From assembly GCF_900091475.1 (NCBI RefSeq), contig NZ_FMIB01000002.1, forward strand, positions 4,898,001 to 4,962,000: 64,000 nt of DNA, in the 5' to 3' direction. Every line of letters starts with the position of its first letter. The first letter of the stretch is position 1. Made by a program: the position numbers and the translations under genes. Of this stretch, positions 1 to 64,000 are shown in pieces. The notes beneath the pieces were generated by a model. It was given only the letters and a program-made list of their open reading frames with translations. It was not told the origin of the DNA and did not search any database. This DNA comes from Micromonospora chersina. Its GTDB lineage: Bacteria > Actinomycetota > Actinomycetes > Mycobacteriales > Micromonosporaceae.

Positions 1-109
1 TGTAGTTCCGACGCGCCCTGCTAGCACAGCCGGCAACATCGGTCGCCAGCGGGAGTCCCGGAACGACCGGTCACCGTCGCTGGTCGAGGATCGCACCGCA
101 CGGAGTCTC
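1..109. other. upstream region of rex, truncated by window edge
   Basis: This is the leader of the rex gene. I looked for the actinobacterial Rex operator (TTGTGAA-N4-TTCACAA type inverted repeat), since rex is autoregulated in Streptomyces, and found no convincing match. The promoter and operator may lie further upstream, outside the window. No other gene is visible here. Confidence 0.4.
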
Positions 110-847
110 ATGAGTCAGCACCGTCACCCTGGCGCGCCCGGCCGAGCCGGTGCCGTGCCGGCGCTCCCGGAACTGCCCGAGGCGACCGTCGCGCGGCTCC
201 CGGAATACCTCCGTGCCCTGCACGCGATCGCCGAGACCGGCCACGAGACGGTCTCCAGCGAGGGGCTGGCCAACGCCGCCGGGGTCAACTCGGCGAAGCT
301 CCGCAAGGACCTCTCCCACCTCGGCTCGTACGGCACCCGGGGCGTCGGCTACGACGTCACCCTGCTGATCGAGCAGATCGAGTCGGTGCTCGGGCTCACC
401 CAGTGCCGCTCGGTCGCGCTCGTCGGCGTGGGTAATCTCGGTCACGCCCTGGCCGGCTACGACGGCTTCGCCAGCCGCGGTTTCCGCATCGCCGCGCTCT
501 TCGACGCCGACCCGTCCCGCGTCGGCGAGGAGATCAACGGGCTGGTCGTGCGGCACGTCGACGACCTGGCCCGGGTCGCCGTCGAGGAGTCGATCTCGAT
601 CGGCGTGATCGCCACCCCCGCGCCGGCCGCCCAGGCGGTCGCGGATCAGCTCGTGGCCGTCGGCGTGACGAGCATCCTCAACTTCGCGCCCTGCGTACTC
701 TCGGTTCCGGAGGGGGTCGACGTGCGCAAGGTCGACCTCGCGATCGAGCTGCAGATCCTGTCCTTCCACGAGCACCGCAAGGCGTCGCTGACCGCGCTTC
801 CCGGCGGGCTCGCGGCCACCGACACCCAGGAGGCGATCGGCACGTGA
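110..847 (+). CDS. rex: redox-sensing transcriptional repressor Rex
   Basis: Rex is a homodimeric repressor that senses the NADH/NAD+ ratio and controls respiratory and haem genes. The 245-residue length suits the family. An N-terminal winged helix (about residues 20-85, with the segment SSEGLANAAGVNSAKLRKDL) is followed by a Rossmann domain opening with VALVGVGNLGHAL (GxGxxG, about residue 103), then a C-terminal domain-swapped helix ending near LQILSFHEHR. The ATG at 110 was chosen because no better upstream start is visible; the first 20 residues are a variable Pro/Ala-rich tail. Its GTGA overlap with hemA and the downstream hem genes match the rex-hem operon known in Streptomyces, where Rex couples tetrapyrrole synthesis to redox state. 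Confidence 0.96.
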   Translation: MSQHRHPGAPGRAGAVPALPELPEATVARLPEYLRALHAIAETGHETVSSEGLANAAGVNSAKLRKDLSHLGSYGTRGVGYDVTLLIEQIESVLGLTQCRSVALVGVGNLGHALAGYDGFASRGFRIAALFDADPSRVGEEINGLVVRHVDDLARVAVEESISIGVIATPAPAAQAVADQLVAVGVTSILNFAPCVLSVPEGVDVRKVDLAIELQILSFHEHRKASLTALPGGLAATDTQEAIGT

Positions 848-2205
848 AACTGCTCGTCGTCGGCGCGTCCTACCGCACCGCCCCGGTCGCCACGCTGGAG
901 CAGCTGGCGGTCCCGCCCGCGGACCTCACCCGCACCCTGGACCGCCTGGTCGCCCAGCCGTACGTCGCCGAGGCCGTGCTCGTCTCCACCTGCAACCGGG
1001 TCGAGGTGTACGCGGCCGTCTCCGGCTTCCACGGCGGCCTCGGGGACATCTGCGCGGTCCTGGCCGAGCAGGCCGGCGCCCCGCCGGCGACGCTCGCCGC
1101 CCACCTCTACGTGCACTACGACGCCGCCGCCGTGGACCACGTCTTCCGGGTCGCCACCGGGCTGGACTCGATGGTCGTCGGCGAGGCGCAGATCCTCGGC
1201 CAGCTCCGCGACGCCTACCACTCGGCCAGCGGCGCCGACACCGCCGGGCGGCTGCTGCACGAGCTGATGCAGCAGGCGCTGCGGGTGGGCAAGCGCGCGC
1301 ACGCCGAGACCAACATCGACCGGGCCGGCCAGAGCGTCGTCACCGCCGCCCTCGACCTGGCCGCCGGCCTGCTCGACGGCGACCTGACCGGCCGGCCCGC
1401 CATGGTCGTGGGCGCCGGGGCGATGGGCTCGCTGAGCGTGGCCACCCTCTCCCGGCTGGGCGCCGGCCCGCTCACCGTCACCAACCGGGGCGCCGCGCGG
1501 GCCGTCCGGCTGGCCGAGTCGTACGGCGCGGCCGCCGTGCCGATGGCCGAGCTGGTCGACGCGCTCACCACTGTCGACATCGTGGTGGCCGCCACCGCGG
1601 CGACCGAACCGGTCCTGACCCGCGACGTGGTGACCCGGGCGCTGGCCCGCCGCGACCCCGCCCGGGGCCCGCTGGTCCTGCTCGACCTGGCCGTCCCGCG
1701 CGACGTCGAGGAGGGCGTCGCCGCCCTGCCCGGCGTCGAGGTGATCGACATCGACCGGATGGCGGCGATCCTCGCCGACGGCCCGGCCGCCGCCGACGCC
1801 GCCGAGGTCACCCGGATCGTGGCCGGCGAGGTCGAGGCGTTCCTGAGCTGGCTGCGCGGCGCCGACGTGGCCCCCACCGTGGCGGCCCTGCGCGGGCGCG
1901 CCGACGACGTGGTCACCGCCGAGCTGCGCCGGCTCGCCCAGCGCCGCCCGGAGTTCACCGACGACCAGCGCGCCGAGGTCGCCCGCACGGTCCACCGGGT
2001 GGTGCAGCGGCTGCTGCACCAGCCGACCGTCCGGGTCCGCCAGCTCGCCGCCGAGCCCGGCGGCGACCAGTACGCCGCCCTGCTGCGCGAGCTGTTCGAC
2101 CTCGAGGTGCCGCAGACCTCACCGGTCGACACCGTCCCCGACGTGGTGGAAGCAGAGATCATCATGCCGGCCGACTCCGACCCGCCCACCGGAGGTGCGC
2201 GATGA
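844..2205 (+). CDS. hemA: glutamyl-tRNA reductase
   Basis: This enzyme reduces glutamyl-tRNA(Glu) with NADPH to glutamate-1-semialdehyde, the first committed step of C5-pathway tetrapyrrole synthesis. The 453 residues start with MKLLVVGASYRTAPV. The catalytic cysteine lies in VSTCNRVE (Cys50). The NADPH-binding domain contains MVVGAGAMGSL (about residue 187), and a helical dimerisation domain follows from about residue 330. The GTG start overlaps the rex stop (GTGA), and the ATGA overlap with hemC shows translational coupling along the operon. The semialdehyde aminotransferase hemL, which completes 5-aminolevulinate synthesis, is not in this window. Confidence 0.97.
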   Translation: MKLLVVGASYRTAPVATLEQLAVPPADLTRTLDRLVAQPYVAEAVLVSTCNRVEVYAAVSGFHGGLGDICAVLAEQAGAPPATLAAHLYVHYDAAAVDHVFRVATGLDSMVVGEAQILGQLRDAYHSASGADTAGRLLHELMQQALRVGKRAHAETNIDRAGQSVVTAALDLAAGLLDGDLTGRPAMVVGAGAMGSLSVATLSRLGAGPLTVTNRGAARAVRLAESYGAAAVPMAELVDALTTVDIVVAATAATEPVLTRDVVTRALARRDPARGPLVLLDLAVPRDVEEGVAALPGVEVIDIDRMAAILADGPAAADAAEVTRIVAGEVEAFLSWLRGADVAPTVAALRGRADDVVTAELRRLAQRRPEFTDDQRAEVARTVHRVVQRLLHQPTVRVRQLAAEPGGDQYAALLRELFDLEVPQTSPVDTVPDVVEAEIIMPADSDPPTGGAR

Positions 2206-3170
2206 CCGCCCCCCTGCGCCTCGGCACCCGGGGCAGCGCCCTGGCGATGGCCCAGTCCGGCCACGTCGCCGAGGCCCTCACCGCGGCCACCGGCCGCCCG
2301 GTCGAGCTGGTCGAGGTGGTGACCGCCGGCGACCGCTCCACGGCACCGGTGCACCGGCTCGGCGTCGGCGTCTTCGTCTCCGCGCTGCGGGACGCGCTGA
2401 CCGCCCGGGAGATCGACTTCGCCGTCCACTCGTACAAGGACCTGCCCACCGCGGCGGCGCCCGGCCTGCACATCGCCGCCGTGCCGCAGCGGCAGGACCC
2501 GCGGGACGCGCTTGTCGCCCGGGACGGCCGCACCCTCGCCGAGCTGCCGCCCGGCGCCCGGGTGGGCACCGGCGCGCTGCGCCGCATCGCCCAGCTGCAC
2601 GCCCTCGGCATGCAGCTGGAGGTCACCCCGATCCGCGGCAACGTCGACACCCGCCTCGGCCGGGTGCTCGGCCCGGACGCGGACCTCGACGCCGTCGTGC
2701 TGGCCCGGGCGGGGCTCGCCCGCCTCGGCCGGACCGACGTCATCACCGAGACGCTCGATCCGATGCTCATGCTGCCGGCGCCCGCCCAGGGCGCGCTGGC
2801 CGTGGAGTGCCGGATCGACGACCAGGACCTGGTCGAGCTGCTCGGCGTGCTCGACCACGCACCGTCCCGCGCCGCGGTCGTCGCGGAGCGGGCACTGCTG
2901 GCCACCCTGGAGGCCGGGTGCAGCGCACCCGTCGCCGCCTACGGCGAACTCGCCGAGGGTGACGCCGGTGAGGAGATCTACCTGCGCGGGGCGGTGATCA
3001 GCCCGGACGGCACCCGTGACCTCCGGCTGTCCCGCACCGGAACGCCCGCCGACGCGGCGGAGATCGGCAAGGCACTCGCCGCCGAACTCCTCGAACTCGG
3101 CGCCGACTCGATCCTCGGCCAAGAAGGACACGCCGGCCCGGGGACCCAGCAATTTGGGAGCACAGAATGA
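2202..3170 (+). CDS. hemC: porphobilinogen deaminase (hydroxymethylbilane synthase)
   Basis: HemC polymerises four porphobilinogen molecules into hydroxymethylbilane. The 322-residue protein begins LRLGTRGSALAMAQSGHVA and carries the HSYKDLPT segment typical of the family. The dipyrromethane cofactor is expected on Cys240 in EAGCSAPVA. Length and domain order (two periplasmic-binding-like domains plus a small C-terminal cofactor domain) are normal. The start overlaps the hemA stop by four bases and the stop overlaps hemD by four bases, so it is translated as part of rex-hemACDB. The enzyme acts in the cytoplasm. Confidence 0.97.
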   Translation: MTAPLRLGTRGSALAMAQSGHVAEALTAATGRPVELVEVVTAGDRSTAPVHRLGVGVFVSALRDALTAREIDFAVHSYKDLPTAAAPGLHIAAVPQRQDPRDALVARDGRTLAELPPGARVGTGALRRIAQLHALGMQLEVTPIRGNVDTRLGRVLGPDADLDAVVLARAGLARLGRTDVITETLDPMLMLPAPAQGALAVECRIDDQDLVELLGVLDHAPSRAAVVAERALLATLEAGCSAPVAAYGELAEGDAGEEIYLRGAVISPDGTRDLRLSRTGTPADAAEIGKALAAELLELGADSILGQEGHAGPGTQQFGSTE

Positions 3171-4747
3171 CCCGCACCCGTAAGCCCGTAGGCCGGATCG
3201 CGTTCGTCGGGGCCGGTCCCGGCGACCCGGGCCTGCTGACCCGCCGGGCGCTGGACGCCCTGGTGGACGCCGACCAGGTGGTCTACGACCGGGGAGTCCC
3301 CGAGTCGCTGCTCGACCACGTGCGCGCCCAGGCCAGGTCCGACGCCGAGTTCAGCCCCGCCGAGGGTGTGCCGGGGGACGTGGCGAAGGTGCTGATCTCC
3401 GCGGCCCGGTCCGGCCAGAACGCCGTGCACCTGGTCGCCGGCGACCCGTTCGGCCACGACTCGGTGGTCAAGGAGGTGCAGGCGGTGGCGCGTACCGCGG
3501 CGCACTTCGAGGTGGTGCCGGGCGTCGGCCAGGCCGAGGGCGTGGCCACCTACGCCGGCGTGCCGCTGCCGGGCGTACGCACCGCCGCCGACGTCGAGGA
3601 CGTCACCACGCTGGACTTCGACGCGCTGGCCGCCGCCGTGGCCCGTGGCTCGCTGGCCATCGCGGTGGACGCCGGTGACCTGGCCGCCATCCGGGACGGC
3701 CTGCTGGCCGCCGGGGTGGAGGGCACCACCGCCGTCGGGGTGACCGGCGACGGCACCGGCGAGACGCAGTACACCACCACGTCGACCGTGGACTCCTTCG
3801 TCGCGGCGGCGCTCGGCTTCACCGGCCGGGTGGTGCTCACCGTCGGCGCGGGCGTCGCCGACCGCGACAAGCTGAGCTGGTGGGAGAACCGGCCGCTGTA
3901 CGGCTGGAAGGTGCTCGTACCCCGCACCAAGGAGCAGGCCGGCGCCATGAGCGCGCGGCTGCGCGCGTACGGGGCGATCCCGTGCGAGGTGCCGACCATC
4001 GCGGTCGAGCCGCCGCGCACCCCGGCCCAGATGGAGCGGGCGGTCAAGGGCCTGGTCGACGGCCGGTACGCCTGGGTGATCTTCACCTCGGTGAACGCGG
4101 TCCGGGCGGTCTGGGAGAAGTTCGCCGAGCACGGCCTGGACGCCCGCCACTTCGGCGGTGTCAAGATCGCCTGCATCGGCGAGGCCACCGCCGAGGCGGT
4201 CCGCGCGTTCGGCATCCAGCCGGAGCTGATCCCGTCCGGGGAGCAGTCCTCCGAGGGCCTGCTGGCCGAGTTCTCGCCGCACGACGAGATCCTCGACCCG
4301 GTCGGCCGGGTGCTGCTGCCGCGCGCCGACATCGCCACCGAGACCCTGGCCGCCGGGCTCACCGAGCGCGGCTGGGAGGTCGACGACGTGACCGCGTACC
4401 GGACCGTCCGGGCCGCGCCGCCGCCGGCCGAGATTCGCGACGCGATCAAGTCGGGCGGGTTCGACGCGGTGCTCTTCACCTCGTCCTCCACCGTCCGGAA
4501 CCTGGTCGGCATCGCGGGGAAGCCGCACGCGCGTACCGTTGTTGCGGTTATCGGGCCCAAGACGGCGGAGACCGCCACGGAGTTCGGCCTGCGGGTCGAC
4601 GTGCAGCCGCCGCACGCCTCGGTGCCCGACCTGGTGGAGGCGCTCGCCGCCTACGCCGTCGAGCTGCGCGAGAAGCTCGCCGCCATGCCGGCCAAGCAGC
4701 GCCGGGGCTCGAAGGTGCAGGGCCCGACCGCCCTGAGGTTCCGCTGA
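3167..4747 (+). CDS. hemD: bifunctional uroporphyrinogen-III C-methyltransferase / uroporphyrinogen-III synthase
   Basis: This is a two-domain fusion common in actinobacteria. Residues about 8-240 form a tetrapyrrole methylase domain ([15 protein letters not shown] near residue 16, [11 protein letters not shown] near residue 88, [10 protein letters not shown]). Residues about 250-510 form uroporphyrinogen-III synthase ([42 protein letters not shown]). The synthase half cyclises hydroxymethylbilane with inversion of ring D. The methylase half would send uroporphyrinogen III to precorrin-2 and sirohaem or B12. Some residues of the methylase half diverge from CobA, so its activity is less certain than that of HemD. 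The start overlaps hemC (ATGA). Confidence 0.94.
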
Positions 4748-4760
4748 CAGGAGGCCCCTC

Positions 4761-5737
<977 letters not shown>

Positions 5738-5744
<7 letters not shown>

Positions 5745-6904
5745 ACGCCGACCGTCACCACCCGGGCCAGCTCCGCGACGGAGTAGACCTTCCGGGGCGG
5801 GTCCGGTAGCTGCGCCCAGACCACGCGCACGGTGGTGTCGTCGACCCAGGCGGCACCCCAGGTCCCGCCGCCCGTCATGCCGTGGGTCGGGCTGGCCGTG
5901 CCGAGCGGCTGGTCAGCCCGGAGCCGCCCGGTGGCGGTGTCCAGGATCGCCAGCCGGTAGTCGAGGTTCCGACCGTCCGGGCGGCGGTAGGGGACCGCGA
6001 CGAGGCTGCCGTCCGGGGAGAGCCGGATCGACGGCGCGCACTCGCCGTTGACGGTGAGGCGGGACAGCCGTCTCCCACCGGCGAGTCGACGTACGTCGAG
6101 CTGGCATCGCGTCATGTCGGGCGGGCCGGTCACCGACACCACCAGGCCCGCCGCCAGCGCCGCCTCGCGGAACGGCAGCTGGCCGTCGGCGCCGGCCGGA
6201 GCGGTGATCATCGTCTTCTCCCGGCCCGTGGTCAGCTCGTGAGCCACCAGACCCACACCGTCGCGGACCAGGTAGGCGTACCGCGCGTCGGCGCCGGCCA
6301 GCTTGAGGCCCTGCCCCTTGATCCGGACCTCCCGGCTGATCTCGACCCGATCGTTCGCGTCCAGCACCATGAGCCGGATCGAGAGGCCCGCCACGTCCGG
6401 GCCGTCCGTCCGCCGCACGCCGGGCATGAGGTCGGTGAGCTTCAGGCCGACCAGCCGTCCGTCGGGCAGCGCGACGGTTTCCTGCCAACCGGCGGGGACC
6501 CGGTGCCGGAGCACCGAGCCGTCGCTTCGCAGCTCGTCCGCGACGCCCCCGACCAGACCGATCTCCGGGCCGGCCCGGTGCGGTCGCACGGTGCCGCCGT
6601 CACCACTGAGCATCAGCCGCTGCGCCGGCGCCGGTGTCGGCGGCGGCAGGTCGGGAGCGGCCGGTGACGCCGACGGTGCGGCAACCGTCGGTGCCGGCCG
6701 GCGCTCCTGGACCAGCAGCGGCACGGCGCCCCCGGTCAGGGCGATCAGCGCCACCAGCCCGGCCGCCCCGGTCACGCCCCGCCGGCGACGCCGGGCGCGG
6801 GCACGCCGACGGATGGCCGCCAGGTCCGCCGGGTGCGGGCCGGTGGCGCGAGCGGCGCGGTGGACCAGCTCGGCCAGTTCTTCGGGTACGGCGTCCACGG
6901 TCAC
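5738..6904 (-). CDS. single-pass membrane protein with extracytoplasmic domain, probable anti-sigma/sensor partner of the ECF sigma gene
   Basis: The 388-residue protein has a short cytoplasmic N-terminus (about 45 residues, beginning [17 protein letters not shown]), an Arg-rich stretch ([10 protein letters not shown]), one membrane helix (about residues 45-68, [19 protein letters not shown]), a Pro/Ala-rich linker and a large C-terminal domain. Repeated short segments such as [14 protein letters not shown] and [11 protein letters not shown] suggest a TolB/WD40-like beta propeller. The GTG start overlaps the sigma factor stop (GTGA). Coupling and topology suggest it controls that sigma factor. 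No zinc-binding HxxxCxxC anti-sigma motif is present, so the anti-sigma role is an inference. The stop overlaps the hemB 3' end, so the two transcripts converge. Confidence 0.75.
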
Positions 6905-7434
6905 TCCTCCTCGGCCAGCGCGGCCCGCAGCTCGGCCAGCCCCCGCGAGAGGCGGCTGCGGACGGTGCCCTCGGTCAGGTCCAGCACGGCGGCGGTCTCG
7001 GCGGTGGAGAGATCCAGCAGCACCCGGCAGACGATCACGGTGCGCCGGCTCACGGGCAGCAGTTCCAGGGCCGACCGGGCGGCCAGCCCGGCGGGATCCG
7101 GGGCGGCCGCTGCCGGATGCCGGTCCTCGGCCGGTGGCCGTTCCCGGCGCACCTTCCGCCACCAGGAGGTGGCCCAGTTCAGCCCGACCCGGAAGACCCA
7201 GCCACCCGGGTTGTCCAGCCGGCGCACCCGGTCCCACCGGGCGTACGCCCGGGCCATCGCCTCGTCGGTCGCCTCCCGGGCCACCGCGGTGTCCCCGACG
7301 GCCAGCGCGAGCGCGCGGTGGATCCGGTCCACGTGATCCCGATAGAACTGCTCGAACGGCAGGTGCGGGGGCGTGTCGCGCGAGCGCGTCAACACGTCCG
7401 CCGGACCGGCCGGCGCCGAGGGGTGGCTTCCCAT
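6901..7434 (-). CDS. ECF-type RNA polymerase sigma factor
   Basis: This 177-residue sigma-70 family protein has region 2 at about residues 27-95 (LPFEQFYRDHVDRIHRALAL, ATDEAMARAYARW) and region 4 at about residues 118-172 (LLPVSRRTVIVCRVLLDLS, then the HTH TAAVLDLTEGTVRSRLSRG). It belongs with the SigE-like ECF factors of actinobacteria. ECF factors redirect RNA polymerase to small regulons in response to envelope or other stress. It is cotranscribed with the membrane protein behind it. No SnoaL C-terminal domain is present. The promoter lies in 7435-7570. Confidence 0.9.
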   Translation of the reverse strand: MGSHPSAPAGPADVLTRSRDTPPHLPFEQFYRDHVDRIHRALALAVGDTAVAREATDEAMARAYARWDRVRRLDNPGGWVFRVGLNWATSWWRKVRRERPPAEDRHPAAAAPDPAGLAARSALELLPVSRRTVIVCRVLLDLSTAETAAVLDLTEGTVRSRLSRGLAELRAALAEEE

Positions 7435-7723
7435 GTCCGGTACACGCTCCGGGGGTCGATTTCGTTCCCGGCCCCGGCTCGTCGCGGCCGGACCGACCGG
7501 TCGGTACTGGCCCGGGGTGGAACTGACGGCCGCGCATGGTCACTCTGCGTTCCGTGGATCGGCGCCCCCGCCCCTCACCCCCGCTCGCTTTGCTCTGCAG
7601 CCATCGGCGCAGCAGCAACCCTCCGTGTCCGGTGCGTATGGGGCTGCAGAGCAAAGCGGGGTGGAGGGGGTGAGGCCACCGCGGCTGGTGCGCCTGCTTC
7701 GTCCATATTGAGGCCGTTTCGCG
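7435..7723. other. intergenic region: sigma factor promoter side plus a hairpin repeat
   Basis: About 290 bases without a supported gene. The left part is the leader of the minus-strand sigma operon. The right part (7571-7675) holds the inverted repeat listed separately. If the small ORF at 7724 is not real, the gene-free stretch extends to 7998. Confidence 0.6.
7571..7675. repeat. inverted repeat with 17-bp perfect core CGCTTTGCTCTGCAGCC
   Basis: The 17-base core CGCTTTGCTCTGCAGCC (7586-7602) occurs as its exact reverse complement at 7642-7658, with a 39-base loop. Outside the core the arms continue imperfectly as CTCACCCCC on the left and GGGGGTGAGG on the right (about 7573-7581 and 7667-7675). 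The long loop and imperfect outer arms look like a small repetitive element or two inverted half-elements rather than an intrinsic terminator. I believe the CTTTGCTCTGCAGCC core recurs in Micromonosporaceae genomes, but I cannot verify that here. Confidence 0.7.
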
Positions 7724-7966
7724 GTGCGGGCGGCTCGGGTCCGGGGCCAGGGGTGCCTGATCGCCGACCCGGAGCCCGGGGAGTGGTGGGCCGACCTGTA
7801 CGGGCTGGCCCGCCCGCCGGAGACCTTCTACCGCGACCGGGCATACCGCGACGCCCTCCGACGGCGCAGCCAGTGGGAGGTGCGGGTGGCCAAGTACCGG
7901 GGCGTGCCGCCGCCGCGCGACCCGCAGCGGTGCGGCTACCGCAACGGCCCGCCGCCCGGCTGGTGA
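7724..7966 (+). CDS. small hypothetical protein (80 aa)
   Basis: I do not recognise this ORF. The GTG start has no clear Shine-Dalgarno. The sequence is rich in Trp, Tyr and Arg (ADPEPGEWWADLYGLARPPE, FYRDRAYRDALRRRSQWEVR, CGYRNGPPPGW), has normal high GC at third positions and looks like a folded, basic cytoplasmic protein. It has no signal peptide or membrane helix. It sits alone between a repeat and the convergent nuclease gene. It could be a real family-restricted protein or a chance ORF. Confidence 0.45.
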   Translation: MRAARVRGQGCLIADPEPGEWWADLYGLARPPETFYRDRAYRDALRRRSQWEVRVAKYRGVPPPRDPQRCGYRNGPPPGW

Positions 7967-7998
7967 GCCGGGCGACGGGCCGCTTCGCGGTACCGCCG

Positions 7999-10900
7999 TC
8001 AGTCGTCGTCGCGGATGGTGCCCACGCCGACCGGGTCGGCGAGCCGGAGGCCCGGCACGCCCGCCACGTACAGCTTGAGCTGCTCGTCCCCCTCGCGCTT
8101 CCGGTCACCGCGGACGGTCACCGGGAAGGTCAGCGAGGTCTGGCCGGCGGCCAGGGTCTGGCAACCCACGTACGGGTCGTAGTCCGACCCGGCCTGCGCC
8201 GTCGTGCCGTAGGTGGTGGCGCAGAGCAGGGCCGGCTCCGAGAGCGGGCGGGAGACGGTCACCGTGAACGTCATGGTGCTGTCGCCCTTGTCGCCCTCGG
8301 CCACCGCGGCGTCGGAGACGCTCAGCGACGCGCGGGAACGGAACCGGGCCACCTGCGGGTCGTGGTCGCTGGCCCCGCGGTCACCCAGGCCCTCGGCGTC
8401 GGTGGGGTAGTCGGCGTTGATGTGCGCCGTGCGTACCTGCACCAGGTCCTCGTGCAGCGGGTCGTTGACGAAGAGGTTGTCCAGCGTCTGCGCCTGCCCG
8501 TCGTAGGTGTACGAGTACGCCGCCGCCGGCACGTCCGCCACCAGGTCGTCCCAGAGGTTGTGCAGGCCGGCCTGGTACAGCGGGGCGAGCTGGTCCGACG
8601 GCGTCGGGTTCGCCCCCGTGGCGATCGGGTCGTCCGGGCGCGGGAAGACGTTCAGGTCACCGCCGTAGATCACCCGCGCGTTCGGGTCGGCCGCCTCGAC
8701 GGCCTGCACCAGCGCCGCCCCGTACGCGGCCTGCTCCCGCCGCTGCCCGACCCGGCTGTCCGGCCCGGACGAGAAGTGGTTGGTGGCCGCCCAGAGCGTG
8801 AAGTGCTCGGTCGAGCCGGGTGCCGCCGCCACGGTGAACCTGGCCAGCTGGACCGCCCGGGTGTAGACGTTGCTGCCGTCCACCCCGGTCGAGCGGTCCA
8901 CGTCGGCCGGAAGGACCGCGTTGAACCCCTTCGGGTTCTGCACGTCGGCGTTCGACGACAGGGCCGCCGAGCGGTACTGCACGGTCGGCGCCGAGCCCAG
9001 CAGCGGGTCACCGGCGGTCGCCTCGGCCAGCGTCAGCCGGTCGGTGCGGTAGAGGAACGCCGAGGCGATGCCGCGGGCGTCCGCGCCGGTCCGGTCGTAC
9101 GCCGCCGCGTAGGCGGGGCCGCCGTTGGCCGCGATGGCCAGCGCCAGCTCCTGGACGGTGTCCGGCGCGCCGTCGGCGTTGTTCGTGTCGCCGCAGACCA
9201 GCTTGCCGTCGGCCACGGTGCAGATGTCCTGGTCCTCGGCCTCCTGCACGAGCAGCAGGTCCGGGCTGTGCAGGGCGCCGATGATCTGCCGCGCCTGCAC
9301 ACCCAGCTTCTCGGTGTACGCCGCCTCGCTGGCCGGCACGTAGTCGAACGGCGGGTTCACCCCGGCGCAACCCGAGTTGCCGGCGAAGTCGCAGCCGTCG
9401 AACGGGTCGTCCCGGTAGTCGTACAGGTTCTCCACGTTGTAGGTGGCGACCGCCACCTCGCTGTTCCGGTCGGCCGGTTGCGGCGGGTTGTTCTCGGCCG
9501 GGTCCGCGCCGCCGGTCAGGGTGAGCTGCTCGGGCTGCACGCTGTACTTGCTGAACGCGTACGAGATGGCGCCGTAGGCGTCCTCGGTCAGCGTGTCGAA
9601 GGTGCGGGCCTCCGGCAGCAGGGCCTTCGAGTCCCCGGCGGTCGCCTTCACGCCGCCGGCGCCCAGCAGGATGCGCTGGTAGTTGCCGTTGTCGAAGAGC
9701 GTGCCCGGGATGTCGTCCAGCGGGTGCGCGTCCCGGAACACCCGGCGGGCGTACGGGTCGGACCGCTTCATGATCGGGTCCTCGCGGTCCAGCACGTAGA
9801 CCTCAGAGTCCAGGGTGGACGCGAAGATGTGCCGCGGGGCGGAGACCCCGCTGCCGGAACGGACGCGCATCCGCTCACCCTCGTGCCGCTCCCAGAACAG
9901 GCCGGCGGCGGCCGCGTCGGCCGGCGGCCGGGCGTCGTCCACGCGTACGGCCGTGTCCACGTCCAGCCCGGAGTCGAGCTTGCGCACCAGGGAGGCGCTG
10001 GAGAGCTGGGTCTGGTTGAAGTACTCGGAGACGCGGCCGCGCAGCACCACCTCGTCGCCGACGGTCGGGGCGTAGCCGCCGATCAGCGTGGTGAAGGAGC
10101 CCATGAAGACGAAGATGCCGTCCGAGGTGAGCGGGTCGCCGTCCTCGGCGCCGGTGCGGCTCTGCAGGTAGAAGCCCCACTGGTCGGCCCCGGCGGAGGT
10201 GCGGGTCAGCGACTTCTGGGTGATCACGCCCCGCACGTCGTACAGCATGGAGCTGGTGCCGTTGCCGCTGGCCGGGGCGAGCGGCGACCGGTCGGTGCGG
10301 CCGTCCTCGTCGTCACCGGTGCGACCCTGCACCTCGCCCACTGACAGCACGGCGGTGGCCTGCACGGTCAGGGTGCAGGTCGCGGTGCCGCCCTCGGCGT
10401 CGGTCGAGGTCACGGTGACCGAGTAGGCGCCGGCCGGGAGGCCGGTGGCGGTAAGCGTCGCGGTGGCCGTGCCGCCGGCCGCGGTGGCCGGGGTGAACGC
10501 GGTACGGCTGATCGAGCCGCTCGCCGGCGCCGGGTTGACCGCGGTGACCGCGAGGTCGGTGACGGTGTCGTCGGCGTCGGTGGCGGTGACCTGGCGGGTC
10601 GCGGTGGCGCCGGCCTCAAGGGTCAGCGTGCCGCCGCAGGTCAGCGTCGGCGCCTGGTCGACCGGGCCGCCGCCGTCGATGCTGTGGCTGCCCAGCCCGT
10701 CGAAGGTGTCGGTGGCGAAGCCCGCCCACTGGGCGGCCGGGTCGAACGCGTCGGCCGGGTCGGTGTCGCCGGCGCTCACCGAGGGCAGCCGCCGCAGCGT
10801 GTTGTCGGCGGTGCTGGTGAGCCCGGTGCCCCACTCGGAGCCGGGGTCGACGCCGACCTGGCCGATCGAGTCGACAACGGTCGTGCCCTTGCGCAGCACG

Positions 10901-11271
10901 ATCGCGTCGTCGCCGTTGTAGAGCGAGCCGCCGTAGGTCTGGTCGGCCTGGGCGAGGATCGCCGGGGCGGCCGTCGAGGCGGCGAAGACGAAGGCGTCAC
11001 CGGAGGCGACCGTGCCGGTCAGCGGCACGTTCGTCGAGGTGGTGGCGCCGTTGAAGAAGAGTTGGAGCTGGTAACCGGCGGCGGCCAGGTCGATCGGCGC
11101 GCCGGTGCCGTTGTAGAGCTCGACGGCCTTGTTGTTGGACGAGCCCTCGACGTACTCGGAGATGAACAGATCGGTGGGCGCGGCGCTGGCCGCGGGGGGT
11201 GCGATCCCGATGGCCGTGACGGAAACGGCGGCGGTGGTCGCGAGCGCGGCGAAGGTGCGGCGCGTGCGCAT
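7999..11271 (-). CDS. secreted ExeM/NucH-type extracellular endonuclease
   Basis: The 1090-residue exoprotein has a Sec signal peptide (residues 1-30, AAVSVTAIGIAPPAASA), a lamin-tail (LTD) domain at about 31-170 (DLFISEYVEGSSNNKAVELY), an Ig-like domain at about 205-305 and an OB-fold-like region at about 315-450. A full endonuclease/exonuclease/phosphatase domain follows at about 600-965 (VATYNVENLYDY, LLLVQEAED, ATNHFSSGPD, YGGDLNVFPRPDDP, ASDHDPQV). A C-terminal Calx-beta-like domain covers about 985-1090. This order matches ExeM-like nucleases, which degrade extracellular DNA for nutrients or matrix turnover. The 94-base leader contains TAACGCACGTTA (about 11308-11319), a short palindrome of unknown meaning. 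Confidence 0.93.
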   Translation of the reverse strand: MRTRRTFAALATTAAVSVTAIGIAPPAASAAPTDLFISEYVEGSSNNKAVELYNGTGAPIDLAAAGYQLQLFFNGATTSTNVPLTGTVASGDAFVFAASTAAPAILAQADQTYGGSLYNGDDAIVLRKGTTVVDSIGQVGVDPGSEWGTGLTSTADNTLRRLPSVSAGDTDPADAFDPAAQWAGFATDTFDGLGSHSIDGGGPVDQAPTLTCGGTLTLEAGATATRQVTATDADDTVTDLAVTAVNPAPASGSISRTAFTPATAAGGTATATLTATGLPAGAYSVTVTSTDAEGGTATCTLTVQATAVLSVGEVQGRTGDDEDGRTDRSPLAPASGNGTSSMLYDVRGVITQKSLTRTSAGADQWGFYLQSRTGAEDGDPLTSDGIFVFMGSFTTLIGGYAPTVGDEVVLRGRVSEYFNQTQLSSASLVRKLDSGLDVDTAVRVDDARPPADAAAAGLFWERHEGERMRVRSGSGVSAPRHIFASTLDSEVYVLDREDPIMKRSDPYARRVFRDAHPLDDIPGTLFDNGNYQRILLGAGGVKATAGDSKALLPEARTFDTLTEDAYGAISYAFSKYSVQPEQLTLTGGADPAENNPPQPADRNSEVAVATYNVENLYDYRDDPFDGCDFAGNSGCAGVNPPFDYVPASEAAYTEKLGVQARQIIGALHSPDLLLVQEAEDQDICTVADGKLVCGDTNNADGAPDTVQELALAIAANGGPAYAAAYDRTGADARGIASAFLYRTDRLTLAEATAGDPLLGSAPTVQYRSAALSSNADVQNPKGFNAVLPADVDRSTGVDGSNVYTRAVQLARFTVAAAPGSTEHFTLWAATNHFSSGPDSRVGQRREQAAYGAALVQAVEAADPNARVIYGGDLNVFPRPDDPIATGANPTPSDQLAPLYQAGLHNLWDDLVADVPAAAYSYTYDGQAQTLDNLFVNDPLHEDLVQVRTAHINADYPTDAEGLGDRGASDHDPQVARFRSRASLSVSDAAVAEGDKGDSTMTFTVTVSRPLSEPALLCATTYGTTAQAGSDYDPYVGCQTLAAGQTSLTFPVTVRGDRKREGDEQLKLYVAGVPGLRLADPVGVGTIRDDD

Positions 11272-11365
11272 GGAGCCTCCACGATGGGTGGACAGGAACT
11301 AACGCACGTTAAGTGCCGTTACGGTCCGCCGTCCATCCCCCGGGCAGCCGTTTGATGAATATCCG

Positions 11366-12385
11366 TCAGCGCTGGTTGTCGAGCCGGTGCACCAGCTCGG
11401 CCACGTCGACGCTGTATTCGCACCAGTCCCGGTCGGGACGGTAGCCCAGCTCCGCGTTGACCTTCAACATCGCCTCGTTGGCCTGCGCGTTCCAGGTCTG
11501 CACCTCGGCCAGCTCGGGCTCGGCGGACCGCAGCTCCAGCAGCATCCGGGCCTTAATGGCCCGGTCGATGCCGTAGCCCCGGTGGTCGCGGACCACGATG
11601 GTGTCGTACTGGTCGGCCCGGGTGGGATGCTGCGCCGGCACCACCACCTCGGTCAGGCCGGCCACCTCGCCGGTCTGCTCGTGCAGGGCCAGCACGATGT
11701 AGGGCTTCATGCCCCGCCGGTGCAGCGTGTCGAGGCTCTCCCGCAGCCGCTGCGGGTCGTAGGAGCTGGGCCGCAGCTCGCCGTCGTCGACGTCGCGCAC
11801 CTCGGCCTTGGCCCGCGCGTACGCCTCGATCAGGTCGTCCGGCGGCCCGCCCGGGCAGAACTCGACGTGGTAGCCGGCGCCCACCTCGGTGGCCATCTCG
11901 GCCAGCGCCGGCCACTCCACCGCGCCCAGGTCGAGCACGCTGCGGGTCTCGACGTACTCCTTCGTGAAGCCGAGCGCCTCGTAGAACGCCACGGCCGGGG
12001 TGTCGCCGACCACCTCCACGCCGATCGACTGGAAGCCCTCGTCCCAGACCCGGCGGGCGGCCACCCGGACCAGCTCGCGGCCGAGCCCGGTGCGCCGCAG
12101 CTCCGGGTGGACGAGCACCTCCAGCACGCCCATGCCGCCGAGGAGCAGCACGTTGACGTGACCGAGCATCGGGCCGGGCGTGCCGTCGGCGGCGGGACCG
12201 CCCTCGGCGACCCAGGAGATCCGGCGCTCACCCGGCATGACCTCGGAGAGGTACTCCCGCAGGGAGTTCGCCCGCCAGGGCGGATCCTGCGGCAGGTCGG
12301 CCGCCAGCACCGCGTTCAGCGTGTCCAGCAGCGACGCGATCTCGGCGGACGACGCGGTCCGAGGGTCCCACTCGCGCACCATCAC
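11366..12385 (-). CDS. GNAT N-acetyltransferase with two tandem GNAT domains
   Basis: The 339-residue protein has an N-terminal GNAT domain (about residues 1-170; acetyl-CoA loop HPELRRTGLGRELV and the FYEALGF segment) and a second related domain (about 180-335; loop VRDHRGYGIDRAIKARML, then WNAQANEAMLKVNAELGYRP). The double-GNAT layout resembles mycothiol synthase-like and antibiotic-acetylating proteins. The substrate cannot be read from sequence. The second loop (RGYGIDRA) departs from the usual Q/RxxGxG/A pattern, so only one domain may bind acetyl-CoA well. It stands alone, 94 bases downstream of the secreted nuclease gene on the same strand. Confidence 0.88.
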   Translation of the reverse strand: MMVREWDPRTASSAEIASLLDTLNAVLAADLPQDPPWRANSLREYLSEVMPGERRISWVAEGGPAADGTPGPMLGHVNVLLLGGMGVLEVLVHPELRRTGLGRELVRVAARRVWDEGFQSIGVEVVGDTPAVAFYEALGFTKEYVETRSVLDLGAVEWPALAEMATEVGAGYHVEFCPGGPPDDLIEAYARAKAEVRDVDDGELRPSSYDPQRLRESLDTLHRRGMKPYIVLALHEQTGEVAGLTEVVVPAQHPTRADQYDTIVVRDHRGYGIDRAIKARMLLELRSAEPELAEVQTWNAQANEAMLKVNAELGYRPDRDWCEYSVDVAELVHRLDNQR

Positions 12386-12454
12386 CCGTCTAGCTTGCCG
12401 TCAACGGCTGCCCGGGGGAAGGGTCCAGTCCGTGAATGTACGCGAGCGGTCACG

Positions 12455-13675
12455 TCATGTACCGCTCAGCCGTCCGTATTCGTCGGCCTTGTCGAAGACG
12501 TCCTGCGCATAGCGGCGTACATCGTTGTAGGAGAGGATGGCGCCCCACCAGTCGCCCGGGATGGTCATGTTCCGGCCGCCCTTGCACAGGTAGCGCCCGG
12601 CGGCCAGGGCGGCGTCGTCGATGTCGTGCGGGTTCTTGACGCCGTCGTTGTCGGCGTCCGCGCCGATCTCCTGCCACGTGCTGGGGATGAACTGCATCGG
12701 GCCGAGGGCCTTGTCGTAGACCGGGTCGTGGTCGAGCTGACCCCGGTCGGTGTCGAGGATCCGGGAGCGGCCGCCCTGCCCGTCCAGCGGGGCGCCGAGG
12801 ATCTCCGGCGCGGCGACGCCGTTGGGTTGGAGCGTGGCCCTGTTGGCCGACCCGTGCCGGGACTCGACGTAGCCGATCGCGGCCAGCGTGGTCCAGCTCA
12901 GCTGGCAGCTGCGCTGCGTCTGGGCGAGCACCAGCTCGGCGTAGCCGTACGCCTGCATGGCGACCTGCGAGATGCCGGTGGCCGCGCTCACCTGTTGCGC
13001 CCAGGCGGCCAGCGCGTCGGCCGGCCGGCCGGGGGTCACCGGGCCGACGACGGGCCCGGTCGGCGTGCCACCGGGCGTGGCCGTGAGGGTCGGCAGGGGA
13101 GTGCCCGGCAGGCCGGTGACGCCGGGGACTGCCGGGAGGCCGGTCGCCCCGGGCACCGCGCCCGTCTGGGGTACGCCCTGGACCGGGGCGTTCGTGGTGG
13201 CGTCGACGGCCGCCGGCTGCGGCTTGCGGACCGCCGCGGGCACCAGCAGCGCGCCGGCCGTGGCGGTGGCCGCCACCAGGGCGAGCAGGAAGAGCGCGGG
13301 CAGGGTGGTGCGCCCGCTGGGCCGGCGTGACCAGGCGCGGGTGGCCCGGGCCGCGCCGACGGCGAGCTGTCGGGGCGGCGGCACCCGGAGCGCGTGCGCG
13401 AACGTCACCCGCCGCCGTCGACCGGCCTTCGGCCCGGCTTGCTCGGCCGCGGCGGCGGCCGGCTCCACCTTCGGCTCGGCCGGCTTCGCCTCCGGCTCGG
13501 CGACCGGCTCTGCCTTCGGCTCGGCCCGCTTCGGCTCGGCCGGCGCCGATGCCGGGGCCGGGTTGCTGCGGGGGCGGGGGACGGGGCCGGCGCCGCCGTC
13601 GGGCGGCGCGGCCGGTCGCAGGGGCCGAACCGTCGATCGCTGCTCGCCGTCCACCACCCGTCGAGTATCACCCAT
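12455..13675 (-). CDS. membrane-anchored lytic murein transglycosylase
   Basis: The 406-residue protein has a long Pro/Ala/Glu/Lys-rich cytoplasmic N-terminus containing imperfect PKAEP/AEPE repeats (about residues 35-80). A membrane helix covers about residues 123-147 (LPALFLLALVAATATAGALLV), then a Pro/Thr/Gly-rich linker. The extracellular catalytic domain from about residue 225 carries the likely catalytic Glu in AAIGYVESRHG and the family signature KALGPMQFIPSTWQEIGADA. It cleaves peptidoglycan glycan strands by the non-hydrolytic lytic mechanism (MltB/SLT-like family). Cell-wall remodelling during growth or sporulation is likely. It is divergent from the zinc-ribbon gene across only 38 bases. 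Confidence 0.9.
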   Translation of the reverse strand: MGDTRRVVDGEQRSTVRPLRPAAPPDGGAGPVPRPRSNPAPASAPAEPKRAEPKAEPVAEPEAKPAEPKVEPAAAAAEQAGPKAGRRRRVTFAHALRVPPPRQLAVGAARATRAWSRRPSGRTTLPALFLLALVAATATAGALLVPAAVRKPQPAAVDATTNAPVQGVPQTGAVPGATGLPAVPGVTGLPGTPLPTLTATPGGTPTGPVVGPVTPGRPADALAAWAQQVSAATGISQVAMQAYGYAELVLAQTQRSCQLSWTTLAAIGYVESRHGSANRATLQPNGVAAPEILGAPLDGQGGRSRILDTDRGQLDHDPVYDKALGPMQFIPSTWQEIGADADNDGVKNPHDIDDAALAAGRYLCKGGRNMTIPGDWWGAILSYNDVRRYAQDVFDKADEYGRLSGT

Positions 13676-13713
13676 GGCTGTCGACGCGTCAGGTCCGGTC
13701 GTACGCTGATGGC

Positions 13714-13935
13714 ATGCCCCGCTACGACTTCCGCTGCCGCGCCTGCGGCGACACCTTCGAGGTCAACCGCCCCATGGCCGAGGCCGGTCAGCCGGCCTCC
13801 TGCCCCCAGGGACACGCCGACACGGTGAAGCTGCTCTCCACCGTCGCGGTCACCGGCCGGGGCGGCTCCGGGCCGGTCGGCGGAGCCTCCGCCCCGTCCG
13901 GCGGTGGTTGCTGCGGCGGCGCCTGCGGCTGCTGA
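13714..13935 (+). CDS. FmdB-family zinc-ribbon protein (73 aa)
   Basis: This short protein begins MPRYDFRCRACGDTFEV, the N-terminus typical of the FmdB regulatory family. The zinc ribbon uses CxxC (CRAC) and CxxxH (CPQGH). The C-terminus is a Gly/Cys-rich tail ending GGCCGGACGC. The ATG at 13714 gives the canonical family start; longer in-frame ORF upstream runs antisense to the transglycosylase gene and is not coding. Function in actinobacteria is unknown. The CCGGACGC tail could add metal ligands. Confidence 0.85.
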   Translation: MPRYDFRCRACGDTFEVNRPMAEAGQPASCPQGHADTVKLLSTVAVTGRGGSGPVGGASAPSGGGCCGGACGC

Positions 13936-14092
13936 CGGCCCCGCCCACCCTCGGCCCGCCGGTCGACCCGGTCTGCCGCCCGTGTGATCCTTTGGCACCT
14001 TGGGTCGGGATCTGCCCGACCGTTCTCACGATGCGTGACCGCGTGACCATAGGGCAGCATGAAGCCGACGTCACGGGGCGGAGGTTCCACGC

Positions 14093-16891
14093 ATGTCGCC
14101 ACGGATCGACCTCCCGAGCGGTTGGGTGACCTTCGTCTTCACCGACATCGAGGGCTCCACGCGGCTGGCCCAGCTGCTCGGTCCGGGCTACCGCCCGGTG
14201 CTGCGGGAACACCGCCGGCTGCTGCGCCACACGCTGGCCGGCACCGACGGGGCGGAGCTGCTGACCGAGGGCGACTCGTTCTTCCTCGCCTTCCCGGACG
14301 CGGCCACGGCGGTGCACGCCTGCCTCACGGCGCAACGCGCGCTGTCCGGCCACGACTGGCCCACCCCGGAGGCCGCGCCCCGGGTCCGGATGGGCCTGCA
14401 CACCGGCTACGCCGAACCCCGCGACGGCGAGTACGCCAGCCCCGAGGTGCACCGGGCGGCACGGGTGGCCGCCGCCGCCCACGGTGGACAGGTGCTCTGT
14501 TCGGCCGCGACCGCCCGGCACGCCGACCCGCTGCCGGACGGAGTGTCCCTGTTGGACCTCGGTCTGCACCGGCTGCGCGGCTTCGACGACCGGGAGCGGC
14601 TGTTCCAGCTCGTCGCGCCCGGCCTGGAGCGGAGCTTTCCGCGGCCGCGTACCGCTGACGCGGTGGCCCACAACCTGCCCACCCAGGTCACCTCGTTCGT
14701 CGGCCGCGAGGCCGAGCGGGCCGAGCTGCGGCGGCTGGTCGAGACGTACCGGCTGGTGACCGTGCTGGGCGCGGGCGGCGCGGGCAAGACCCGGCTGGCG
14801 GTGGAGCTGGCCTCCGGCGTCGTCGAGGCGTACCCGGACGGGGTGTGGTTCGTCGACGTCGCCGCGGTGACCGACCCGGGGCTTGTCGCGTTCGAGATCG
14901 CCGCCGTGCTCGGGCTCCGCCCGGAGCCCGGCCGGCCCATGGTGGACACCCTCGTCGAGTACGCGGCGGCGCGGCGGATGCTCGTCGTGCTGGACACCTG
15001 CGACGCCCAGCCGGCCGCCTCGGCCGAGGTGATCTCCCGGCTGCTGGCCGGTGGCCGGGGCGTGCGGGTGCTGGCCACCAGCCGGGAGTCGTTCGGCGTG
15101 CCCGGCGAGGTGGTGTGGCGGATCCCGCCGCTCTCGGTGGATCCGGGCCCGGACGGCGGGGCGAGCGACGCGGTGGCCCTGCTGCTGGACCGCACCACGG
15201 CGGCCCGGGGCGGCCGGGCGCCGGACCCCGCCGAGCAGGCAGACCTGCGCCGGGTGGTCCGCCGGCTGGACGGTCTGCCGCTCGCCATCGAGCTGGCCGC
15301 CGCGCGGCTGCGGGTGCTCTCGGCCGGGCAGCTCGCCGAGCGTCTCGACGACATGCTGGGCACCCTGGACGCCGGGCGGGAGGAGCCGGAGCCGGGCCCA
15401 GTGGAGGCCGGCTGGACCGGCAACCAGCAGGACACGGTCGACCTGGTGGCCGCCGCGACCGGGGCCGCCCCGGCCACCGAGGCGAGCCGGGCGGTGCAGC
15501 GCTCGGCGAACGAGCGGCACCTGACGATGCAGGCCACGGTCACCTGGTCGTACCGGACGCTGGGGGCGCGCTCGGCCCGGCTGCTGCGCTGGCTGGCCGT
15601 CTTCGCCGGCCCGGTGGACCTGTCGACCGTGCAGTGGCTGCTGGACGACGACCCGCTCGACCCGCTGTCGGTGCTGGTGGACAAGTCGATGGTGCTGGCC
15701 GAGCCGCACGCCTCGGGCAGCACCTACCGGATGCTGGACCCGATCCGGGCGTACGCGGCCCGGCGGCTCATCGAGGCCGGCGAGGAGCAGCACGCCCGGG
15801 ACCGGCACGTCGCCTGGTCCCGGCACGCCCTGGACCGCGCCCACCTTGGCCCGGACGGCCGGCCGGTCACCCTTTCCCTGTACGCGCTCGACCCGCTCGC
15901 CGGGGAGCTGCGGGCCGCGCTGCGCTGGTGCGCCACGGGCGGCAGCGCCCGCTCCGGGCTGCGCCTGGCCGGCGGGCTGGACCAGTGGTGGCGGGAGCGT
16001 GGGCTGGCCCGGGAGGGGCGCCTCTGGCTGTTCCGGCTCTACGGCCGGATCGCCGAGACCGGGGAGCCGATCCCGGAGGCCGAGCTGGCGGCGGCGTACC
16101 ACATGCACTCGCTGCACGCCGGCGCGGACGGCGAGTTCGCCGAGGAGCTGCGCTACTCGCAGCGGGCCGAGGCGGCCGCCCGGCAGGCCGGCGACCTGGG
16201 GCTGCTGGCGCGGGTGCTCGCGGGCCGGGCCGCGCCGCTCGTCGACATGGGACAGTTCGTCGAGGCGGAGCGGGTCTGCCGGGAGGTCATCGACTGGGCG
16301 TACGCCCAGGACGTGGTCTCCGACGCGCTGCTCGCCGTCTACAACCTCGCCGAGTTGCTCTGGCGGCGGGGCGCGCTGGACGAGGCGGCCGAGGTGCTCG
16401 GCGCGGCCCGCCCGGTGGAGGCGGCCCGCCCGGTCGAGCGGGGCCGTCGCTCGGTGGACATGCTGCTCGGCCTGGTGGCCCTGGCCCGGGGCGATCTGGT
16501 CGCGGCGCACGAGCACCTGCTCGTGGCGCTCCGGTCCCGGATGAGCCACGGCTACCTGGGCCGGGCCTGCGACACGGTGAACGCGATAGCGGTGCGCTGC
16601 GCGCTGGGCGGGGAGCCGGTGAGCGCGGCCCGGCTCTTCGGCGCGGCCCAGGCGACCCGGGCCAGCCTGCGCGCCACACCGGGCATCTACGGCCCGTACT
16701 GGCTGGCCCGCCAGGCGGAACTGCGGCGCACCCTGGGCGACGCCGCGTTCGACGCCGCGTACGCCAGCGGCGCCGCCCTCCGCCTGGAGGAGGCCGCCGC
16801 CCTGGCCCTGGACCTGGAACACCCCGACCTGACCACCCCCGACTCCCCGCGCTTCACGGCCCCCGCCCCGCGCCGCTCCACCGCGAGTTGA
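14093..16891 (+). CDS. class III adenylate/guanylate cyclase fused to STAND (NB-ARC-like) ATPase
   Basis: The 932-residue protein begins with a class III cyclase domain (about residues 10-170: VTFVFTDIEGSTRLAQLLG, GDSFFLAFPDAATAV, GGQVLCSAATA). A STAND ATPase follows, with Walker A VLGAGGAGKTRLA at about 224-236 and Walker B RMLVVLDTCD near 297. A winged-helix/TPR-like helical region runs from about 480 to 910. Metal-binding Asp residues of the cyclase (FTD, EGD) are present. Unlike AfsR or LuxR-type STAND regulators it has no C-terminal HTH, so it is more likely a nucleotide-switch enzyme than a DNA-binding regulator. The TGA stop falls inside the left arm of a hairpin repeat. Confidence 0.9.
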   Translation: MSPRIDLPSGWVTFVFTDIEGSTRLAQLLGPGYRPVLREHRRLLRHTLAGTDGAELLTEGDSFFLAFPDAATAVHACLTAQRALSGHDWPTPEAAPRVRMGLHTGYAEPRDGEYASPEVHRAARVAAAAHGGQVLCSAATARHADPLPDGVSLLDLGLHRLRGFDDRERLFQLVAPGLERSFPRPRTADAVAHNLPTQVTSFVGREAERAELRRLVETYRLVTVLGAGGAGKTRLAVELASGVVEAYPDGVWFVDVAAVTDPGLVAFEIAAVLGLRPEPGRPMVDTLVEYAAARRMLVVLDTCDAQPAASAEVISRLLAGGRGVRVLATSRESFGVPGEVVWRIPPLSVDPGPDGGASDAVALLLDRTTAARGGRAPDPAEQADLRRVVRRLDGLPLAIELAAARLRVLSAGQLAERLDDMLGTLDAGREEPEPGPVEAGWTGNQQDTVDLVAAATGAAPATEASRAVQRSANERHLTMQATVTWSYRTLGARSARLLRWLAVFAGPVDLSTVQWLLDDDPLDPLSVLVDKSMVLAEPHASGSTYRMLDPIRAYAARRLIEAGEEQHARDRHVAWSRHALDRAHLGPDGRPVTLSLYALDPLAGELRAALRWCATGGSARSGLRLAGGLDQWWRERGLAREGRLWLFRLYGRIAETGEPIPEAELAAAYHMHSLHAGADGEFAEELRYSQRAEAAARQAGDLGLLARVLAGRAAPLVDMGQFVEAERVCREVIDWAYAQDVVSDALLAVYNLAELLWRRGALDEAAEVLGAARPVEAARPVERGRRSVDMLLGLVALARGDLVAAHEHLLVALRSRMSHGYLGRACDTVNAIAVRCALGGEPVSAARLFGAAQATRASLRATPGIYGPYWLARQAELRRTLGDAAFDAAYASGAALRLEEAAALALDLEHPDLTTPDSPRFTAPAPRRSTAS

Positions 16892-16946
16892 CCAGGAGGT
16901 TCGCGTCGGGATCCGGGCCTCCGGCGACGCGAACCTCCTGATCAAC
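16887..16946. repeat. hairpin repeat, family A copy 1 (GTTGATCA-ended)
   Basis: Left arm 16887-16908 and right arm 16925-16946 are 22-base inverted repeats matching at 21 of 22 positions (left begins GTTGACCAGGAGGTTCGCG). The loop is 16 bases. It lies between convergent genes and could terminate both. Its arms resemble those at 29594-29654 and 57684-57744 (shared pattern GTTGATCAnGARGTTsGCG), so this is a dispersed repeat family, not a private terminator. The upstream gene's TGA is inside the left arm. Confidence 0.85.
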
Positions 16947-16961
16947 GACGGAGGAGCAGGA

Positions 16962-17501
16962 TCAGCGGAGGGCGGCCCGGCGTTCGGCGTCGGACTTCAT
17001 GCGGGCGGCGCGGTCGATGTCGGCCTGCTGGACGGCGGCGACGGAGCCGAAGACGCTCACCGCCTCGTAGTAGGTCCAGGCGAGGCTGTAGCAGGCCGGC
17101 CGGACGACGTAGCTGTAGGTGGCGCAGACCCGCTTGAGGTCGGCGTAGAAGGCGCTGTCCAGCCGGGACTTGTTGGCCGAGAACTGGCCCATGGCCTTGT
17201 AGTTGCGGTAGCCGAAGTCGTGCCGGTAGCAGGAGAGGCTGAAGTTGAAGCCGAGCGGGTTGTCCGGGCTGGACGAGCAGTAGTCGGTCGACCAGTCGAA
17301 GGCGTACTCGGTCCAGGCGGACTTGTTGAGCCGGGCGGAGTTCCAGGCGCTGTAGCTGCTGGCGCTGGTCTGCGTCCAGCTGGAGAGAACGGCGAGCTTC
17401 TGTTCGGTGCTCACCGCGGCGGCGGCGGGGGTGGCCACGCCGATGGCGGTGAGCAGGGCGATCGTGCCGGCGGCGAGCAGGGTGCTGAGACGTCGGGACA
17501 C
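16962..17501 (-). CDS. secreted prokaryotic phospholipase A2
   Basis: The 179-residue protein has a Sec signal peptide (about residues 1-29, LLTAIGVATPAAAA). The catalytic His-Asp pair lies in LSCYRHDFGYRNYK and a likely calcium loop in DYCSSSPDNPLGFNF. Cysteines near DYC, SCY, RVCAT and PACY could form two disulfides. This matches the small secreted PLA2 family of Streptomyces violaceoruber, which hydrolyses the sn-2 ester of phospholipids. Length is normal. It is divergent from the PadR gene across 173 bases and converges with the cyclase gene across the hairpin repeat. Confidence 0.92.
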   Translation of the reverse strand: MSRRLSTLLAAGTIALLTAIGVATPAAAAVSTEQKLAVLSSWTQTSASSYSAWNSARLNKSAWTEYAFDWSTDYCSSSPDNPLGFNFSLSCYRHDFGYRNYKAMGQFSANKSRLDSAFYADLKRVCATYSYVVRPACYSLAWTYYEAVSVFGSVAAVQQADIDRAARMKSDAERRAALR

Positions 17502-17639
17502 CGGTACCTCCCCGGGGGTGTTGGGTCAGATGTCGACGATTTTCGATCACCGGCGGAACCGGGGGCGATGCTCCGGCCGACGTGTTGGTGACATGCGTCG
17601 AAACAGACGAATGCCTTGTGCGGACGCGCCCGGACCGTA

Positions 17640-17655
17640 TACTCGTACACGAGTA
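17640..17655. promoter_or_regulatory. candidate PadR operator TACTCGTACACGAGTA
   Basis: A perfect 7-base inverted repeat (TACTCGT / ACGAGTA, 2-base spacer) lies 19 bases before the PadR start. A -10-like TATACT at about 17638-17643 overlaps its left half, so a bound dimer would block transcription. PadR proteins usually autorepress through such palindromes, so autoregulation is the likeliest role. Confidence 0.75.
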
Positions 17656-17674
17656 ATCGCGTGCGAGGAGGACG

Positions 17675-18325
17675 GTGGTGGCGAAGCGACGCCGGGTCGG
17701 CAACCTGATGGCCCTCGCCGTGCTCGCGGCCCTGGCCGAGCGGCCCCGCCACCCCTACGAGATCGCCGCTGTGCTCCGTGAGCGCGGCAAGGACCAGGAC
17801 ATGCCGATCAAGTGGGGCTCGCTCTACACCGTGGTGGCGAACCTGGAGCGGCACGGACTGGTGGCGGCGGTGGAGAGCGGCCGGCAGGGGCGGCGCCCGG
17901 AGCGCACCGTCTACCGGATCACCGACGCCGGGCGCGCGGAGCTCGTCGACTGGACCCGGGAGCTGGTCGCCGTCCCGGAGCGGGAGCAACCCCGGTTCGA
18001 GGCCGGCCTGTCGGTGCTCGGCGTCCTCGGGCCCGACGAGGCGATCGAGCTGCTGCGGCAGCGTCTCGACCGGCTGGAGGGCCAGCTCGCCGCGCAGCGG
18101 GAAACGCTGGCCGGCCACGCCCGCGAGGTGCCCCGGATCTTCCTCATCGAGGCCGAGTACGACCTGGCCGTCCGGGAGGCCGAGGCCACCTGGGTGCGCG
18201 GCCTGCTCGACGAGCTGACCACCGGCGCGCTGCCGGGGGTGGCCGAGTGGCGGGCCTGGCACGAGACCGGCGCGGTCCCGCCCGAATGGGCGGACCTGGC
18301 GGAGAGGGGGATCGACCCGCACTGA
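17675..18325 (+). CDS. PadR-family transcriptional regulator
   Basis: The 216-residue protein has the PadR winged helix at about residues 8-90 (LAVLAALAERPRHPYEIAAV, WGSLYTVVANLERHGLV, RTVYRITDAGRAELVDW) and a C-terminal helical dimerisation region. Two adjacent GTG codons (17675, 17678) follow a GAGGAGG Shine-Dalgarno. PadR proteins repress neighbouring transporters or stress genes and are released by small ligands. Here the likely targets are its own promoter and the methyltransferase gene downstream, after a hairpin. The ligand is unknown. Confidence 0.93.
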   Translation: MVAKRRRVGNLMALAVLAALAERPRHPYEIAAVLRERGKDQDMPIKWGSLYTVVANLERHGLVAAVESGRQGRRPERTVYRITDAGRAELVDWTRELVAVPEREQPRFEAGLSVLGVLGPDEAIELLRQRLDRLEGQLAAQRETLAGHAREVPRIFLIEAEYDLAVREAEATWVRGLLDELTTGALPGVAEWRAWHETGAVPPEWADLAERGIDPH

Positions 18326-18332
18326 GAGCGGA

Positions 18333-18366
18333 CCCCGGCGGGGGTGCGGGAACACCACCGCCGGGG
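18333..18366 (+). terminator. hairpin between padR-type gene and methyltransferase gene
   Basis: Arms CCCCGGCGG (18333-18341) and CCGCCGGGG (18358-18366) flank an inner GGTG/CACC stem. There is no U-tract, as is common in actinobacteria. It probably attenuates or ends the regulator transcript. Confidence 0.6.
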
Positions 18367-18489
18367 CCCTGACCTGCGAACCGAGACCGCGGGAACGGCA
18401 ACCCGGCCGCAAGGTGGCAACCGCAACGATAACCGGGCTCCCGTCCCCGGGTCGGTTCGTGCCCGCACGACCCGAGACCGGAGGAAGAG

Positions 18490-19176
18490 ATGAGCACGAA
18501 GGACCTGCACGCGCCCAAGCGCAAGCTGCTGCCCGAGATGGAGGGGCGGACCGCCCGCTGGTACGCCCGCAACCGCGGCTCCGCCGCACAACTGGCCGAG
18601 TACCGGCGGCAGGCCGCCCGGCTCGCCGAGGGGCTGCCGCCCGGGGCGGCGGTGCTGGAGGTGGCGCCCGGCCCCGGCTACCTGGCGATCGAGCTGGCCC
18701 GGCTGGGGTCGTACCGGATCACCGGGCTGGACGTCAGCCGGACGTTCGTCGAGCTGGCGGGGGAGGCGGCCCGGCAGGCCGGGGTCGAGGCGACCTTCCG
18801 CCAGGGCGACGTGCACGACCTGCCGTTCCCGGCGGACTCGTTCGACCTGGTCGTCTGCCAGGCGGCGTTCAAGAACTTCGTCCGCCCGGTCCGGGCGCTG
18901 GACGAGCTGCACCGGGTGCTGCGGCCGGGCGGCCGGGCGGTGATCCACGACCTGCGGGCCGACGCCTCGCCGGCCGACATCGAGCGGGAGGTGGCCCGGA
19001 TGGGGCTGCGCGGGCTGGACGGCTTCTGGACCCGCTCCGCGCTGCGGATGCTGCGCCGGCGGGCGGTCACGGCCGGCGCATTCGCCCGGCTCGCCGCGGA
19101 GAGCGCCTTCGGCGGCGCCGAGGTGGACCGGGACGGGCTGATCGGGCTGGAGGTCCGGCTGCGCAAGGCCGGCTGA
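18490..19176 (+). CDS. class I SAM-dependent methyltransferase
   Basis: The 228-residue protein has the class I motifs in order: VLEVAPGPGYLAIELARLG (motif I, about residues 55-73), TGLDVSRTFVELA (motif II), GDVHDLPFPADSFDLVVC (about residues 106-123) and VLRPGGRAVIHDL (about 149-161). It is of the UbiE/Methyltransf_11 type that methylates small molecules or lipids. The substrate is unknown. The start MSTKDLHAPKRKLLPEMEG has an AGGAAGAG Shine-Dalgarno. It lies 164 bases downstream of the PadR gene and could be a target of it. Confidence 0.9.
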   Translation: MSTKDLHAPKRKLLPEMEGRTARWYARNRGSAAQLAEYRRQAARLAEGLPPGAAVLEVAPGPGYLAIELARLGSYRITGLDVSRTFVELAGEAARQAGVEATFRQGDVHDLPFPADSFDLVVCQAAFKNFVRPVRALDELHRVLRPGGRAVIHDLRADASPADIEREVARMGLRGLDGFWTRSALRMLRRRAVTAGAFARLAAESAFGGAEVDRDGLIGLEVRLRKAG

Positions 19177-19183
19177 ACACGGC

Positions 19184-19217
19184 GACGCCCGGGACCCGCG
19201 AGCGGGCCCCGGGCGTC
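19184..19217. terminator. bidirectional hairpin terminator
   Basis: Perfect arms GACGCCCGGG (19184-19193) and CCCGGGCGTC (19208-19217), with an inner CCCGC/GCGGG stem, lie between the convergent methyltransferase and glycoside hydrolase genes. Confidence 0.75.
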
Positions 19218-19227
19218 AGCGGTCGGG

Positions 19228-20886
19228 TCAGCGCACGAAGCGCGGCGGGCTGACCGGGCCCTCGTTCCAGACCCGGTCCAGCGCGGTCACGTAGTAGGTG
19301 TGCGCGCCGGCCGTCGCGGTGGTGTCCACCCAGGACTGCACGTCGCCGTCCGTGCCGCGGACGGTGGCGACCAGGTGGGACGCGTCGGCGAAGTCGCAGC
19401 GGTCGGCCAGGCCGGCGCCGTCGAACCGGTAGATGGCGTACGAGGTGGCCTCGCCGAACGGGCCCTCGCCGTCGGCCGGCTGCCGCCAGCTCAGGTGCAC
19501 CCCGTCGTCCTGCCGCTCGGCGCGGGTGATGACCGGCATGAGCAGCGGCTTGGACGGCAGCTGCGACATGGTCGGCACCAGCGCCGGGCGGGAGTAGTGC
19601 TCGGCCGCGTAGATGTCGGTGGCGCCGAGCCGGTTCGCCCGCACCTGCACCGCCGAGAAGTGCACGTTGCCGAGCACCTCCGGGTACGACCGGTTGAGCG
19701 TCAGGTGGTTCGACAGCTCCCGCGGGTTCATCCAGAACGAGCCGTACGCCGGCTCACCGCTCTTGTAGTCGGCCTGCCCGATGTAGAGCTGGACGTTGGT
19801 GCCCCGCACGGTCTCCGCCCACCACGGCACCAGGCGCGCGTAGTCGGCGGCCGGGTACTGGCCGATGTACCAGTAGAGCTGCGGCACGATGTAGTCGATC
19901 CACTCCTCCTTGACCCACTTGCGGGTGTCGGCGGAGATGATGTCGTACGACTGTGAGCCGGTGGTGTCCGAGCCGAGCGGGTCGGCCGACTTGTTGCGCC
20001 AGATGCCGAACGGGCTGACCCCGAACTTCACCCACGGCTTCTCCGCCTTGATCTTGGCGTTCATCTCCTGGATCAGCAGGTTGATGTTGTCCCGCCGCCA
20101 GTCGGCCTTGTCGCTGAAGCCCCGGTTGTACTGGGCGAAGGTGGCGTCGTCCGGGTACTGGTACGTGCCGCTCGGGTACGGGTAGAAGTAGTCGTCGAAG
20201 TGCACGCCGTCGATGTCGTACTTCTTGACGGCGTCCATCATCGCGGTCTGCACGAACTCGCGGACCTCGGGGATGCCGGGGTTGTAGTAGAGCCGGCTGC
20301 CGGCGACCCCGGCCGGCGGGTAGGCGAACACCCAGTCCGGGTGCTGGCGTACCGGGTGGTTCGGGGCGAGCTTCGAGATGTCGGCGCCCGCGCCGCCGGG
20401 AGCCGGCATGGAGACCCGGTACGGGTTCATCCAGGCGTGGAACTCCAGGTTCCGCTTGTGCGACTCCTCGACGAGGAAGGCCAGCGGGTCCCAGCCGGGG
20501 TCCTTGCCGCGGACCCCGGTCAGGTACTCCGACCAGGGCTCGATCTCCGAGGGCCAGAACGCGTCGGCGGTCGGGCGGACCTGGACCACGACGGCGTTGT
20601 GGTGGAGCTTCTGGGCCAGGTCGAGCCAGGCCAGGTATTCGGCCTTCTGCTTGGCGACCTGGTCGGGGGCGGTCCAGGAGTCCTTGCTGGGCCAGTCGAT
20701 GTTCGTCACCGAGGCGATCCACATGGCCCGGAACTGCCGCTTGGGCACGGCCGGGTCGGTGACGCAGGTGGTCGCGGTGGAGTCGGTCGCCGTGTCGCTC
20801 TCCGCGGCGCTCGCGGGGGTGCCGGCGACGAGCGCGCCGAGCAGCGCCACGGCCAGCCCGGCGGCTCTGAGCCGAGTTGCCTTCAT
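19228..20886 (-). CDS. secreted GHL10-type glycoside hydrolase (DUF187 family)
   Basis: The 552-residue protein has a signal peptide (residues 1-28, VALLGALVAGTPASA). Its catalytic domain of the glycosyl-hydrolase-like 10 family begins FRAMWIASVTNIDWPSKDSW and contains YDIDGVHFDDYFYPYPSG and WIDYIVPQLYWYIGQYPAADY, a TIM-barrel fold with acidic residues after the beta strands. A C-terminal fibronectin type III-like domain covers about residues 440-552 (DGVHLSWRQPADGEG, HTYYVTALDRVWNEGPVSPP). Relatives such as YngK and cell-wall glycosidases point to polysaccharide or peptidoglycan glycan cleavage, but the substrate is not certain. The promoter lies in the 306-base divergent region. Confidence 0.9.
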   Translation of the reverse strand: MKATRLRAAGLAVALLGALVAGTPASAAESDTATDSTATTCVTDPAVPKRQFRAMWIASVTNIDWPSKDSWTAPDQVAKQKAEYLAWLDLAQKLHHNAVVVQVRPTADAFWPSEIEPWSEYLTGVRGKDPGWDPLAFLVEESHKRNLEFHAWMNPYRVSMPAPGGAGADISKLAPNHPVRQHPDWVFAYPPAGVAGSRLYYNPGIPEVREFVQTAMMDAVKKYDIDGVHFDDYFYPYPSGTYQYPDDATFAQYNRGFSDKADWRRDNINLLIQEMNAKIKAEKPWVKFGVSPFGIWRNKSADPLGSDTTGSQSYDIISADTRKWVKEEWIDYIVPQLYWYIGQYPAADYARLVPWWAETVRGTNVQLYIGQADYKSGEPAYGSFWMNPRELSNHLTLNRSYPEVLGNVHFSAVQVRANRLGATDIYAAEHYSRPALVPTMSQLPSKPLLMPVITRAERQDDGVHLSWRQPADGEGPFGEATSYAIYRFDGAGLADRCDFADASHLVATVRGTDGDVQSWVDTTATAGAHTYYVTALDRVWNEGPVSPPRFVR

Positions 20887-21192
20887 GCGGTGCGGTCCCT
20901 TCGTTGGAACTCACGGGGGGCGGTGTCGGGTGGCGGCGGACGGGCGGCGCATCCGGCAAGATTCGCCGCAGAGTAACTGTCCCCGGTAGAAAACTTTCAT
21001 CAATCGGGACACGGCGCAAGACCTGCGGACGGATCGATGTGCAGGTGGGGCCGAACGTCCGAGGGTGAACCGGGCCACAGGCCGATTCGTGATCTGTCCG
21101 ACACCTCCCGGATCGGATTAGCGGATCGAGGCCCTGGGTAGCTTGCCCGGTCACGGACCGCCACCGTGGTGGTCGCACGGTGGGAGGTGGTC
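20887..21192. promoter_or_regulatory. divergent intergenic region (306 bp)
   Basis: No gene is visible. It holds the back-to-back promoters of the GHL10 hydrolase and the APC permease. A short palindrome GAAAACTTTC (20989-20998; GAAA-N2-TTTC) lies about 105 bases upstream of the hydrolase start. Similar GAAAGTTTC-like sites precede secreted glycosidases in actinobacteria, so it is a candidate operator. No riboswitch or RNA gene is recognisable. Confidence 0.45.
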
Positions 21193-22710
21193 ATGTCCGT
21201 CCTGCGGACGAAACCGATCCGGGACGTGCTCGCCCAGGGTGAGGCCGACGGCGAGGACGGCCGGCCCGGGCTGCGTCGCCGCCTCGGCGCGACCGACCTC
21301 ATGGGCTTCGGCATCGGCATCGTGATCGGCACCGGCATCTTCACGCTTACCGGTATCGAGGCGAAGAACCACGCCGGCCCCGGCGTGGTGATCTCGTTCG
21401 CCATCGCCGGCGTGGTCGCGCTGCTCGCCGCCCTCTGCTACGCGGAACTGGCGTCCAGCGTGCCGACCGCCGGGAGCGCCTACACCTACGCGTACGCGAC
21501 GATGGGCGAGATCGTCGCCTGGATCATCGGCTGGGACCTGCTGCTGGAGTTCGCGCTCGGCTCGGCGGTGGTGGCCCGCGGCTGGTCCGGCTACCTCGCC
21601 GAACTGTTCGACCTGCCCAGCGCCTGGTTCGCCGAGGAGGGCAGCGTCGTCAACCTCGGCGCGATCGCCATCGTGCTGATCCTCGGCGCGGTCGGCATCG
21701 TGGGCATCCGCGAGTCCGCCCGGGTGACAAACCTGCTGGTCCTGGTCAAGGTCGCCATCTGCGTGTTCATCGTGGTCGCCGGGGCGTTCTTCGTGAAGGC
21801 CGCCAACCTCAGCCCGTTCATCCCGACCACCGAGCCGGCCGGGGGCGGCGAGGACGGCATCCGGCAGCCGGTCACCCAGGCCCTCTTCGGGCTGGAGCCG
21901 TCCGTCTTCGGCTTCGCCGGCGTGCTGACCGCCGCCGCGGTGGTGTTCTTCGCGTACACCGGCTTCGAGGCCGTGGCGAACCTCGGCGAGGAGACCCGCA
22001 AGCCGCGCCGCGACCTGCCGCTGGGCCTGCTCGGCACGCTGGGCGTCTCGACGGTGCTGTACATCGGCGTCTCGCTGGTCCTGGTCGGCATGGTCCGCTA
22101 CACCGACATCGACGAGGGCGCCCCGATCGCGTCGGCCTTCGAGGCGGTCGGCGCCGGCTGGGCCGCCATCCTGGTCTCCATCGCCGCCGTCGCCGGCCTG
22201 ACCAGCGTGATCCTGGTCGACCTGGTGGCCATGGGCCGGATCGGTTTCGCCATCGGCCGGGACGGGCTCATCCCGCCGTCGATCGCCAAGGTCCACCCGC
22301 GCTGGGGCACCCCGTACCGGATCTCCGCGATCATGACGGTCGGCGTGGCCCTGCTGGCCGGCTTCCTGCCGCTCTCCGCCCTGGCCGACCTGGTCAGCAT
22401 CGGCGCGCTCTGCGCGTTCGTGCTGGTCTCGATCGCGGTGCCGATCCTGCGCCGGCGGCGCCCCGAGCTGGAGCGGCCGTTCAAGGTGCCGTTCTCGCCG
22501 GTGCTGCCGATCGTGTCCGCGCTGGCCTGCCTCTACCTGATGCTCAACCTGTCGGTGGAGACCTGGCTCCGGTTCCTCGCCTGGATGCTGCTCGGCGCGA
22601 TCATCTACTTCGGCTACGGGCACCGCCGCAACCGGCTGGCCCGCCGCGAACAGATTGATAAGGAAGGGCCCCTTCTTAACGCCTCAGGTAGAGCAGGGGC
22701 CCCTTCTTAA
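21193..22710 (+). CDS. APC-superfamily amino acid permease
   Basis: The 505-residue protein is an amino acid/polyamine transporter of the cationic amino acid (YhdG/CAT-like) type with about 12 membrane helices. The first helix carries the APC signature IGIVIGTGIFTLTG, and VVFFAYTGFEAVANLGEE is helix 6. The ATG at 21193 follows GGGAGGTGG and is preferred over the GTG at 21166. The protein should end near GHRRNRLARRE; its last 18 residues (IDKEGPLLNASGRAGAPS) and the stop codon are encoded by the TTAAGAAGGGGCCCC repeat element, so the C-terminus has been replaced or extended by a repeat. Function is probably intact because the membrane domain is complete. Confidence 0.92.
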   Translation: MSVLRTKPIRDVLAQGEADGEDGRPGLRRRLGATDLMGFGIGIVIGTGIFTLTGIEAKNHAGPGVVISFAIAGVVALLAALCYAELASSVPTAGSAYTYAYATMGEIVAWIIGWDLLLEFALGSAVVARGWSGYLAELFDLPSAWFAEEGSVVNLGAIAIVLILGAVGIVGIRESARVTNLLVLVKVAICVFIVVAGAFFVKAANLSPFIPTTEPAGGGEDGIRQPVTQALFGLEPSVFGFAGVLTAAAVVFFAYTGFEAVANLGEETRKPRRDLPLGLLGTLGVSTVLYIGVSLVLVGMVRYTDIDEGAPIASAFEAVGAGWAAILVSIAAVAGLTSVILVDLVAMGRIGFAIGRDGLIPPSIAKVHPRWGTPYRISAIMTVGVALLAGFLPLSALADLVSIGALCAFVLVSIAVPILRRRRPELERPFKVPFSPVLPIVSALACLYLMLNLSVETWLRFLAWMLLGAIIYFGYGHRRNRLARREQIDKEGPLLNASGRAGAPS

Positions 22711-22738
22711 CAACGGGCGTTAAGAAGGGGCCCCTGCT
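22660..22738. repeat. nested inverted repeat, family B (TTAAGAAGGGGCCCC)
   Basis: Arms 22692-22711 and 22719-22738 are a perfect 20-base inverted repeat (AGCAGGGGCCCCTTCTTAAC and its complement) around a 7-base loop. A third, partial copy AAGGAAGGGCCCCTTCTTAAC precedes it (about 22660-22680), so the element has three GGGGCCCCTTCTTAAC units. The element carries the permease stop codon and ends 8 bases before the GH43 stop. It could act as a terminator for both convergent genes. I believe the unit is common in Micromonosporaceae genomes; this needs a genome count. Confidence 0.85.
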
Positions 22739-22745
22739 TGCACGC

Positions 22746-23759
22746 TCAGGGCTTGGGCTGGGGCTCCGCCGTGGGGCCCTTCACCACGGGTTTGCCGTTG
22801 GTCCAGACCACCTCGTCGAGCCAGACCTGGCGGCCCGGGTCGGTGCTGCCCTCCTGACCGGGCGGCCAGGCGTGGTACAGCAGCCAGGTGCGGCCGTCCT
22901 TGGAGACCATCGACGCGTGGCCCGGGCCGGAGGCGACCGCGTTCGACTTCAGGATCGGGTTCTCCGCGGCCTTCACGCACGGCCCCGTCGGGCTCTCGCA
23001 GACCGCGTAGCCCTCGGCGTAGCTTGCCTGGTCGTAGGCGTTGGCGGCGAAGAAGAGCAGCAGCTTCCCGTCGTGCCGGTGGAAGAACGGCCCCTCGATC
23101 AGCGTCCCCTCCCACGGCTCGGTCTGCTTGAGCAGTTTCGTCGGCGTGCCGACGAGCCGCAGCCCGTCCGGCGAGAGGCGCTGCGACCAGAGCCAGGTGT
23201 CCACTCCGATGGCGTTGCCGTCGTTCTTCCAGAGCAGCCACAGGCTCCCGTCGGCGTCCCGGTACGGGCTGGCGTCGATCGAGCCGCCCAGGTCCGCCTG
23301 GCAGACCAGCGGCCCGTCCGCGTCGTCCCGGTACGGCCCGAGCGCTGTGCTAGCCACCGCCCGGCCGAGGCACTGCCGGCCGGAGGCCCGGTCGGCCACC
23401 GTGTAGTAGAGGGCGAACCGGTCCGGGGCGAGCTGGATGACCTCCGGCGCCCAGGTCTTCCCGGCGTCGGCCCAGGCCGGCAGCTCCGGCAGGGCGTCGC
23501 CGGCCGGCGTCCAGTCGACGAGGTCGGGCGAGGTGAGCACGGGGACGTTCCGGCCGCCCGAGTTGGTGTGGAACAGGTACCAGGTCTCGCCGACCCGGAT
23601 CGCCTGCGGGTCGGGGGCGTCGGTCCGGACGACCGGGTTGGTGAACACGTGCGCGCCCTCCGGCGTACTCGACGGGGTTTCTCCGCTGCCGCAACCCGCG
23701 ACGAGCAGCGCGGCGGCCAGGGCCGCCGCGCCGCGTCGCCGGATCCGCCGGTCGATCAT
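22746..23759 (-). CDS. GH43-type arabinan/arabinoside hydrolase lipoprotein
   Basis: The 337-residue lipoprotein has a lipobox LLVAGC (Cys about residue 22). The five-bladed propeller GH43 catalytic domain follows, with the catalytic base in VRTDAPDPQAIRVG, a second Asp in GSIDASPYRDADG and the catalytic acid Glu in LIEGPFFHRHDG. Family members cleave alpha-1,5-arabinan or arabinosyl side chains. The start codon overlaps the stop of the upstream permease (ATGA), making it the last gene of the arabinan operon. It probably sits on the outer face of the membrane and releases arabinose or oligosaccharides for the transporter. Confidence 0.9.
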   Translation of the reverse strand: MIDRRIRRRGAAALAAALLVAGCGSGETPSSTPEGAHVFTNPVVRTDAPDPQAIRVGETWYLFHTNSGGRNVPVLTSPDLVDWTPAGDALPELPAWADAGKTWAPEVIQLAPDRFALYYTVADRASGRQCLGRAVASTALGPYRDDADGPLVCQADLGGSIDASPYRDADGSLWLLWKNDGNAIGVDTWLWSQRLSPDGLRLVGTPTKLLKQTEPWEGTLIEGPFFHRHDGKLLLFFAANAYDQASYAEGYAVCESPTGPCVKAAENPILKSNAVASGPGHASMVSKDGRTWLLYHAWPPGQEGSTDPGRQVWLDEVVWTNGKPVVKGPTAEPQPKP

Positions 23760-24580
23760 CCCTTCAGGCCGCTGCGGGAGACGCCCTGGATGATGTGCCG
23801 CTGGGCGAGCACGAACAGGATCAGCACCGGCACGCTGGCCAGCACCGCCCCCGCCATGATCACCGGGTAGTCGGTCACGTAGGCGCCCTGGAGCAGGCCC
23901 AGACCGGCCGGCAGGGTCAGCCGCTCCGGGCTGAACAGCACGTAGACCGGCCACAGGAAATCGTTCCAGTTGGTCAGGAACGACAGCACCGCGAGGGTGG
24001 CCAGCGCCGGCTTCGACAGCGGCAGCAGCACCCGGGTGAAGACCTCCCACTGGTTCGCCCCGTCCAGCACGGCCGCCTCCTCCAGCTCGGCCGGGATGGA
24101 GAGGAAGAACTGGCGCAGGAAGAAGACGCCGAACGCGCTCGCCGCGCCGGGCACCACCACCACCGTGAGGGTGTCGATCCACCCCAGCTGGTCGGCGATC
24201 ACGAAGTTCGGGATGATCAGCGAGGTGGGCGGCAGGAACAGCGTCCCGACGATCAGCGCGAAGCTCAGCTTCCGGCCCCGGAACCGCAGCCGGGCCAGGG
24301 CGTACGCGGCCATCGACGCGGTGACCAGGACCAGCAGCGTGTGCAGGCTGGCGGCGAGCATGCTGTTGAGGAACCAGCGCAGCACCGGGTTGGCGGTGTT
24401 GCCGAGGATCTGGTCGTAGCCGTAGGTGGAGAACGGGTTCGGCAGCCAGCTCGGCGGGTCCTGCTGCGCGTCGTCGTACGTCTTCAGCGAGGTCAGGGCC
24501 ATCCAGACCAGCGGGGTCACGAACACCGCGGTGATCAGGACCAGCGCGGCGTAGCGCATGGCCCGACGCACGTTCGTCAT
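23756..24580 (-). CDS. carbohydrate ABC transporter permease (MalG type)
   Basis: The 274-residue inner-membrane subunit has six predicted helices and the EAA loop EEAAVLDGANQWEVFTRVLL (about residues 168-187) that contacts the ATPase. It is the MalG/GanQ-like partner of the permease at 24592. It overlaps the GH43 gene by four bases and follows the other permease by 11 bases. No ATP-binding gene is present in the operon. Actinobacterial sugar importers of this class usually share the MsiK ATPase encoded elsewhere. Confidence 0.93.
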   Translation of the reverse strand: MTNVRRAMRYAALVLITAVFVTPLVWMALTSLKTYDDAQQDPPSWLPNPFSTYGYDQILGNTANPVLRWFLNSMLAASLHTLLVLVTASMAAYALARLRFRGRKLSFALIVGTLFLPPTSLIIPNFVIADQLGWIDTLTVVVVPGAASAFGVFFLRQFFLSIPAELEEAAVLDGANQWEVFTRVLLPLSKPALATLAVLSFLTNWNDFLWPVYVLFSPERLTLPAGLGLLQGAYVTDYPVIMAGAVLASVPVLILFVLAQRHIIQGVSRSGLKG

Positions 24581-24591
24581 GGTCGTCCCCC

Positions 24592-25554
24592 TCAGTCTTC
24601 CCGGTAGCGGAACAGCCGGAAGTTGACGATGCTGACCACCGCCAGCATCAGCGCGAAGAGCACGCTCATCGCGGACGCCTGACCCACGTCGTAGTTGCGC
24701 AGCCCCTCGTCGACGATCCGCCAGACCACCGTCCGGGTCTGCTCACCCGGCGCGCCCTGCGTGATCAGGAAGGACTGCCCGAAGACGTTCGCCGAGGCGA
24801 GGATCGTCGTGGTGAGCACGAACAGCAGCACCGGGCGCAGCCCCGGCAGGGTGACGTGGCGGAACCGGTCCCAGGCGCTGGCGCCGTCGACCCGTGCCGC
24901 CTCGTACAGCTCGGCCGGGATGTCCTGGAGCCCGGCCAGGTAGATCACCGCGTTGAAGCCGCAGGTCCACCAGACCGTCACGCCGACCAGGGAGACCCAG
25001 GCCCACGGCACGTCGGTCACCCAGGGGGTGTCCGCGGGCAGCCCGACCGCGCCGAGCAGCCGGTTGACCAGGCCGAGGTTCGCGTCCAGCAGGAAGCGCC
25101 AGAGCAGGCCGATGACCGCGACGCCGAGCACGTAGGGGGCGAAGAAGGCGGCCCGGAAGAACGTCCGGCCGGGGAACTTCTCGTTCAGCAGCAGGGCGAG
25201 GCCCAGCGGGACCACCACCAGCAGCGGCACCGACAGCACCGTGAAGATCGCCGTCGCCCGGACGGCGGCCCACCAGTCCGCGTAGTCGGCCGAGTCGCTG
25301 GAGAACAGGTCGCGGTAGTTCTCCAGCCCGACGAACGGCCGGTTCGGCAGCTGGAGGTCCCACTGGTGCAGGCTGAACCAGACCCCGAACAGGATCGGCG
25401 CGAGCCCGAAGACCAGGAAGAGAACCAGGTACGGCGCGAGGAAGAGGTAGGGCGTCGCCCGGTGCCCCCGTTCCGTCACGCCCCGGCGGCGGGCGTGGCC
25501 CGCCGGGGGCGGCGCGTCACCACGCGCCGCCCCGACCTCGATCACGTCCGCCAC
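24592..25554 (-). CDS. carbohydrate ABC transporter permease (MalF type)
   Basis: The 320-residue protein has a cytoplasmic N-terminal extension of about 35 residues and six predicted membrane helices starting at PYLFLAPYLVLFLVFGLAP. The EAA loop is YEAARVDGASAWDRF (about residues 222-236). It pairs with the MalG-type subunit behind it. It begins 6 bases after the binding-protein stop, so the two are cotranscribed and probably translationally linked. Substrate is inferred from neighbours as arabinose or arabino-oligosaccharide. Confidence 0.93.
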   Translation of the reverse strand: MADVIEVGAARGDAPPPAGHARRRGVTERGHRATPYLFLAPYLVLFLVFGLAPILFGVWFSLHQWDLQLPNRPFVGLENYRDLFSSDSADYADWWAAVRATAIFTVLSVPLLVVVPLGLALLLNEKFPGRTFFRAAFFAPYVLGVAVIGLLWRFLLDANLGLVNRLLGAVGLPADTPWVTDVPWAWVSLVGVTVWWTCGFNAVIYLAGLQDIPAELYEAARVDGASAWDRFRHVTLPGLRPVLLFVLTTTILASANVFGQSFLITQGAPGEQTRTVVWRIVDEGLRNYDVGQASAMSVLFALMLAVVSIVNFRLFRYRED

Positions 25555-25560
25555 GGCGGA

Positions 25561-26892
25561 TCAGCTCCCGTACTTCTTGCGGTTGTCCTCGAGCTGCTTG
25601 TTCGCCTTGGCCACGCCGTCGTCCAGCGCCTGCTTCGGCGACTTCTTGCCCAGCGCGGCCTCGTTGAAGGCGTTGTAGAAGGTGACCATGACCTCGCCGA
25701 GGCCGGGCGAGGCCGGCGGGAAGGCCGCGTACTCCAGCTCGGGAGCGAGCGCGCTGATCTCCGGCAGGGCCTTGAACTCGGCGCCCTCGCGGACCTCCTT
25801 GCGGGCCGGGATCTGGCCACCCTTGGCCCAGTCGAGGGAGTGCTCGCTGAGCCAGTTGATGAAGACCTTGGCGCCGGAGACCTTGTTGTTGTCGGCGCTG
25901 CGCTGCTTGACGATCGTGAAGTTGTGCGAGTTCGCCCAGGCGGCCTTCTGGCTGCCGATCTGCGGCAGCGGCGCGACGCCCCACTCCAGGCCGGCGCTCT
26001 TCTTCAGGTCGTTGATCTGCCAGATGCCGTTCCAGTTGAAGGCGTTCTTGCCGCTCTTGAGCGCCAGGTAGTCGGCGTCCTGGCCCACGTTGGCGGGGGA
26101 GAAGCCCTGCTTGATCATGTCGACCAGCCAGGTGCACGCCTCGACGGCCGGGTCCGAGTTGAAGGTCGCCTTCGCCACCTCGCCGTCGAAGAGCGTCCCG
26201 CCCCACTGGTGCAGCAGGCTGTAGAAGGTCATGCCGCCGGTGAACTGGAACGGGCTGACCCAGAAGCCCTGGACGCCCGACTTCTTCAGCTCGGTGAGCG
26301 CCGCCGTGTACTCGTCCTTCGTCGCCGGCGGCTTGTTCGGGTCGAGGCCGGCCTTCTGCATGACGGCCTTGTTGTAGTAGAAGCCGAGCGGGTGCATGTC
26401 CAGCGGGATGCCGTACCGCTTGTCGTGGTAGAGACCGCCCTTCCACACCGTCGGGGCGAAGTCGCCCTCGCTCAGCTGGAGGGTCTTGGCCACGTCGTCC
26501 AGCTCGGTGATCACGCCGCGGGCGGCGAAGGTGGCGAGCTGGTCCATGTGCATGACCGCGATGTCCGGCCCGTTGCCGCTGGAGACCGCGCCCGGCAGCT
26601 TGCTGTAGTAGTCCTGCCACTCGTAGGTGATCACGCTGATGGCGATGTTCTGGTGCTCGCTGTTGAACTGCTCGACCAGCTTCTTGAAGATGTCGCCGTC
26701 GCCGCCGGTGAAGCCGTTCCACAGCTTCAGGTCGACCTTCGGGCCGGTGTACTCCTTGCCGCCGTTGCCGGCCGCGGTGGACCCCTTGGTGCTGCTGCCG
26801 CCGCCGCAGCCGGCCAGCGTCAGCGTGGCGGCCGCGCCGAGCCCGACGCCGAGGCCGAGCAGCCGGCGCCGGCTCATCTCGTTCTGGATCAT
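25561..26892 (-). CDS. ABC transporter sugar-binding lipoprotein
   Basis: The 443-residue extracellular solute-binding protein (family 1) starts MIQNEMSRRRLLGLGVGLG, with a twin-arginine-like motif SRRRLLG and a lipobox LAGC (Cys about residue 33), so it may be a Tat-exported lipoprotein. The mature domain contains KLWNGFTGGDGDIFKKLVEQ, typical of sugar-binding proteins. The ATG at 26892 follows an AAGGAG Shine-Dalgarno. It lies 38 bases downstream of the GH51 gene. It would capture arabinose or arabino-oligosaccharides; the exact ligand cannot be read from sequence. Confidence 0.92.
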   Translation of the reverse strand: MIQNEMSRRRLLGLGVGLGAAATLTLAGCGGGSSTKGSTAAGNGGKEYTGPKVDLKLWNGFTGGDGDIFKKLVEQFNSEHQNIAISVITYEWQDYYSKLPGAVSSGNGPDIAVMHMDQLATFAARGVITELDDVAKTLQLSEGDFAPTVWKGGLYHDKRYGIPLDMHPLGFYYNKAVMQKAGLDPNKPPATKDEYTAALTELKKSGVQGFWVSPFQFTGGMTFYSLLHQWGGTLFDGEVAKATFNSDPAVEACTWLVDMIKQGFSPANVGQDADYLALKSGKNAFNWNGIWQINDLKKSAGLEWGVAPLPQIGSQKAAWANSHNFTIVKQRSADNNKVSGAKVFINWLSEHSLDWAKGGQIPARKEVREGAEFKALPEISALAPELEYAAFPPASPGLGEVMVTFYNAFNEAALGKKSPKQALDDGVAKANKQLEDNRKKYGS

Positions 26893-26930
26893 GCTTACTC
26901 CTTGGGGGGACGGGATGCAGTATTGCCTGG

Positions 26931-28451
26931 TCACGACTGAGGTGCGAAGCGCAGCAGGTTCCAGGAGCAGGCGGGCAGTGCCACGGAGCACCGGCCGCCG
27001 TCGGGGGTGGGGGTGGTGAGCTGCCGGGGCGTCACCCGGGTGGGCTCCGCCTCGGTGTTCGTGGCGGCCGGGTCGGCGCCGGCCGCGAGGGTGACGTGTT
27101 CGACCGCGCGCAGGCCGGGCAGGCCGCGCAGGTCCAGGTCGACCGGGAGCTCGTTCGGGCCCCGGTTGACCGCGAAGACGGCCAGCTCGCCGGTCTCCTC
27201 GTCGTGCACGGCGACGGTGTCCAGCACCGGCACCTCGCCGTACCGCTTCGTCTCGTAGGTCGGGCCGACCGGCTCGGTGCGCAGCACGGTGCCGCGCGCG
27301 TGCCGGGCGGTCAGGGCGAACGGGTGGAAGATGCTCTGCCGCCAGGCCGGGCCGCCGGTCCGGGTCCGGATCGGGGCGATCACGTTGGCGAGCTGGGCCT
27401 GGCAGGCCACCCCGACCCGGTCGGCGTGCCGGAGAAGGGTGATCAGCAGGTCGCCGACCACCACCGCGTCGACCGCGGTGAAGTCGTCCTCGATCAGGGC
27501 GGGTGCCTCGACCCAGCCGCGCCGGTCCAGGTCGGCCTGGAGGCGCGACTCGTACCAGACGTTCCACTCGTCGAAGGAGATCTTCAGCTTGCGCTTCTGC
27601 CGCTGCTTGGCGGCCACGTGGTCGGCGGTGGCGACCACCTCGCGGATGAAGTTGTCCATGTCCACGGCCGAGGCCAGGATGCTGGCCCGGTCGCCGTCAG
27701 ACGGGTCGTAGTAGGTGTGGGCCGAGATGTAGTCGACGTGTTCGTAGGTGTGCTCCAGGACTGTCGCCTCCCACGCCGCGAAGGTCGGCATCCTGCGGTT
27801 GGAGCTGCCGCAGGCGACCAGGCTGATCGAGGGGTCGATCATCTTCATGGCGCGGGCGGTCTCGGCGGCGAGCCGGCCGTACTCGTCGGCGGTCTTGTGG
27901 CCGACCTGCCACGGGCCGTCCAGTTCGTTGCCGAGGCACCAGAGCCGCACCCCGTACGGGTCCTCGGCGCCGTGCTTGCGGCGCAGGTCGGACAGCTGGG
28001 TGCCGCCCGGGTGGTTGGCGTACTCCAGCAGGTCGCACGCCTCCTGCACGCCGCGGGTGCCGAGGTTCACCGCCATCATGGGCTCGACGCCGGCCTCGAC
28101 CGCCCAGGTCATGAACTCGTCCAGCCCGAACGCGTTGGTCTCCACGGTCTTCCAGGCCAGGTCGAGCCGGCGCGGGCGGTCGCCGACCGGGCCGACGCCG
28201 TCCTCCCAGCGGTAGCCGGAGACGAAGTTGCCGCCCGGGTAGCGGACCACGGAGACGCCCAGCTCGCGGGTCAGCTCCAGCACGTCGCGCCGGAAGCCGC
28301 GCGGGTCGGCGTCCGGGTGGCCCGGCTCGTAGATCCCGCCGTAGACGCAGCGCCCCATGTGTTCGACGAAGGAACCGAAGAGGCGACGGTCGGCCGCGCC
28401 GATGGTGAAGGTCGGGTCGATCGTCAGCTGCGCGTTCGGCACGGATGCCAC
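26931..28451 (-). CDS. abfA: GH51 alpha-L-arabinofuranosidase
   Basis: The 506-residue enzyme lacks a signal peptide and so is cytoplasmic. The GH51 catalytic residues are visible: acid/base Glu176 in WCLGNELDGPW and nucleophile Glu295 in ISFDEWNVWY. The N-terminus FGSFVEHMGRCVYGGIYEPG and the C-terminal beta domain are typical and length is normal. It releases L-arabinose from imported arabino-oligosaccharides. It is the first gene of the minus-strand operon and is divergent from its probable LacI repressor. The 5' region holds a palindrome (28469-28488) and the operators (28502-28525). Confidence 0.95.
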   Translation of the reverse strand: MASVPNAQLTIDPTFTIGAADRRLFGSFVEHMGRCVYGGIYEPGHPDADPRGFRRDVLELTRELGVSVVRYPGGNFVSGYRWEDGVGPVGDRPRRLDLAWKTVETNAFGLDEFMTWAVEAGVEPMMAVNLGTRGVQEACDLLEYANHPGGTQLSDLRRKHGAEDPYGVRLWCLGNELDGPWQVGHKTADEYGRLAAETARAMKMIDPSISLVACGSSNRRMPTFAAWEATVLEHTYEHVDYISAHTYYDPSDGDRASILASAVDMDNFIREVVATADHVAAKQRQKRKLKISFDEWNVWYESRLQADLDRRGWVEAPALIEDDFTAVDAVVVGDLLITLLRHADRVGVACQAQLANVIAPIRTRTGGPAWRQSIFHPFALTARHARGTVLRTEPVGPTYETKRYGEVPVLDTVAVHDEETGELAVFAVNRGPNELPVDLDLRGLPGLRAVEHVTLAAGADPAATNTEAEPTRVTPRQLTTPTPDGGRCSVALPACSWNLLRFAPQS

Positions 28452-28468
28452 CTTTCCTCGGTGCTGTC

Positions 28469-28488
28469 CCGGTGACCTCGGTCACCGG
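28469..28488. promoter_or_regulatory. palindrome in the abfA leader
   Basis: CCGGTGAC-CTCG-GTCACCGG is a perfect 8-base inverted repeat located 18 to 37 bases upstream of the abfA start codon. It could be a hairpin in the abfA mRNA leader or a second operator. It does not resemble the AACGTT-centred sites next to it. Confidence 0.55.
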
Positions 28489-28498
28489 TGTCCCTGGT

Positions 28499-28527
28499 TT
28501 GTACAACGTTGTAAGCAACGATGTAAA
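28499..28527. promoter_or_regulatory. divergent promoter with two LacI-type operators
   Basis: TACAACGTTGTA (28502-28513) is a perfect 12-base palindrome with the central CG typical of LacI-family operators. AGCAACGATGTA (28514-28525) is an adjacent imperfect copy. The operators overlap a possible plus-strand promoter, TTGTAC (28499-28504), 17 bases, TGTAAA (28522-28527), and a possible minus-strand -35 TTTACA. Binding would shut off both directions. The promoter elements are weak matches and are inferred. Confidence 0.75.
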
Positions 28528-28590
28528 GGGGTCGTTACGTCGTCGTGACGCGGTAGAGTGCGCCCCAGCAGTCACCCGGGAGGAAGTTCA

Positions 28591-29598
28591 GTGCGGCACA
28601 GGCTCAAGGACGTCGCGGAACGGGCCGGCGTGTCGGTGAAGACCGTCTCCAATGTGGTGAACGGCTACCAGCACGTCCGCGCGGACACCCGCGCCCGGGT
28701 CGAGGCGGCCATCGCCGAACTCAACTACCGGCCCAACCTCTCCGCCCGCAACCTGCGCAAGGGGCGCACCGGGGTGATCGCCCTGGCCGTGCCCGAGCTG
28801 GACATCCCCTACTTCGCCGAGCTGGCCCGGCACGTCGTCACCGCCGCCGCCGAGCACGGCTGGACGGTGCTTATCGACCAGACCGGCGGCGGCCCCGAGC
28901 AGGAACGGAAAGCCGCGAGCGGCATCGGCGACCACATGATCGACGGCCTGATCTTCAGCCCGCTCGCGCTCACCGCCGACGACCTCGCCGGCCTCGACGG
29001 CATGCCCATGGTGCTGCTCGGCGAGCGGGTCGACCACGGCCCCGCCGACCACGTGGTGGTCGACAACGTGGCCGCCGCCCGGGAGATCACCGCCCACCTG
29101 GTCGGGCTCGGCCGCCGCCGGATCGCCGCGATCGGCTCGCAGCGCACCCCCGAGGGGGCCAGCGCCCGGCTCCGCCTGGCCGGCTACACCGCCGCGCTGG
29201 CCGACGCCGGCATCGCGTACGACGAGCGGCTCGTGGCGCCCGCGCCGGCCTGGCACCGCGCGGACGGCGCGGCCGCCATGCGGCACCTGCTCTCCACCGG
29301 GGTACGCCCCGACGCCGTCTTCTGCTTCAACGACACCCTGGCCCTCGGCGCGCTGCGGGCCCTGCACGAGGCCGGCCTGCGGGTGCCCGACGACGTCGCG
29401 GTGGCCGGCTTCGACGACATCGAGGACGGCCGCTTCTCCATCCCCACCCTGAGCACGGTGGCCCCCGACAAGGAACGGATCGCCCGTCTGGCGGTGGAAC
29501 TCCTGGCCGACCGCCTGACGGCCGACCGGGAGGCCCCACCCCGCGAGCTGGTGGCCCCCCACCGCCTGGCCCTCCGCGAGTCCGCCCCGTCTCGTTGA
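28591..29598 (+). CDS. LacI-family transcriptional regulator of the arabinan operon
   Basis: The 335-residue protein starts VRHRLKDVAERAGVSVKTVS, the LacI HTH followed by the hinge helix (about residues 45-60, PNLSARNLRKGRTG). A periplasmic-binding-like ligand domain follows, ending in the dimerising segment VAVAGFDDIEDGRFSIPTLS. The GTG at 28591 was chosen because GGGAGGAAG precedes it and the HTH begins at once; an upstream in-frame start would add 11 unlikely residues. Divergent position and the palindromic operators between it and abfA make it the likely arabinose-responsive repressor. The stop codon TGA lies in a family A hairpin arm. Confidence 0.94.
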   Translation: MRHRLKDVAERAGVSVKTVSNVVNGYQHVRADTRARVEAAIAELNYRPNLSARNLRKGRTGVIALAVPELDIPYFAELARHVVTAAAEHGWTVLIDQTGGGPEQERKAASGIGDHMIDGLIFSPLALTADDLAGLDGMPMVLLGERVDHGPADHVVVDNVAAAREITAHLVGLGRRRIAAIGSQRTPEGASARLRLAGYTAALADAGIAYDERLVAPAPAWHRADGAAAMRHLLSTGVRPDAVFCFNDTLALGALRALHEAGLRVPDDVAVAGFDDIEDGRFSIPTLSTVAPDKERIARLAVELLADRLTADREAPPRELVAPHRLALRESAPSR

Positions 29599-29654
29599 TC
29601 ATGAGGTTGGCGGCGAAGTCGATCTCCTGAGGTGCCGCCATCCTCATGATCGAC
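29594..29654. repeat. hairpin repeat, family A copy 2
   Basis: Left arm 29594-29614 (begins GTTGATCATGAGGTTGG) and right arm 29634-29654 are inverted repeats with 2 mismatches in 21. The loop is 19 bases. It separates the convergent LacI and methyltransferase genes and can act as a terminator. The LacI gene TGA stop is the TGA of GTTGATCA. Confidence 0.85.
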
Positions 29655-29670
29655 GGCGCGACCTGCGGGG

Positions 29671-30396
29671 TCAGTCGAAGAAGCGGGCCAGGTGGGAGCT
29701 TGACGGGCCGGGCGCGTCGGGCCCCAGGGGGGTCAGGTCGGCGAAGATGGAGGCGCCGTCGTTGCCCACGTGCAGCGGGTACCAGCGCGGTGTGCCGGGC
29801 GGGCGCTGACCGCAGACGCCCTTGATGGTCTGCACGTCCAGCAGGCGGACGTGGGTCGGGTCGGCCACCGCGTTCACGTGCCGCCACCAGGGGCTCATCA
29901 CGTGCAGCACGCCGCCCGGGCGCAGCACCCGGTGGCACTCGTCCAGCAGCGGCAGGAAGTCGATCAGGTGCTCCAGGATGTGCACCGCGAAGAACACGTC
30001 CACCGAGTCGTCGGCCAGCGGCAGCGAGCCGGACAGGTCCGCTACCGCGTTCACCCCGGGCGCCGGGTAGATGTCCAGCCCCAGGTTGCCGGGCCACTGC
30101 TTGGTCGCCCCGCAACCCAGGTCCACCACTACGGGGGCGCGCCCGGCGACGCTCACCTTGCACCACACGGCGAGCACTCCGGCCAGCCGGCCCACCAGGT
30201 CGCGGACCAGCCGCAGCTGGGCCGGGTCGGCGACCGCGCCGTCGAGGTGGGCGACGCCCCGGTCGAAGCGCACCTCCACGGCCAGCCCGCGCAGCCGCTC
30301 GTCGTGCCGGGCCAGGTCGACCCACGCCTCGGTGAGGAAGCCGTCGACCTCCCGCAGCCGCTCGCCCGACAGTGCGGATTGCGCCATCGCCACCAT
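29671..30396 (-). CDS. class I SAM methyltransferase with an N-terminal BON-like domain
   Basis: The 241-residue protein has two parts. Residues about 37-84 (VEVRFDRGVAHLDGAVADPA through LAGVLAVWCKVSVAG) resemble a BON domain. Residues about 88-235 are a methyltransferase with VVVDLGCGATKQW (motif I), LGLDIYPAPGVNAVADL, DVFFAVHILEHLIDF and VLRPGGVLHVMSPWWRH. The ATG at 30396 follows GGAGGTGG. Methyltransferases of this sort often act on sugar lipids or surface glycans. The substrate is unknown. The BON resemblance is by eye and needs a profile search. Confidence 0.82.
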   Translation of the reverse strand: MVAMAQSALSGERLREVDGFLTEAWVDLARHDERLRGLAVEVRFDRGVAHLDGAVADPAQLRLVRDLVGRLAGVLAVWCKVSVAGRAPVVVDLGCGATKQWPGNLGLDIYPAPGVNAVADLSGSLPLADDSVDVFFAVHILEHLIDFLPLLDECHRVLRPGGVLHVMSPWWRHVNAVADPTHVRLLDVQTIKGVCGQRPPGTPRWYPLHVGNDGASIFADLTPLGPDAPGPSSSHLARFFD

Positions 30397-30485
30397 GCGC
30401 CCACCTCCGGGCGGCGCGATACCCGCATCCCCGCCCGATATGCCTCACCTGCCCGAATCCGGGCCGGTGCCGGACGGCGCGCCGG

Positions 30486-30803
30486 TCAGCCGGCGATGGT
30501 GCGGCGGGCGGTGCGGGAGCCGCGCATCCGCTGGCGGGGCTGCGGGGCGGCCGCCTTCGGCCGCTTCAGGTGGTAGCGGTGCAACTCGTTGTTGCCGGGC
30601 AGCGACGGGTCCTCGCTCATGGCGACCAGTTCCCAGCCCTGGTCACCGGCCCGGTTCAGGTGGGCCAGCGCGGTGTCGCCGTACGGCGTGACGTCGATCA
30701 TGGAGCCGTCCGGGCCGTACCAGATGAAGACGACCTCCCACCCGATGTCGGTGGTGGCGGCCTGGCGGCGGCGGACCAGCAGCGCGTACTCCCACTTGAG
30801 CAT
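30486..30803 (-). CDS. small conserved protein of unknown function, DUF4177-like
   Basis: The 105-residue protein begins MLKWEYALLVRRR and contains HLNRAGDQGWELVAMSED, a pattern seen in DUF4177 and related small proteins. The C-terminus is basic and Arg/Ala/Pro-rich (PKAAAPQPRQRMRGSRTARR), which could bind nucleic acid or the ribosome. It has no signal peptide or membrane helix. It lies 38 bases downstream of the ABC-F gene on the same strand, so cotranscription is possible. Function is unknown. Confidence 0.8.
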   Translation of the reverse strand: MLKWEYALLVRRRQAATTDIGWEVVFIWYGPDGSMIDVTPYGDTALAHLNRAGDQGWELVAMSEDPSLPGNNELHRYHLKRPKAAAPQPRQRMRGSRTARRTIAG

Positions 30804-30841
30804 GGGCTCATTCTCACCCCGCGCGACCGGGTCGGCACGGA

Positions 30842-32479
30842 TCAATCCTCGGCGATCCGTCCGCCCGCCACCCGCAGCCGCCGGTTCACGCTCACCGCGT
30901 CCAGCATCCGCCGGTCGTGGGTCACCAGCAGCAGGGTCCCCGGGTAGCCGGCCAGCGCCGACTCCAGCTGCTCGATCGCCGGCAGGTCCAGGTGGTTGGT
31001 CGGCTCGTCCAGCACCAGCAGGTTCACCCCGCGCCCCTGGAGCAGGGCCAGCGCCGCCCGGGTCCGCTCGCCGGGGGAGAGGGTGGCCGCCGGCCGCAGC
31101 ACGTGGTCGGCCCGCAGGCCGAACTTGGCCAGCAGCGTCCGCACATCCGCCGGGCTCTGCTCGGGTACGGCGGCGCCGAACGCGTCCAGCAGCGGCTGGT
31201 CGCCGAGGAAGAGCCCCCGCGCCTGGTCCACCTCGCCCACCACCACGCCCGGGCCGAGCGCGGAGTGCCCCTCGTCCAGCGGCAGCCGGCCGAGCAGCGC
31301 GGCCAGCAGGGTGCTCTTGCCGGAGCCGTTCGCCCCGGTGATCGCCACCCGGTCGGCCCAGTCGATCTGGAGGTCCACCGGGCCGAGGGTGAAGTCGCCA
31401 CGGCGTACGACCGCGCCCCGGAGCGCGGCCACGACGGCGCCGGCGCGGGGCGCGGCGGCGATCTCCATCCGCAGCTCCCACTCCTTGCGCGGCTCCTCGA
31501 CCACCTCCAGCCGCTCGATCAACCGCTCGGTCTGCCGGGCCTTCGCCGCCTGCTTCTCGCTGGCTTCGGAGCGGAACTTGCGGCCGATCTTGTCGTTGTC
31601 GGTGGCCTTGCGGCGGGCGTTCTTCACGCCCTTCTCCATCCAGGACCGCTGCGTCCGGGCCCGCGCCTCCAGCTGGGCCCGGGTGCCGGCGTACTCCTCG
31701 TACTCCTCGCGGGCGTGCCGGCGGGCCACCTCGCGCTCCTCCAGGTAGGCGGCGTAGCCGCCGCCGAAGTGGTTGACCTGCCCCTGGTGCAGGTCCAGCT
31801 CCACGATCCGGGTGACCGTCCGGGTGAGGAACTCCCGGTCGTGGCTGACCAGCACCGTGCCGGCGCGCAGCCCGGTGACGAACCGCTCCAGCCGGTCCAG
31901 GCCGGCCAGGTCCAGGTCGTTGGTGGGCTCGTCGAGCAGAAAGACGTCGTACCGGCTCAGCAGCAGCGAGGCCAGCCCGGCCCGTGCCGCCTGGCCGCCG
32001 GACAGGCCCGTCATCGGGTGCTCCAGGTCGACCCGGAGCCCCAGCTCGGCGGCCACCTGCTCGGCCCGCTCGTCCAGGTCCGCCCCGCCCAGGTCGAGCC
32101 AGCGCTCCAGCGCCGTGGCGTACGCGTCGTCCGCGCCCGGAGCGCCGGCGGTCAGCGCCTCGGTGGCGGCGTCCAGGGCCGCCTGTGCCGCCGTCACCCC
32201 GGTACGCCGGGCCAGGAAGTCCCGGACCGTCTCACCCGGCCGGCGCTCCGGCTCCTGCGGCAGGTAGCCGACGGTGGCGGCCGGCGGGTTCAACGCCACC
32301 GACCCCTGCTCCAGGGGCTGGAGCCCGCCGAGGGTGCGCAGCAGGGTGGACTTGCCGGCGCCGTTCACCCCGACCAGCCCGACCACGTCGCCCGGGGCGA
32401 CCACGAGGTCCAGGTCGGTGAAGAGGAGGCGGTCGCCGTGCCCGGCGGTGAGGTCCTTGGCGATCAACGTGGCGCTCAT
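30842..32479 (-). CDS. ABC-F family ATP-binding protein
   Basis: The 545-residue soluble protein has two ABC ATPase domains and no membrane helix. Domain 1 has Walker A GLVGVNGAGKSTLLRT and signature LSGGQAARAGLASLLL. Domain 2 has Walker A AITGANGSGKSTLLAA and signature LSPGERTRAALALLQG. Between them lies a charged helical linker (about residues 225-320, rich in Arg/Lys/Glu). ABC-F proteins act on the ribosome as translation factors (EttA-like) or protect it from antibiotics. The subclass cannot be decided here. The start MSATLIAKDLTAGHG was chosen over an upstream ORF extension that lacks domain similarity. Confidence 0.92.
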   Translation of the reverse strand: MSATLIAKDLTAGHGDRLLFTDLDLVVAPGDVVGLVGVNGAGKSTLLRTLGGLQPLEQGSVALNPPAATVGYLPQEPERRPGETVRDFLARRTGVTAAQAALDAATEALTAGAPGADDAYATALERWLDLGGADLDERAEQVAAELGLRVDLEHPMTGLSGGQAARAGLASLLLSRYDVFLLDEPTNDLDLAGLDRLERFVTGLRAGTVLVSHDREFLTRTVTRIVELDLHQGQVNHFGGGYAAYLEEREVARRHAREEYEEYAGTRAQLEARARTQRSWMEKGVKNARRKATDNDKIGRKFRSEASEKQAAKARQTERLIERLEVVEEPRKEWELRMEIAAAPRAGAVVAALRGAVVRRGDFTLGPVDLQIDWADRVAITGANGSGKSTLLAALLGRLPLDEGHSALGPGVVVGEVDQARGLFLGDQPLLDAFGAAVPEQSPADVRTLLAKFGLRADHVLRPAATLSPGERTRAALALLQGRGVNLLVLDEPTNHLDLPAIEQLESALAGYPGTLLLVTHDRRMLDAVSVNRRLRVAGGRIAED

Positions 32480-32558
32480 GAGGAGACCGAGCCTACCGGC
32501 GCGGCGAATCGGTTGACCCGCGCTCGGGGCCGGCCGGGGGTGAGGAAGACTCACAGCC

Positions 32559-33329
32559 GTGGTGACCACTCTGGCGATCGACTGCGGGGGCGGCGGGATC
32601 AAGGCCTCCGTGCTGGACGCCGCGGGGACGATGCGGGCCCGCCCGCTGCGCGTCCCCACGCCGTACCCGCTGCCGCCGACCCTGTTCGTCAAGACGCTGC
32701 TGGACCTCGGCGGCCGGCTGCCCGCGGCGGACCGGCTCACCGTCGGGATGCCCGGCATGATCCGGCACGGCGTGGTGGTGGCCACCCCGCACTACGTGAC
32801 CCGCTCCGGCCCGCGCAGCCGCGTCGACCCCGCCCTGGTCGCCGAATGGTCCGGGTACGACGTGCGCACCGCCCTGGCCGAGGCGTTCGGCGTCCCGGCA
32901 CTGGTGCTCAACGACGCCGAGGTGCACGGCGCGGGCGTGGTCGCCGGCACCGGCTGCGAGCTGGTGCTGACCCTCGGCACCGGGCTGGGCAGCGCGCTCT
33001 TCGACGGTGGGGTGCTCGCGCCCCACCTGGAGCTGTCGCACGCCCCGGTGCGCTGGAACACGACCTACGACACGTACGTCGGGGAGCCGGAACGGCGGCG
33101 GCTCGGCGACGCGTTCTGGTCCCGGCGGATCCGGCAGGTCGTGGACGGCCTGCGGCCGGTCTTCCGCTGGGACCGGCTCTACCTGGGCGGCGGCAACTCG
33201 CGGCTGATCCGGCCGGAACAACTGGCCCGGATGGGCGACGACGTCGTTGTCGTCCCGAACACGGCCGGAATCGTCGGTGGTGTCCGGGCCTGGGACCTCG
33301 TGGGCGACCGGTTCGACCCGACCCCCTGA
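32559..33329 (+). CDS. ROK-family sugar kinase, polyphosphate glucokinase-like
   Basis: The 256-residue protein carries an ASKHA phosphate-binding loop, LAIDCGGGGIKASVLD, near the start and a second at LVLTLGTGLGSALFDGG (about residues 133-149). LVLNDAEVHG supplies the catalytic Asp. It lacks the CxCGxxGC zinc motif of many ROK proteins, as do actinobacterial polyphosphate/ATP glucokinases, and its length matches them. It would phosphorylate glucose or a related sugar. Two tandem GTG codons start at 32559. It is divergent from the ABC-F gene and separated by 91 bases from the TPR gene. Confidence 0.87.
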   Translation: MVTTLAIDCGGGGIKASVLDAAGTMRARPLRVPTPYPLPPTLFVKTLLDLGGRLPAADRLTVGMPGMIRHGVVVATPHYVTRSGPRSRVDPALVAEWSGYDVRTALAEAFGVPALVLNDAEVHGAGVVAGTGCELVLTLGTGLGSALFDGGVLAPHLELSHAPVRWNTTYDTYVGEPERRRLGDAFWSRRIRQVVDGLRPVFRWDRLYLGGGNSRLIRPEQLARMGDDVVVVPNTAGIVGGVRAWDLVGDRFDPTP

Positions 33330-33420
33330 CCGCGATCACACCCGAAGGAACACTCGCGGTACGGCTGGTGTTGTGCCAGCGTCGGACAAAGGGCTGGCGC
33401 GACACGAGGAGGTGGGTCGA

Positions 33421-33786
33421 GTGGATCTTCTGGCGGAGTACCGGCGGGCGACCATGTTCTTCGAAGCAGGTGACCCGACCGGAGCGGCCCGGCTGCTCGA
33501 ACCCATCGTCGAGGCCGAGCCCGGCAACTCCTCGGTCCGGCAGCTGCTGGCCCGGGCGTACTTCCAGTCGGCCCAGCTCAACCGGGCCGAGGAGCAGTTG
33601 CGCGAGCTGGTCGACCGGGACCCGAGCGACCACTACGCGCACCACGTGCTGGGCCGGACGCTGGAGCGGATGAACCGCCCCGCCGACGCGCTGCGGCACC
33701 TGCGCATCGCGGCGGCCATGTACTCGACAAACACCGACTACACCGAGGCGCTGCGTCGGGTGGAGGGCAAGGTCGGCGGCCGCTGA
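33421..33786 (+). CDS. tetratricopeptide repeat protein
   Basis: The 121-residue cytoplasmic protein consists of about three TPR motifs (FFEAGDPTGAARLLEPIVEA, LLARAYFQSAQLNRAEEQLR, HVLGRTLERMNRPADALRHL). Such small TPR proteins serve as scaffolds; no specific partner can be named. The GTG at 33421 follows GAGGAGGTGG. A strong hairpin terminator follows the stop at once. Confidence 0.88.
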   Translation: MDLLAEYRRATMFFEAGDPTGAARLLEPIVEAEPGNSSVRQLLARAYFQSAQLNRAEEQLRELVDRDPSDHYAHHVLGRTLERMNRPADALRHLRIAAAMYSTNTDYTEALRRVEGKVGGR

Positions 33787-33796
33787 CGGTCGACCA

Positions 33797-33826
33797 CGAA
33801 GGGCAGCCCCGCCGGGCTGCCCTTCG
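33797..33826 (+). terminator. strong hairpin terminator
   Basis: A perfect 13-base stem (CGAAGGGCAGCCC, 33797-33809, with its complement 33814-33826) and a 4-base loop lie 11 bases after the TPR gene. This isolates it from the Smr gene. Confidence 0.85.
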
Positions 33827-33845
33827 TCGTACCTACGATGGTCTG

Positions 33846-34100
33846 GTGAAGCTCAAGCTGGATCTCCACGACATCTACAACCGGGGCCACGACATCGACC
33901 GCGCACTGCGCGGGATCATGGACGAGGCGGTCGCGAAGAAGGCCACACTCGTGGAGATCATCACGGGCAAGGGGTCCGGCCAGCTCAAGAAGAAGGTGCT
34001 GCGCTTCCTCGACCAGAAGGACGTCAAGCAGCTCTACCACCGCGTCGAGAAGGACTCGAAGAACTTCGGCCGCCTCTTCGTCCACTTCCGCTGGAAATAG
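33846..34100 (+). CDS. Smr-domain protein (84 aa)
   Basis: The protein is a stand-alone small MutS-related (Smr) domain: LKLDLHDIYNRGHDIDRAL near the start and VEIITGKGSGQLKKKVLRFL with the TGxGxG-type loop. Smr domains are DNA or RNA nicking or binding modules. Length is that of a bare domain, without MutS2 parts. The GTG at 33846 gives VKLKLDLHD. The 20-base leader after the terminator suggests its own promoter or read-through. Confidence 0.85.
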   Translation: MKLKLDLHDIYNRGHDIDRALRGIMDEAVAKKATLVEIITGKGSGQLKKKVLRFLDQKDVKQLYHRVEKDSKNFGRLFVHFRWK

Positions 34101-34106
34101 CGGGAT

Positions 34107-34517
34107 CTATCCGCTCCGGATGCCGGTGGACAGGTGGGGTGCGAGGTAGCGGATCATCGGCCCGTCCGGGTCCTGGTAGTCGAGCACGACGTCCGGATCA
34201 CCGCCGTCCTGCGCAGGAGCGCCGGTCACCCGGACGTCCACGCGGAACACGCCGCGATCGGTGTCGCTGGCGGGCCCGCCCGTGATGACCACGACGCCCG
34301 GGTCGCCGGCCTCTCCCGGCTCCGACCCGGCCGCACGACAGCGGCAGACGCGGCCCCGGGCGTGCAGGGCCTGTGCCAGGTGGTCGACCACGGCGAGGCG
34401 GGACGCGGGGCAGGCCACCTCGATCCGTAGGCCCTTGTCGACCGATGCCGCGACGATCGCGTCGGCGATCGTCGCCAGCGCTGCCCGCTCCCTCGCGATC
34501 GCGGAGAGGTCAGTCAC
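34107..34517 (-). CDS. hypothetical protein, possibly a degenerate uridine-kinase-like protein
   Basis: The 136-residue protein is not firmly recognised. The order of elements (VDKGLRIEVACPASRLAVV followed by a helix, then PDVVLDYQDPDGPMIRYLAP) recalls actinobacterial uridine-kinase-like proteins, in which a P-loop GPSGSGKT precedes the helix and DPDVVVDNTDP lies near the end. Here the P-loop position reads ACPASRLA, so the nucleotide-binding loop is lost. It may be a remnant or a repurposed fold. Convergent with the Smr gene (6-base gap) and divergent from the ltrA-like gene. Confidence 0.6.
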   Translation of the reverse strand: MTDLSAIARERAALATIADAIVAASVDKGLRIEVACPASRLAVVDHLAQALHARGRVCRCRAAGSEPGEAGDPGVVVITGGPASDTDRGVFRVDVRVTGAPAQDGGDPDVVLDYQDPDGPMIRYLAPHLSTGIRSG

Positions 34518-34692
34518 GGCGGTGCCGTTCGACCAAGCTTGGCTTCACCTTCGTACAGGCGCGACGGGGCCGGCCGCTTGTTACATCGCCGGGAACGCCG
34601 ATCCGGGGACGGGCCACCGGGGCGGCCCCGATAATCGGCGGGGACGCAGCGGCGCCCGCGACCCGGCGTCGACGGGTGGCGGGAGGCCGGGC

Positions 34693-35865
34693 ATGACGAC
34701 CGGAGGCAGCAGCGAGCTGGTGCGCCGGCCGAACGGTTCGACGCGCGCGACGCTGCTGGAGCTGCTCTTCGACGTCGTGTTCGTGGCGGCGCTCGCGCTG
34801 GTCTCGATGCTGATCGCCGAGCGGGCCTCGTGGAACGGCCTCGCGCCGGTCGTGATCATGCTGATGGCGGTCTGGTGGACCTGGTCGATCACCTCGACCA
34901 CCACCGACTTCTACGACCCGGACCAGCTGCCGATCCAGGCCATCCTGATGGTCACCATGCTGGGTGCCGTGGTGACGGCGGCGGCGCTGGCCGTCGACTC
35001 GCACGCGCTGGTCTTCGCGGTGGGCTACGTGATCCCGCACCTGGTGCGAGGGGTGGTGCTGGTCGGCGTGCTGCACCGGCGCCGGCACATGGCCGAGCAG
35101 CGGGCCGCCCGCTTCCTCTTCTGGTTCGTGGTCTCCAGCTTCTTCTGGGTCGGTGGCGCGCTGCTGCCGGAACGGCCGTGGACGCTCTGGGCGGTCGCGG
35201 TGACGATCGACTACGTCTCGGCCGCGGCGCGCTACCCGACGCCCGGGCTCGGCCGGGTGCCCTTCGGGCAGTACGAGAAGACGACCGAACACCTGGGCGA
35301 GCGCTACCAGCAGTTCGCCATCCTGGCGCTGGGCGACGTCATCCTGGTGCCGACGCTGGAGATCAGCCGGTCCGAGTTCACCCTGGCGCGGGCGACCGCG
35401 TTCCTGAGCGCCTTCGCCGTCATGCTGCTGCTCTGGCAGATCTACGTCCTGGGGGCGGGCGACATCGTGCGGACCACCGCCCCGCGGCTGCTGCGGCGGG
35501 CGACCCGGCTGGCGCCGTACACGCACCTGCTCATGCTCGCCGGCATCGTCTGCACCGCCGCCGCGTTCGACCTGGTCGTCGAGCGGCCCACCGGCGACAC
35601 GCCGCAGCGGTGGATCGCGCTCATCCTCGGCGGGCCGGCGCTCGCCCTGCTGGGGCGGACCCTGTTCACCTACCGGATCGTCGGCACGCTCCCGTGGCAC
35701 CGCGTGTTGTGGCTGTTGCTCCTGCTGGCCGCGATGCCCTGGGTGGGCGGGTGGCCACCGGTACTTGTCGCCATCCTCGTCGTGGTGATGCTCGCGGGCG
35801 TGGTGACCGGCGACGCCCTGGGCGGGCGGTCGCGCCGGCCCCGGCTGCGGGGGCGCCCCGGTTGA
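34693..35865 (+). CDS. low-temperature-requirement protein A (LtrA) family membrane protein
   Basis: The 390-residue protein has about 10 to 12 membrane helices and the LtrA start LLELLFDVVFVAALALVS. It also carries HLGERYQQFAILALGDVIL, the conserved ERxxxxxIxxLGE-like segment of the family. LtrA proteins are multi-pass membrane proteins of unknown biochemical role, first tied to growth of Listeria at low temperature. The ATG at 34693 was chosen because the domain begins there; upstream in-frame sequence is antisense to the neighbouring gene. The TGA stop lies in the sequence GGTTGATCATG, resembling the end of a family A repeat. Confidence 0.9.
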   Translation: MTTGGSSELVRRPNGSTRATLLELLFDVVFVAALALVSMLIAERASWNGLAPVVIMLMAVWWTWSITSTTTDFYDPDQLPIQAILMVTMLGAVVTAAALAVDSHALVFAVGYVIPHLVRGVVLVGVLHRRRHMAEQRAARFLFWFVVSSFFWVGGALLPERPWTLWAVAVTIDYVSAAARYPTPGLGRVPFGQYEKTTEHLGERYQQFAILALGDVILVPTLEISRSEFTLARATAFLSAFAVMLLLWQIYVLGAGDIVRTTAPRLLRRATRLAPYTHLLMLAGIVCTAAAFDLVVERPTGDTPQRWIALILGGPALALLGRTLFTYRIVGTLPWHRVLWLLLLLAAMPWVGGWPPVLVAILVVVMLAGVVTGDALGGRSRRPRLRGRPG

Positions 35866-36002
35866 TCATGCTCAGCCGAGTGGCCGGGTCACGTCCCCCA
35901 ACCAGTTGCCCTGGGTAACTGATTGTCCGGCAGCAAGCACCGTGCTGGTCGATCTTGTGCCGGTGTGCGCCGTGGCACTCTCTGGCCGGGCCGCCCCCCG
36001 CT

Positions 36003-36044
36003 GAACCGTGGCCCCCGGGCGATCCCCCGGGGGCCACACGGTTC
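36003..36044. terminator. bidirectional hairpin terminator
   Basis: GAACCGTGGCCCCCGGG (36003-36019) pairs with 36026-36044, with one 2-base bulge. It lies 14 bases beyond the stop of the minus-strand reductase gene and also closes the ltrA-like transcript. Confidence 0.8.
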
Positions 36045-36057
36045 GCGGCCGGCGGCG

Positions 36058-36660
36058 TCAGCCCTGCTTGCGGACCCGGTAGGCCAGGTGGGTGACCCCG
36101 TTGCCCTGGACGACCCGGGTGGGACCCTCCAACTGGACCGGGGCGATCTTCAGGCCGGCGAAGAACGGGATGCCGTCGCCCAGCAGGACCGGGACGAGGT
36201 CGACGTGCACCTCGTCGAGCAGGCCGGCCTCCAGCACCTGCGTGGCGATGGTGCCGCCGTTGACGCCGACCTCCTTGTCGCCGGCGATCGCCTTCGCCCG
36301 GACGACGGCGGCCTCGATGCCGTCGGTGACGAACACGAACGAGTCGCCCTCCCGCTCCCAGCCCTCCGGCACGTGGTGCGTGACCACGACGACCGGCACG
36401 TCCATCGGGTGCCGGCCGCCCCAACCGTTCGTCATGTCGAACAGCCGCCGGCCGACGACGAGCGCGCCGGTCCGCTCGACCAGGTCCCGAATGTGCTTCG
36501 CGCTCACCGCCGAGGTGTGCCAGGTCATGTCGGGATCGGCCGTCGGAACCTCCACGTCGCCGTTGCCGTACCACTGGAAGAGGTGCTCGAACCCGCCGTG
36601 GGTCGCGTCGGCGATGTAGCCGTCCAGCGACATGGTGGCTCCGGTCGTCACCTTCGTCAT
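36058..36660 (-). CDS. dihydrofolate reductase / RibD C-terminal-like protein
   Basis: The 200-residue protein belongs to the RibD_C/DHFR-like family: TKVTTGATMSLDGYIA at the start, ALVVGRRLFDMTNGWGG in the middle and VGVNGGTIATQVLEAGLLDE near residue 145. Such stand-alone proteins are NADPH-dependent reductases of unknown substrate, distinct from true FolA. Length is normal. The ATG at 36660 follows GAGGAG. It follows the M28 peptidase gene on the same strand by 86 bases. Confidence 0.9.
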   Translation of the reverse strand: MTKVTTGATMSLDGYIADATHGGFEHLFQWYGNGDVEVPTADPDMTWHTSAVSAKHIRDLVERTGALVVGRRLFDMTNGWGGRHPMDVPVVVVTHHVPEGWEREGDSFVFVTDGIEAAVVRAKAIAGDKEVGVNGGTIATQVLEAGLLDEVHVDLVPVLLGDGIPFFAGLKIAPVQLEGPTRVVQGNGVTHLAYRVRKQG

Positions 36661-36746
36661 GATCTGCTCCTCGGGCTCGTGGGTCTGTCCTTCACCCAGG
36701 GGTAGAAGCTGCGTCAGCTCCCCTCGACATCCGTCCGGAACTTTTC

Positions 36747-39170
36747 CTACAGGGGATAGGTCCGCGCCACCGCCAGCATCTCGGAGCTGTGCGAGCCGAC
36801 CACGCCGACGTCCGCCGGCCGCGCCCGGAACCCGGGCAGCCCGCCCAGACCGTCGCTGGCGTCCATCGCCCGCAGGTTCACCTGTGCCGCTCTCGGCACC
36901 AGGGTCAGGGTCACCTCGACGCCCTCCGGCGGCGGGGCGTGGAAGACGACGCCGAAGCCCCACCGGCCGTCGCGGGCCTTGACCGGCACGTCCCGCCCGG
37001 CCACCGTCGCCGAGCGCACCTCGGCCGTGGACGTGTCCACGTGCAGGGTCAGCAGCCGGACCGGCCGCTGGGGCAGCACCCGGACCCGCAGCACCCGCTG
37101 GTCTCCCGAGCGGGTGTCGGAGAGCGTCTCCAGCTTCGGGGCGGGCAGGTCCGCGGCCGGCGCCGGCCCCGCCCGCAGCTCGCCGTCGCCCAGGCCCGGG
37201 AAGTCGTCGGAGACGTCGACCTGCCCGTCCACGTAGCCGTCGGTCCAGGGCTGCGGGTCCTCCTCGTGGCTGAGCCACCGCGCCGTGCCGGTGCCGGCGT
37301 CCAGGGCGTACATCAAATGGGTCGGCACGGGGTGGGCGGCGTCGAAGCGGTCCACGGCCAGGCCGACCCCGGCGAGCACCACGGCCGCGAGCGCGGCGGC
37401 GCCGGCCGGCAGCGCGCCGAGCCGGCGGGCCCGCAGCGCCCCCAGGCCACGCTGGCCGCCGGCCTGCGGGTGCAGCAGGTCCACCACGGGCAGCGCGGCC
37501 AGCCCGAGCAGCACCGCGAAGAGCGCCGCCACCCCGCCCATGCCCATGCCGAGGGCGGGGAAGAGCAGCACGACGGTGGGCAGCAGGATCACCACGGCCA
37601 CCGCGCCGGACAGGGTCACCGCGACCACCGGCCAGGGGCCGTCCCGCCGGGTGGCCAGCGCCGCCAGGCCGGCCAGCGCGCCGGCCAGGGCGGGCAGGGT
37701 CGTCAGGTACGCGCCACCGGGTACCAGCACCGCGAGCAGCACCCCGAACAGGGCCAGCCAGACCAGCCCGCCGAAGGCCAGGGCGGCCGGGCCGGCCCAG
37801 CGGCGGGTCAGCGCGTACCAGGTGAACAGGATCGCGGCGGCGAGCGCCACCACGGCGAGCCGGTACCAGACCGGCCGGTACGGGTCGAGCAGTTCGGCGT
37901 AGCCGGGGCGGACGGTGGTGACCGCGGTCCATAGCAGCCACGCGCCCAGCGGGGCGGCGACCACCGGCACCAGGGCCAGCCCGGCACCGGCCGCGAGCCG
38001 TCCGGCGGTGGCCCGGCCGCGCCGGCGCAGCAGCCAGCCGAGCACGCCGACCGCGAGCAGGGCGGCCAGCGCCAGCGGCAGGGTCAGCCAGCCGGGGTAG
38101 CGGACCAGCCCGCCGGGCACCGGGAAATAGGTGTCGTCGTGGTCGGAGCCCAGGTCGCGCAGGTCGGTCCGGCCGAACTCGCGGGCCAGGCCCAGGGCGT
38201 TGTCGCCGTGCATCTGGAGACTGCCCCGGTTCATCGCCGCCGGCACGTCGAGCGGGGTGTGGTAAACGGCGCCGCCGTCGATGTACGCCGAGTTCAGGCC
38301 GACGAACCGCTTGTCGAGGAACGCGGTGAAGTCGGTGTCGTTGGGCAGTGCCCGGTAGATCTCCACCGCGAACGAGGTGCCCACCGGGTGCGGGGCGGCC
38401 CGGCCGAAGGCCTCCACCAGCTTCGCGTTGTTCCGCGACGTCTCGAACATGATCACGGGACCGGTGGAGCCGCGCGCCTCCAGGTTGAGCACCACGCCGC
38501 CGTCGGCGGCCAGCGGGTGGTCGGCGGCGAAGCCGGCGGCCCCGCAGAGGCACGCCTCCTCCGCGTCGGTGAGCACCAGGACCACCTCGTTGCGGGGGCG
38601 CGGGCCGGCGGCAAGCGCCCGGGCCACCTCCAGAATGGTGGAGGTGCCGGCGGCGTCGTCGTTGCCGCCCGGCCCGGACTGCACCGAGTCGTAGTGGGCC
38701 ACCAGGAAGACCCGCCCGGTGGGGTCGGTGCCGGGCAGCCGGGCCACCACGTTGCGCACCCGGGCCAGGGTCGCGCCGCCGGCCGCCCCGCTGAGCTGCC
38801 CGGCCTCCGGGGCCACGGTGTCCTGCACCTCGGTCTCCAGGCCCAACCCGCGCAGCACGCCCGCGACGTGCTCGCGGACCTGGTCGTTGGCGGCGCTGCC
38901 GGCCACGTGCGGCCGCGCCGCGATGACCTTGACGTTCTGGTACGCCCGCTCGGCGCTGAACGCGTCCGCGGGCGCGTCGGCGGGGCGCGGCGCCGGGGTG
39001 GCCAGGTCGACCAGGACGCCGGCGCCGACGGCGAGCAGGGCGGCGAGCGCCGCGAGCGCGGCGGGCAGCCGCCGCCGCGGCCGGGACAGCGCCCGGTCCG
39101 CCGGGCGGGTGGGAGGGATGCCCGGCCGGGCCGGCGCACGGTCGGCGGGGCGGGTGGGGGGTACGCCCAC
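36747..39170 (-). CDS. membrane-bound M28-family metallopeptidase
   Basis: The 807-residue protein has a short cytoplasmic N-terminus, one membrane helix (about residues 35-55, LPAALAALAALLAVGAGVLVD) and an extracytoplasmic M28 zinc peptidase domain with VFLVAHYDSVQSGPGGNDDA, TDAEEACLCGAAGF and VYHTPLDVPAAMNRG (metal ligands His, Asp, Glu, Asp, His). About 8 to 9 membrane helices follow from residue 340, then a C-terminal extracellular beta domain. It resembles Fxna/ERMP1-like membrane peptidases of actinobacteria. The GTG at 39170 follows GAGGAG with good spacing; the longer ORF upstream has no such signal. Confidence 0.88.
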   Translation of the reverse strand: MGVPPTRPADRAPARPGIPPTRPADRALSRPRRRLPAALAALAALLAVGAGVLVDLATPAPRPADAPADAFSAERAYQNVKVIAARPHVAGSAANDQVREHVAGVLRGLGLETEVQDTVAPEAGQLSGAAGGATLARVRNVVARLPGTDPTGRVFLVAHYDSVQSGPGGNDDAAGTSTILEVARALAAGPRPRNEVVLVLTDAEEACLCGAAGFAADHPLAADGGVVLNLEARGSTGPVIMFETSRNNAKLVEAFGRAAPHPVGTSFAVEIYRALPNDTDFTAFLDKRFVGLNSAYIDGGAVYHTPLDVPAAMNRGSLQMHGDNALGLAREFGRTDLRDLGSDHDDTYFPVPGGLVRYPGWLTLPLALAALLAVGVLGWLLRRRGRATAGRLAAGAGLALVPVVAAPLGAWLLWTAVTTVRPGYAELLDPYRPVWYRLAVVALAAAILFTWYALTRRWAGPAALAFGGLVWLALFGVLLAVLVPGGAYLTTLPALAGALAGLAALATRRDGPWPVVAVTLSGAVAVVILLPTVVLLFPALGMGMGGVAALFAVLLGLAALPVVDLLHPQAGGQRGLGALRARRLGALPAGAAALAAVVLAGVGLAVDRFDAAHPVPTHLMYALDAGTGTARWLSHEEDPQPWTDGYVDGQVDVSDDFPGLGDGELRAGPAPAADLPAPKLETLSDTRSGDQRVLRVRVLPQRPVRLLTLHVDTSTAEVRSATVAGRDVPVKARDGRWGFGVVFHAPPPEGVEVTLTLVPRAAQVNLRAMDASDGLGGLPGFRARPADVGVVGSHSSEMLAVARTYPL

Positions 39171-39441
39171 GGATGGCTCCTCGGGGGTGGTTCGGGGGTG
39201 GGCATCATCCTGCACCCCCGCGGCCTGCGGCGGCACTCCCGCCGGCCGGTGCGCTCCGGGTCGCGGGCGGGACGCGGCGTAACATCGGTCCCCGGCCGTG
39301 CCGCTGTCCGTGGGGTGGGACTCGCTCGCCCCGCCCGCGCCGACTCCGGTCGTGTTGTGTGCGACCGTTGTCTGATACAGGATCAGCAGGGCATTCGGAA
39401 GGAGCCCCGACATCACCAGCGAACTCCCGCGTCTCGCGGCG
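39171..39441. promoter_or_regulatory. divergent region between M28 peptidase and receiver-phosphatase genes
   Basis: About 270 bases with no supported gene. The AAGGAG at 39399-39404 is a Shine-Dalgarno for the plus-strand gene and implies that translation starts near 39412, not at the first GTG. No convincing operator is visible. Confidence 0.5.
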
Positions 39442-40680
39442 GTGACCCGGCCGCACCGGGGTAGCGGCCTGCCGGGTGCCTCCGTCGTGCCGCAGGCCGG
39501 GCTCGGGCACTACGCCAGCGTGCCGCCCGGCGAGCGGCTGCGGGTCCTGCTGGTCGAGGACGACGAGGGCGACGCCTTCCTGGTCGGCGAGCTGCTCGCC
39601 GAGACCAACTCGATGATCGACCTGCTGATCGCCACCAGTCTCAGCGAGGCCCGGCAGCGGGTCATGGGGGTCGACTGCGTCCTGCTCGACCTGGGCCTGC
39701 CCGACGCCCAGGGCCTGGACGGGCTCCGCCAGGTGCTGGAGATGGCCAGCGGGGCGGCGGTCTGCGTGCTCACCGGCCGCTCCGACGAGCACCTGGGCAT
39801 CGTCGCGGTCGCCGAGGGCGCGCAGGACTACCTGGTCAAGGGGCAGGTCGACGGGGTCCTGCTGACCCGGGCGCTGCGCTACGCGGTCGAGCGTAAGCGG
39901 GCCGACGAGAACGCCCGCCGGCTGCGCGAGGTGGAGCTGCGCCAGGCCGAGTCCGCGCGCCTGGAGCGCGGCCTGCTGCCCCAGCCGCTGATGACGACCG
40001 ACCAGGTGTCGGTGCACACCTTCTACCGGCCGGGCCGGCACGCCGCGCTGATCGGCGGCGACTTCTACGACGTGGTGCAGACCCGGCCGGACCGGATCGA
40101 CCTGATCGTCGGCGACGTCTGCGGCCACGGCGTGGACGAGGCCGCCCTCGGCGTCGAGCTGCGGGTCGCCTGGCGGGCCCTGGTCCTGGCGGGGGTGCCG
40201 GACGACGAGGTGCTGCCCGCGCTGGAGCAGGTGCTGATGAGCGAGCGGCGGCTCCAGGAGATCTTCGCCACGGTGGCCACCGCCCGGCTCGACCTGGCCG
40301 CCGACCGGGCCACTGTGAGACTCGCCGGTCATCCGCCGCCGCTGCTGCTCAGCGGGGGTAAGGTCGCCCCGGTGCCGGCCAAGGGCGGTCTGCTGCTGGG
40401 CGTACGGCCGCGCCGACCCGTTGCCTTCGACCTGGAGTTCGACACCGATGACTGGTCCCTGCTGATGTACACCGACGGCCTCATCGAGGGTCGGGTGGGC
40501 ACCGGTGACGACCGGCTGGACGTGCCGGGGCTGACCGACCTGCTGGCCGACCCCGCCAACCGCGCGGTGCCCCTGGCCGAGCTGCCCGCCTGGCTGGTCG
40601 GCCGCGCCGAGCAGCTCAACGGCGGCCCGCTGGCCGACGACGTGGCGATGCTGCTGGTCACCCGGGGCGGCGGCCGATGA
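39442..40680 (+). CDS. receiver-domain PP2C/SpoIIE-type protein phosphatase
   Basis: The 412-residue protein has an N-terminal receiver domain (about residues 33-150: [18 protein letters not shown], phospho-acceptor Asp83 in [19 protein letters not shown] with the conserved Lys), a short coiled coil (about 150-175) and a PP2C/SpoIIE domain (about 185-410) with all metal residues ([37 protein letters not shown]). It resembles RsbU-like phosphatases that dephosphorylate anti-sigma antagonists. The GTG at 39442 has no Shine-Dalgarno; an in-frame ATC at 39412 lies 7 bases after AAGGAG. It overlaps the kinase gene (ATGA). Confidence 0.9.
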
Positions 40681-42416
40681 AGGCGTACCAGCAGGGGTGG
40701 ACCCTGCGGCGGCGGGTCGTCGCGCTGCTCGGCGTGGTGCTGGTGCTGCTGCTCGGGCTGGCCGCGGCGGAGGCGACCCTGGCCGCCAAGAACCGGCAGA
40801 ACATCGACGCGGTGCTGCTCAAGACCGGCCCGCTGCGGGTCCAGGCGCAGGAGCTGATGAGCGCCCTGCTCGACCAGGAGACCGCCGTCCGCGGCTACGC
40901 GGTGAACGCCGACCGCAAGGACCTGGAGCCATACCAGGTGGGTGTGGACCGGGAGCGGGACACCTTCGCGGAGATGCGGAAGCTGGCCGTCGACTACCCC
41001 GAAGTGCTGCGCGCGCTGGACGTCGTCGAGCAGCGCGCGGCGCAGTGGCGGTCCGGCGTCGCCGAGCCGGTCATCAGCACCACCGAGCGCAGCGGCCCGT
41101 CCGCCGGCCGGGCGCTGATCACCGACCAGACCCGGCAGCAGTTCGACGGCATCCGGTCGGCGGTGGACGGCCTCCAGGGCGAGATCCTGGAGGTGCGGCA
41201 GAAGACCGCCGACAAGGTCAAGGCGACAAGCAACGTGCTGGTGGTGCTCCTGATCATCGCGGCTCTCGTGGTGGCGGTGGCCGGCGCGGTGCTGCTGCTC
41301 TCGCTGGACCGGATCCTGATCCGGCCGCTGGCCGGCCTGGTCGGTCAGGTGCGCGAGGTCGCCTCGGGCGACTACCGGCACCGCATCGAGGGGTCCGGGC
41401 CGCCGGAGTTCCGCCTGCTCGCCGACGACATCGACATCATGCGGCAGAAGATCGCCCGGGAGCTGGACGAGGTACGCGAGGCCCGCGAGCGCATCGAGTG
41501 GGTCAACAGCCAGCTCCAGAAGCAGGCCGAGGAGCTGACCCGCTCCAACCGCGACCTGGAGCAGTTCGCGTACGTCGCCTCGCACGACCTCCAGGAGCCG
41601 CTGCGCAAGGTGGCCAGCTTCTGCCAGCTCCTCCAGCGGCGCTACTCGGGTCAGCTCGACGAGCGGGCCGACCAGTACATCGCCTTCGCGGTGGACGGCG
41701 CGCAGCGGATGCAGCGGCTGATCAACGACCTGCTCGCGTTCTCCCGGATCGGGCGGCTCACCACCGGCTTCACCGAGGTCGACCTGAACAAGGTGATGGG
41801 CGACGTGGCGGGCCAGACCGAGGCGGCCCGGCAGTACGCCGACGCCGAGCTGACCTGGGACCGGCTGCCGGTGATCCGCGGCGAGGAGCCGCTGCTGACG
41901 AACCTGCTGGCCAACCTCGTCAGCAACTCGATCAAGTTCCGCCGACCGGACGTGCCGCCGAAGGTGCACGTCTCCGCCCGGCTGGTCGACGACGAGTGGG
42001 AGATCAGCTGCCGGGACAACGGCATCGGGATCGAGCCGGAGTTCGCCGACAAGATCTTCGTGATCTTCCAGCGGCTGCACTCCAAGGACGCGTACCCGGG
42101 CACCGGCATCGGGCTGGCCATCGTCAAGAAGATCGTGGAATACCACGGCGGCCGGGTCTGGGTGGACACCGAGGCCGCGGAGGGCACCACGATCCGGTTC
42201 ACCCTCCCGGCCCTGCCGGAGGACGTCGAGGCGGCGCGGGCCGCGGAGCAGGCCGCGGTCGAGGAGTCGACCGGGGACCCGGAGACGACCGGGGACGGCG
42301 CCGAGGACGTCGCCGTGAGTGTGGCGCGGCAGCCGGACGGCGCGGGACGCGAAGAGACGCCCGAGGGGGCGGCCCGGGACGGTACAACGGGTGGCATGAA
42401 GGAGACGGTGGGATGA
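40677..42416 (+). CDS. CHASE3-HAMP sensor histidine kinase
   Basis: The 579-residue protein has two membrane helices (about residues 13-33 and 184-208) enclosing a CHASE3-type extracellular sensor ([20 protein letters not shown]). A HAMP domain and a coiled coil with [20 protein letters not shown] follow. The HisKA domain has phospho-acceptor His303 in [12 protein letters not shown]. HATPase motifs are [22 protein letters not shown] and [13 protein letters not shown]. The acidic, disordered tail (about residues 515-579) is unusual. This bacteriophytochrome-like kinase class usually pairs with single-domain receivers such as the next gene. Starts and stops overlap (ATGA) on both sides. Confidence 0.94.
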
Positions 42417-42865
42417 CCGCGCCGGCGGACGGCAAGAGCCCGATCGAGGTCCTGCTCGTCGAGGACGACCCGGGTGACGTGCTGATGACCCAGGAGGCGT
42501 TCGAGGAGCACAAGCTCCGCAACCGCCTCACGGTCGTCTCGGACGGCGCCGAGGCGCTGGCCTACCTGCGCCGCGAGGGCCAGTACGCGGACGCGGTGAC
42601 CCCCGACCTGGTCCTGCTCGACCTGAACCTGCCCCGCCGGGACGGCCGGGAGGTGCTTGCGGAGATCAAGAGGGACGAGCAGCTCTGCCGGATCCCGGTC
42701 GTGGTGCTCACCACCTCCCAGGCCGACGAGGACATCCTGCGCAGCTACCAGCTGCACGCCAACGCCTACGTGACCAAGCCGGTGGACTTCGAGCGCTTCA
42801 TCTCGGTGGTCCGCCAGATCGACGAGTTCTTCGTCAGCGTGGTCAAGCTGCCGCCGCGTGGCTGA
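42413..42865 (+). CDS. single-domain response regulator (Rcp1-like)
   Basis: The 150-residue protein is only a receiver domain: [20 protein letters not shown], phospho-acceptor Asp70 in [26 protein letters not shown] and [13 protein letters not shown]. The longer loop after the fourth strand and the DFERF tail match Rcp1-type regulators paired with phytochrome-like kinases. There is no output domain, so it relays phosphate or acts by protein binding. It may feed the receiver-phosphatase two genes upstream. ATGA overlap with the kinase. Confidence 0.93.
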
Positions 42866-43667
42866 CCCGCTGCTGGAGGAGGTCGGCGCGCTGCTGCGGG
42901 AGGCCGCGGCCGACGTCGTGGTGCCGCTGTTCCGCCGCCTCGACGACGCCGACATCTCCGAGAAGGCACCCGGTGAGGTGGTCACCGTCGCCGACCGCAA
43001 GGCCGAGGCGTTGATCTCGGCCGGGCTGCGCCGGCTGCGTCCCGACTCCGTGGTGGTCGGCGAGGAGGCGGTCGCCGAGGACCCGAGCCTGCTGCGGCAC
43101 CTGCGGGGCGCCGGTGACGTCTGGCTGGTCGACCCGGTGGACGGCACCTCCAACTTCGCCGCCGGCCGGCGCCCGTTCGCCCTCATGGTGGCGCTGCTGA
43201 CCGACGGGGTGCCGGCCGCCTCCTGGGTCTACGACCCGCTGGACGGCACGATGGCCACCTGCCGGGTGGGCGAGGGCACCTGGCTGGACGGCGGCCAGGT
43301 GCGTACCGCCGAGCGGGAGCCGGTGGCCGGCGCGCTGCGCGGCACCGCCATGACCCGCTTCCTGCCCCCGGACTTCCGGCGCAGCGTGGAGGCGGGCGGC
43401 GAGCGGCTGGGCGAGCTGCTGCCCGGCCAGCACTGCGCCGGCCGCGAATATCTGGACCTGCTCACCGGCGCGCAGCAGTTCGTGCTGTTCTGGCGCACCC
43501 TGCCGTGGGACCACGCCCCGGGCACGCTGCTGGTCCGGGAGGCCGGCGGGGTGGCGCGCCGTTTCGACGGCACCGACTACCACCCGGCCGACGACGGCAA
43601 GGGCCTGCTGGTCGCGGCCAGCGAGGAGATCTGGAACGAGGTCCGGGCCGCCCTGCTGGGCGACTGA
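42858..43667 (+). CDS. inositol monophosphatase-family protein
   Basis: The 269-residue protein has the metal-dependent phosphatase motifs [24 protein letters not shown] and, near the C-terminus, [16 protein letters not shown]. Family members hydrolyse inositol-1-phosphate, histidinol-phosphate or fructose-1,6-bisphosphate. In actinobacteria some make inositol for mycothiol and phosphatidylinositol. The substrate is open. The GTG start lies 8 bases inside the receiver gene, so it is translationally coupled to the signalling cassette, an unexpected partner. Confidence 0.92.
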
Positions 43668-43859
43668 CCGTGCGGTCCGCGACGGCCCCGGCACGGTCCG
43701 TCGACGATCGGCGTCCGCCGAGGTCGGGGGCCTGGCGTGGAGCGCAGGGTCCGGTATCGTGACCGGCGGTCTCCGCCAGCAGGCCGCCGCCCGGCGCCGG
43801 TGGAGCCGCCGCCGCGCAAGGTCGACTCGGGGGTCGGCGGTCGACGGAAGGACCTTCAC

Positions 43860-44900
43860 GTGCCCAGGACCAGGCTCACCCGCCGGCGCGTCCGCCGGTC
43901 GTTGTTCGCCCTGCTCGCCGCGACGGCCCTGCTGCTGGGCGCCGGTCCCGCCCCCGCCGGGGCGGCCGCCGCCGCGCCCACACCGAGCGCCCCGAACGAG
44001 GGCGGCAGCAAGCAGCTCCGGGCGGCCCTGGAGGCGGCGGCGAAGGGCCACATCGAGGCCAAGAACCGGCTGGACAACTCCAAGCGCCGGCAGGCCGCGC
44101 TGACCGGCCAGCTCAAGCAGCTGGAGGTACGCCTGGTCGAGCTGACCGCGCAGGTCGGCGAGGTGGCCGGGCAGTCCTACCGGATGGGCCGGTTGACCCC
44201 GGTGTCGATGCTGCTGGCCAGCTCCGACCCGGACGCGTTCCTCCAGCGGGCGGCCGAGCTGGACATGATGGCCCAGCGGGACAGCAAGCGCCTGCACGAC
44301 CTCACCGAGGCGAAGGCCCAGGCGGCCGAGGCCAAGGTGGCCATCGACACCGAGGTCCGGGAGCAGCAGAAGCAGCTCGCCGTGCTGGCCAAGAAGAAGC
44401 GGGACGCCGAGGTGGCGCTCGCCAAGGTCAGCTCCGGCTCCGGTTCCGGTTTCAGCGGCGGCTCGTCGTCGGCCAAGCCGGCGCCCCGCAACCCGGACGG
44501 CTCGTGGCCGTCGGAGTCCTGCTCGGTGAACGACCCGACGCCGGCCGACGGCTGCATCACCCCGCGCACCCTGCACATGCTCCAGCAGGCCCAGGCGGCC
44601 GGCTACAAGCGCTACGCCTCCTGCTTCCGCAGCGGCGGGGACGGCGAGCATCCCAAGGGGCGAGCCTGCGACTTCTCCGCCGCCGCCGGCGGCTTCGAGG
44701 ACGTCACCGCGACCGGCGGCGACAAGGCGTACGGGGACAGCCTCGCCTCCTGGGCCAAGAACAACGCGAGCCGGCTCGGCATCATGTACGTCATCTGGTA
44801 CCGACAGATCTGGATGCCGAACACGGGCTGGCGGGCGTACAGCGGGGGCGGCAGTCCCGCCGCGGACCACACAAACCATGTTCACATCTCGATGTATTGA
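43860..44900 (+). CDS. secreted coiled-coil protein with C-terminal ARB_07466-like domain
   Basis: The 346-residue protein has a signal peptide (about residues 1-38, LLAATALLLGAGPAPAGAAA), a long coiled coil (about 50-190, with KQLEVRLVELTAQVGEVAG and SMLLASSDPDAFLQRAAEL), a Ser/Gly linker and a C-terminal domain (about 215-346: CITPRTLHMLQQAQAAGYKR, ACDFSAA, HTNHVHISMY). The coiled-coil part resembles the FtsX/EnvC/RipA-type regulators. The terminal domain, with His/Asp ligands like a D,D-carboxypeptidase or mureinase, suggests cell-wall hydrolysis. The GTG at 43860 follows GGAAGG; the longer ORF would spoil the signal peptide. Confidence 0.85.
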   Translation: MPRTRLTRRRVRRSLFALLAATALLLGAGPAPAGAAAAAPTPSAPNEGGSKQLRAALEAAAKGHIEAKNRLDNSKRRQAALTGQLKQLEVRLVELTAQVGEVAGQSYRMGRLTPVSMLLASSDPDAFLQRAAELDMMAQRDSKRLHDLTEAKAQAAEAKVAIDTEVREQQKQLAVLAKKKRDAEVALAKVSSGSGSGFSGGSSSAKPAPRNPDGSWPSESCSVNDPTPADGCITPRTLHMLQQAQAAGYKRYASCFRSGGDGEHPKGRACDFSAAAGGFEDVTATGGDKAYGDSLASWAKNNASRLGIMYVIWYRQIWMPNTGWRAYSGGGSPAADHTNHVHISMY

Positions 44901-44936
44901 CCTCTCCGTCCAGGAACGCTGCGTAGCATCGCCACG

Positions 44937-46490
44937 GTGAGCAGCACATCGTCCGACGTCGTCGCGGAGCCGGCGCCGAGCGCGCCGGTCCCGCCCCGGG
45001 CCCTGCCGAACGGGCTCGCCGCGTTCCTGGTCTTCCTCTCCAGCGGGGCGGTGCTGGTGCTGGAGACGGTCTCGCTCCGCCTGGTCGGCCCGTACGTCGG
45101 GGTGACCCTCCAGGTGACCAGTTCGGTGATCGGCATGGCGCTGGGCGCCATCGCGTACGGGGCGTGGATGGGCGGCTGGCTGGCCGACCGGCGGGACCCG
45201 CGCACCCTCCTCGCCCCGGCCCTGGTGCTGGCCGGCATCGCCACCGCGGTCACCCTGCCGGTGGTCCGGTACGCCGGTGAGGCCCTGCGCGGCGGGGCGG
45301 CGAGCGCGGTGCTGCTGCTGACCGCGCTGGCGGTGCTGCTGCCGGCGGCGCTGCTGGCCGGGGTCACCCCGCTGGTCGTGAAGCTCCAGCTCGCCGACCT
45401 GCGCCGCACCGGGCAGGTCGTCGGCCGGCTCTCCGGCATCGGCACCCTGGGCGGCATCACCGCCACCCTGGTCACCGGCTTCGTGCTGGTGGCGGCGCTG
45501 CCCAGCACTGTCATCGTGCTGGCGCTGGCCGGCGTGCTGGGGGTGACCGGGCTGGTGCTGGGGGCGTACCTGCGCCGGGGGTCGGGGACGGGGCTCCCCG
45601 GTCCGACCCGGGCGAAGGCCGCCCTGGCGGTGCTCGGCCTGGCCGGGGCCGGCCTGTCCGCGGTCGCCCCGAACCCGTGCGACGTGGAGACCGCGTACCA
45701 CTGCGCCCGGGTGGAGGTGGACGGGCAGTGGACACAGGGGCGGACGCTCTACCTCAACTCGGCGGAGCACTCGTACGTGGACCTGGCCGATCCGACCCAC
45801 CTCAAGTACGCGTACACGCAGTGGATCGGCCTGGTCGCGGACCTGGCCCGGCCGCCGAAGCAGCGGATGGACGCGCTGCATCTGGGCGGCGGCGGCTTCA
45901 CCATGCCGCGCTACCTGGCCGCGACCCGGCCGGGCAGCGACAACCTGGTCTTCGAGATCGACGGCGGCCTGGTCGAGCTGGACCGGCGGGAGCTGGGCGT
46001 GCGCACCGGGCCGCAGTTGCGCGCACGGGTGGGGGACGCGCGGGTGCTGCTCGGCGCCGAGCCCACCGACAGCCGCGACTTCATCGTCGGTGACGCCTTC
46101 GGTCACCTGGTGGTGCCCTGGCACCTGGCCACCCGGGAGATGGCCGCCGACATCCGCCGGGTGCTCCGCCCGGACGGGATCTACGTGCAGAACGTCATCG
46201 ACTACCCGCCGGACCGGTTCATCCGGGCCGAGCTGGCCACCGTCGCGGCCGAGTTCCGCAACGTCGCGCTGATCGCCCCGCCCGGCGCGATCGCCGGGCA
46301 GGCCGGCGCGAACTTCCTCATCGTGGCCTCGGACGCGCCGCTGCCGCTGGCCGGGATCCCGGCCCAGCTGCGGCTGCTCCCCGAGCCGGCCCGGCTGCTG
46401 CACGGCGACAAGCTGGCCGCGTTCGTGGGGGACGCGCTGGTGCTCACCGACGACTTCGCCCCGGTGGACCAGCTCCTGGCGACCGCCTGA
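44937..46490 (+). CDS. MFS-like membrane domain fused to spermidine synthase-like domain
   Basis: The 517-residue protein has about seven membrane helices in the N-terminal half (LSSGAVLVLETVSLRLVGPY through LAGVLGVTGLVLGAYL) and a cytosolic spermidine-synthase-like Rossmann domain from about residue 255 (LHLGGGGFTMPRYLA, FEIDGGLVELDRRELG, DFIVGDAFGHLVVPWHL, VLRPDGIYVQNVID). Such fused proteins are common in actinobacteria. Whether they transfer aminopropyl groups is unproven, and the polyamine-binding residues are not clearly kept. It is followed by the kinase gene after 71 bases. Confidence 0.9.
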   Translation: MSSTSSDVVAEPAPSAPVPPRALPNGLAAFLVFLSSGAVLVLETVSLRLVGPYVGVTLQVTSSVIGMALGAIAYGAWMGGWLADRRDPRTLLAPALVLAGIATAVTLPVVRYAGEALRGGAASAVLLLTALAVLLPAALLAGVTPLVVKLQLADLRRTGQVVGRLSGIGTLGGITATLVTGFVLVAALPSTVIVLALAGVLGVTGLVLGAYLRRGSGTGLPGPTRAKAALAVLGLAGAGLSAVAPNPCDVETAYHCARVEVDGQWTQGRTLYLNSAEHSYVDLADPTHLKYAYTQWIGLVADLARPPKQRMDALHLGGGGFTMPRYLAATRPGSDNLVFEIDGGLVELDRRELGVRTGPQLRARVGDARVLLGAEPTDSRDFIVGDAFGHLVVPWHLATREMAADIRRVLRPDGIYVQNVIDYPPDRFIRAELATVAAEFRNVALIAPPGAIAGQAGANFLIVASDAPLPLAGIPAQLRLLPEPARLLHGDKLAAFVGDALVLTDDFAPVDQLLATA

Positions 46491-46561
46491 ACGGGTGACT
46501 TCGCTGACCGATTTCGACCGGTGAGGTGTACGAGGGCCGACCTCGGGCAACTGGACCGACC

Positions 46562-48172
46562 ATGGGTGCAGCGGTCAGGAACGGCGCGCAGCTGCTCGGT
46601 GAGCGGTACCGGCTGGTCGAGCAGCTCGGCGCGGGGGGCATGTCGGTCGTCTGGCGCGGCTACGACGAGGTGCTCGGCAGGCAGGTGGCGATCAAGGTGC
46701 TCGCCTCTCGGCTGGCGAGCGACAAGGCGTTCCGGCATCGGATCCGGATCGAGGCGCAGGCCGCCGCGCGGCTCTGCCACCCCAACATCACCAACGTGTA
46801 CGACTACGGGGAGTCCGAGCAGGTCGGCCTGACGGTCCCGTACGTGGTGATGGAGCTGGTCGACGGCGGGCCGTTGAGCAGCCGGCTCGGCCGGGGCGGG
46901 CAGCTGCCCTGGCGGGAGGCGGTGACGATCGGCGCGGAGGTGGCGTCGGCGCTGGCCACCGCGCACGCCCGGGGCGTGGTGCACCGGGACGTGACCCCCG
47001 GCAACGTCATGCTCACCTCGACCGGGGTGAAGGTCGTCGACTTCGGTATCTCGGCGCTGGTGGGGGAGAGCGAGAAGGGCCCGGACGGGGCGCTGCTCGG
47101 CACGCCCGCCTACCTGGCTCCGGAGCGGCTGGACAACGGCCAGGTCTCCCCGGCCACCGACGTCTACGCGGTCGGCCTGCTGCTCTACCGGATGCTCACC
47201 GGCCGGCTGCCCTGGCAGGCCAGCACCACCACCCAGATGCTCCGCGCCCACATGTACAACGAGCCGGACCCGATGCCCCCGGTGGTGGGCCTCCCCGACG
47301 AGGTCGCCGAGCTGGTCCGGCGCTGCCTGGCGAAGCGCCCCGAGGACCGCCCGGCCACCGCCGAGGTGGCCCGTACGCTCGCCGAGGCCGCCGGGATCGC
47401 GGCGATCGTGCCGGTCTCCCCGGCGCTCGGCCAGTTCGACCCGGCGCTCATGGAGAACGCGGGCACCACCATCCTGCCCTGGTCCACGGCCACCGACGCG
47501 CTGCCCTTCTCGGCCCTGCGCACCCGTACCCGCCGGGCCGCCGCCCGCCGGCGCAAGGTGGAGGCCGGGGTGGCCGCCGCCGGCCTCATCGCGGTCACCG
47601 CGACGCTGTGGGGGATGACCTCGAAGAGCCCGGCCAGCGGTGGGGTCGAGCCGACGGAGGCCCGGATGGGGCTGCCCGAGCCGATTCCCTGTGCCGTCGA
47701 CTACGCGCTCCGCCGCGACTCCGGCAAGGACTTCACCGCGGACCTGACCCTCACCAACACCGGCACCCGCGAGCTGCGCGACTGGACCATGAGCTTCACC
47801 TTCCCCGGCAAGCAGACCGTCGGCACGGCCCAGCCGGCGGTACGCCAGCAGGGCAGCACGGTGCAGGTCCAGGCGCCGGCCACCGAGGCCGCGCTGGCCC
47901 CGGGCGCCTCGAAGAAGGTCTCGCTGACCGGCAGCTACACCGGGAGCAACCCCCTGCCGGTGCAGTTCAAGGTCGGGGACAGCACCTGCGACGTGCAGGT
48001 GTCCGGCGTGGCCGGCTCGGTGCCGACGACGACGCCGCCGACCACCAGGCCGCCGGCCAAGGTGCCCGCCAAGCCGCCCGCCAAGACCGCCACGAAGAGC
48101 GGCACCGCCGGCCGGGCCAAGCCCGACAAGGCCGGCAAGGGCAAGGAGGGCGGCAAGGGAAAAGGCAGGTAG
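46562..48172 (+). CDS. membrane Ser/Thr protein kinase with extracellular CBM2-like domain
   Basis: From the ATG at 46562 the protein has 536 residues (a GTG at 46526 would add 12). The kinase domain (about residues 14-280) has the glycine loop LGAGGMSVV, Lys45 in VAIKVL, Asp143 in HRDVTPGN and Asp160 in VDFGIS; the usual catalytic-loop Lys is Thr145. A membrane helix (about 334-352) leads to an extracellular CBM2-like domain (about 376-480, Cys378 and Cys477 as the likely disulfide) and a Thr/Pro then Lys/Gly-rich tail. It may sense cell wall or extracellular polysaccharide. The 3' end contains a -1 frameshift heptamer; shifting would add a further Lys/Gly-rich tail to 48219. Confidence 0.9.
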   Translation: MGAAVRNGAQLLGERYRLVEQLGAGGMSVVWRGYDEVLGRQVAIKVLASRLASDKAFRHRIRIEAQAAARLCHPNITNVYDYGESEQVGLTVPYVVMELVDGGPLSSRLGRGGQLPWREAVTIGAEVASALATAHARGVVHRDVTPGNVMLTSTGVKVVDFGISALVGESEKGPDGALLGTPAYLAPERLDNGQVSPATDVYAVGLLLYRMLTGRLPWQASTTTQMLRAHMYNEPDPMPPVVGLPDEVAELVRRCLAKRPEDRPATAEVARTLAEAAGIAAIVPVSPALGQFDPALMENAGTTILPWSTATDALPFSALRTRTRRAAARRRKVEAGVAAAGLIAVTATLWGMTSKSPASGGVEPTEARMGLPEPIPCAVDYALRRDSGKDFTADLTLTNTGTRELRDWTMSFTFPGKQTVGTAQPAVRQQGSTVQVQAPATEAALAPGASKKVSLTGSYTGSNPLPVQFKVGDSTCDVQVSGVAGSVPTTTPPTTRPPAKVPAKPPAKTATKSGTAGRAKPDKAGKGKEGGKGKGR

Positions 48173-48219
48173 ACCGGCCGAAGGGGGGTGGGCACGGCGA
48201 TAAGGGCAAGAAGAAGTGA
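48144..48219 (+). other. candidate -1 programmed frameshift site and extension ORF
   Basis: The heptamer GGGAAAA (48157-48163) is phased as G GGA AAA in the kinase frame, the canonical X XXY YYZ form. AGGAGG (48144-48149) lies 7 bases upstream, where Shine-Dalgarno-like stimulators act in dnaX. After a -1 slip, reading continues as RQVDRPKGGGHGDKGKKK to a TGA at 48217-48219, matching the Lys/Gly-rich tail before it. An indel or sequencing error gives the same picture. Confidence 0.5.
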
Positions 48220-48222
48220 CGG

Positions 48223-48891
48223 TCAGCCCAGCCCGGCGAACTGCTGCACCCGGGCGATCGCGCCTTCCACGATGAGCACGCTGTCCGGCTGGAGGACGGT
48301 GTCCGGGCCGGTGTAGTGGAACGGCTCGCCGGGGGGCTTCGCGCCGATGACCCTCACCCCGTACCGGTCGGTGGGGGTCACCTCGCGCAGCGGCCGGCCG
48401 ACAAGCGACGCGGGCACCCGGACCTTGGCGATGGCGAAGTCGTCGTCGAACTCGATGAAGTCGAGCATCCGGCTGACGATCAGGTGCGCTACCCGTTCGC
48501 CGGTCTCCGCCTCCGGGAAGATGACGTGGTGCGCGCCCACGGACGTGAGGATCTTCGCGTGCTTCTCCGAGGTGGCCCGCGCCCAGATCTGCGAGATGCC
48601 CAGCTCGGTCAGCGCCAGCACGGTGAGCACGCTCGCCTCGACCGACTTGCCGATGGCGACCACCACCCGCCGGAAGTCCGCCACACCCACCTGCCGCAGC
48701 ACGTTCTCCTCGGTGGTGTCCGCCTGCACCACCCGGTCCAGCCGGGACGCCCAGCGCTGCACCCGGTCCTGCTCGTGGTCGATGGCGAGCACGTCCTGGT
48801 CGAGTTGCAGCAGCGAGCCGGCGAGCCGGGAACCGAACCGGCCCAGGCCGATCACCACGACGCTGTTGTCGTCCGTCCTCCTAGCCGACAA
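48223..48891 (-). CDS. TrkA/KtrA-type potassium channel regulatory subunit (RCK)
   Basis: The 222-residue protein has an RCK-N Rossmann domain (VVVIGLGRFGSRLAGSL, AIDHEQDRVQRW, VVQADTTEENVLR) that binds NAD(H) or ATP/ADP and an RCK-C domain (about residues 145-220, ending VLIVEGAIARVQQF). It gates the TrkH/KtrB subunit encoded just upstream. The best start is a TTG at 48891, located 8 bases after a GGAGGAG inside the end of the channel gene, so the two genes overlap by 11 bases. It converges with the kinase gene. Confidence 0.92.
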   Translation of the reverse strand: MSARRTDDNSVVVIGLGRFGSRLAGSLLQLDQDVLAIDHEQDRVQRWASRLDRVVQADTTEENVLRQVGVADFRRVVVAIGKSVEASVLTVLALTELGISQIWARATSEKHAKILTSVGAHHVIFPEAETGERVAHLIVSRMLDFIEFDDDFAIAKVRVPASLVGRPLREVTPTDRYGVRVIGAKPPGEPFHYTGPDTVLQPDSVLIVEGAIARVQQFAGLG

Positions 48892-50242
48892 TGGGTTGCT
48901 CCTCCGGGTAGCGGTACAGGTGTCGCCGGGTGTTCAACGCGATAGCGGACCCGAGGGTGAGCGGGCCGACCCGGCCGATGAACATCAGCACGATGAGCAC
49001 GTACTTGCCGGGCTGCGACAGCTCCGGGGCGAGGCCGGTGGACAGGCCCGTGGTGCTGAACGCGGAGGTCACCTCGAAGACCGCGGCGAAGTTGCGCAGG
49101 TTGGCGGTGAACACGATGAGCAGGATCGTGCCGAGGACGACAAGCGCCACGCTGAGCAGCGTCACGGTGAGCGCCTGGCGCTGGCTGGCCGTGGCGACCC
49201 GCCGGCCACCCACGTTCACGTCCGGCTCGCCCCGCAGCTCGGCCCAGATCACGAAGCCGAGCAGGAAGAACGTGGAGACCTTGATGCCGCCCGCGGTGCT
49301 GGCGCTGCCACCGCCGATGAACATCAGCACGATGAGCAGCGGGTAGCTCTCGTTGCTGAGCTTGTCGACGTTGATCACGTCGAAGCCGCCGGTGCGGCTC
49401 AGCGCGATCTGGGTGAACGACGCCAGCACCTTGCCGGGGGTGTCGTAGGTGCCGATGGTGGCCGGGTTGGTCCACTCGGAGAGCAGCAGGAAGACGAAGC
49501 CCAACCCGATCAGCCCGACGGTGCCCCAGATGGTGAGCTTCGTGGCGACCGCCCAGCGGCTCGGACCGCGCCACTCCCGGATGGCCTCGAACAGCGCGGG
49601 GAAGCCCAGGCCGCCGATGATCGCGCCGAAGCCGAGCGGCAGCGCCACCCAGGGGTCGCGCGAGAAGGCGACCAGGCCGTCCGAGTAGAGGGTGAAGCCG
49701 CCGTTGTTGAACGCCTGGATCGCGTGGAACGCGGCGAACCAGAGCGCCCGCCCCGGTGGATAGTCGTAGACCAGCCAGAGCCGGCCCGTGATGATCGCGG
49801 TCATCACCGCCTCGGTGGCGAAGACCGTCGCGACGATCCGCACCAGCAGCCAGCGGACGTCGCCGATGCCGAACTCGGCGGTCTCGGCCTGCACCAGCAG
49901 CCGGTTGCGCAGGCCGAGCTGCCGGGACACCACGAGGATCACCAGCGCCGCGACGGTCAGGATGCCCAGGCCGCCGAGCTGGGTGAGCACGGTGATCATC
50001 GCCAGGCCGAAGTCGTTCCAGTAGTTCGGTGTGTCGTTGACGGCGAGGCCGGTGACCGAGACCGCGGAGGTCGAGGTGAACAGCGCGATCACGAACGGGG
50101 TGAAGTGGCTCTCGCTGGTGGCCCAGGGCAGCATCAGCAGGCCGGTGCCGAGCAGGATCACCGCCAGGAACCCGAACGGCACCAGCCGTACGGGATTCCG
50201 GAGCAGGCGTCGCACCAGGTCATCTTCCGCCCGGAGATTCAC
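48881..50242 (-). CDS. TrkH/KtrB-type potassium uptake membrane subunit
   Basis: The protein has four repeated M1-P-M2 units; filter segments include STSAVSVTGLAV, FNNGGFTLYS, SRTGGFDVIN and SAFSTTGLSTGL. It forms the K+ (or Na+-coupled K+) translocation pore. The start is uncertain: the GTG at 50242 (453 residues) begins VNLRAEDDLVRRLLRNPVRL, while the GTG at 50215 has a better GGAAG Shine-Dalgarno. Upstream ORF sequence beyond 50242 overlaps the divergent gene's promoter and is not coding. It is cotranscribed with the RCK subunit. Confidence 0.92.
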   Translation of the reverse strand: MNLRAEDDLVRRLLRNPVRLVPFGFLAVILLGTGLLMLPWATSESHFTPFVIALFTSTSAVSVTGLAVNDTPNYWNDFGLAMITVLTQLGGLGILTVAALVILVVSRQLGLRNRLLVQAETAEFGIGDVRWLLVRIVATVFATEAVMTAIITGRLWLVYDYPPGRALWFAAFHAIQAFNNGGFTLYSDGLVAFSRDPWVALPLGFGAIIGGLGFPALFEAIREWRGPSRWAVATKLTIWGTVGLIGLGFVFLLLSEWTNPATIGTYDTPGKVLASFTQIALSRTGGFDVINVDKLSNESYPLLIVLMFIGGGSASTAGGIKVSTFFLLGFVIWAELRGEPDVNVGGRRVATASQRQALTVTLLSVALVVLGTILLIVFTANLRNFAAVFEVTSAFSTTGLSTGLAPELSQPGKYVLIVLMFIGRVGPLTLGSAIALNTRRHLYRYPEEQPIVG

Positions 50243-50321
50243 CGGCAGGTCAGGAACCGACCAACTGCCGGCCAACCCGGACCGGTCTGCTGTGCGTACC
50301 CCTCGACGACAGGAGACGGCG

Positions 50322-51437
50322 TTGCGACGTACCCTTTCCGCCCTCGGCGTGGCCGGCGCGCTGCTCGCGGCGGCCGTGGTGGCCCCGGCGGTGGCCGCCC
50401 AGGCCGACCCGGAGCCCCGCGCCGAGCGGTCCCGCGCGGTCCAGCGGCCCATCGTGATCGGGCACCGCGGCGCCAGCGGCTACCGCCCGGAGCACACCCT
50501 GGAGGCCTACCGGCTGGCGATCCGCCAGGGCGCCGACTTCATCGAGCCGGACCTGGTCTCGACGAAGGACGGCGTGCTCGTCGCCCGCCACGAGAACGAG
50601 ATCTCGGGCACCACCGACGTGGCGGCGCACCCGGAGTTCGCGGCCCGGAAGGCGACGAAGACCATCGACGGGGTCACGGTCACCGGCTGGTTCACCGAGG
50701 ACTTCACCCTGGCCGAGCTGCGGACGCTGCGCGCCAAGGAGCGGCTGCCCCAGGTGCGGGTGGCCAACACCGCCTTCGACGGCAGGTTCCCGGTGCCGAC
50801 CTTCCAGGAGGTCATCGACCTGGCCCGCGCCGAGTCGAAGGCGCGGGGCCGCACCATCGGCGTCTACCCGGAGACCAAGCACCCCAGCTACTTCGCCTCC
50901 ATCGGGCTGGCGCTGGAGGAGCCGCTGGTCGCCACGCTCAAGGCCAACAAGCTGACCCACCGCAACGACCCGGTCTTCGTGCAGAGCTTCGAGACGGCCA
51001 ACCTGCGCAAGCTCGACCGGATGATCGACGTGCGGCTGGTGCAGCTCATGGACGCCGCCGGCGCCCCCTACGACTTCACGGCGGCCGGTGACCCGCGCGG
51101 CTACGCCGACCTGGCCACCGCCGCCGGCCTGGCCTGGGTGGCCACGTACGCCGACGGCGTCGGCCTCAACAAGAACCTCATCGCGCCCCGGGACGCCGCC
51201 GGCAGGCTGCTCGCCCCGACCTCGGTGATCCGGGACGCGCACCGGGTGAAGCTGCTGGTGCACGCCTGGACCTTCCGCGCCGAGAACCAGTTCCTGCCGG
51301 CCGACTTCCGGATCGGCGCCGACCCGAACGCCCGCGGCGACATCACGTCCGAGTACGAACTCTTCTTCGGCCTGGGTCTGGACGGCGCCTTCGCCGACCA
51401 GCCCGACACGGCCGTGGCGGCCCGCACGGGACTCTGA
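50322..51437 (+). CDS. secreted glycerophosphodiester phosphodiesterase
   Basis: The 371-residue enzyme has a signal peptide (residues 1-27, VAGALLAAAVVAPAVAA) and a GDPD TIM barrel: IVIGHRGASGYRPEHTLEAY with the catalytic His, FIEPDL with ExD metal ligands, RHENEI, and GVYPETKHPSYF. It hydrolyses glycerophosphodiesters to glycerol-3-phosphate and an alcohol, for phosphate or glycerol scavenging, and lengths of about 350 residues with export match the GlpQ type. The start is TTG at 50322 following AGGAGA. It is divergent from the potassium uptake operon. Confidence 0.92.
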   Translation: MRRTLSALGVAGALLAAAVVAPAVAAQADPEPRAERSRAVQRPIVIGHRGASGYRPEHTLEAYRLAIRQGADFIEPDLVSTKDGVLVARHENEISGTTDVAAHPEFAARKATKTIDGVTVTGWFTEDFTLAELRTLRAKERLPQVRVANTAFDGRFPVPTFQEVIDLARAESKARGRTIGVYPETKHPSYFASIGLALEEPLVATLKANKLTHRNDPVFVQSFETANLRKLDRMIDVRLVQLMDAAGAPYDFTAAGDPRGYADLATAAGLAWVATYADGVGLNKNLIAPRDAAGRLLAPTSVIRDAHRVKLLVHAWTFRAENQFLPADFRIGADPNARGDITSEYELFFGLGLDGAFADQPDTAVAARTGL

Positions 51438-51551
51438 CCCCTACCCGCGGGGGCGGTCCACCGTCCGGGGGATTCGTGCCTGTGTTGCGTAACATGTCCT
51501 ATTAGTGGTCGTTTCGACCCGTGTCAACGGTTCACGACACGGGGGACGTAC

Positions 51552-52724
51552 ATGAGAATTACCTCTGCGCCGAGTAGGCGGGCGAGCATCGGAGCGCGGG
51601 TGGCCGCCCTCGGGGTGCTGGCCGGCGCACTGCTGCTGGGTGGCACGCCGGCCCTGGCCGCCACGACGATCAGCATCGATCCGGACGACGTGCCGACGAC
51701 GGCGGCGGACGCTCCCCAGTTCTGCTATCCGGGCGGCGGGCCCTTCCCGGACGAGGAGACCTGGGTGTTCGACCTGTCCGGCGACCCGGAGACCAGTGGC
51801 GTCTTCCAGTCGTTGTCGACGACGTTCCGCACGCCCGGCGGCACCGTCACGCGGCCGATCCCCGGCTCGCCGAACAGTGAGATCGTCGACTTCGAGGGTG
51901 TGAGCCGGGCCTTCATCCGGCTGCCGGCCCATTGGACGCTCACCGCCGCCACCGCGGTGATCTCCGGGACGGCCGAGAACTTCGTGCTCGCCCACACCTG
52001 CGCCGCCTCGGGCGATCCGGGGGACCCTGGCGACCCCGGGGATCCAGGTGACCCCGGCGACCCGGGCGACCCGGGCGATCCAGGTGACCCGGGCGATCCG
52101 GGCGACCCCGGCTACCCGGGTTACCCCGGGCACCCTGGCTACCCCGGGGACCCGCAGGTCAGCCTGTCGATCGACAAGAAGGCCCGGGTCGAGTCGGACT
52201 GCCGCGAGCGGTGTGCGAACGACGGCTACGCGGCCGAGGGCGACAGGATCTTCTACACCTACCGGGTGGCCAACACCGGAACCGCGCGGATCACCGACGT
52301 CGAGGTCGACGACCCGACCGCCGGGTACGTGGTCTGCAACAACACCACGCTGGCGCCGGGCACCAGCACGGACTGCCACGCCGTCCGTCCCCACGAGGTG
52401 GACTGGCGCGACGTCAAGAACGGCAAGGTGGAGAACACCGCCGTCGCCACCGGCCGGTACCGCTACCGGACCGTGGTCTCCGACCCGGTCACCGTCACGG
52501 TCTGCATCCGGGACGGCAAGTTCGACCACCGCAAGGACGGCAAGGACGACAAGGGCGGCTGGGACGACAAGGGTGGCTGGAGCGGCAAGGGCGGCAAGCC
52601 CGAGTTGCCCGTCACGGGTGACAGCGTCGCCCAGACCTCCTACCTCGGTGGCGGCCTGCTGGCGGCCGGCGGTCTCCTGATCGGGCTCAGCCGGGTGCGC
52701 CGGAAGGCACGCCTCCAGCCCTGA
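51552..52724 (+). CDS. LPVTG-anchored surface protein with collagen-like Gly-Asp-Pro repeats
   Basis: The 390-residue protein has a signal peptide (about residues 1-36, LAGALLLGGTPALA) and an N-terminal domain (about 37-150, with Cys58 and Cys149). Residues 154-201 are 16 Gly-X-Pro triplets, 11 of them consecutive Gly-Asp-Pro. A DUF11-like beta domain (about 203-312, IFYTYRVANTGTARITDVEV), a KDGKDDKGGWDDKGGW tail, the sorting signal LPVTG, a membrane helix and a basic end (RVRRKARLQP) follow. A sortase probably links it to the wall; no sortase gene is nearby. The Gly-Asp-Pro run may be a stiff stalk or collagen-like trimer. Function is unknown. Confidence 0.85.
   Translation: MRITSAPSRRASIGARVAALGVLAGALLLGGTPALAATTISIDPDDVPTTAADAPQFCYPGGGPFPDEETWVFDLSGDPETSGVFQSLSTTFRTPGGTVTRPIPGSPNSEIVDFEGVSRAFIRLPAHWTLTAATAVISGTAENFVLAHTCAASGDPGDPGDPGDPGDPGDPGDPGDPGDPGDPGDPGYPGYPGHPGYPGDPQVSLSIDKKARVESDCRERCANDGYAAEGDRIFYTYRVANTGTARITDVEVDDPTAGYVVCNNTTLAPGTSTDCHAVRPHEVDWRDVKNGKVENTAVATGRYRYRTVVSDPVTVTVCIRDGKFDHRKDGKDDKGGWDDKGGWSGKGGKPELPVTGDSVAQTSYLGGGLLAAGGLLIGLSRVRRKARLQP
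52011..52154. repeat. in-frame 9-bp tandem repeats coding Gly-X-Pro
   Basis: Sixteen 9-base units (GGN GAY CCN and GGN TAC/CAC CCN) lie in frame. Synonymous third-position changes differ between units, so selection has kept the protein repeat while the DNA has drifted. Copy number may vary between strains. Confidence 0.95.
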
Positions 52725-52740
52725 CCCGTACCCGATCGAG

Positions 52741-52770
52741 GCGGCCCGGCGGAACACTCCGCCGGGCCGC
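52741..52770 (+). terminator. strong hairpin terminator
   Basis: Perfect 13-base arms GCGGCCCGGCGGA (52741-52753) and TCCGCCGGGCCGC (52758-52770) around ACAC lie 16 bases after the surface protein gene. Confidence 0.88.
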
Positions 52771-52930
52771 CGCGCGTTCCGGATCGATGGCGGGGCGCGA
52801 CACAGCGGTGTCCCGCCGGGTGGTGCCCGCGCCCACCGGGCACGGGGTGGCGATCCACCGGTCGGGGGCGGTTGTAACGGCCGGCCACCCCACCCTGGTT
52901 ACTTGTGTGTTTCGGCCACATAGCCCGTGC

Positions 52931-52940
52931 GTGACGTCAC
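52931..52940. promoter_or_regulatory. palindrome GTGACGTCAC in the liv-type promoter region
   Basis: A perfect 10-base palindrome lies 54 bases before the binding-protein start codon, with a possible -10 TAGCGT just downstream (52944-52949). It could be the operator of a dimeric regulator of the amino-acid transporter operon. No regulator gene is adjacent. Confidence 0.45.
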
Positions 52941-52993
52941 TTCTAGCGTGAGCCGACAACTGACACTTCCCCCTGTCCCCACCTGGAGTCGCA

Positions 52994-54196
52994 ATGACGA
53001 TCCGGCACACGCGACGGGTGTTCCTTTCCGCCGCCACGGTGATGGCGGCCGCGCTCGCCACCACGGCCTGTGGCAGCCCGCAGGACACCGCCTCCGGCGG
53101 CGGCGACGCCGCACCGGTCAAGGTCGGCCTCGTGTATTCCCAGTCCGGGCCGCTGGCCAGCTACGGCAAGCAGTACATCGAGGGCTTCAAGGCCGGCCTC
53201 GACTTCGCCACCAAGGGCACCGGCAAGGTCGGTGACCGGAAGGTCGAGCTGACCGAGGTCGACGACGCGGGCGACCCGGCGAAGGCGGTCTCCGCGGCCA
53301 AGGACCTCATCGGCAAGGGCACGAAGATCATCGCCGGTTCCACCTCGTCCGGCGTCGCCCTCCAGGTCGCCCCGATCGCGGCGCAGAACAAGGTCCTGTT
53401 CATCTCCGGCCCGGCCGCCACCGACGCGGTGACCGGCGCGAACAAGTACACGTTCCGCTCCGGCCGGCAGTCGTACCAGGACGTGGTGACCGCCAAGTCG
53501 TTCATCGGCGACGCCGCAGGCAAGAAGGTGGTCGTCTTCGCCCAGGACGGTGCCTTCGGTGACGCGAACGAGGCCGCCGTGAAGGCCGTGATCGGCGGCG
53601 CCGGCGCGACCGTGAGCAGCGTCCGGGCCCCGGCCAGCGCGACCGAGTTCACCCCGTTCGCCAGCCAGATCAAGGCCGCCAAGCCCGACCTGCTCTTCGT
53701 GGCCTGGGCCGGCACCACCGCCCCGGCCATGTGGCAGACCCTCGACCAGCAGGGCGTGCTGTCCTCCACGACTGTCGTCACCGGCCTGGACATCCGCGCC
53801 TCCTGGCCCACCTTCGGCGCGGCCGGCAGCAAGATCTCCTTCCTGTCGCACTACTTCGACGGGGCCAGCGACACCGAGGCCGCCAAGGCCGCCAAGGCCA
53901 AGATCCCGGGCGGCACGCTCGACCTGTTCCACCCGGACGGCTTCGCCGCCGCCCAGATGGTCGTGCGCGCCGTGCAGGAGGGCGGGGACGACGTGGACAA
54001 GATGATCAAGGCGCTGGAGGGCTGGCAGTTCGACGGCGTCAAGGGCAAGATGACCATCCGCGCCGAGGACCACGCGCTGCTCCAGCCGATGTACCAGGCG
54101 AAGCTCTCCGGCAGCGGGACCGCCTTCACGGCGGCCGCCCAGAAGACCCTGACCGGTGACGAAACCGCGCCGCCGGTCGCGCAGATGAAGGGCTGA
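52994..54196 (+). CDS. livJ: branched-chain amino acid-type ABC transporter substrate-binding lipoprotein
   Basis: The 400-residue protein has a twin-arginine-like motif (TRRVFLS) and lipobox LATTAC (Cys about residue 27), so it is a lipoprotein, perhaps Tat-exported. The mature part is a type I periplasmic binding protein: VKVGLVYSQSGPLASYGKQY and IAGSTSSGVALQVAPIAAQN. Leu/Ile/Val or related amides and amino acids are the usual ligands; the exact one is unknown. It heads the operon, 4 bases before the first ATPase gene. Confidence 0.92.
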   Translation: MTIRHTRRVFLSAATVMAAALATTACGSPQDTASGGGDAAPVKVGLVYSQSGPLASYGKQYIEGFKAGLDFATKGTGKVGDRKVELTEVDDAGDPAKAVSAAKDLIGKGTKIIAGSTSSGVALQVAPIAAQNKVLFISGPAATDAVTGANKYTFRSGRQSYQDVVTAKSFIGDAAGKKVVVFAQDGAFGDANEAAVKAVIGGAGATVSSVRAPASATEFTPFASQIKAAKPDLLFVAWAGTTAPAMWQTLDQQGVLSSTTVVTGLDIRASWPTFGAAGSKISFLSHYFDGASDTEAAKAAKAKIPGGTLDLFHPDGFAAAQMVVRAVQEGGDDVDKMIKALEGWQFDGVKGKMTIRAEDHALLQPMYQAKLSGSGTAFTAAAQKTLTGDETAPPVAQMKG

Positions 54197-54199
54197 CAA

Positions 54200-54943
54200 G
54201 TGCTCGCCACCCGCGGTCTGACCTGGCGGATCGGTGAGGTCGCCATCGTCGACTCCGTCTACCTCGACCTCGCGCCCGGGGAGTTCCTCGGCGTGATCGG
54301 GCCGAACGGCGCCGGCAAGACCTCCCTGTTCAACCTGATCACCGGCCTGCGCCGGCCCACCGAGGGGCGGATCCTGCTGGACGGGGCGGACGTCACCGAA
54401 CTCCCCCCGCACCGGCGGGCCCGGCTCGGCCTGGGGCGCACCTTCCAGGCGTCCTCGGTCTTCGGTTCGCTGACGGTGCGGGAGAACGTCCGGCTCGCCG
54501 TACAGGCGCACCGGGGTGGCTCGATGAAGCTGTGGCGGCGGGCGGCGGCCGACCGGGAGGTGGCCGCCGCCGCCGACGCGGCGCTCGACCGGGTCGGCCT
54601 CCACCACCGGGGTACGGCCCTCGCGGGCACCCTTGCCCACGGCGAGAAGCGCAAGCTGGAGATCGCCCTGCTGCTCGCCGGGGAGCCCCGCGTGATGCTG
54701 CTGGACGAGCCGATGGCCGGGGTGAGCGCCGAGGACGTGCCCGAACTGGTCAGCGTGATCAGGTCGCTGACCGGGGACAGCGGCCGGTCGGTGCTCATGG
54801 TGGAGCACCACATGGACGTGATCCTGGAGCTGGCCGACCGGATCGCCGTGATGCACCACGGCGCGCTGCTGGCCTGCGACACCCCGGACACCGTGATGGC
54901 CAACGCCACCGTGCAGGAGGCGTACCTGGGGGAATCGCTATGA
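54200..54943 (+). CDS. livG: ABC transporter ATP-binding protein (LivG type)
   Basis: The 247-residue ATPase has Walker A GVIGPNGAGKTSLFNLI and Walker B VMLLDEPMAGVS. The LSGGE signature is replaced by LAHGEKRKLEIALLL, as is usual for LivG (ALSYGEQR-like). The GTG at 54200 is the first possible start after the livJ stop. It pairs with LivF to power the permease heterodimer at the cytoplasmic face. It overlaps livF by four bases (ATGA). Confidence 0.93.
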   Translation: MLATRGLTWRIGEVAIVDSVYLDLAPGEFLGVIGPNGAGKTSLFNLITGLRRPTEGRILLDGADVTELPPHRRARLGLGRTFQASSVFGSLTVRENVRLAVQAHRGGSMKLWRRAAADREVAAAADAALDRVGLHHRGTALAGTLAHGEKRKLEIALLLAGEPRVMLLDEPMAGVSAEDVPELVSVIRSLTGDSGRSVLMVEHHMDVILELADRIAVMHHGALLACDTPDTVMANATVQEAYLGESL

Positions 54944-55665
54944 CGGAACCTGTCCTCAGCGTCGAGAACCTGTCGGTGCGGATCGCCGGGCTGCACATCC
55001 TCCAGGGGGTGTCGTTCGAGGTCGCGCCGACCGGGGTGACCGTCCTGCTCGGCCGCAACGGCGTCGGCAAGACCACCACGCTGCGCGCGATCGTCGGGCT
55101 CACCCCGCGCAACGGCGAGGTCCGGGGCACGGTCCGGATGGGCGCGCGCAGCCTGCTGGCCCGCCCCACCCACCGCCTGGTCCGCGACGGCCTCGGCTAC
55201 GTGCCGGAGGACCGCTGCGTGTTCGCCGGGCTCACCGTCACGGAGAACCTGCGGCTGGCCGAGCGGCGGGGCACGACACCGGCGTACGACAAGGTCTATG
55301 CCCTTTTCCCCGAGCTGGACCGGCGCGGACGGCAACGGGCCGGCTCGCTCTCCGGCGGGCAGCAGCAGATGCTCGCGATCGGCCGGGTGCTGCTCAACGA
55401 CAACCGGCTGCTGCTGGTCGACGAGCCGACCAAGGGGTTGGCGCCGAAGGTGGTGACCGAGGTGGCCGAGGTGCTGGAACGGGTCGCGGAATCCGTGCCG
55501 GTGCTGCTGGTCGAGCAGAACCTGGCCGTGGTGCGGCGACTGGCGAAGGACGCCGTGGTGCTCTCCGCCGGCCGGGTCGCCTGGACCGGCGATGCGCACG
55601 ACCTGCTGCTGGAGACTGCGCTGACCAAGTCGCTGCTGGGCGTGGGCGCGGAGGTCAAGGCATGA
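54940..55665 (+). CDS. livF: ABC transporter ATP-binding protein (LivF type)
   Basis: The 241-residue ATPase has Walker A VLLGRNGVGKTTTLRAIVG, the signature SLSGGQQQMLAIGRVLL and Walker B LLLVDEPTKGLAP. The segment GLGYVPEDRCVFAGLTVTEN is typical of LivF. The ATG at 54940 overlaps livG by four bases; the longer ORF reading upstream is antisense noise in the livG gene. It overlaps livH (ATGA) at its end. Confidence 0.94.
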   Translation: MTEPVLSVENLSVRIAGLHILQGVSFEVAPTGVTVLLGRNGVGKTTTLRAIVGLTPRNGEVRGTVRMGARSLLARPTHRLVRDGLGYVPEDRCVFAGLTVTENLRLAERRGTTPAYDKVYALFPELDRRGRQRAGSLSGGQQQMLAIGRVLLNDNRLLLVDEPTKGLAPKVVTEVAEVLERVAESVPVLLVEQNLAVVRRLAKDAVVLSAGRVAWTGDAHDLLLETALTKSLLGVGAEVKA

Positions 55666-56552
55666 GCACCGTGATCCTGTTGACGCTGACCGGGCTGGGC
55701 CTGGCCGCGCTCTACTTCCTGGTCGCCTCCGGCCTCTCCCTGGTCTTCGGCCTGGCCGACGTGCTCAACTTCGCGCACGGCCTCTTCCTCGGCGTGGGGG
55801 CGTACGCGACCTGGTGGGCGGCGGGCAACCTGCCCGGCGCCGGCCCGGACGGCCTCGGCTTCCTCGTGGCGGTCGCCTTCGGCGTGCTCGCCGGCGCGGT
55901 GGTGGCCGTGCTCGTCGAGCTGGTGCTGATCCGGCCGCTCTACTCCCGCACCATCGAACAGGTGCTGGTCACCGTCGGCCTGTCGCTGGCCGGGGTGGCG
56001 CTGCTCCAGGCCACCTGGGGCGCCGACGCGCGGCCGTTCCCGCGCCCGCGCTGGACCCGCGACGTGACCTCGGTGCTCGGCGCGCAGGTGCCGAACGCCG
56101 GGCTGCTGCTGATCGTCGCCGCCGCCGTGGTGCTCGGCGCGCTGCTCGCGTTCCTGCGGTTCACCCGGTACGGCCTGATCATCCGGGCCGGCGTGGAGAA
56201 CCGGGAGATGGTGACGGCGCTGGGCATCGACGTGCGCAAGGCGTTCACCCTGGTCTTCGCGATCGGCGGGGCGGCCGCCGCGCTGGCCGGCGCGCTCGGC
56301 TCGGTCTACTTCGGCACCGTCTCGCCCGGGCAGGGCGGTTCGCTGCTGATCTTCGCGTTCATCGTGGTGGTGATCGGCGGCATGGGCTCGGTGGTCGGGT
56401 CCGCGTACGCGGCGGTCGCGGTGGGGCTGCTGCAACAGTTCGTCAACTACTACGGCACGTCCGGGCTGGGTGACCTCTGCGTGGTCGGCCTGCTCGCCGT
56501 GGTGCTGCTGCTGCGTCCGCAGGGCCTGGCCGGAAAGGTGGCTCACGCATGA
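55662..56552 (+). CDS. livH: branched-chain amino acid-type ABC permease (LivH type)
   Basis: The 296-residue inner-membrane protein has about eight helices. LADVLNFAHGLFLGVGAYA is the LivH hallmark, and VENREMVTALGIDVRKAFTL is the EAA-like cytoplasmic loop that contacts the ATPases. It overlaps livF and livM by four bases each. Placing ATPase genes before the permeases differs from the E. coli livKHMGF order. Confidence 0.93.
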   Translation: MSTVILLTLTGLGLAALYFLVASGLSLVFGLADVLNFAHGLFLGVGAYATWWAAGNLPGAGPDGLGFLVAVAFGVLAGAVVAVLVELVLIRPLYSRTIEQVLVTVGLSLAGVALLQATWGADARPFPRPRWTRDVTSVLGAQVPNAGLLLIVAAAVVLGALLAFLRFTRYGLIIRAGVENREMVTALGIDVRKAFTLVFAIGGAAAALAGALGSVYFGTVSPGQGGSLLIFAFIVVVIGGMGSVVGSAYAAVAVGLLQQFVNYYGTSGLGDLCVVGLLAVVLLLRPQGLAGKVAHA

Positions 56553-57664
56553 CCGAGGTCAAGAGTCCCGAGGTCCCCGCGCCGCCCGCGGCGGTGCCCG
56601 ACGAGCTGACCCCCGGGCACTCCCGCTGGCACGGCCTGCGCCCGTACGCGCCGCTGGTCGCCCTGGTCGTGGCGGCGATCCTGCCGTACTCCACGGTCAA
56701 CCTGCCGGGCATCTTCGAGGGGCCGCTGAACTCGCCCGGCACCCTGCAACTGCTGGCCATCTGCCTGGTCTTCGGCGGGCTGGCCGCCGGCTACGACCTG
56801 CTCTTCGGGCGGACCGGGATGCTCTCCTTCGGGCACGCCCTCTACTTCGCCGCCGGGGTCTACGGCACCGACGTGCTGGTCACCCGGGCCGGGCTGCCGC
56901 TCTGGCAGGCCGCCCTGCTGACGGTCACCGGCGGGACGATCCTCGCCGCGCTGCTCGGTGCCGTCGCGCTGCGCACGGTCGGCATCGCGTTCGCCATGGT
57001 GACGCTCGCCTTCGCCCAGGTCGGGGCGATCCTGGTGGCCAGGGACTTCGGCGGGCTCACCGGCGGCGAGGAGGGGCTGCCGCTGGACGTCTCCGGGCTG
57101 CCGGCCGCCCTCGTCGGGGTCACCAACACGGTGAACCTCTACTGGCTGGCGCTGGCGTACCTGGCCCTCGTGGTCCTCGTGGTGCACCGGGTGAGCGGCT
57201 CGCCGACCGGGCGGGTGCTGGCCGGCCTGCGCGACGACGAGCGGCGGATCGGGGTGCTGGGGCTCGACCCGTACCGGTTCAAGCTTGTCGCGTTCACCCT
57301 GGCCGGCGGCCTGGCCACGGCCGGCGGGGTGGTCTACTGCCTGATCGTCGGCGGCGCCAGCCCGCACGTGACGTCGAGCGAGCTGACCCTGTCGCTGCTG
57401 GTCATGGTGGTGCTCGGCGGCCCCGGCACCCGCTGGGGCCCGGTGCTCGGCGGCATCCTCTACATGTACCTGGACCACCGCCTCACCGCCTTCGGCACCA
57501 GCGACGCGGTCAACAACCTCCCGGCCGTCCTGAGCCACCCCCTGAGCCAGCCCCTGTTCGTCCTGGGCACGGTCTTCATCCTGGCGGTCTACTTCTTCCC
57601 CGGCGGCCTGGCCAGCCTCCGCACCCGCCTGACCCCCCTCCTGACGGCCCTCCGCCGTCGCTGA
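56549..57664 (+). CDS. livM: branched-chain amino acid-type ABC permease (LivM type)
   Basis: The 371-residue protein has a hydrophilic N-terminus of about 35 residues and about nine membrane helices. GRTGMLSFGHALYFAAGVYG and LRDDERRIGVLGLDPYRFKL (EAA-like loop) are LivM features. It completes the transporter of five genes with overlapping stops and starts. The operon is followed after 20 bases by a family A hairpin. Confidence 0.93.
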   Translation: MTEVKSPEVPAPPAAVPDELTPGHSRWHGLRPYAPLVALVVAAILPYSTVNLPGIFEGPLNSPGTLQLLAICLVFGGLAAGYDLLFGRTGMLSFGHALYFAAGVYGTDVLVTRAGLPLWQAALLTVTGGTILAALLGAVALRTVGIAFAMVTLAFAQVGAILVARDFGGLTGGEEGLPLDVSGLPAALVGVTNTVNLYWLALAYLALVVLVVHRVSGSPTGRVLAGLRDDERRIGVLGLDPYRFKLVAFTLAGGLATAGGVVYCLIVGGASPHVTSSELTLSLLVMVVLGGPGTRWGPVLGGILYMYLDHRLTAFGTSDAVNNLPAVLSHPLSQPLFVLGTVFILAVYFFPGGLASLRTRLTPLLTALRRR

Positions 57665-57683
57665 CCCCCCCGTCCCTCGCCGT

Positions 57684-57744
57684 GTCGATCAAGAAGTTCG
57701 CGTCAGGAAATCCGCCGTAGGATGACGCAAACTTCTTGATCAAC
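57684..57744. repeat. hairpin repeat, family A copy 3
   Basis: Left arm 57684-57705 (begins GTCGATCAAGAAGTTCGCG) and right arm 57723-57744 are inverted repeats with 2 mismatches in 22. Here the flanking genes run in the same direction: it ends livM and its right arm stops 11 bases before the SDR start codon, so the SDR Shine-Dalgarno GGGGAGGGG directly abuts the hairpin. Confidence 0.85.
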
Positions 57745-57755
57745 GGGGAGGGGTC

Positions 57756-58505
57756 ATGGGGGAGAGCAGGCTCGCCGTCGTCAGTGGGGGTGGGACCGGG
57801 ATCGGGGCTGCCGTTGCTCGGGGGCTCGTCGACGACGGGTACGACGTGTTGATCGTGGGGCGGCGGCTTGATGTGCTGGCTGGTGCCGCCGAACGGATCT
57901 CGAAGGAGTCCGGGCGGGCGGGTGCTGTTACCGCGGTGGCCGCCGATCTGACCGATCCGGCACAGGTGTCGGCCGTCGTTTCGGCGGTCGGGGAGCGGGC
58001 CGTCGATGCCGTGGTGAACAACGCCGGTGGTTACCTGGGCGGGGCGACCGACACGCTCGCCGACGTGGCGGGCTGGTGGCGGGCCAACCTGGACGCCAAC
58101 GTGCTCACCGCGGTCCTGCTCACCGAGGCGCTGCTGCCCGCCCTGCGCCGCCCCGGCGGCCGGGTGGTGCTGCTCAGCTCGATCGCCGCGCAGCGGGGCG
58201 GCGGCGGGCCGTACTCGGCGGCGAAGGCCGCGCTGCACGGCTGGGCGTACGACCTCGCCGCCCAGCTCGGTCCGGAACAGATCACGGTCAACGTGGTCAG
58301 CCCCGGGTACGTGGCCGAGACCGAGTTCTTCGGCGACCGGATGACCCCGGAGGGGCACGCCAAGCGGGTGGCCGCCACCCTCGTCGGCCGGGCCGGCGTG
58401 CCGGACGACATCGCGGCGGCCGTCCGCTACCTGGTCGGCCCGTCCGCCGGCTACGTCACCGGCCAGGTGCTCGGCGTCAACGGCGGCTCCGTCCTCGGCC
58501 GCTGA
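57756..58505 (+). CDS. short-chain dehydrogenase/reductase (SDR)
   Basis: The 249-residue oxidoreductase has the classical cofactor motif VVSGGGTGIGAAVARGL, NNAGG, the active-site Ser in LLSSIAAQRGG and YSAAKAALHG (YxxxK), plus the C-terminal GQVLGVNGGSVLG. The Gly-rich loop and following Arg (GRRLDVLAG) suggest NADP(H). The substrate is unknown. It follows a repeat hairpin and ends at a bidirectional terminator. Base composition at its 5' end is slightly lower in GC than its neighbours. Confidence 0.92.
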   Translation: MGESRLAVVSGGGTGIGAAVARGLVDDGYDVLIVGRRLDVLAGAAERISKESGRAGAVTAVAADLTDPAQVSAVVSAVGERAVDAVVNNAGGYLGGATDTLADVAGWWRANLDANVLTAVLLTEALLPALRRPGGRVVLLSSIAAQRGGGGPYSAAKAALHGWAYDLAAQLGPEQITVNVVSPGYVAETEFFGDRMTPEGHAKRVAATLVGRAGVPDDIAAAVRYLVGPSAGYVTGQVLGVNGGSVLGR

Positions 58506-58555
58506 GACGCGGAAGGGCGGCGGCCCCCCGTGTGGCCACCGCCCTTCCCCGCGTC
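58506..58555. terminator. bidirectional hairpin terminator
   Basis: GACGCGGAAGGGCGG (58506-58520) pairs with 58539-58555 (CCGCCCTTCCCCGCGTC) with a 2-base bulge, and an inner GGCC/GGCC pairing extends the stem. It lies between the convergent SDR and lipoprotein genes. Confidence 0.8.
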
Positions 58556-58560
58556 GCGGG

Positions 58561-59394
58561 TCAGCCGTTCAACATCTCGTACGCCGACGCCGGCGCCTTC
58601 TGCACCTCGTCACCGGCGGGCGCGGTGAGCTTCGGCGCCTTGCCGAAGTCGTAGTACCGGGTCACCAGCTTCATGGCCTTCTGCTTGCCGGCGGCCGGGA
58701 CCTCCAGCGTCAGCGAGGCGAGGTTCCCGTCCGGGCCGACGACCGCGGTGAACGGGACCTTCTTCGCCGCGTCGCCCAGCGCCGCCACGTCGACCGCGTC
58801 AAAGGCGCTCTGCACGTCGGCGTTGTCGGTCAGGTCGGCGAAGCCGGTGTACGTACCGTTGCCCTTGTCCTCGACCGTGTCCGAGGTCCGGATGATCGCG
58901 GCGGTGTTGGCCGGGTCGGCCCCCTGGTAGACGGGCGCCTCCGACCCGTCGGACAGCTTGGTCCGGTCCAGCGCCATCCAGCGCTTCGGGAGCTTCAGCA
59001 TGTCGTGCAGGCCGGGCATGCCGGTCAGCTTGACCCGCATCCAGAGGTCCTTCTCGATCACCCGGAACGTCATGTTCATGGTGAACTCCGGGTCGTCGTT
59101 CTTCTGCGACATCCCCAGCTCCATGCCGTGCGCCGCCGGGTCGACCACGCCCGTGAACTTGTCGGCGCCGTCCAGCGTCGAGAAGCGGAACGCCGGGTCC
59201 TTCTCGTCCGGCACGGCGGCCAGGAGCGTGGCTTTGGGGTCGGCCGACGCGGACGCGCCAGGGGTGAACTCGGCGCCCTCGGAGGCGCCGTCGCCGGTGC
59301 CGCATCCCGTGGACAGGGCGGTGGCTGCCAGCACGGCGGTCGCGAGGGCCGCGACCCGCCGGAACGTCGCGGCGGTGCCGGTACGCTGCGTCAT
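58561..59394 (-). CDS. LppX/LprG-like lipoprotein
   Basis: The 277-residue protein has a signal peptide with lipobox LSTGC (Cys about residue 32). The mature domain (about 50-277) resembles the LppX/LprAFG lipid-binding fold: FRVIEKDLWMRVKLTGMPGL, KRWMALDRTKL and FTAVVGPDGNLASLTLEV. Such proteins carry lipids or glycolipids across the envelope in mycobacteria. The cargo here is unknown. ATG at 59394 was preferred; an in-frame GTG lies at 59409. It is divergent from the SARP gene across about 140 bases. Confidence 0.85.
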   Translation of the reverse strand: MTQRTGTAATFRRVAALATAVLAATALSTGCGTGDGASEGAEFTPGASASADPKATLLAAVPDEKDPAFRFSTLDGADKFTGVVDPAAHGMELGMSQKNDDPEFTMNMTFRVIEKDLWMRVKLTGMPGLHDMLKLPKRWMALDRTKLSDGSEAPVYQGADPANTAAIIRTSDTVEDKGNGTYTGFADLTDNADVQSAFDAVDVAALGDAAKKVPFTAVVGPDGNLASLTLEVPAAGKQKAMKLVTRYYDFGKAPKLTAPAGDEVQKAPASAYEMLNG

Positions 59395-59537
59395 CTTCGT
59401 TCGACTCACTTTCCCAGGTGGCTGTTGCACCGGGAGTCTGGCACTCCGTCACGGCCGTCCCGCTGCCGATATGCTGCCGTCCGACTGCCGTGGGCCGCCG
59501 CGGCGGGCGGCCGGGGGGTACAGGAGCGGAAACTCGC

Positions 59538-61334
59538 ATGTCAGAGGCGTTGCGCTTCGAGATCCTGGGCCCGCAGCGGGCCTGGTACGCGGACCGCCCG
59601 CTCGACCTCGGCCCCGGCAAGCAGCGTGCCGTGCTGGCCGTGCTGCTGCTCGCCGAGGGGCGTCCCGTGCCGACCGGGCAGATCGTCGACGCGGTGTGGC
59701 CCGAGGAGCCACCGGCGAACGGCCCGAACGTGGTGCAGAAGTACGTGGCCGGGCTGCGCCGGGTGCTCGAACCCGACCGGTCGCCGCGTACCCCGGCGCA
59801 GGTGCTGACGCTCACCGACGCCGGGTACCTGCTGCGGATCCCGCCCGAGGCGGTGGACGCGGTCCGCTTCGAGCGGGGCGTGCGACGGGCCCGGCAGTGG
59901 CAGGCGGCGGGGCGTACCGAGGACGCGCTGGCCGAGGTGACCGGCGCCCTGGAACGGTGGCAGGGGGAGCCGTTCACCGGGTTCACCGGCGCGTACTTCG
60001 ACGCCGCCCGGCACCGGCTGGTGGAGCTGCGGGCCGTCGCCCTGGAGACGCGCACCGAGCTGGAGCTGGCCAGCGGCCGGCACGGCGAGCTGGTCGGCCG
60101 GCTCGTCGAACTGGTGGCCGAGTTCCCGGTCCGCGAGCGGCTGCGCCACCAGCTCATGCTGGCGCTGCACCGCGGCGGCCGGCAGGCCGAGGCGCTGGCC
60201 GCCTACCGGGACTTCGCCGACCTGCTCCGCGAGGAGTACGGCATCGAGCCCGGCGAGGCCCTCCAGGACCTGCACCGGCGCATCCTCCGCTCCGACCCCT
60301 CCCTGACCCCACAGGCGCCACCGGCGTCGTCCGAGCCCCTCGCCCCGCCCGCGCCGGAGGCCGTGCCGGCACCCCGGGCCGGCGACACCCCGGACGGCAC
60401 GGGCCTGCCGGACGGGTCGACGTCCGCCGCACCGGAAGCGGTCGCCGTCCGGCCGGCGCCCGCCCCGATGCCGAGCGGACCGGTTCCCGCGCCCGCCCCG
60501 ACGCCGAGCGCCACCGGACCGGCCCCCGCTGCCGCGCCGGTCCCGCCGGCCGCGCCGGGCTGGGCCCCCGGGCCCGCCGGACCGCTGACCCCGGTGCCGC
60601 ACGCCCTCCTGGTCGCCATGAACCAGCCGGCCGACGCGCCGGCCGACCGCCGCGCGCCCGGCTGGGTCCGGCTCGCCGCGACGCTGGCCGGCACCGCCAC
60701 CGTGCTGGTGTCGTTCGGCTCGCTCACCTGGGCCGTGGTCCTCGGGTACGCGCTCTGGCGGCGCAGCTGGCGTCTCGCCCTGGCGGGCATCGGCTACTTC
60801 CTGCTCGTCTTCAGCGTCTTCGTCCTCGCGGTCACCAGCCCGGAGACCGAGGAGATCAGCGACGGGGAGGCCATCTACCTCATCGTCGCGATGGGCACCT
60901 GCTGGCTGCTCGGCACCGCGCACGTCGTGCTGCTCAACCCCACCATCTGGGCGGCCGTCGGCGGGCTGTTCTGGACCGGCCGGCAGCGCACCGACGAGCA
61001 GCGGCGGCTGCGCCGGGAGCAGGCCCGCTACCTGCTGCACCACTATCCGGCCGCCCGGGCCGAGCTGCGCATCGGCCGCCCGGACCTGCTCCGCACCTAC
61101 GACGACGGCGGCCTGGTCGACGTCAACGCCGTGCCCGATGCGGTGCTGGCCACCCTGCCCGGGCTGACCGTCGACCAGCGCCGCCAGGTGGCGGTCGACC
61201 GCTGGCTGCGCGGCCCGTACCTGTCGCTGGAGGAACTGGCCGGGCGGTGCCACCTGCCGCCCGCGGCGACCGAGACACTCCGGGACGTGCTGCTCTTCCT
61301 GCCGCCCGAGCCGCCGCCCGTCCGGCACTCGTGA
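59538..61334 (+). CDS. SARP/AfsR-type regulator with membrane helices and a helix-hairpin-helix C-terminus
   Basis: The 598-residue protein starts with an OmpR-like winged helix (about residues 5-95: FEILGPQRAWYADRPLDLG, NVVQKYVAGLRRVLEP) and a bacterial transcriptional activation domain (about 100-245, ending EEYGIEPGEALQDLHRRIL). A long Pro/Ala linker (about 255-370) follows. Three to four membrane helices lie at about 375-475 (LAATLAGTATVLVSFGSLTW, LALAGIGYFLLVFSVFVLAV, YLIVAMGTCWLLGTAHVVLL). The C-terminal cytosolic part has LVDVNAVPDAVLATLPGL, a helix-hairpin-helix-like segment. SARP proteins usually activate secondary metabolism; membrane anchoring is unusual. The ATG follows AGGAGCGG. 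Confidence 0.88.
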   Translation: MSEALRFEILGPQRAWYADRPLDLGPGKQRAVLAVLLLAEGRPVPTGQIVDAVWPEEPPANGPNVVQKYVAGLRRVLEPDRSPRTPAQVLTLTDAGYLLRIPPEAVDAVRFERGVRRARQWQAAGRTEDALAEVTGALERWQGEPFTGFTGAYFDAARHRLVELRAVALETRTELELASGRHGELVGRLVELVAEFPVRERLRHQLMLALHRGGRQAEALAAYRDFADLLREEYGIEPGEALQDLHRRILRSDPSLTPQAPPASSEPLAPPAPEAVPAPRAGDTPDGTGLPDGSTSAAPEAVAVRPAPAPMPSGPVPAPAPTPSATGPAPAAAPVPPAAPGWAPGPAGPLTPVPHALLVAMNQPADAPADRRAPGWVRLAATLAGTATVLVSFGSLTWAVVLGYALWRRSWRLALAGIGYFLLVFSVFVLAVTSPETEEISDGEAIYLIVAMGTCWLLGTAHVVLLNPTIWAAVGGLFWTGRQRTDEQRRLRREQARYLLHHYPAARAELRIGRPDLLRTYDDGGLVDVNAVPDAVLATLPGLTVDQRRQVAVDRWLRGPYLSLEELAGRCHLPPAATETLRDVLLFLPPEPPPVRHS

Positions 61335-61371
61335 CTCGGACCGGCGACGCCCCGCCTGGTAGAAATGCCGG

Positions 61372-63492
61372 ATGGGTCAGGATCGGATGGTCGTCCGGGA
61401 GCGCGCCGAGGCGGTGCTGCGGCGGCTGGCGGGTGAGCACGCCCGGCTCCGCGAGGACCAGTGGCGGGCCATCGAGGCGCTGGTGGTCGACCGGCGGCGG
61501 GTGCTGTGCGTGCAGCGCACCGGCTGGGGCAAGTCGGCTGTCTACTTCGTGGCCACCGCGCTGCTCCGCGAGGGTGGTGAGCACGGCCCCACGGTGATCG
61601 TCTCGCCGCTGCTGGCGCTCATGCGCAACCAGGTCGAGTCGGCGGCCCGGGCCGGCATCCGGGCCCGCACCATCAACTCGGCGAACCTCGACGAGTGGGA
61701 CGAGATCACCGCCGAGATCCACGCCGGGGCGGTGGACGTGCTGCTGATCAGCCCGGAACGCCTCAACAACCCCGACTTCCGGGACGGGGTGCTGCCGAAG
61801 CTGGCCGCCACCACCGGGCTGCTCGTGGTGGACGAGGCGCACTGCGTCTCCGACTGGGGGCACGACTTCCGTCCCGACTACCGGCGGCTGCGCACCTTCC
61901 TCGCCAACCTGCCCGAGCGGACCCCGGTGCTCGCCACCACGGCCACCGCCAACGCCCGGGTCACCCAGGACGTGGCCGAGCAGTTGGGCGACGCCCTGGT
62001 GCTGCGGGGCACCCTCGACCGGGAGTCGCTGCGGCTCGGCGTACTCGATCTGCCCAGCCCGGCGCACCGGCTGGCCTGGCTCGCCGACCACCTGGACCGG
62101 CTCCCCGGCTCGGGGATCATCTACACGCTGACCGTGGCGGCGGCCGGCGAGACCGCCGAGTTCCTCCGCGCCCGGGGCTGGTCGGTGGCCTCCTACACCG
62201 GCCAGGCCGAGGACGCCGACCGGCGGGCCGCCGAGCAGGACCTGCTGGACAACAAGATCAAGGCGCTGGTCGCCACGAGCGCGCTCGGCATGGGCTTCGA
62301 CAAGCCCGACCTCGGCTTCGTGGTGCACCTGGGCGCGCCGCCCTCGCCGATCGCCTACTACCAGCAGGTCGGCCGCGCCGGCCGGGCCGTCGAGCACGCC
62401 GAGGTGCTGCTGCTGCCCGGCGTCGAGGACGCCGCGATCTGGCGGTACTTCGCCTCGCTCGCCTTCCCGCCCGAGGAGCAGGTCTGGGCCGTGCTCGCCG
62501 CCCTGGACACCGAGCGGCCGATCTCCACCCAGGCCCTCGAACCGGTGGTCGACCTGCGCCGGGCCCGGCTGGAGCTGATGCTCAAGGTGCTCGACGTGGA
62601 CGGCGCCGTCCGCCGGGTGCGCGGCGGCTGGCTCGCCACCGGCGAGCCCTGGGTCTACGACGAGGCCCGGTTGCGCCGCGTCGCCCAGGCGCGCACCGCC
62701 GAGCAGCAGGCCATGCGGGAGTACGCGACCACGCCCGGCTGCCGCATGCGCTACCTGCGGGAGTGCCTGGACGACGCCGGGGCGGGGGACTGCGGCCGGT
62801 GCGACAACTGCGCCGCCCCGCTGTTCGGCCCCGAGGTGTCCGACGCCGCGCTGACCGCCGCGCAGACCTTCCTGGGCCGCCCCGGCGTGGAGATCGCCCC
62901 GAAGAAGCTCTGGCCGACCGGGCTGGAGGCGGTCGGCGTACCCCTGAAGGGCCGCATCCCCCCGGCGGAGCAGGCGCTTCCCGGGCGGGCCGTGGGGCGC
63001 CTGTCCGACCTGGGCTGGGGCGGCCGGCTGCGCGGCCTGGTCGGGCCGGACGCGGCGGACGGCCCGGTCCCGGACGACGTGTCGGCGGCGGTGGTCGAGG
63101 TGCTGAAGGCGTGGGCGCACGGCGACGACCCGTGGCCGCGCCGCCCGGTCGGCGTGGTCGCGGTCGGCTCCCGCACCCGGCCCGAGCTGGTCGGCACGCT
63201 CGCCGAGCGGATCGCCGCGGTGGGTCGGCTGCCGCTGCTCGGCCGGGTCGTCCCGACCGGCCCGTCCGGGGCCGGCGGGCCGCGCGGCAACAGCGCCCAG
63301 CGGGTGCGCGCGCTGCACGACGCCTTCGCGGTGCCCGCCGACCTGGCCGACGCGCTGGCCGGGCTGGACGGGCCGGTGCTGCTCGTCGACGACCTGGTCG
63401 ACTCGGGGTGGACCATGAGCATGGTGGCCCGGCTGCTGCGCCGGGCCGGCGCGCCCGACGTGCTGCCACTGGCGCTCGCGGTGGCCGGCTGA
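61372..63492 (+). CDS. RecQ-family DNA helicase fused to a phosphoribosyltransferase-like domain
   Basis: The 706-residue protein has RecQ helicase motifs: Walker A RTGWGKSAVYF (Lys54), VVDEAHCVSDWGHDFRPDYR (DEAH at 154-157), ATTATANARV, TSALGMGFDKPDLGFVVH and YYQQVGRAGR. A zinc-binding region follows (CRMRYLRECLDD, CGRCDNC). There is no HRDC domain. Instead the C-terminal 120 residues include VGVVAVGSRTRPELVGTLAE and VLLVDDLVDSGWTM (about 669-682), a PRPP-binding-type phosphoribosyltransferase motif. The fused domain may bind a nucleotide or phosphoribosyl ligand and regulate the helicase. It is a single-gene unit. Confidence 0.9.
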   Translation: MGQDRMVVRERAEAVLRRLAGEHARLREDQWRAIEALVVDRRRVLCVQRTGWGKSAVYFVATALLREGGEHGPTVIVSPLLALMRNQVESAARAGIRARTINSANLDEWDEITAEIHAGAVDVLLISPERLNNPDFRDGVLPKLAATTGLLVVDEAHCVSDWGHDFRPDYRRLRTFLANLPERTPVLATTATANARVTQDVAEQLGDALVLRGTLDRESLRLGVLDLPSPAHRLAWLADHLDRLPGSGIIYTLTVAAAGETAEFLRARGWSVASYTGQAEDADRRAAEQDLLDNKIKALVATSALGMGFDKPDLGFVVHLGAPPSPIAYYQQVGRAGRAVEHAEVLLLPGVEDAAIWRYFASLAFPPEEQVWAVLAALDTERPISTQALEPVVDLRRARLELMLKVLDVDGAVRRVRGGWLATGEPWVYDEARLRRVAQARTAEQQAMREYATTPGCRMRYLRECLDDAGAGDCGRCDNCAAPLFGPEVSDAALTAAQTFLGRPGVEIAPKKLWPTGLEAVGVPLKGRIPPAEQALPGRAVGRLSDLGWGGRLRGLVGPDAADGPVPDDVSAAVVEVLKAWAHGDDPWPRRPVGVVAVGSRTRPELVGTLAERIAAVGRLPLLGRVVPTGPSGAGGPRGNSAQRVRALHDAFAVPADLADALAGLDGPVLLVDDLVDSGWTMSMVARLLRRAGAPDVLPLALAVAG

Positions 63493-63601
63493 ACCGTCGC
63501 GCCTCGGGCACGGAAAGTTCCCGACCCGGCCGGAATGCGAGCGTCGCCACCGTCGGCGGACCGTCGGCGGGCCGACCCCCGACCGGCGGTACGGTGGGCC
63601 C

Positions 63602-63832
63602 ATGACCGAGCAGCGACCCGTCGTCCAGACGTACGCCGTCACCGGCATGACCTGCGAACACTGCGTCCGGGCGGTCACCGAGGAGCTGTCCGCCCTGCCG
63701 GGCGTGGACGAGGTCCGGATCGACCTCGCCGCCGGCACGGCCACGGTCACGAGCGCCGCCCCGCTGCCCGTCGAGTCCGTCCGCGCGGCGGTCGACGAGG
63801 CCGGCTACGAGCTGGCCTCCGGCGTTGCCTGA
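63602..63832 (+). CDS. heavy-metal-associated domain protein (copper chaperone type)
   Basis: The 76-residue protein is one ferredoxin-like HMA domain with the metal-binding loop TGMTCEHCVRAV (GMTCxxC) near residue 15. It binds Cu(I) through the two cysteines and hands it to a P-type ATPase or regulator. Length matches CopZ. It overlaps the following partial gene, which supports a copper-export operon. Confidence 0.92.
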   Translation: MTEQRPVVQTYAVTGMTCEHCVRAVTEELSALPGVDEVRIDLAAGTATVTSAAPLPVESVRAAVDEAGYELASGVA

Positions 63833-64000
63833 GTCACCGCCCCTCGCCGGCCCCGACGCGCCCTCGCCCGGCGCCGCCGTACCGGGGCCGGCCCACGACG
63901 TGTCGGAGCCCGGCGCCGCCGTACCGGGGCCGGCCCACGACGTGTCGGAGCCGGGCCGCCACGGGGCGCAGGGCGGCGCCGACGTGCTCGCATCCACGGC
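63825..64000 (+). CDS. partial CDS, possible N-terminus of a heavy-metal P-type ATPase
   Basis: A TTG at 63825 opens a frame that stays open to the window end (58 codons) and overlaps the chaperone stop. The translated part is Pro/Ala/Gly-rich with two tandem 14-residue units (PGAAVPGPAHDVSE), typical of a disordered N-terminal extension. Position next to a CopZ-type gene suggests a copper-translocating ATPase, but no domain is visible yet and a later start is possible. Confidence 0.4.
   Translation, partial: MPESPPLAGPDAPSPGAAVPGPAHDVSEPGAAVPGPAHDVSEPGRHGAQGGADVLAST
63867..63950. repeat. 42-bp perfect tandem duplication
   Basis: Two identical 42-base units (63867-63908 and 63909-63950, each starting CCCGGCGCCGCCGTACC) lie head to tail. 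The unit length is a multiple of three, so the frame is kept and the encoded 14-residue segment is duplicated. Confidence 0.95.

Follow-up and report, generated by a model that had tools for sequence, protein, structure and literature searches.

A Probable Programmed -1 Frameshift, Conserved in Micromonospora, at the End of a Ser/Thr Sensor Kinase Gene

Introduction

Does a Ser/Thr protein kinase gene of Micromonospora chersina give rise to one product or to two? The question is raised by the window, as we call the whole stretch of 64,000 nucleotides analyzed here, in which the kinase reading frame ends two codons after a G GGA AAA heptamer and the -1 frame runs on beyond the stop. An earlier note on this DNA had put forward a programmed -1 frameshift at this point, and the comparison of orthologues supports that candidate: a conserved -1 programmed ribosomal frameshift at the end of the gene is, judged from sequence, very likely. 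It would show that the extracellular end of a kinase can be diversified at the level of translation in an actinobacterium of high GC content, a setting in which slippery codons rich in A are few and stand out for that reason.

Materials and Methods

The sample comprises the best 80 of 217 orthologue loci, 140 loci from further genomes of the genus, and the window, giving 221 loci of which 152 are distinct. The 140 were obtained from 150 other genomes of the genus (best E ≤ 1.1e-170), the remaining 10, without an equally strong match, being left out. Among the best 80 of the 217 loci the closest orthologues, for example that of M. fulviviridis, are 95% identical in their best segment. TrkA homology, the downstream landmark, lies on the opposite strand in 143 of the 152 distinct loci and on the same strand in none of these 143. 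A tree of 151 distinct orthologues was built with FastTree from the kinase and CBM2 part; L072, which contains runs of N, was left off although it carries the heptamer and the tail.

A tail was scored where the -1 frame stops after 8-30 codons, counted from the codon overlapping the 0-frame stop, where Lys, Arg, His, and Gly (K+R+H+G) make up at least half of its residues, and where it ends before the TrkA homology; this rule was fixed after the first orthologue tails had been inspected. One orthologue with GGA AAA ten codons before the stop (L054) was scored as lacking the pair. tRNA genes were sought with ARAGORN on stretches covering 55 of the genome's 56 tRNA matches.

Results and Discussion

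Anatomy of the Site

The gene encodes a kinase with a Pro/Lys/Gly-rich C-terminal end (table 1), and both this end and the CBM_2 domain presumably lie outside the cell. The heptamer has the X XXY YYZ form in the 0 frame, and the -1 frame entered from it closes just short of the end of the convergent gene. The positions given earlier for AGGAGG, its 7-base spacing, the heptamer, the TAG, and the 18-codon -1 frame with its end all proved exact. Elsewhere in the window, an ORF at 51552-52724 (+) has a long GDP repeat, and its LPVTG-like motif precedes a hydrophobic stretch and a basic end, an arrangement resembling that of sortase-anchored, collagen-like surface proteins.

Table 1. Features of the kinase locus (positions in the window unless given as residues).
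Feature	Position	Strand	Remarks
Ser/Thr protein kinase gene	46562..48172	+	ORF, start ATG 46562; 536 aa in 0 frame; stop TAG 48170-48172
Pkinase domain	residues 16-270 of 536-aa kinase		E 1.6e-47
Likely membrane helix	47558..47617	+	residues 333-352; hydrophobic stretch chosen by eye, between Pkinase and CBM_2
CBM_2 domain	47690..47989	+	residues 377-476; PF00553, E 1e-13
AGGAGG, Shine-Dalgarno-like	48144..48149	+	7 bases 5' of heptamer
Slippery heptamer G GGA AAA (GGGAAAA)	48157..48163	+	in kinase 0 frame; two more codons, then TAG 48170-48172
-1 frame tail RQVDRPKGGGHGDKGKKK	48163..48219	+	18 open codons; stop TGA 48217-48219
Convergent TrkA-type gene	48223..48891	-	PF02254 and PF02080; downstream landmark for orthology

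Joint Occurrence of Heptamer and Tail

GGA AAA occurs in frame near the stop in 84 of the 151 distinct orthologues, with AAA as the second to fifth last codon. A Lys/Gly/His-rich -1 tail lies beyond the stop in 81 of these 84 versus 3 of the 67 orthologues lacking the pair, so that 81 have both, 64 neither, 3 the pair only, and 3 the tail only. The earlier note had looked to orthologues for conservation of the heptamer, of both frames, and of AGGAGG; the heptamer and both frames are kept together in this way, but the exact AGGAGG is found in only 12 of the 81 species. Where the pair stands without a tail, the tail has been lost (L024), its stop has been lost so that it runs on (L152), or the contig ends (L039); the tails without a pair are short relics beside a mutated heptamer (L036 and L174) and one unrelated sequence (L086). 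L172, a relative of the two relics, falls outside the tail rule. In many heptamer-less orthologues, the -1 frame either closes after a few codons or continues over the convergent gene.

Across 11 independent contrasts on the tree, repeated over 200 random pairings, typically 10 point the same way, none the opposite way, and 1 shows no difference (median p 0.002, range 0.001-0.02; one opposite contrast in a few of the 200 pairings), indicating that the signal and the -1 frame are conserved jointly. When gains are costed at two or three times losses, the reconstruction places a single gain at the base of 139 tips and counts 13 losses, and the history over which the trait was retained amounts to about 6.4 substitutions per site; equal costs give 14 changes, 5 of them gains. 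On the one-gain reading, the genus offers a natural comparative experiment, with many retained copies and 13 losses.

Outside the genus, GGA AAA within 12 codons of the stop was found in none of 22 loci from the same family (12 of the 22 with TrkA homology nearby), and L084, L086, L087, and L088 have no such pair either.

Coding Character of the -1 Tail

The 81 tails are composed of Gly (38%), Lys (27%), Pro (8%), His (6%), and Arg (6%) with little else, as in VTKGPRGHRK or VDRPKGGGHGGKGKKK, and the part past the 0-frame stop spans 10-27 codons. Their base composition over the three -1 codon positions (A.25/.36/.06, T.00/.01/.15) matches that of the in-frame Lys/Gly stretch (A.27/.34/.03, T.02/.00/.20) and is unlike that of the same place in 61 tail-less species (A.22/.13/.12, T.11/.11/.14). 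The mean share of K+R+H+G past the stop is 0.77 in the -1 frame versus 0.46 and 0.40 in the other two frames, although the tail rule itself demands 0.5.

Among 29 close pairs, synonymous to nonsynonymous differences stand at 51:77 in the -1 frame and at 29:113 and 34:101 in the other two. Both a protein-guided and a frame-blind nucleotide alignment show the coding pattern; since the former leans towards the frame used, the latter is the fairer comparison. In it, 23 of 25 gaps have lengths divisible by 3, and, with positions out of codon register excluded, the differences over the codon positions number 35, 56, and 69. Ungapped pairs of equal length and at most 16% divergence have no codon-position bias (107, 118, and 122 differences; 36 synonymous, 156 nonsynonymous), in a count that takes in misaligned low-complexity tails and more distant pairs. 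The tails, their composition, and their gaps support an open -1 frame under coding constraint beyond the stop; the ungapped count is negative. The tail evolves loosely, much like the low-complexity stretch before it (51:77 versus 59:91, compared with 1382:596 for the kinase and CBM2 part), and constraint on its exact residues appears weak.

Counted after Gly-Lys, the 0-frame end has a mean of 2 residues and a net charge of +0.6, the -1 end 18 residues and +5.2. The -1 end is the more positive in all 81 species, a result partly built into the tail rule. A separate feature of the family is an acidic run (at least five Asp or Glu in the last eight residues, e.g. DDDDDDD), which ends 17 of the 67 heptamer-less orthologues (including L019, L043, L048, L055, L060, L064, L075, and L138) and none of the 84 with the heptamer.

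Flanking Bases, Codon Use, and tRNA Genes

Because the 84 orthologues were chosen for GGA AAA, that selection leaves free only the flanking bases and the link to the tail. Immediately before GGA every one of the 84 has a G, although seven different codons supply it (AAG, CCG, TCG, GAG, GGG, CAG, and TTG). This is most telling for CCG and TCG, since CCC and TCC are common alternatives, and AAG, GAG, and CAG are simply the usual codons. After AAA comes G in 81 orthologues and A in the other 3. Elsewhere in these genes Lys is encoded by AAG 1,590 times and by AAA 48 times, and only 15 of 626 other Gly-Lys pairs in the distinct orthologues are written GGA AAA. In L042, L045, and L136, the site is longer, reading GGA AAA AAA G, and includes A AAA AAA as well.

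One tRNA-Gly(UCC), one tRNA-Lys(UUU), and two tRNA-Lys(CUU) genes were found. The CUU tRNA would mostly read AAG and would fit AAA badly after a slip, so AAA would be the sensible codon here. We infer from the tRNA genes that AAA may be preferred over AAG at this site, unlike in E. coli, where motifs with AAG are described as the best at slippery sites in the part of PMC4066793 that deals with them.

In 8 of the 81 species a -1 stop lies directly 5' of the heptamer, and from AAA to the 0-frame stop there are only 1 to 4 codons, so in those eight a shift would have to take place at the heptamer itself or no more than a few codons further on.

Candidate Stimulators

Most species without the exact AGGAGG carry other Shine-Dalgarno (SD)-like sequences at the same place. 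By the rule of PMC4066793, an SD-like motif lies upstream of the heptamer in 73 of 81 species; four control windows have one in 7 to 37 of 81, and among species without the heptamer the figure is 18 of 63. Octamers that end 4-7 bases before the heptamer, the closest ones included in the analysis, pair most strongly with the anti-SD, and the best octamer ending 4-16 bases upstream reaches -6 kcal/mol in 70 of 81 species versus 48 of 324 control windows. However, synonymous resampling of the same amino acids already yields an expected 67.1 of 81 against the 73 observed, and SD strength hardly exceeds the resampled values (median z -0.5; P ≤ 0.05 in 3 of 81; p 0.93 for the window), so that selection on the SD itself is unsupported. 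GGT accounts for 117 of 229 Gly codons within the five-codon stretch that precedes the heptamer's neighbor codon, versus 541 of 4,393 further upstream. Any part played by the SD-like sequence in slippage would be that of a putative stimulator.

Downstream structure is a frequent stimulator, yet a dispensable one in bacteria according to the introduction of PMC4066793. A general downstream hairpin is not supported by our hairpin scan of the 81 species (mean z -0.4 to -0.5; z -0.15 for the 62 downstream bases of the window). Strong hairpins are confined to subclades. In 10 of the 81 species (L029, L031, L033, L034, L059, L066, L074, L085, L165, and L182), a perfect 8-bp hairpin, GGTGACCA/TGGTCACC, begins 7 bases past the heptamer; the 0-frame TGA falls within its 5' arm except in L066, and the Gly-His of the -1 tail comes from its 3' arm. 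Several more species have other 7-pair stems downstream.

The Same Heptamer Elsewhere in the Genome

The pattern GGGAAAAG is rare, with 34 sites on both strands of the 6.68 Mb genome, and is neither enriched nor depleted, since the pattern read backwards has 35. No convincing second element was seen among the other 33 sites, four of which (L329, L316, L322, and L330) were assessed solely from their open frame and GC3. In L329 (contig positions 4530072-4531879, site 901-908), G GGA AAA lies in frame within a gene-like ORF (290 codons open, GC3 0.88), 12 codons ahead of its stop, and the -1 frame ends about 3 codons past that stop. In L316, L322, and L330, the site lies 3 to 7 codons before the stop of low-GC3 open frames that are probably not genes.

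Alternative Explanations

A restart of translation could yield the tail as a separate tiny peptide if ribosomes began again on a GTG overlapping the stop (GTGA), and the overlapping -1 codon is indeed GTG in 46 of 81 species, ATG in 2, and TTG in 1. In the 29 with a TAG stop, however, that codon is GTA, CTA, or ATA, and in 30, the window among them, the -1 frame contains no ATG, GTG, or TTG from the heptamer to the end of the tail; restart is therefore not general. Nor does it have any need of G GGA AAA, yet heptamer and tail are lost together, and we consider it very unlikely.

Less likely again is that the DNA after the stop is kept untranslated, for instance as a terminator or hairpin. The 8-bp hairpin described above would suit this reading in the 10 species that have it, but the same scan finds no stem of at least 5 pairs in about half of the 81, and over the set the composition by codon position and the gaps in threes speak for translation, with the heptamer left unexplained.

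Slippage by RNA polymerase on the run of A, giving mixed mRNAs, is a fainter prospect still. Seven A stand in a row in L042, L045, and L136, but 81 of 84 orthologues have only four before a G, and the three preceding G would not be needed. The bacterial transcriptional slippage treated in the relevant part of PMC5009743 takes place on runs of 9 As or Ts.

An indel or sequencing error, by which a single real frame has been broken by a base missing or extra in the assembly, would account for the -1 tail looking like a continuation of the preceding Lys/Gly-rich stretch, a likeness correctly observed in the earlier note, but as a general explanation it is contradicted, and almost certainly wrong, given the same two frames and heptamer in 81 distinct orthologues from many assemblies, a 0-frame stop that varies (TGA in 52 of 81, TAG in 29), and the absence, by a motif check, of the whole tail from the 0-frame end of the 67 heptamer-less rows. 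In that check, any of twelve tail motifs occurred in the last 40 residues of the 0 frame in 5 of the 67 rows, as short chance-like matches, versus 57 of the 81 real -1 tails.

Stop readthrough was also considered and rejected on the K+R+H+G share past the stop, 0.46 in the 0 frame versus 0.77 in the -1 frame.

Proposed Mechanism and Meaning

Under a programmed -1 frameshift, we predict that tRNA-Gly(UCC) on GGA and tRNA-Lys(UUU) on AAA slip back by one base to GGG and AAA. The fraction of ribosomes that slipped would miss the 0-frame stop two codons on and add 18 residues, and the remainder would terminate at TAG. The outcome would be two kinases differing only at their presumably extracellular C-terminus, one short and one with a longer, strongly basic Gly/Lys/His-rich end. 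Such a basic and flexible tail next to the CBM2 domain might perhaps bind anionic cell-wall polymers, which is a guess.

Slippage might in addition act as a regulated dial, varying with growth state and so setting the ratio of the two sensor kinases. This suggestion stems from the rarity of AAA as a codon here and the single tRNA-Lys(UUU) gene found; we regard it as a speculative and rather doubtful extension. Were it true, engagement of the CBM2 kinase with the cell wall or with a polysaccharide signal would be altered, and some lineages without the dial would bear an acidic end instead.

Comparison with Known Systems

To our knowledge, few chromosomal bacterial genes use -1 frameshifting. 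One of them, E. coli dnaX, has the slippery sequence A AAA AAG followed by a strong stem-loop, and the shift gives the shorter product. The kinase gene resembles it in an X XXY YYZ heptamer ending in Lys codons, an SD-like sequence upstream, and two predicted products from one gene, but its heptamer is G GGA AAA, it has no general stem-loop, and the shift would lengthen the product by a short tail. In Bacillus subtilis, a -1 shift near the stop of the chromosomal gene cdd likewise gives a short C-terminal extension, but cdd encodes an enzyme and has another slippery site.

The heptamer itself is familiar from insertion sequences. PMC4066793 calls G GGA AAA inefficient in E. coli in its introduction, and in the parts of the article bearing on this motif it falls outside the 18 E. 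coli motifs that are underrepresented and shift at more than 0.10% without a stimulator, and is ranked with the motifs of higher efficiency on which insertion sequences rely. There, as far as the same parts of PMC4066793 describe it, the shift leads to a transposase fusion, whereas here it would lead to a C-terminal tail.

Kinases have also appeared in frameshift surveys. GeneTack cluster 752989859 (“Kinase/Phosphatase”) is listed in Table 2 of PMC3711429 as bacterial with predicted +1 programmed frameshifting, and 67% of its 105 genes, which come from 23 genera, have an A/T run of at least 7 close to the site. On that table's description, the cluster, with its +1 shift and A/T runs, is set apart from the kinase studied here, with a -1 shift and four A. 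Three histidine-kinase frameshift clusters in the same table are ascribed to phase variation. Searches of open-licence papers turned up no -1 frameshift in a bacterial Ser/Thr sensor kinase, the predicted +1 “Kinase/Phosphatase” cluster being the nearest entry, and this gene and outcome are absent from the covered portions of the main text of PMC3711429, PMC5009743, PMC10274946, and PMC4066793. The mechanism is a known one, of which the kinase gene is very probably a new example, on a sensor kinase.
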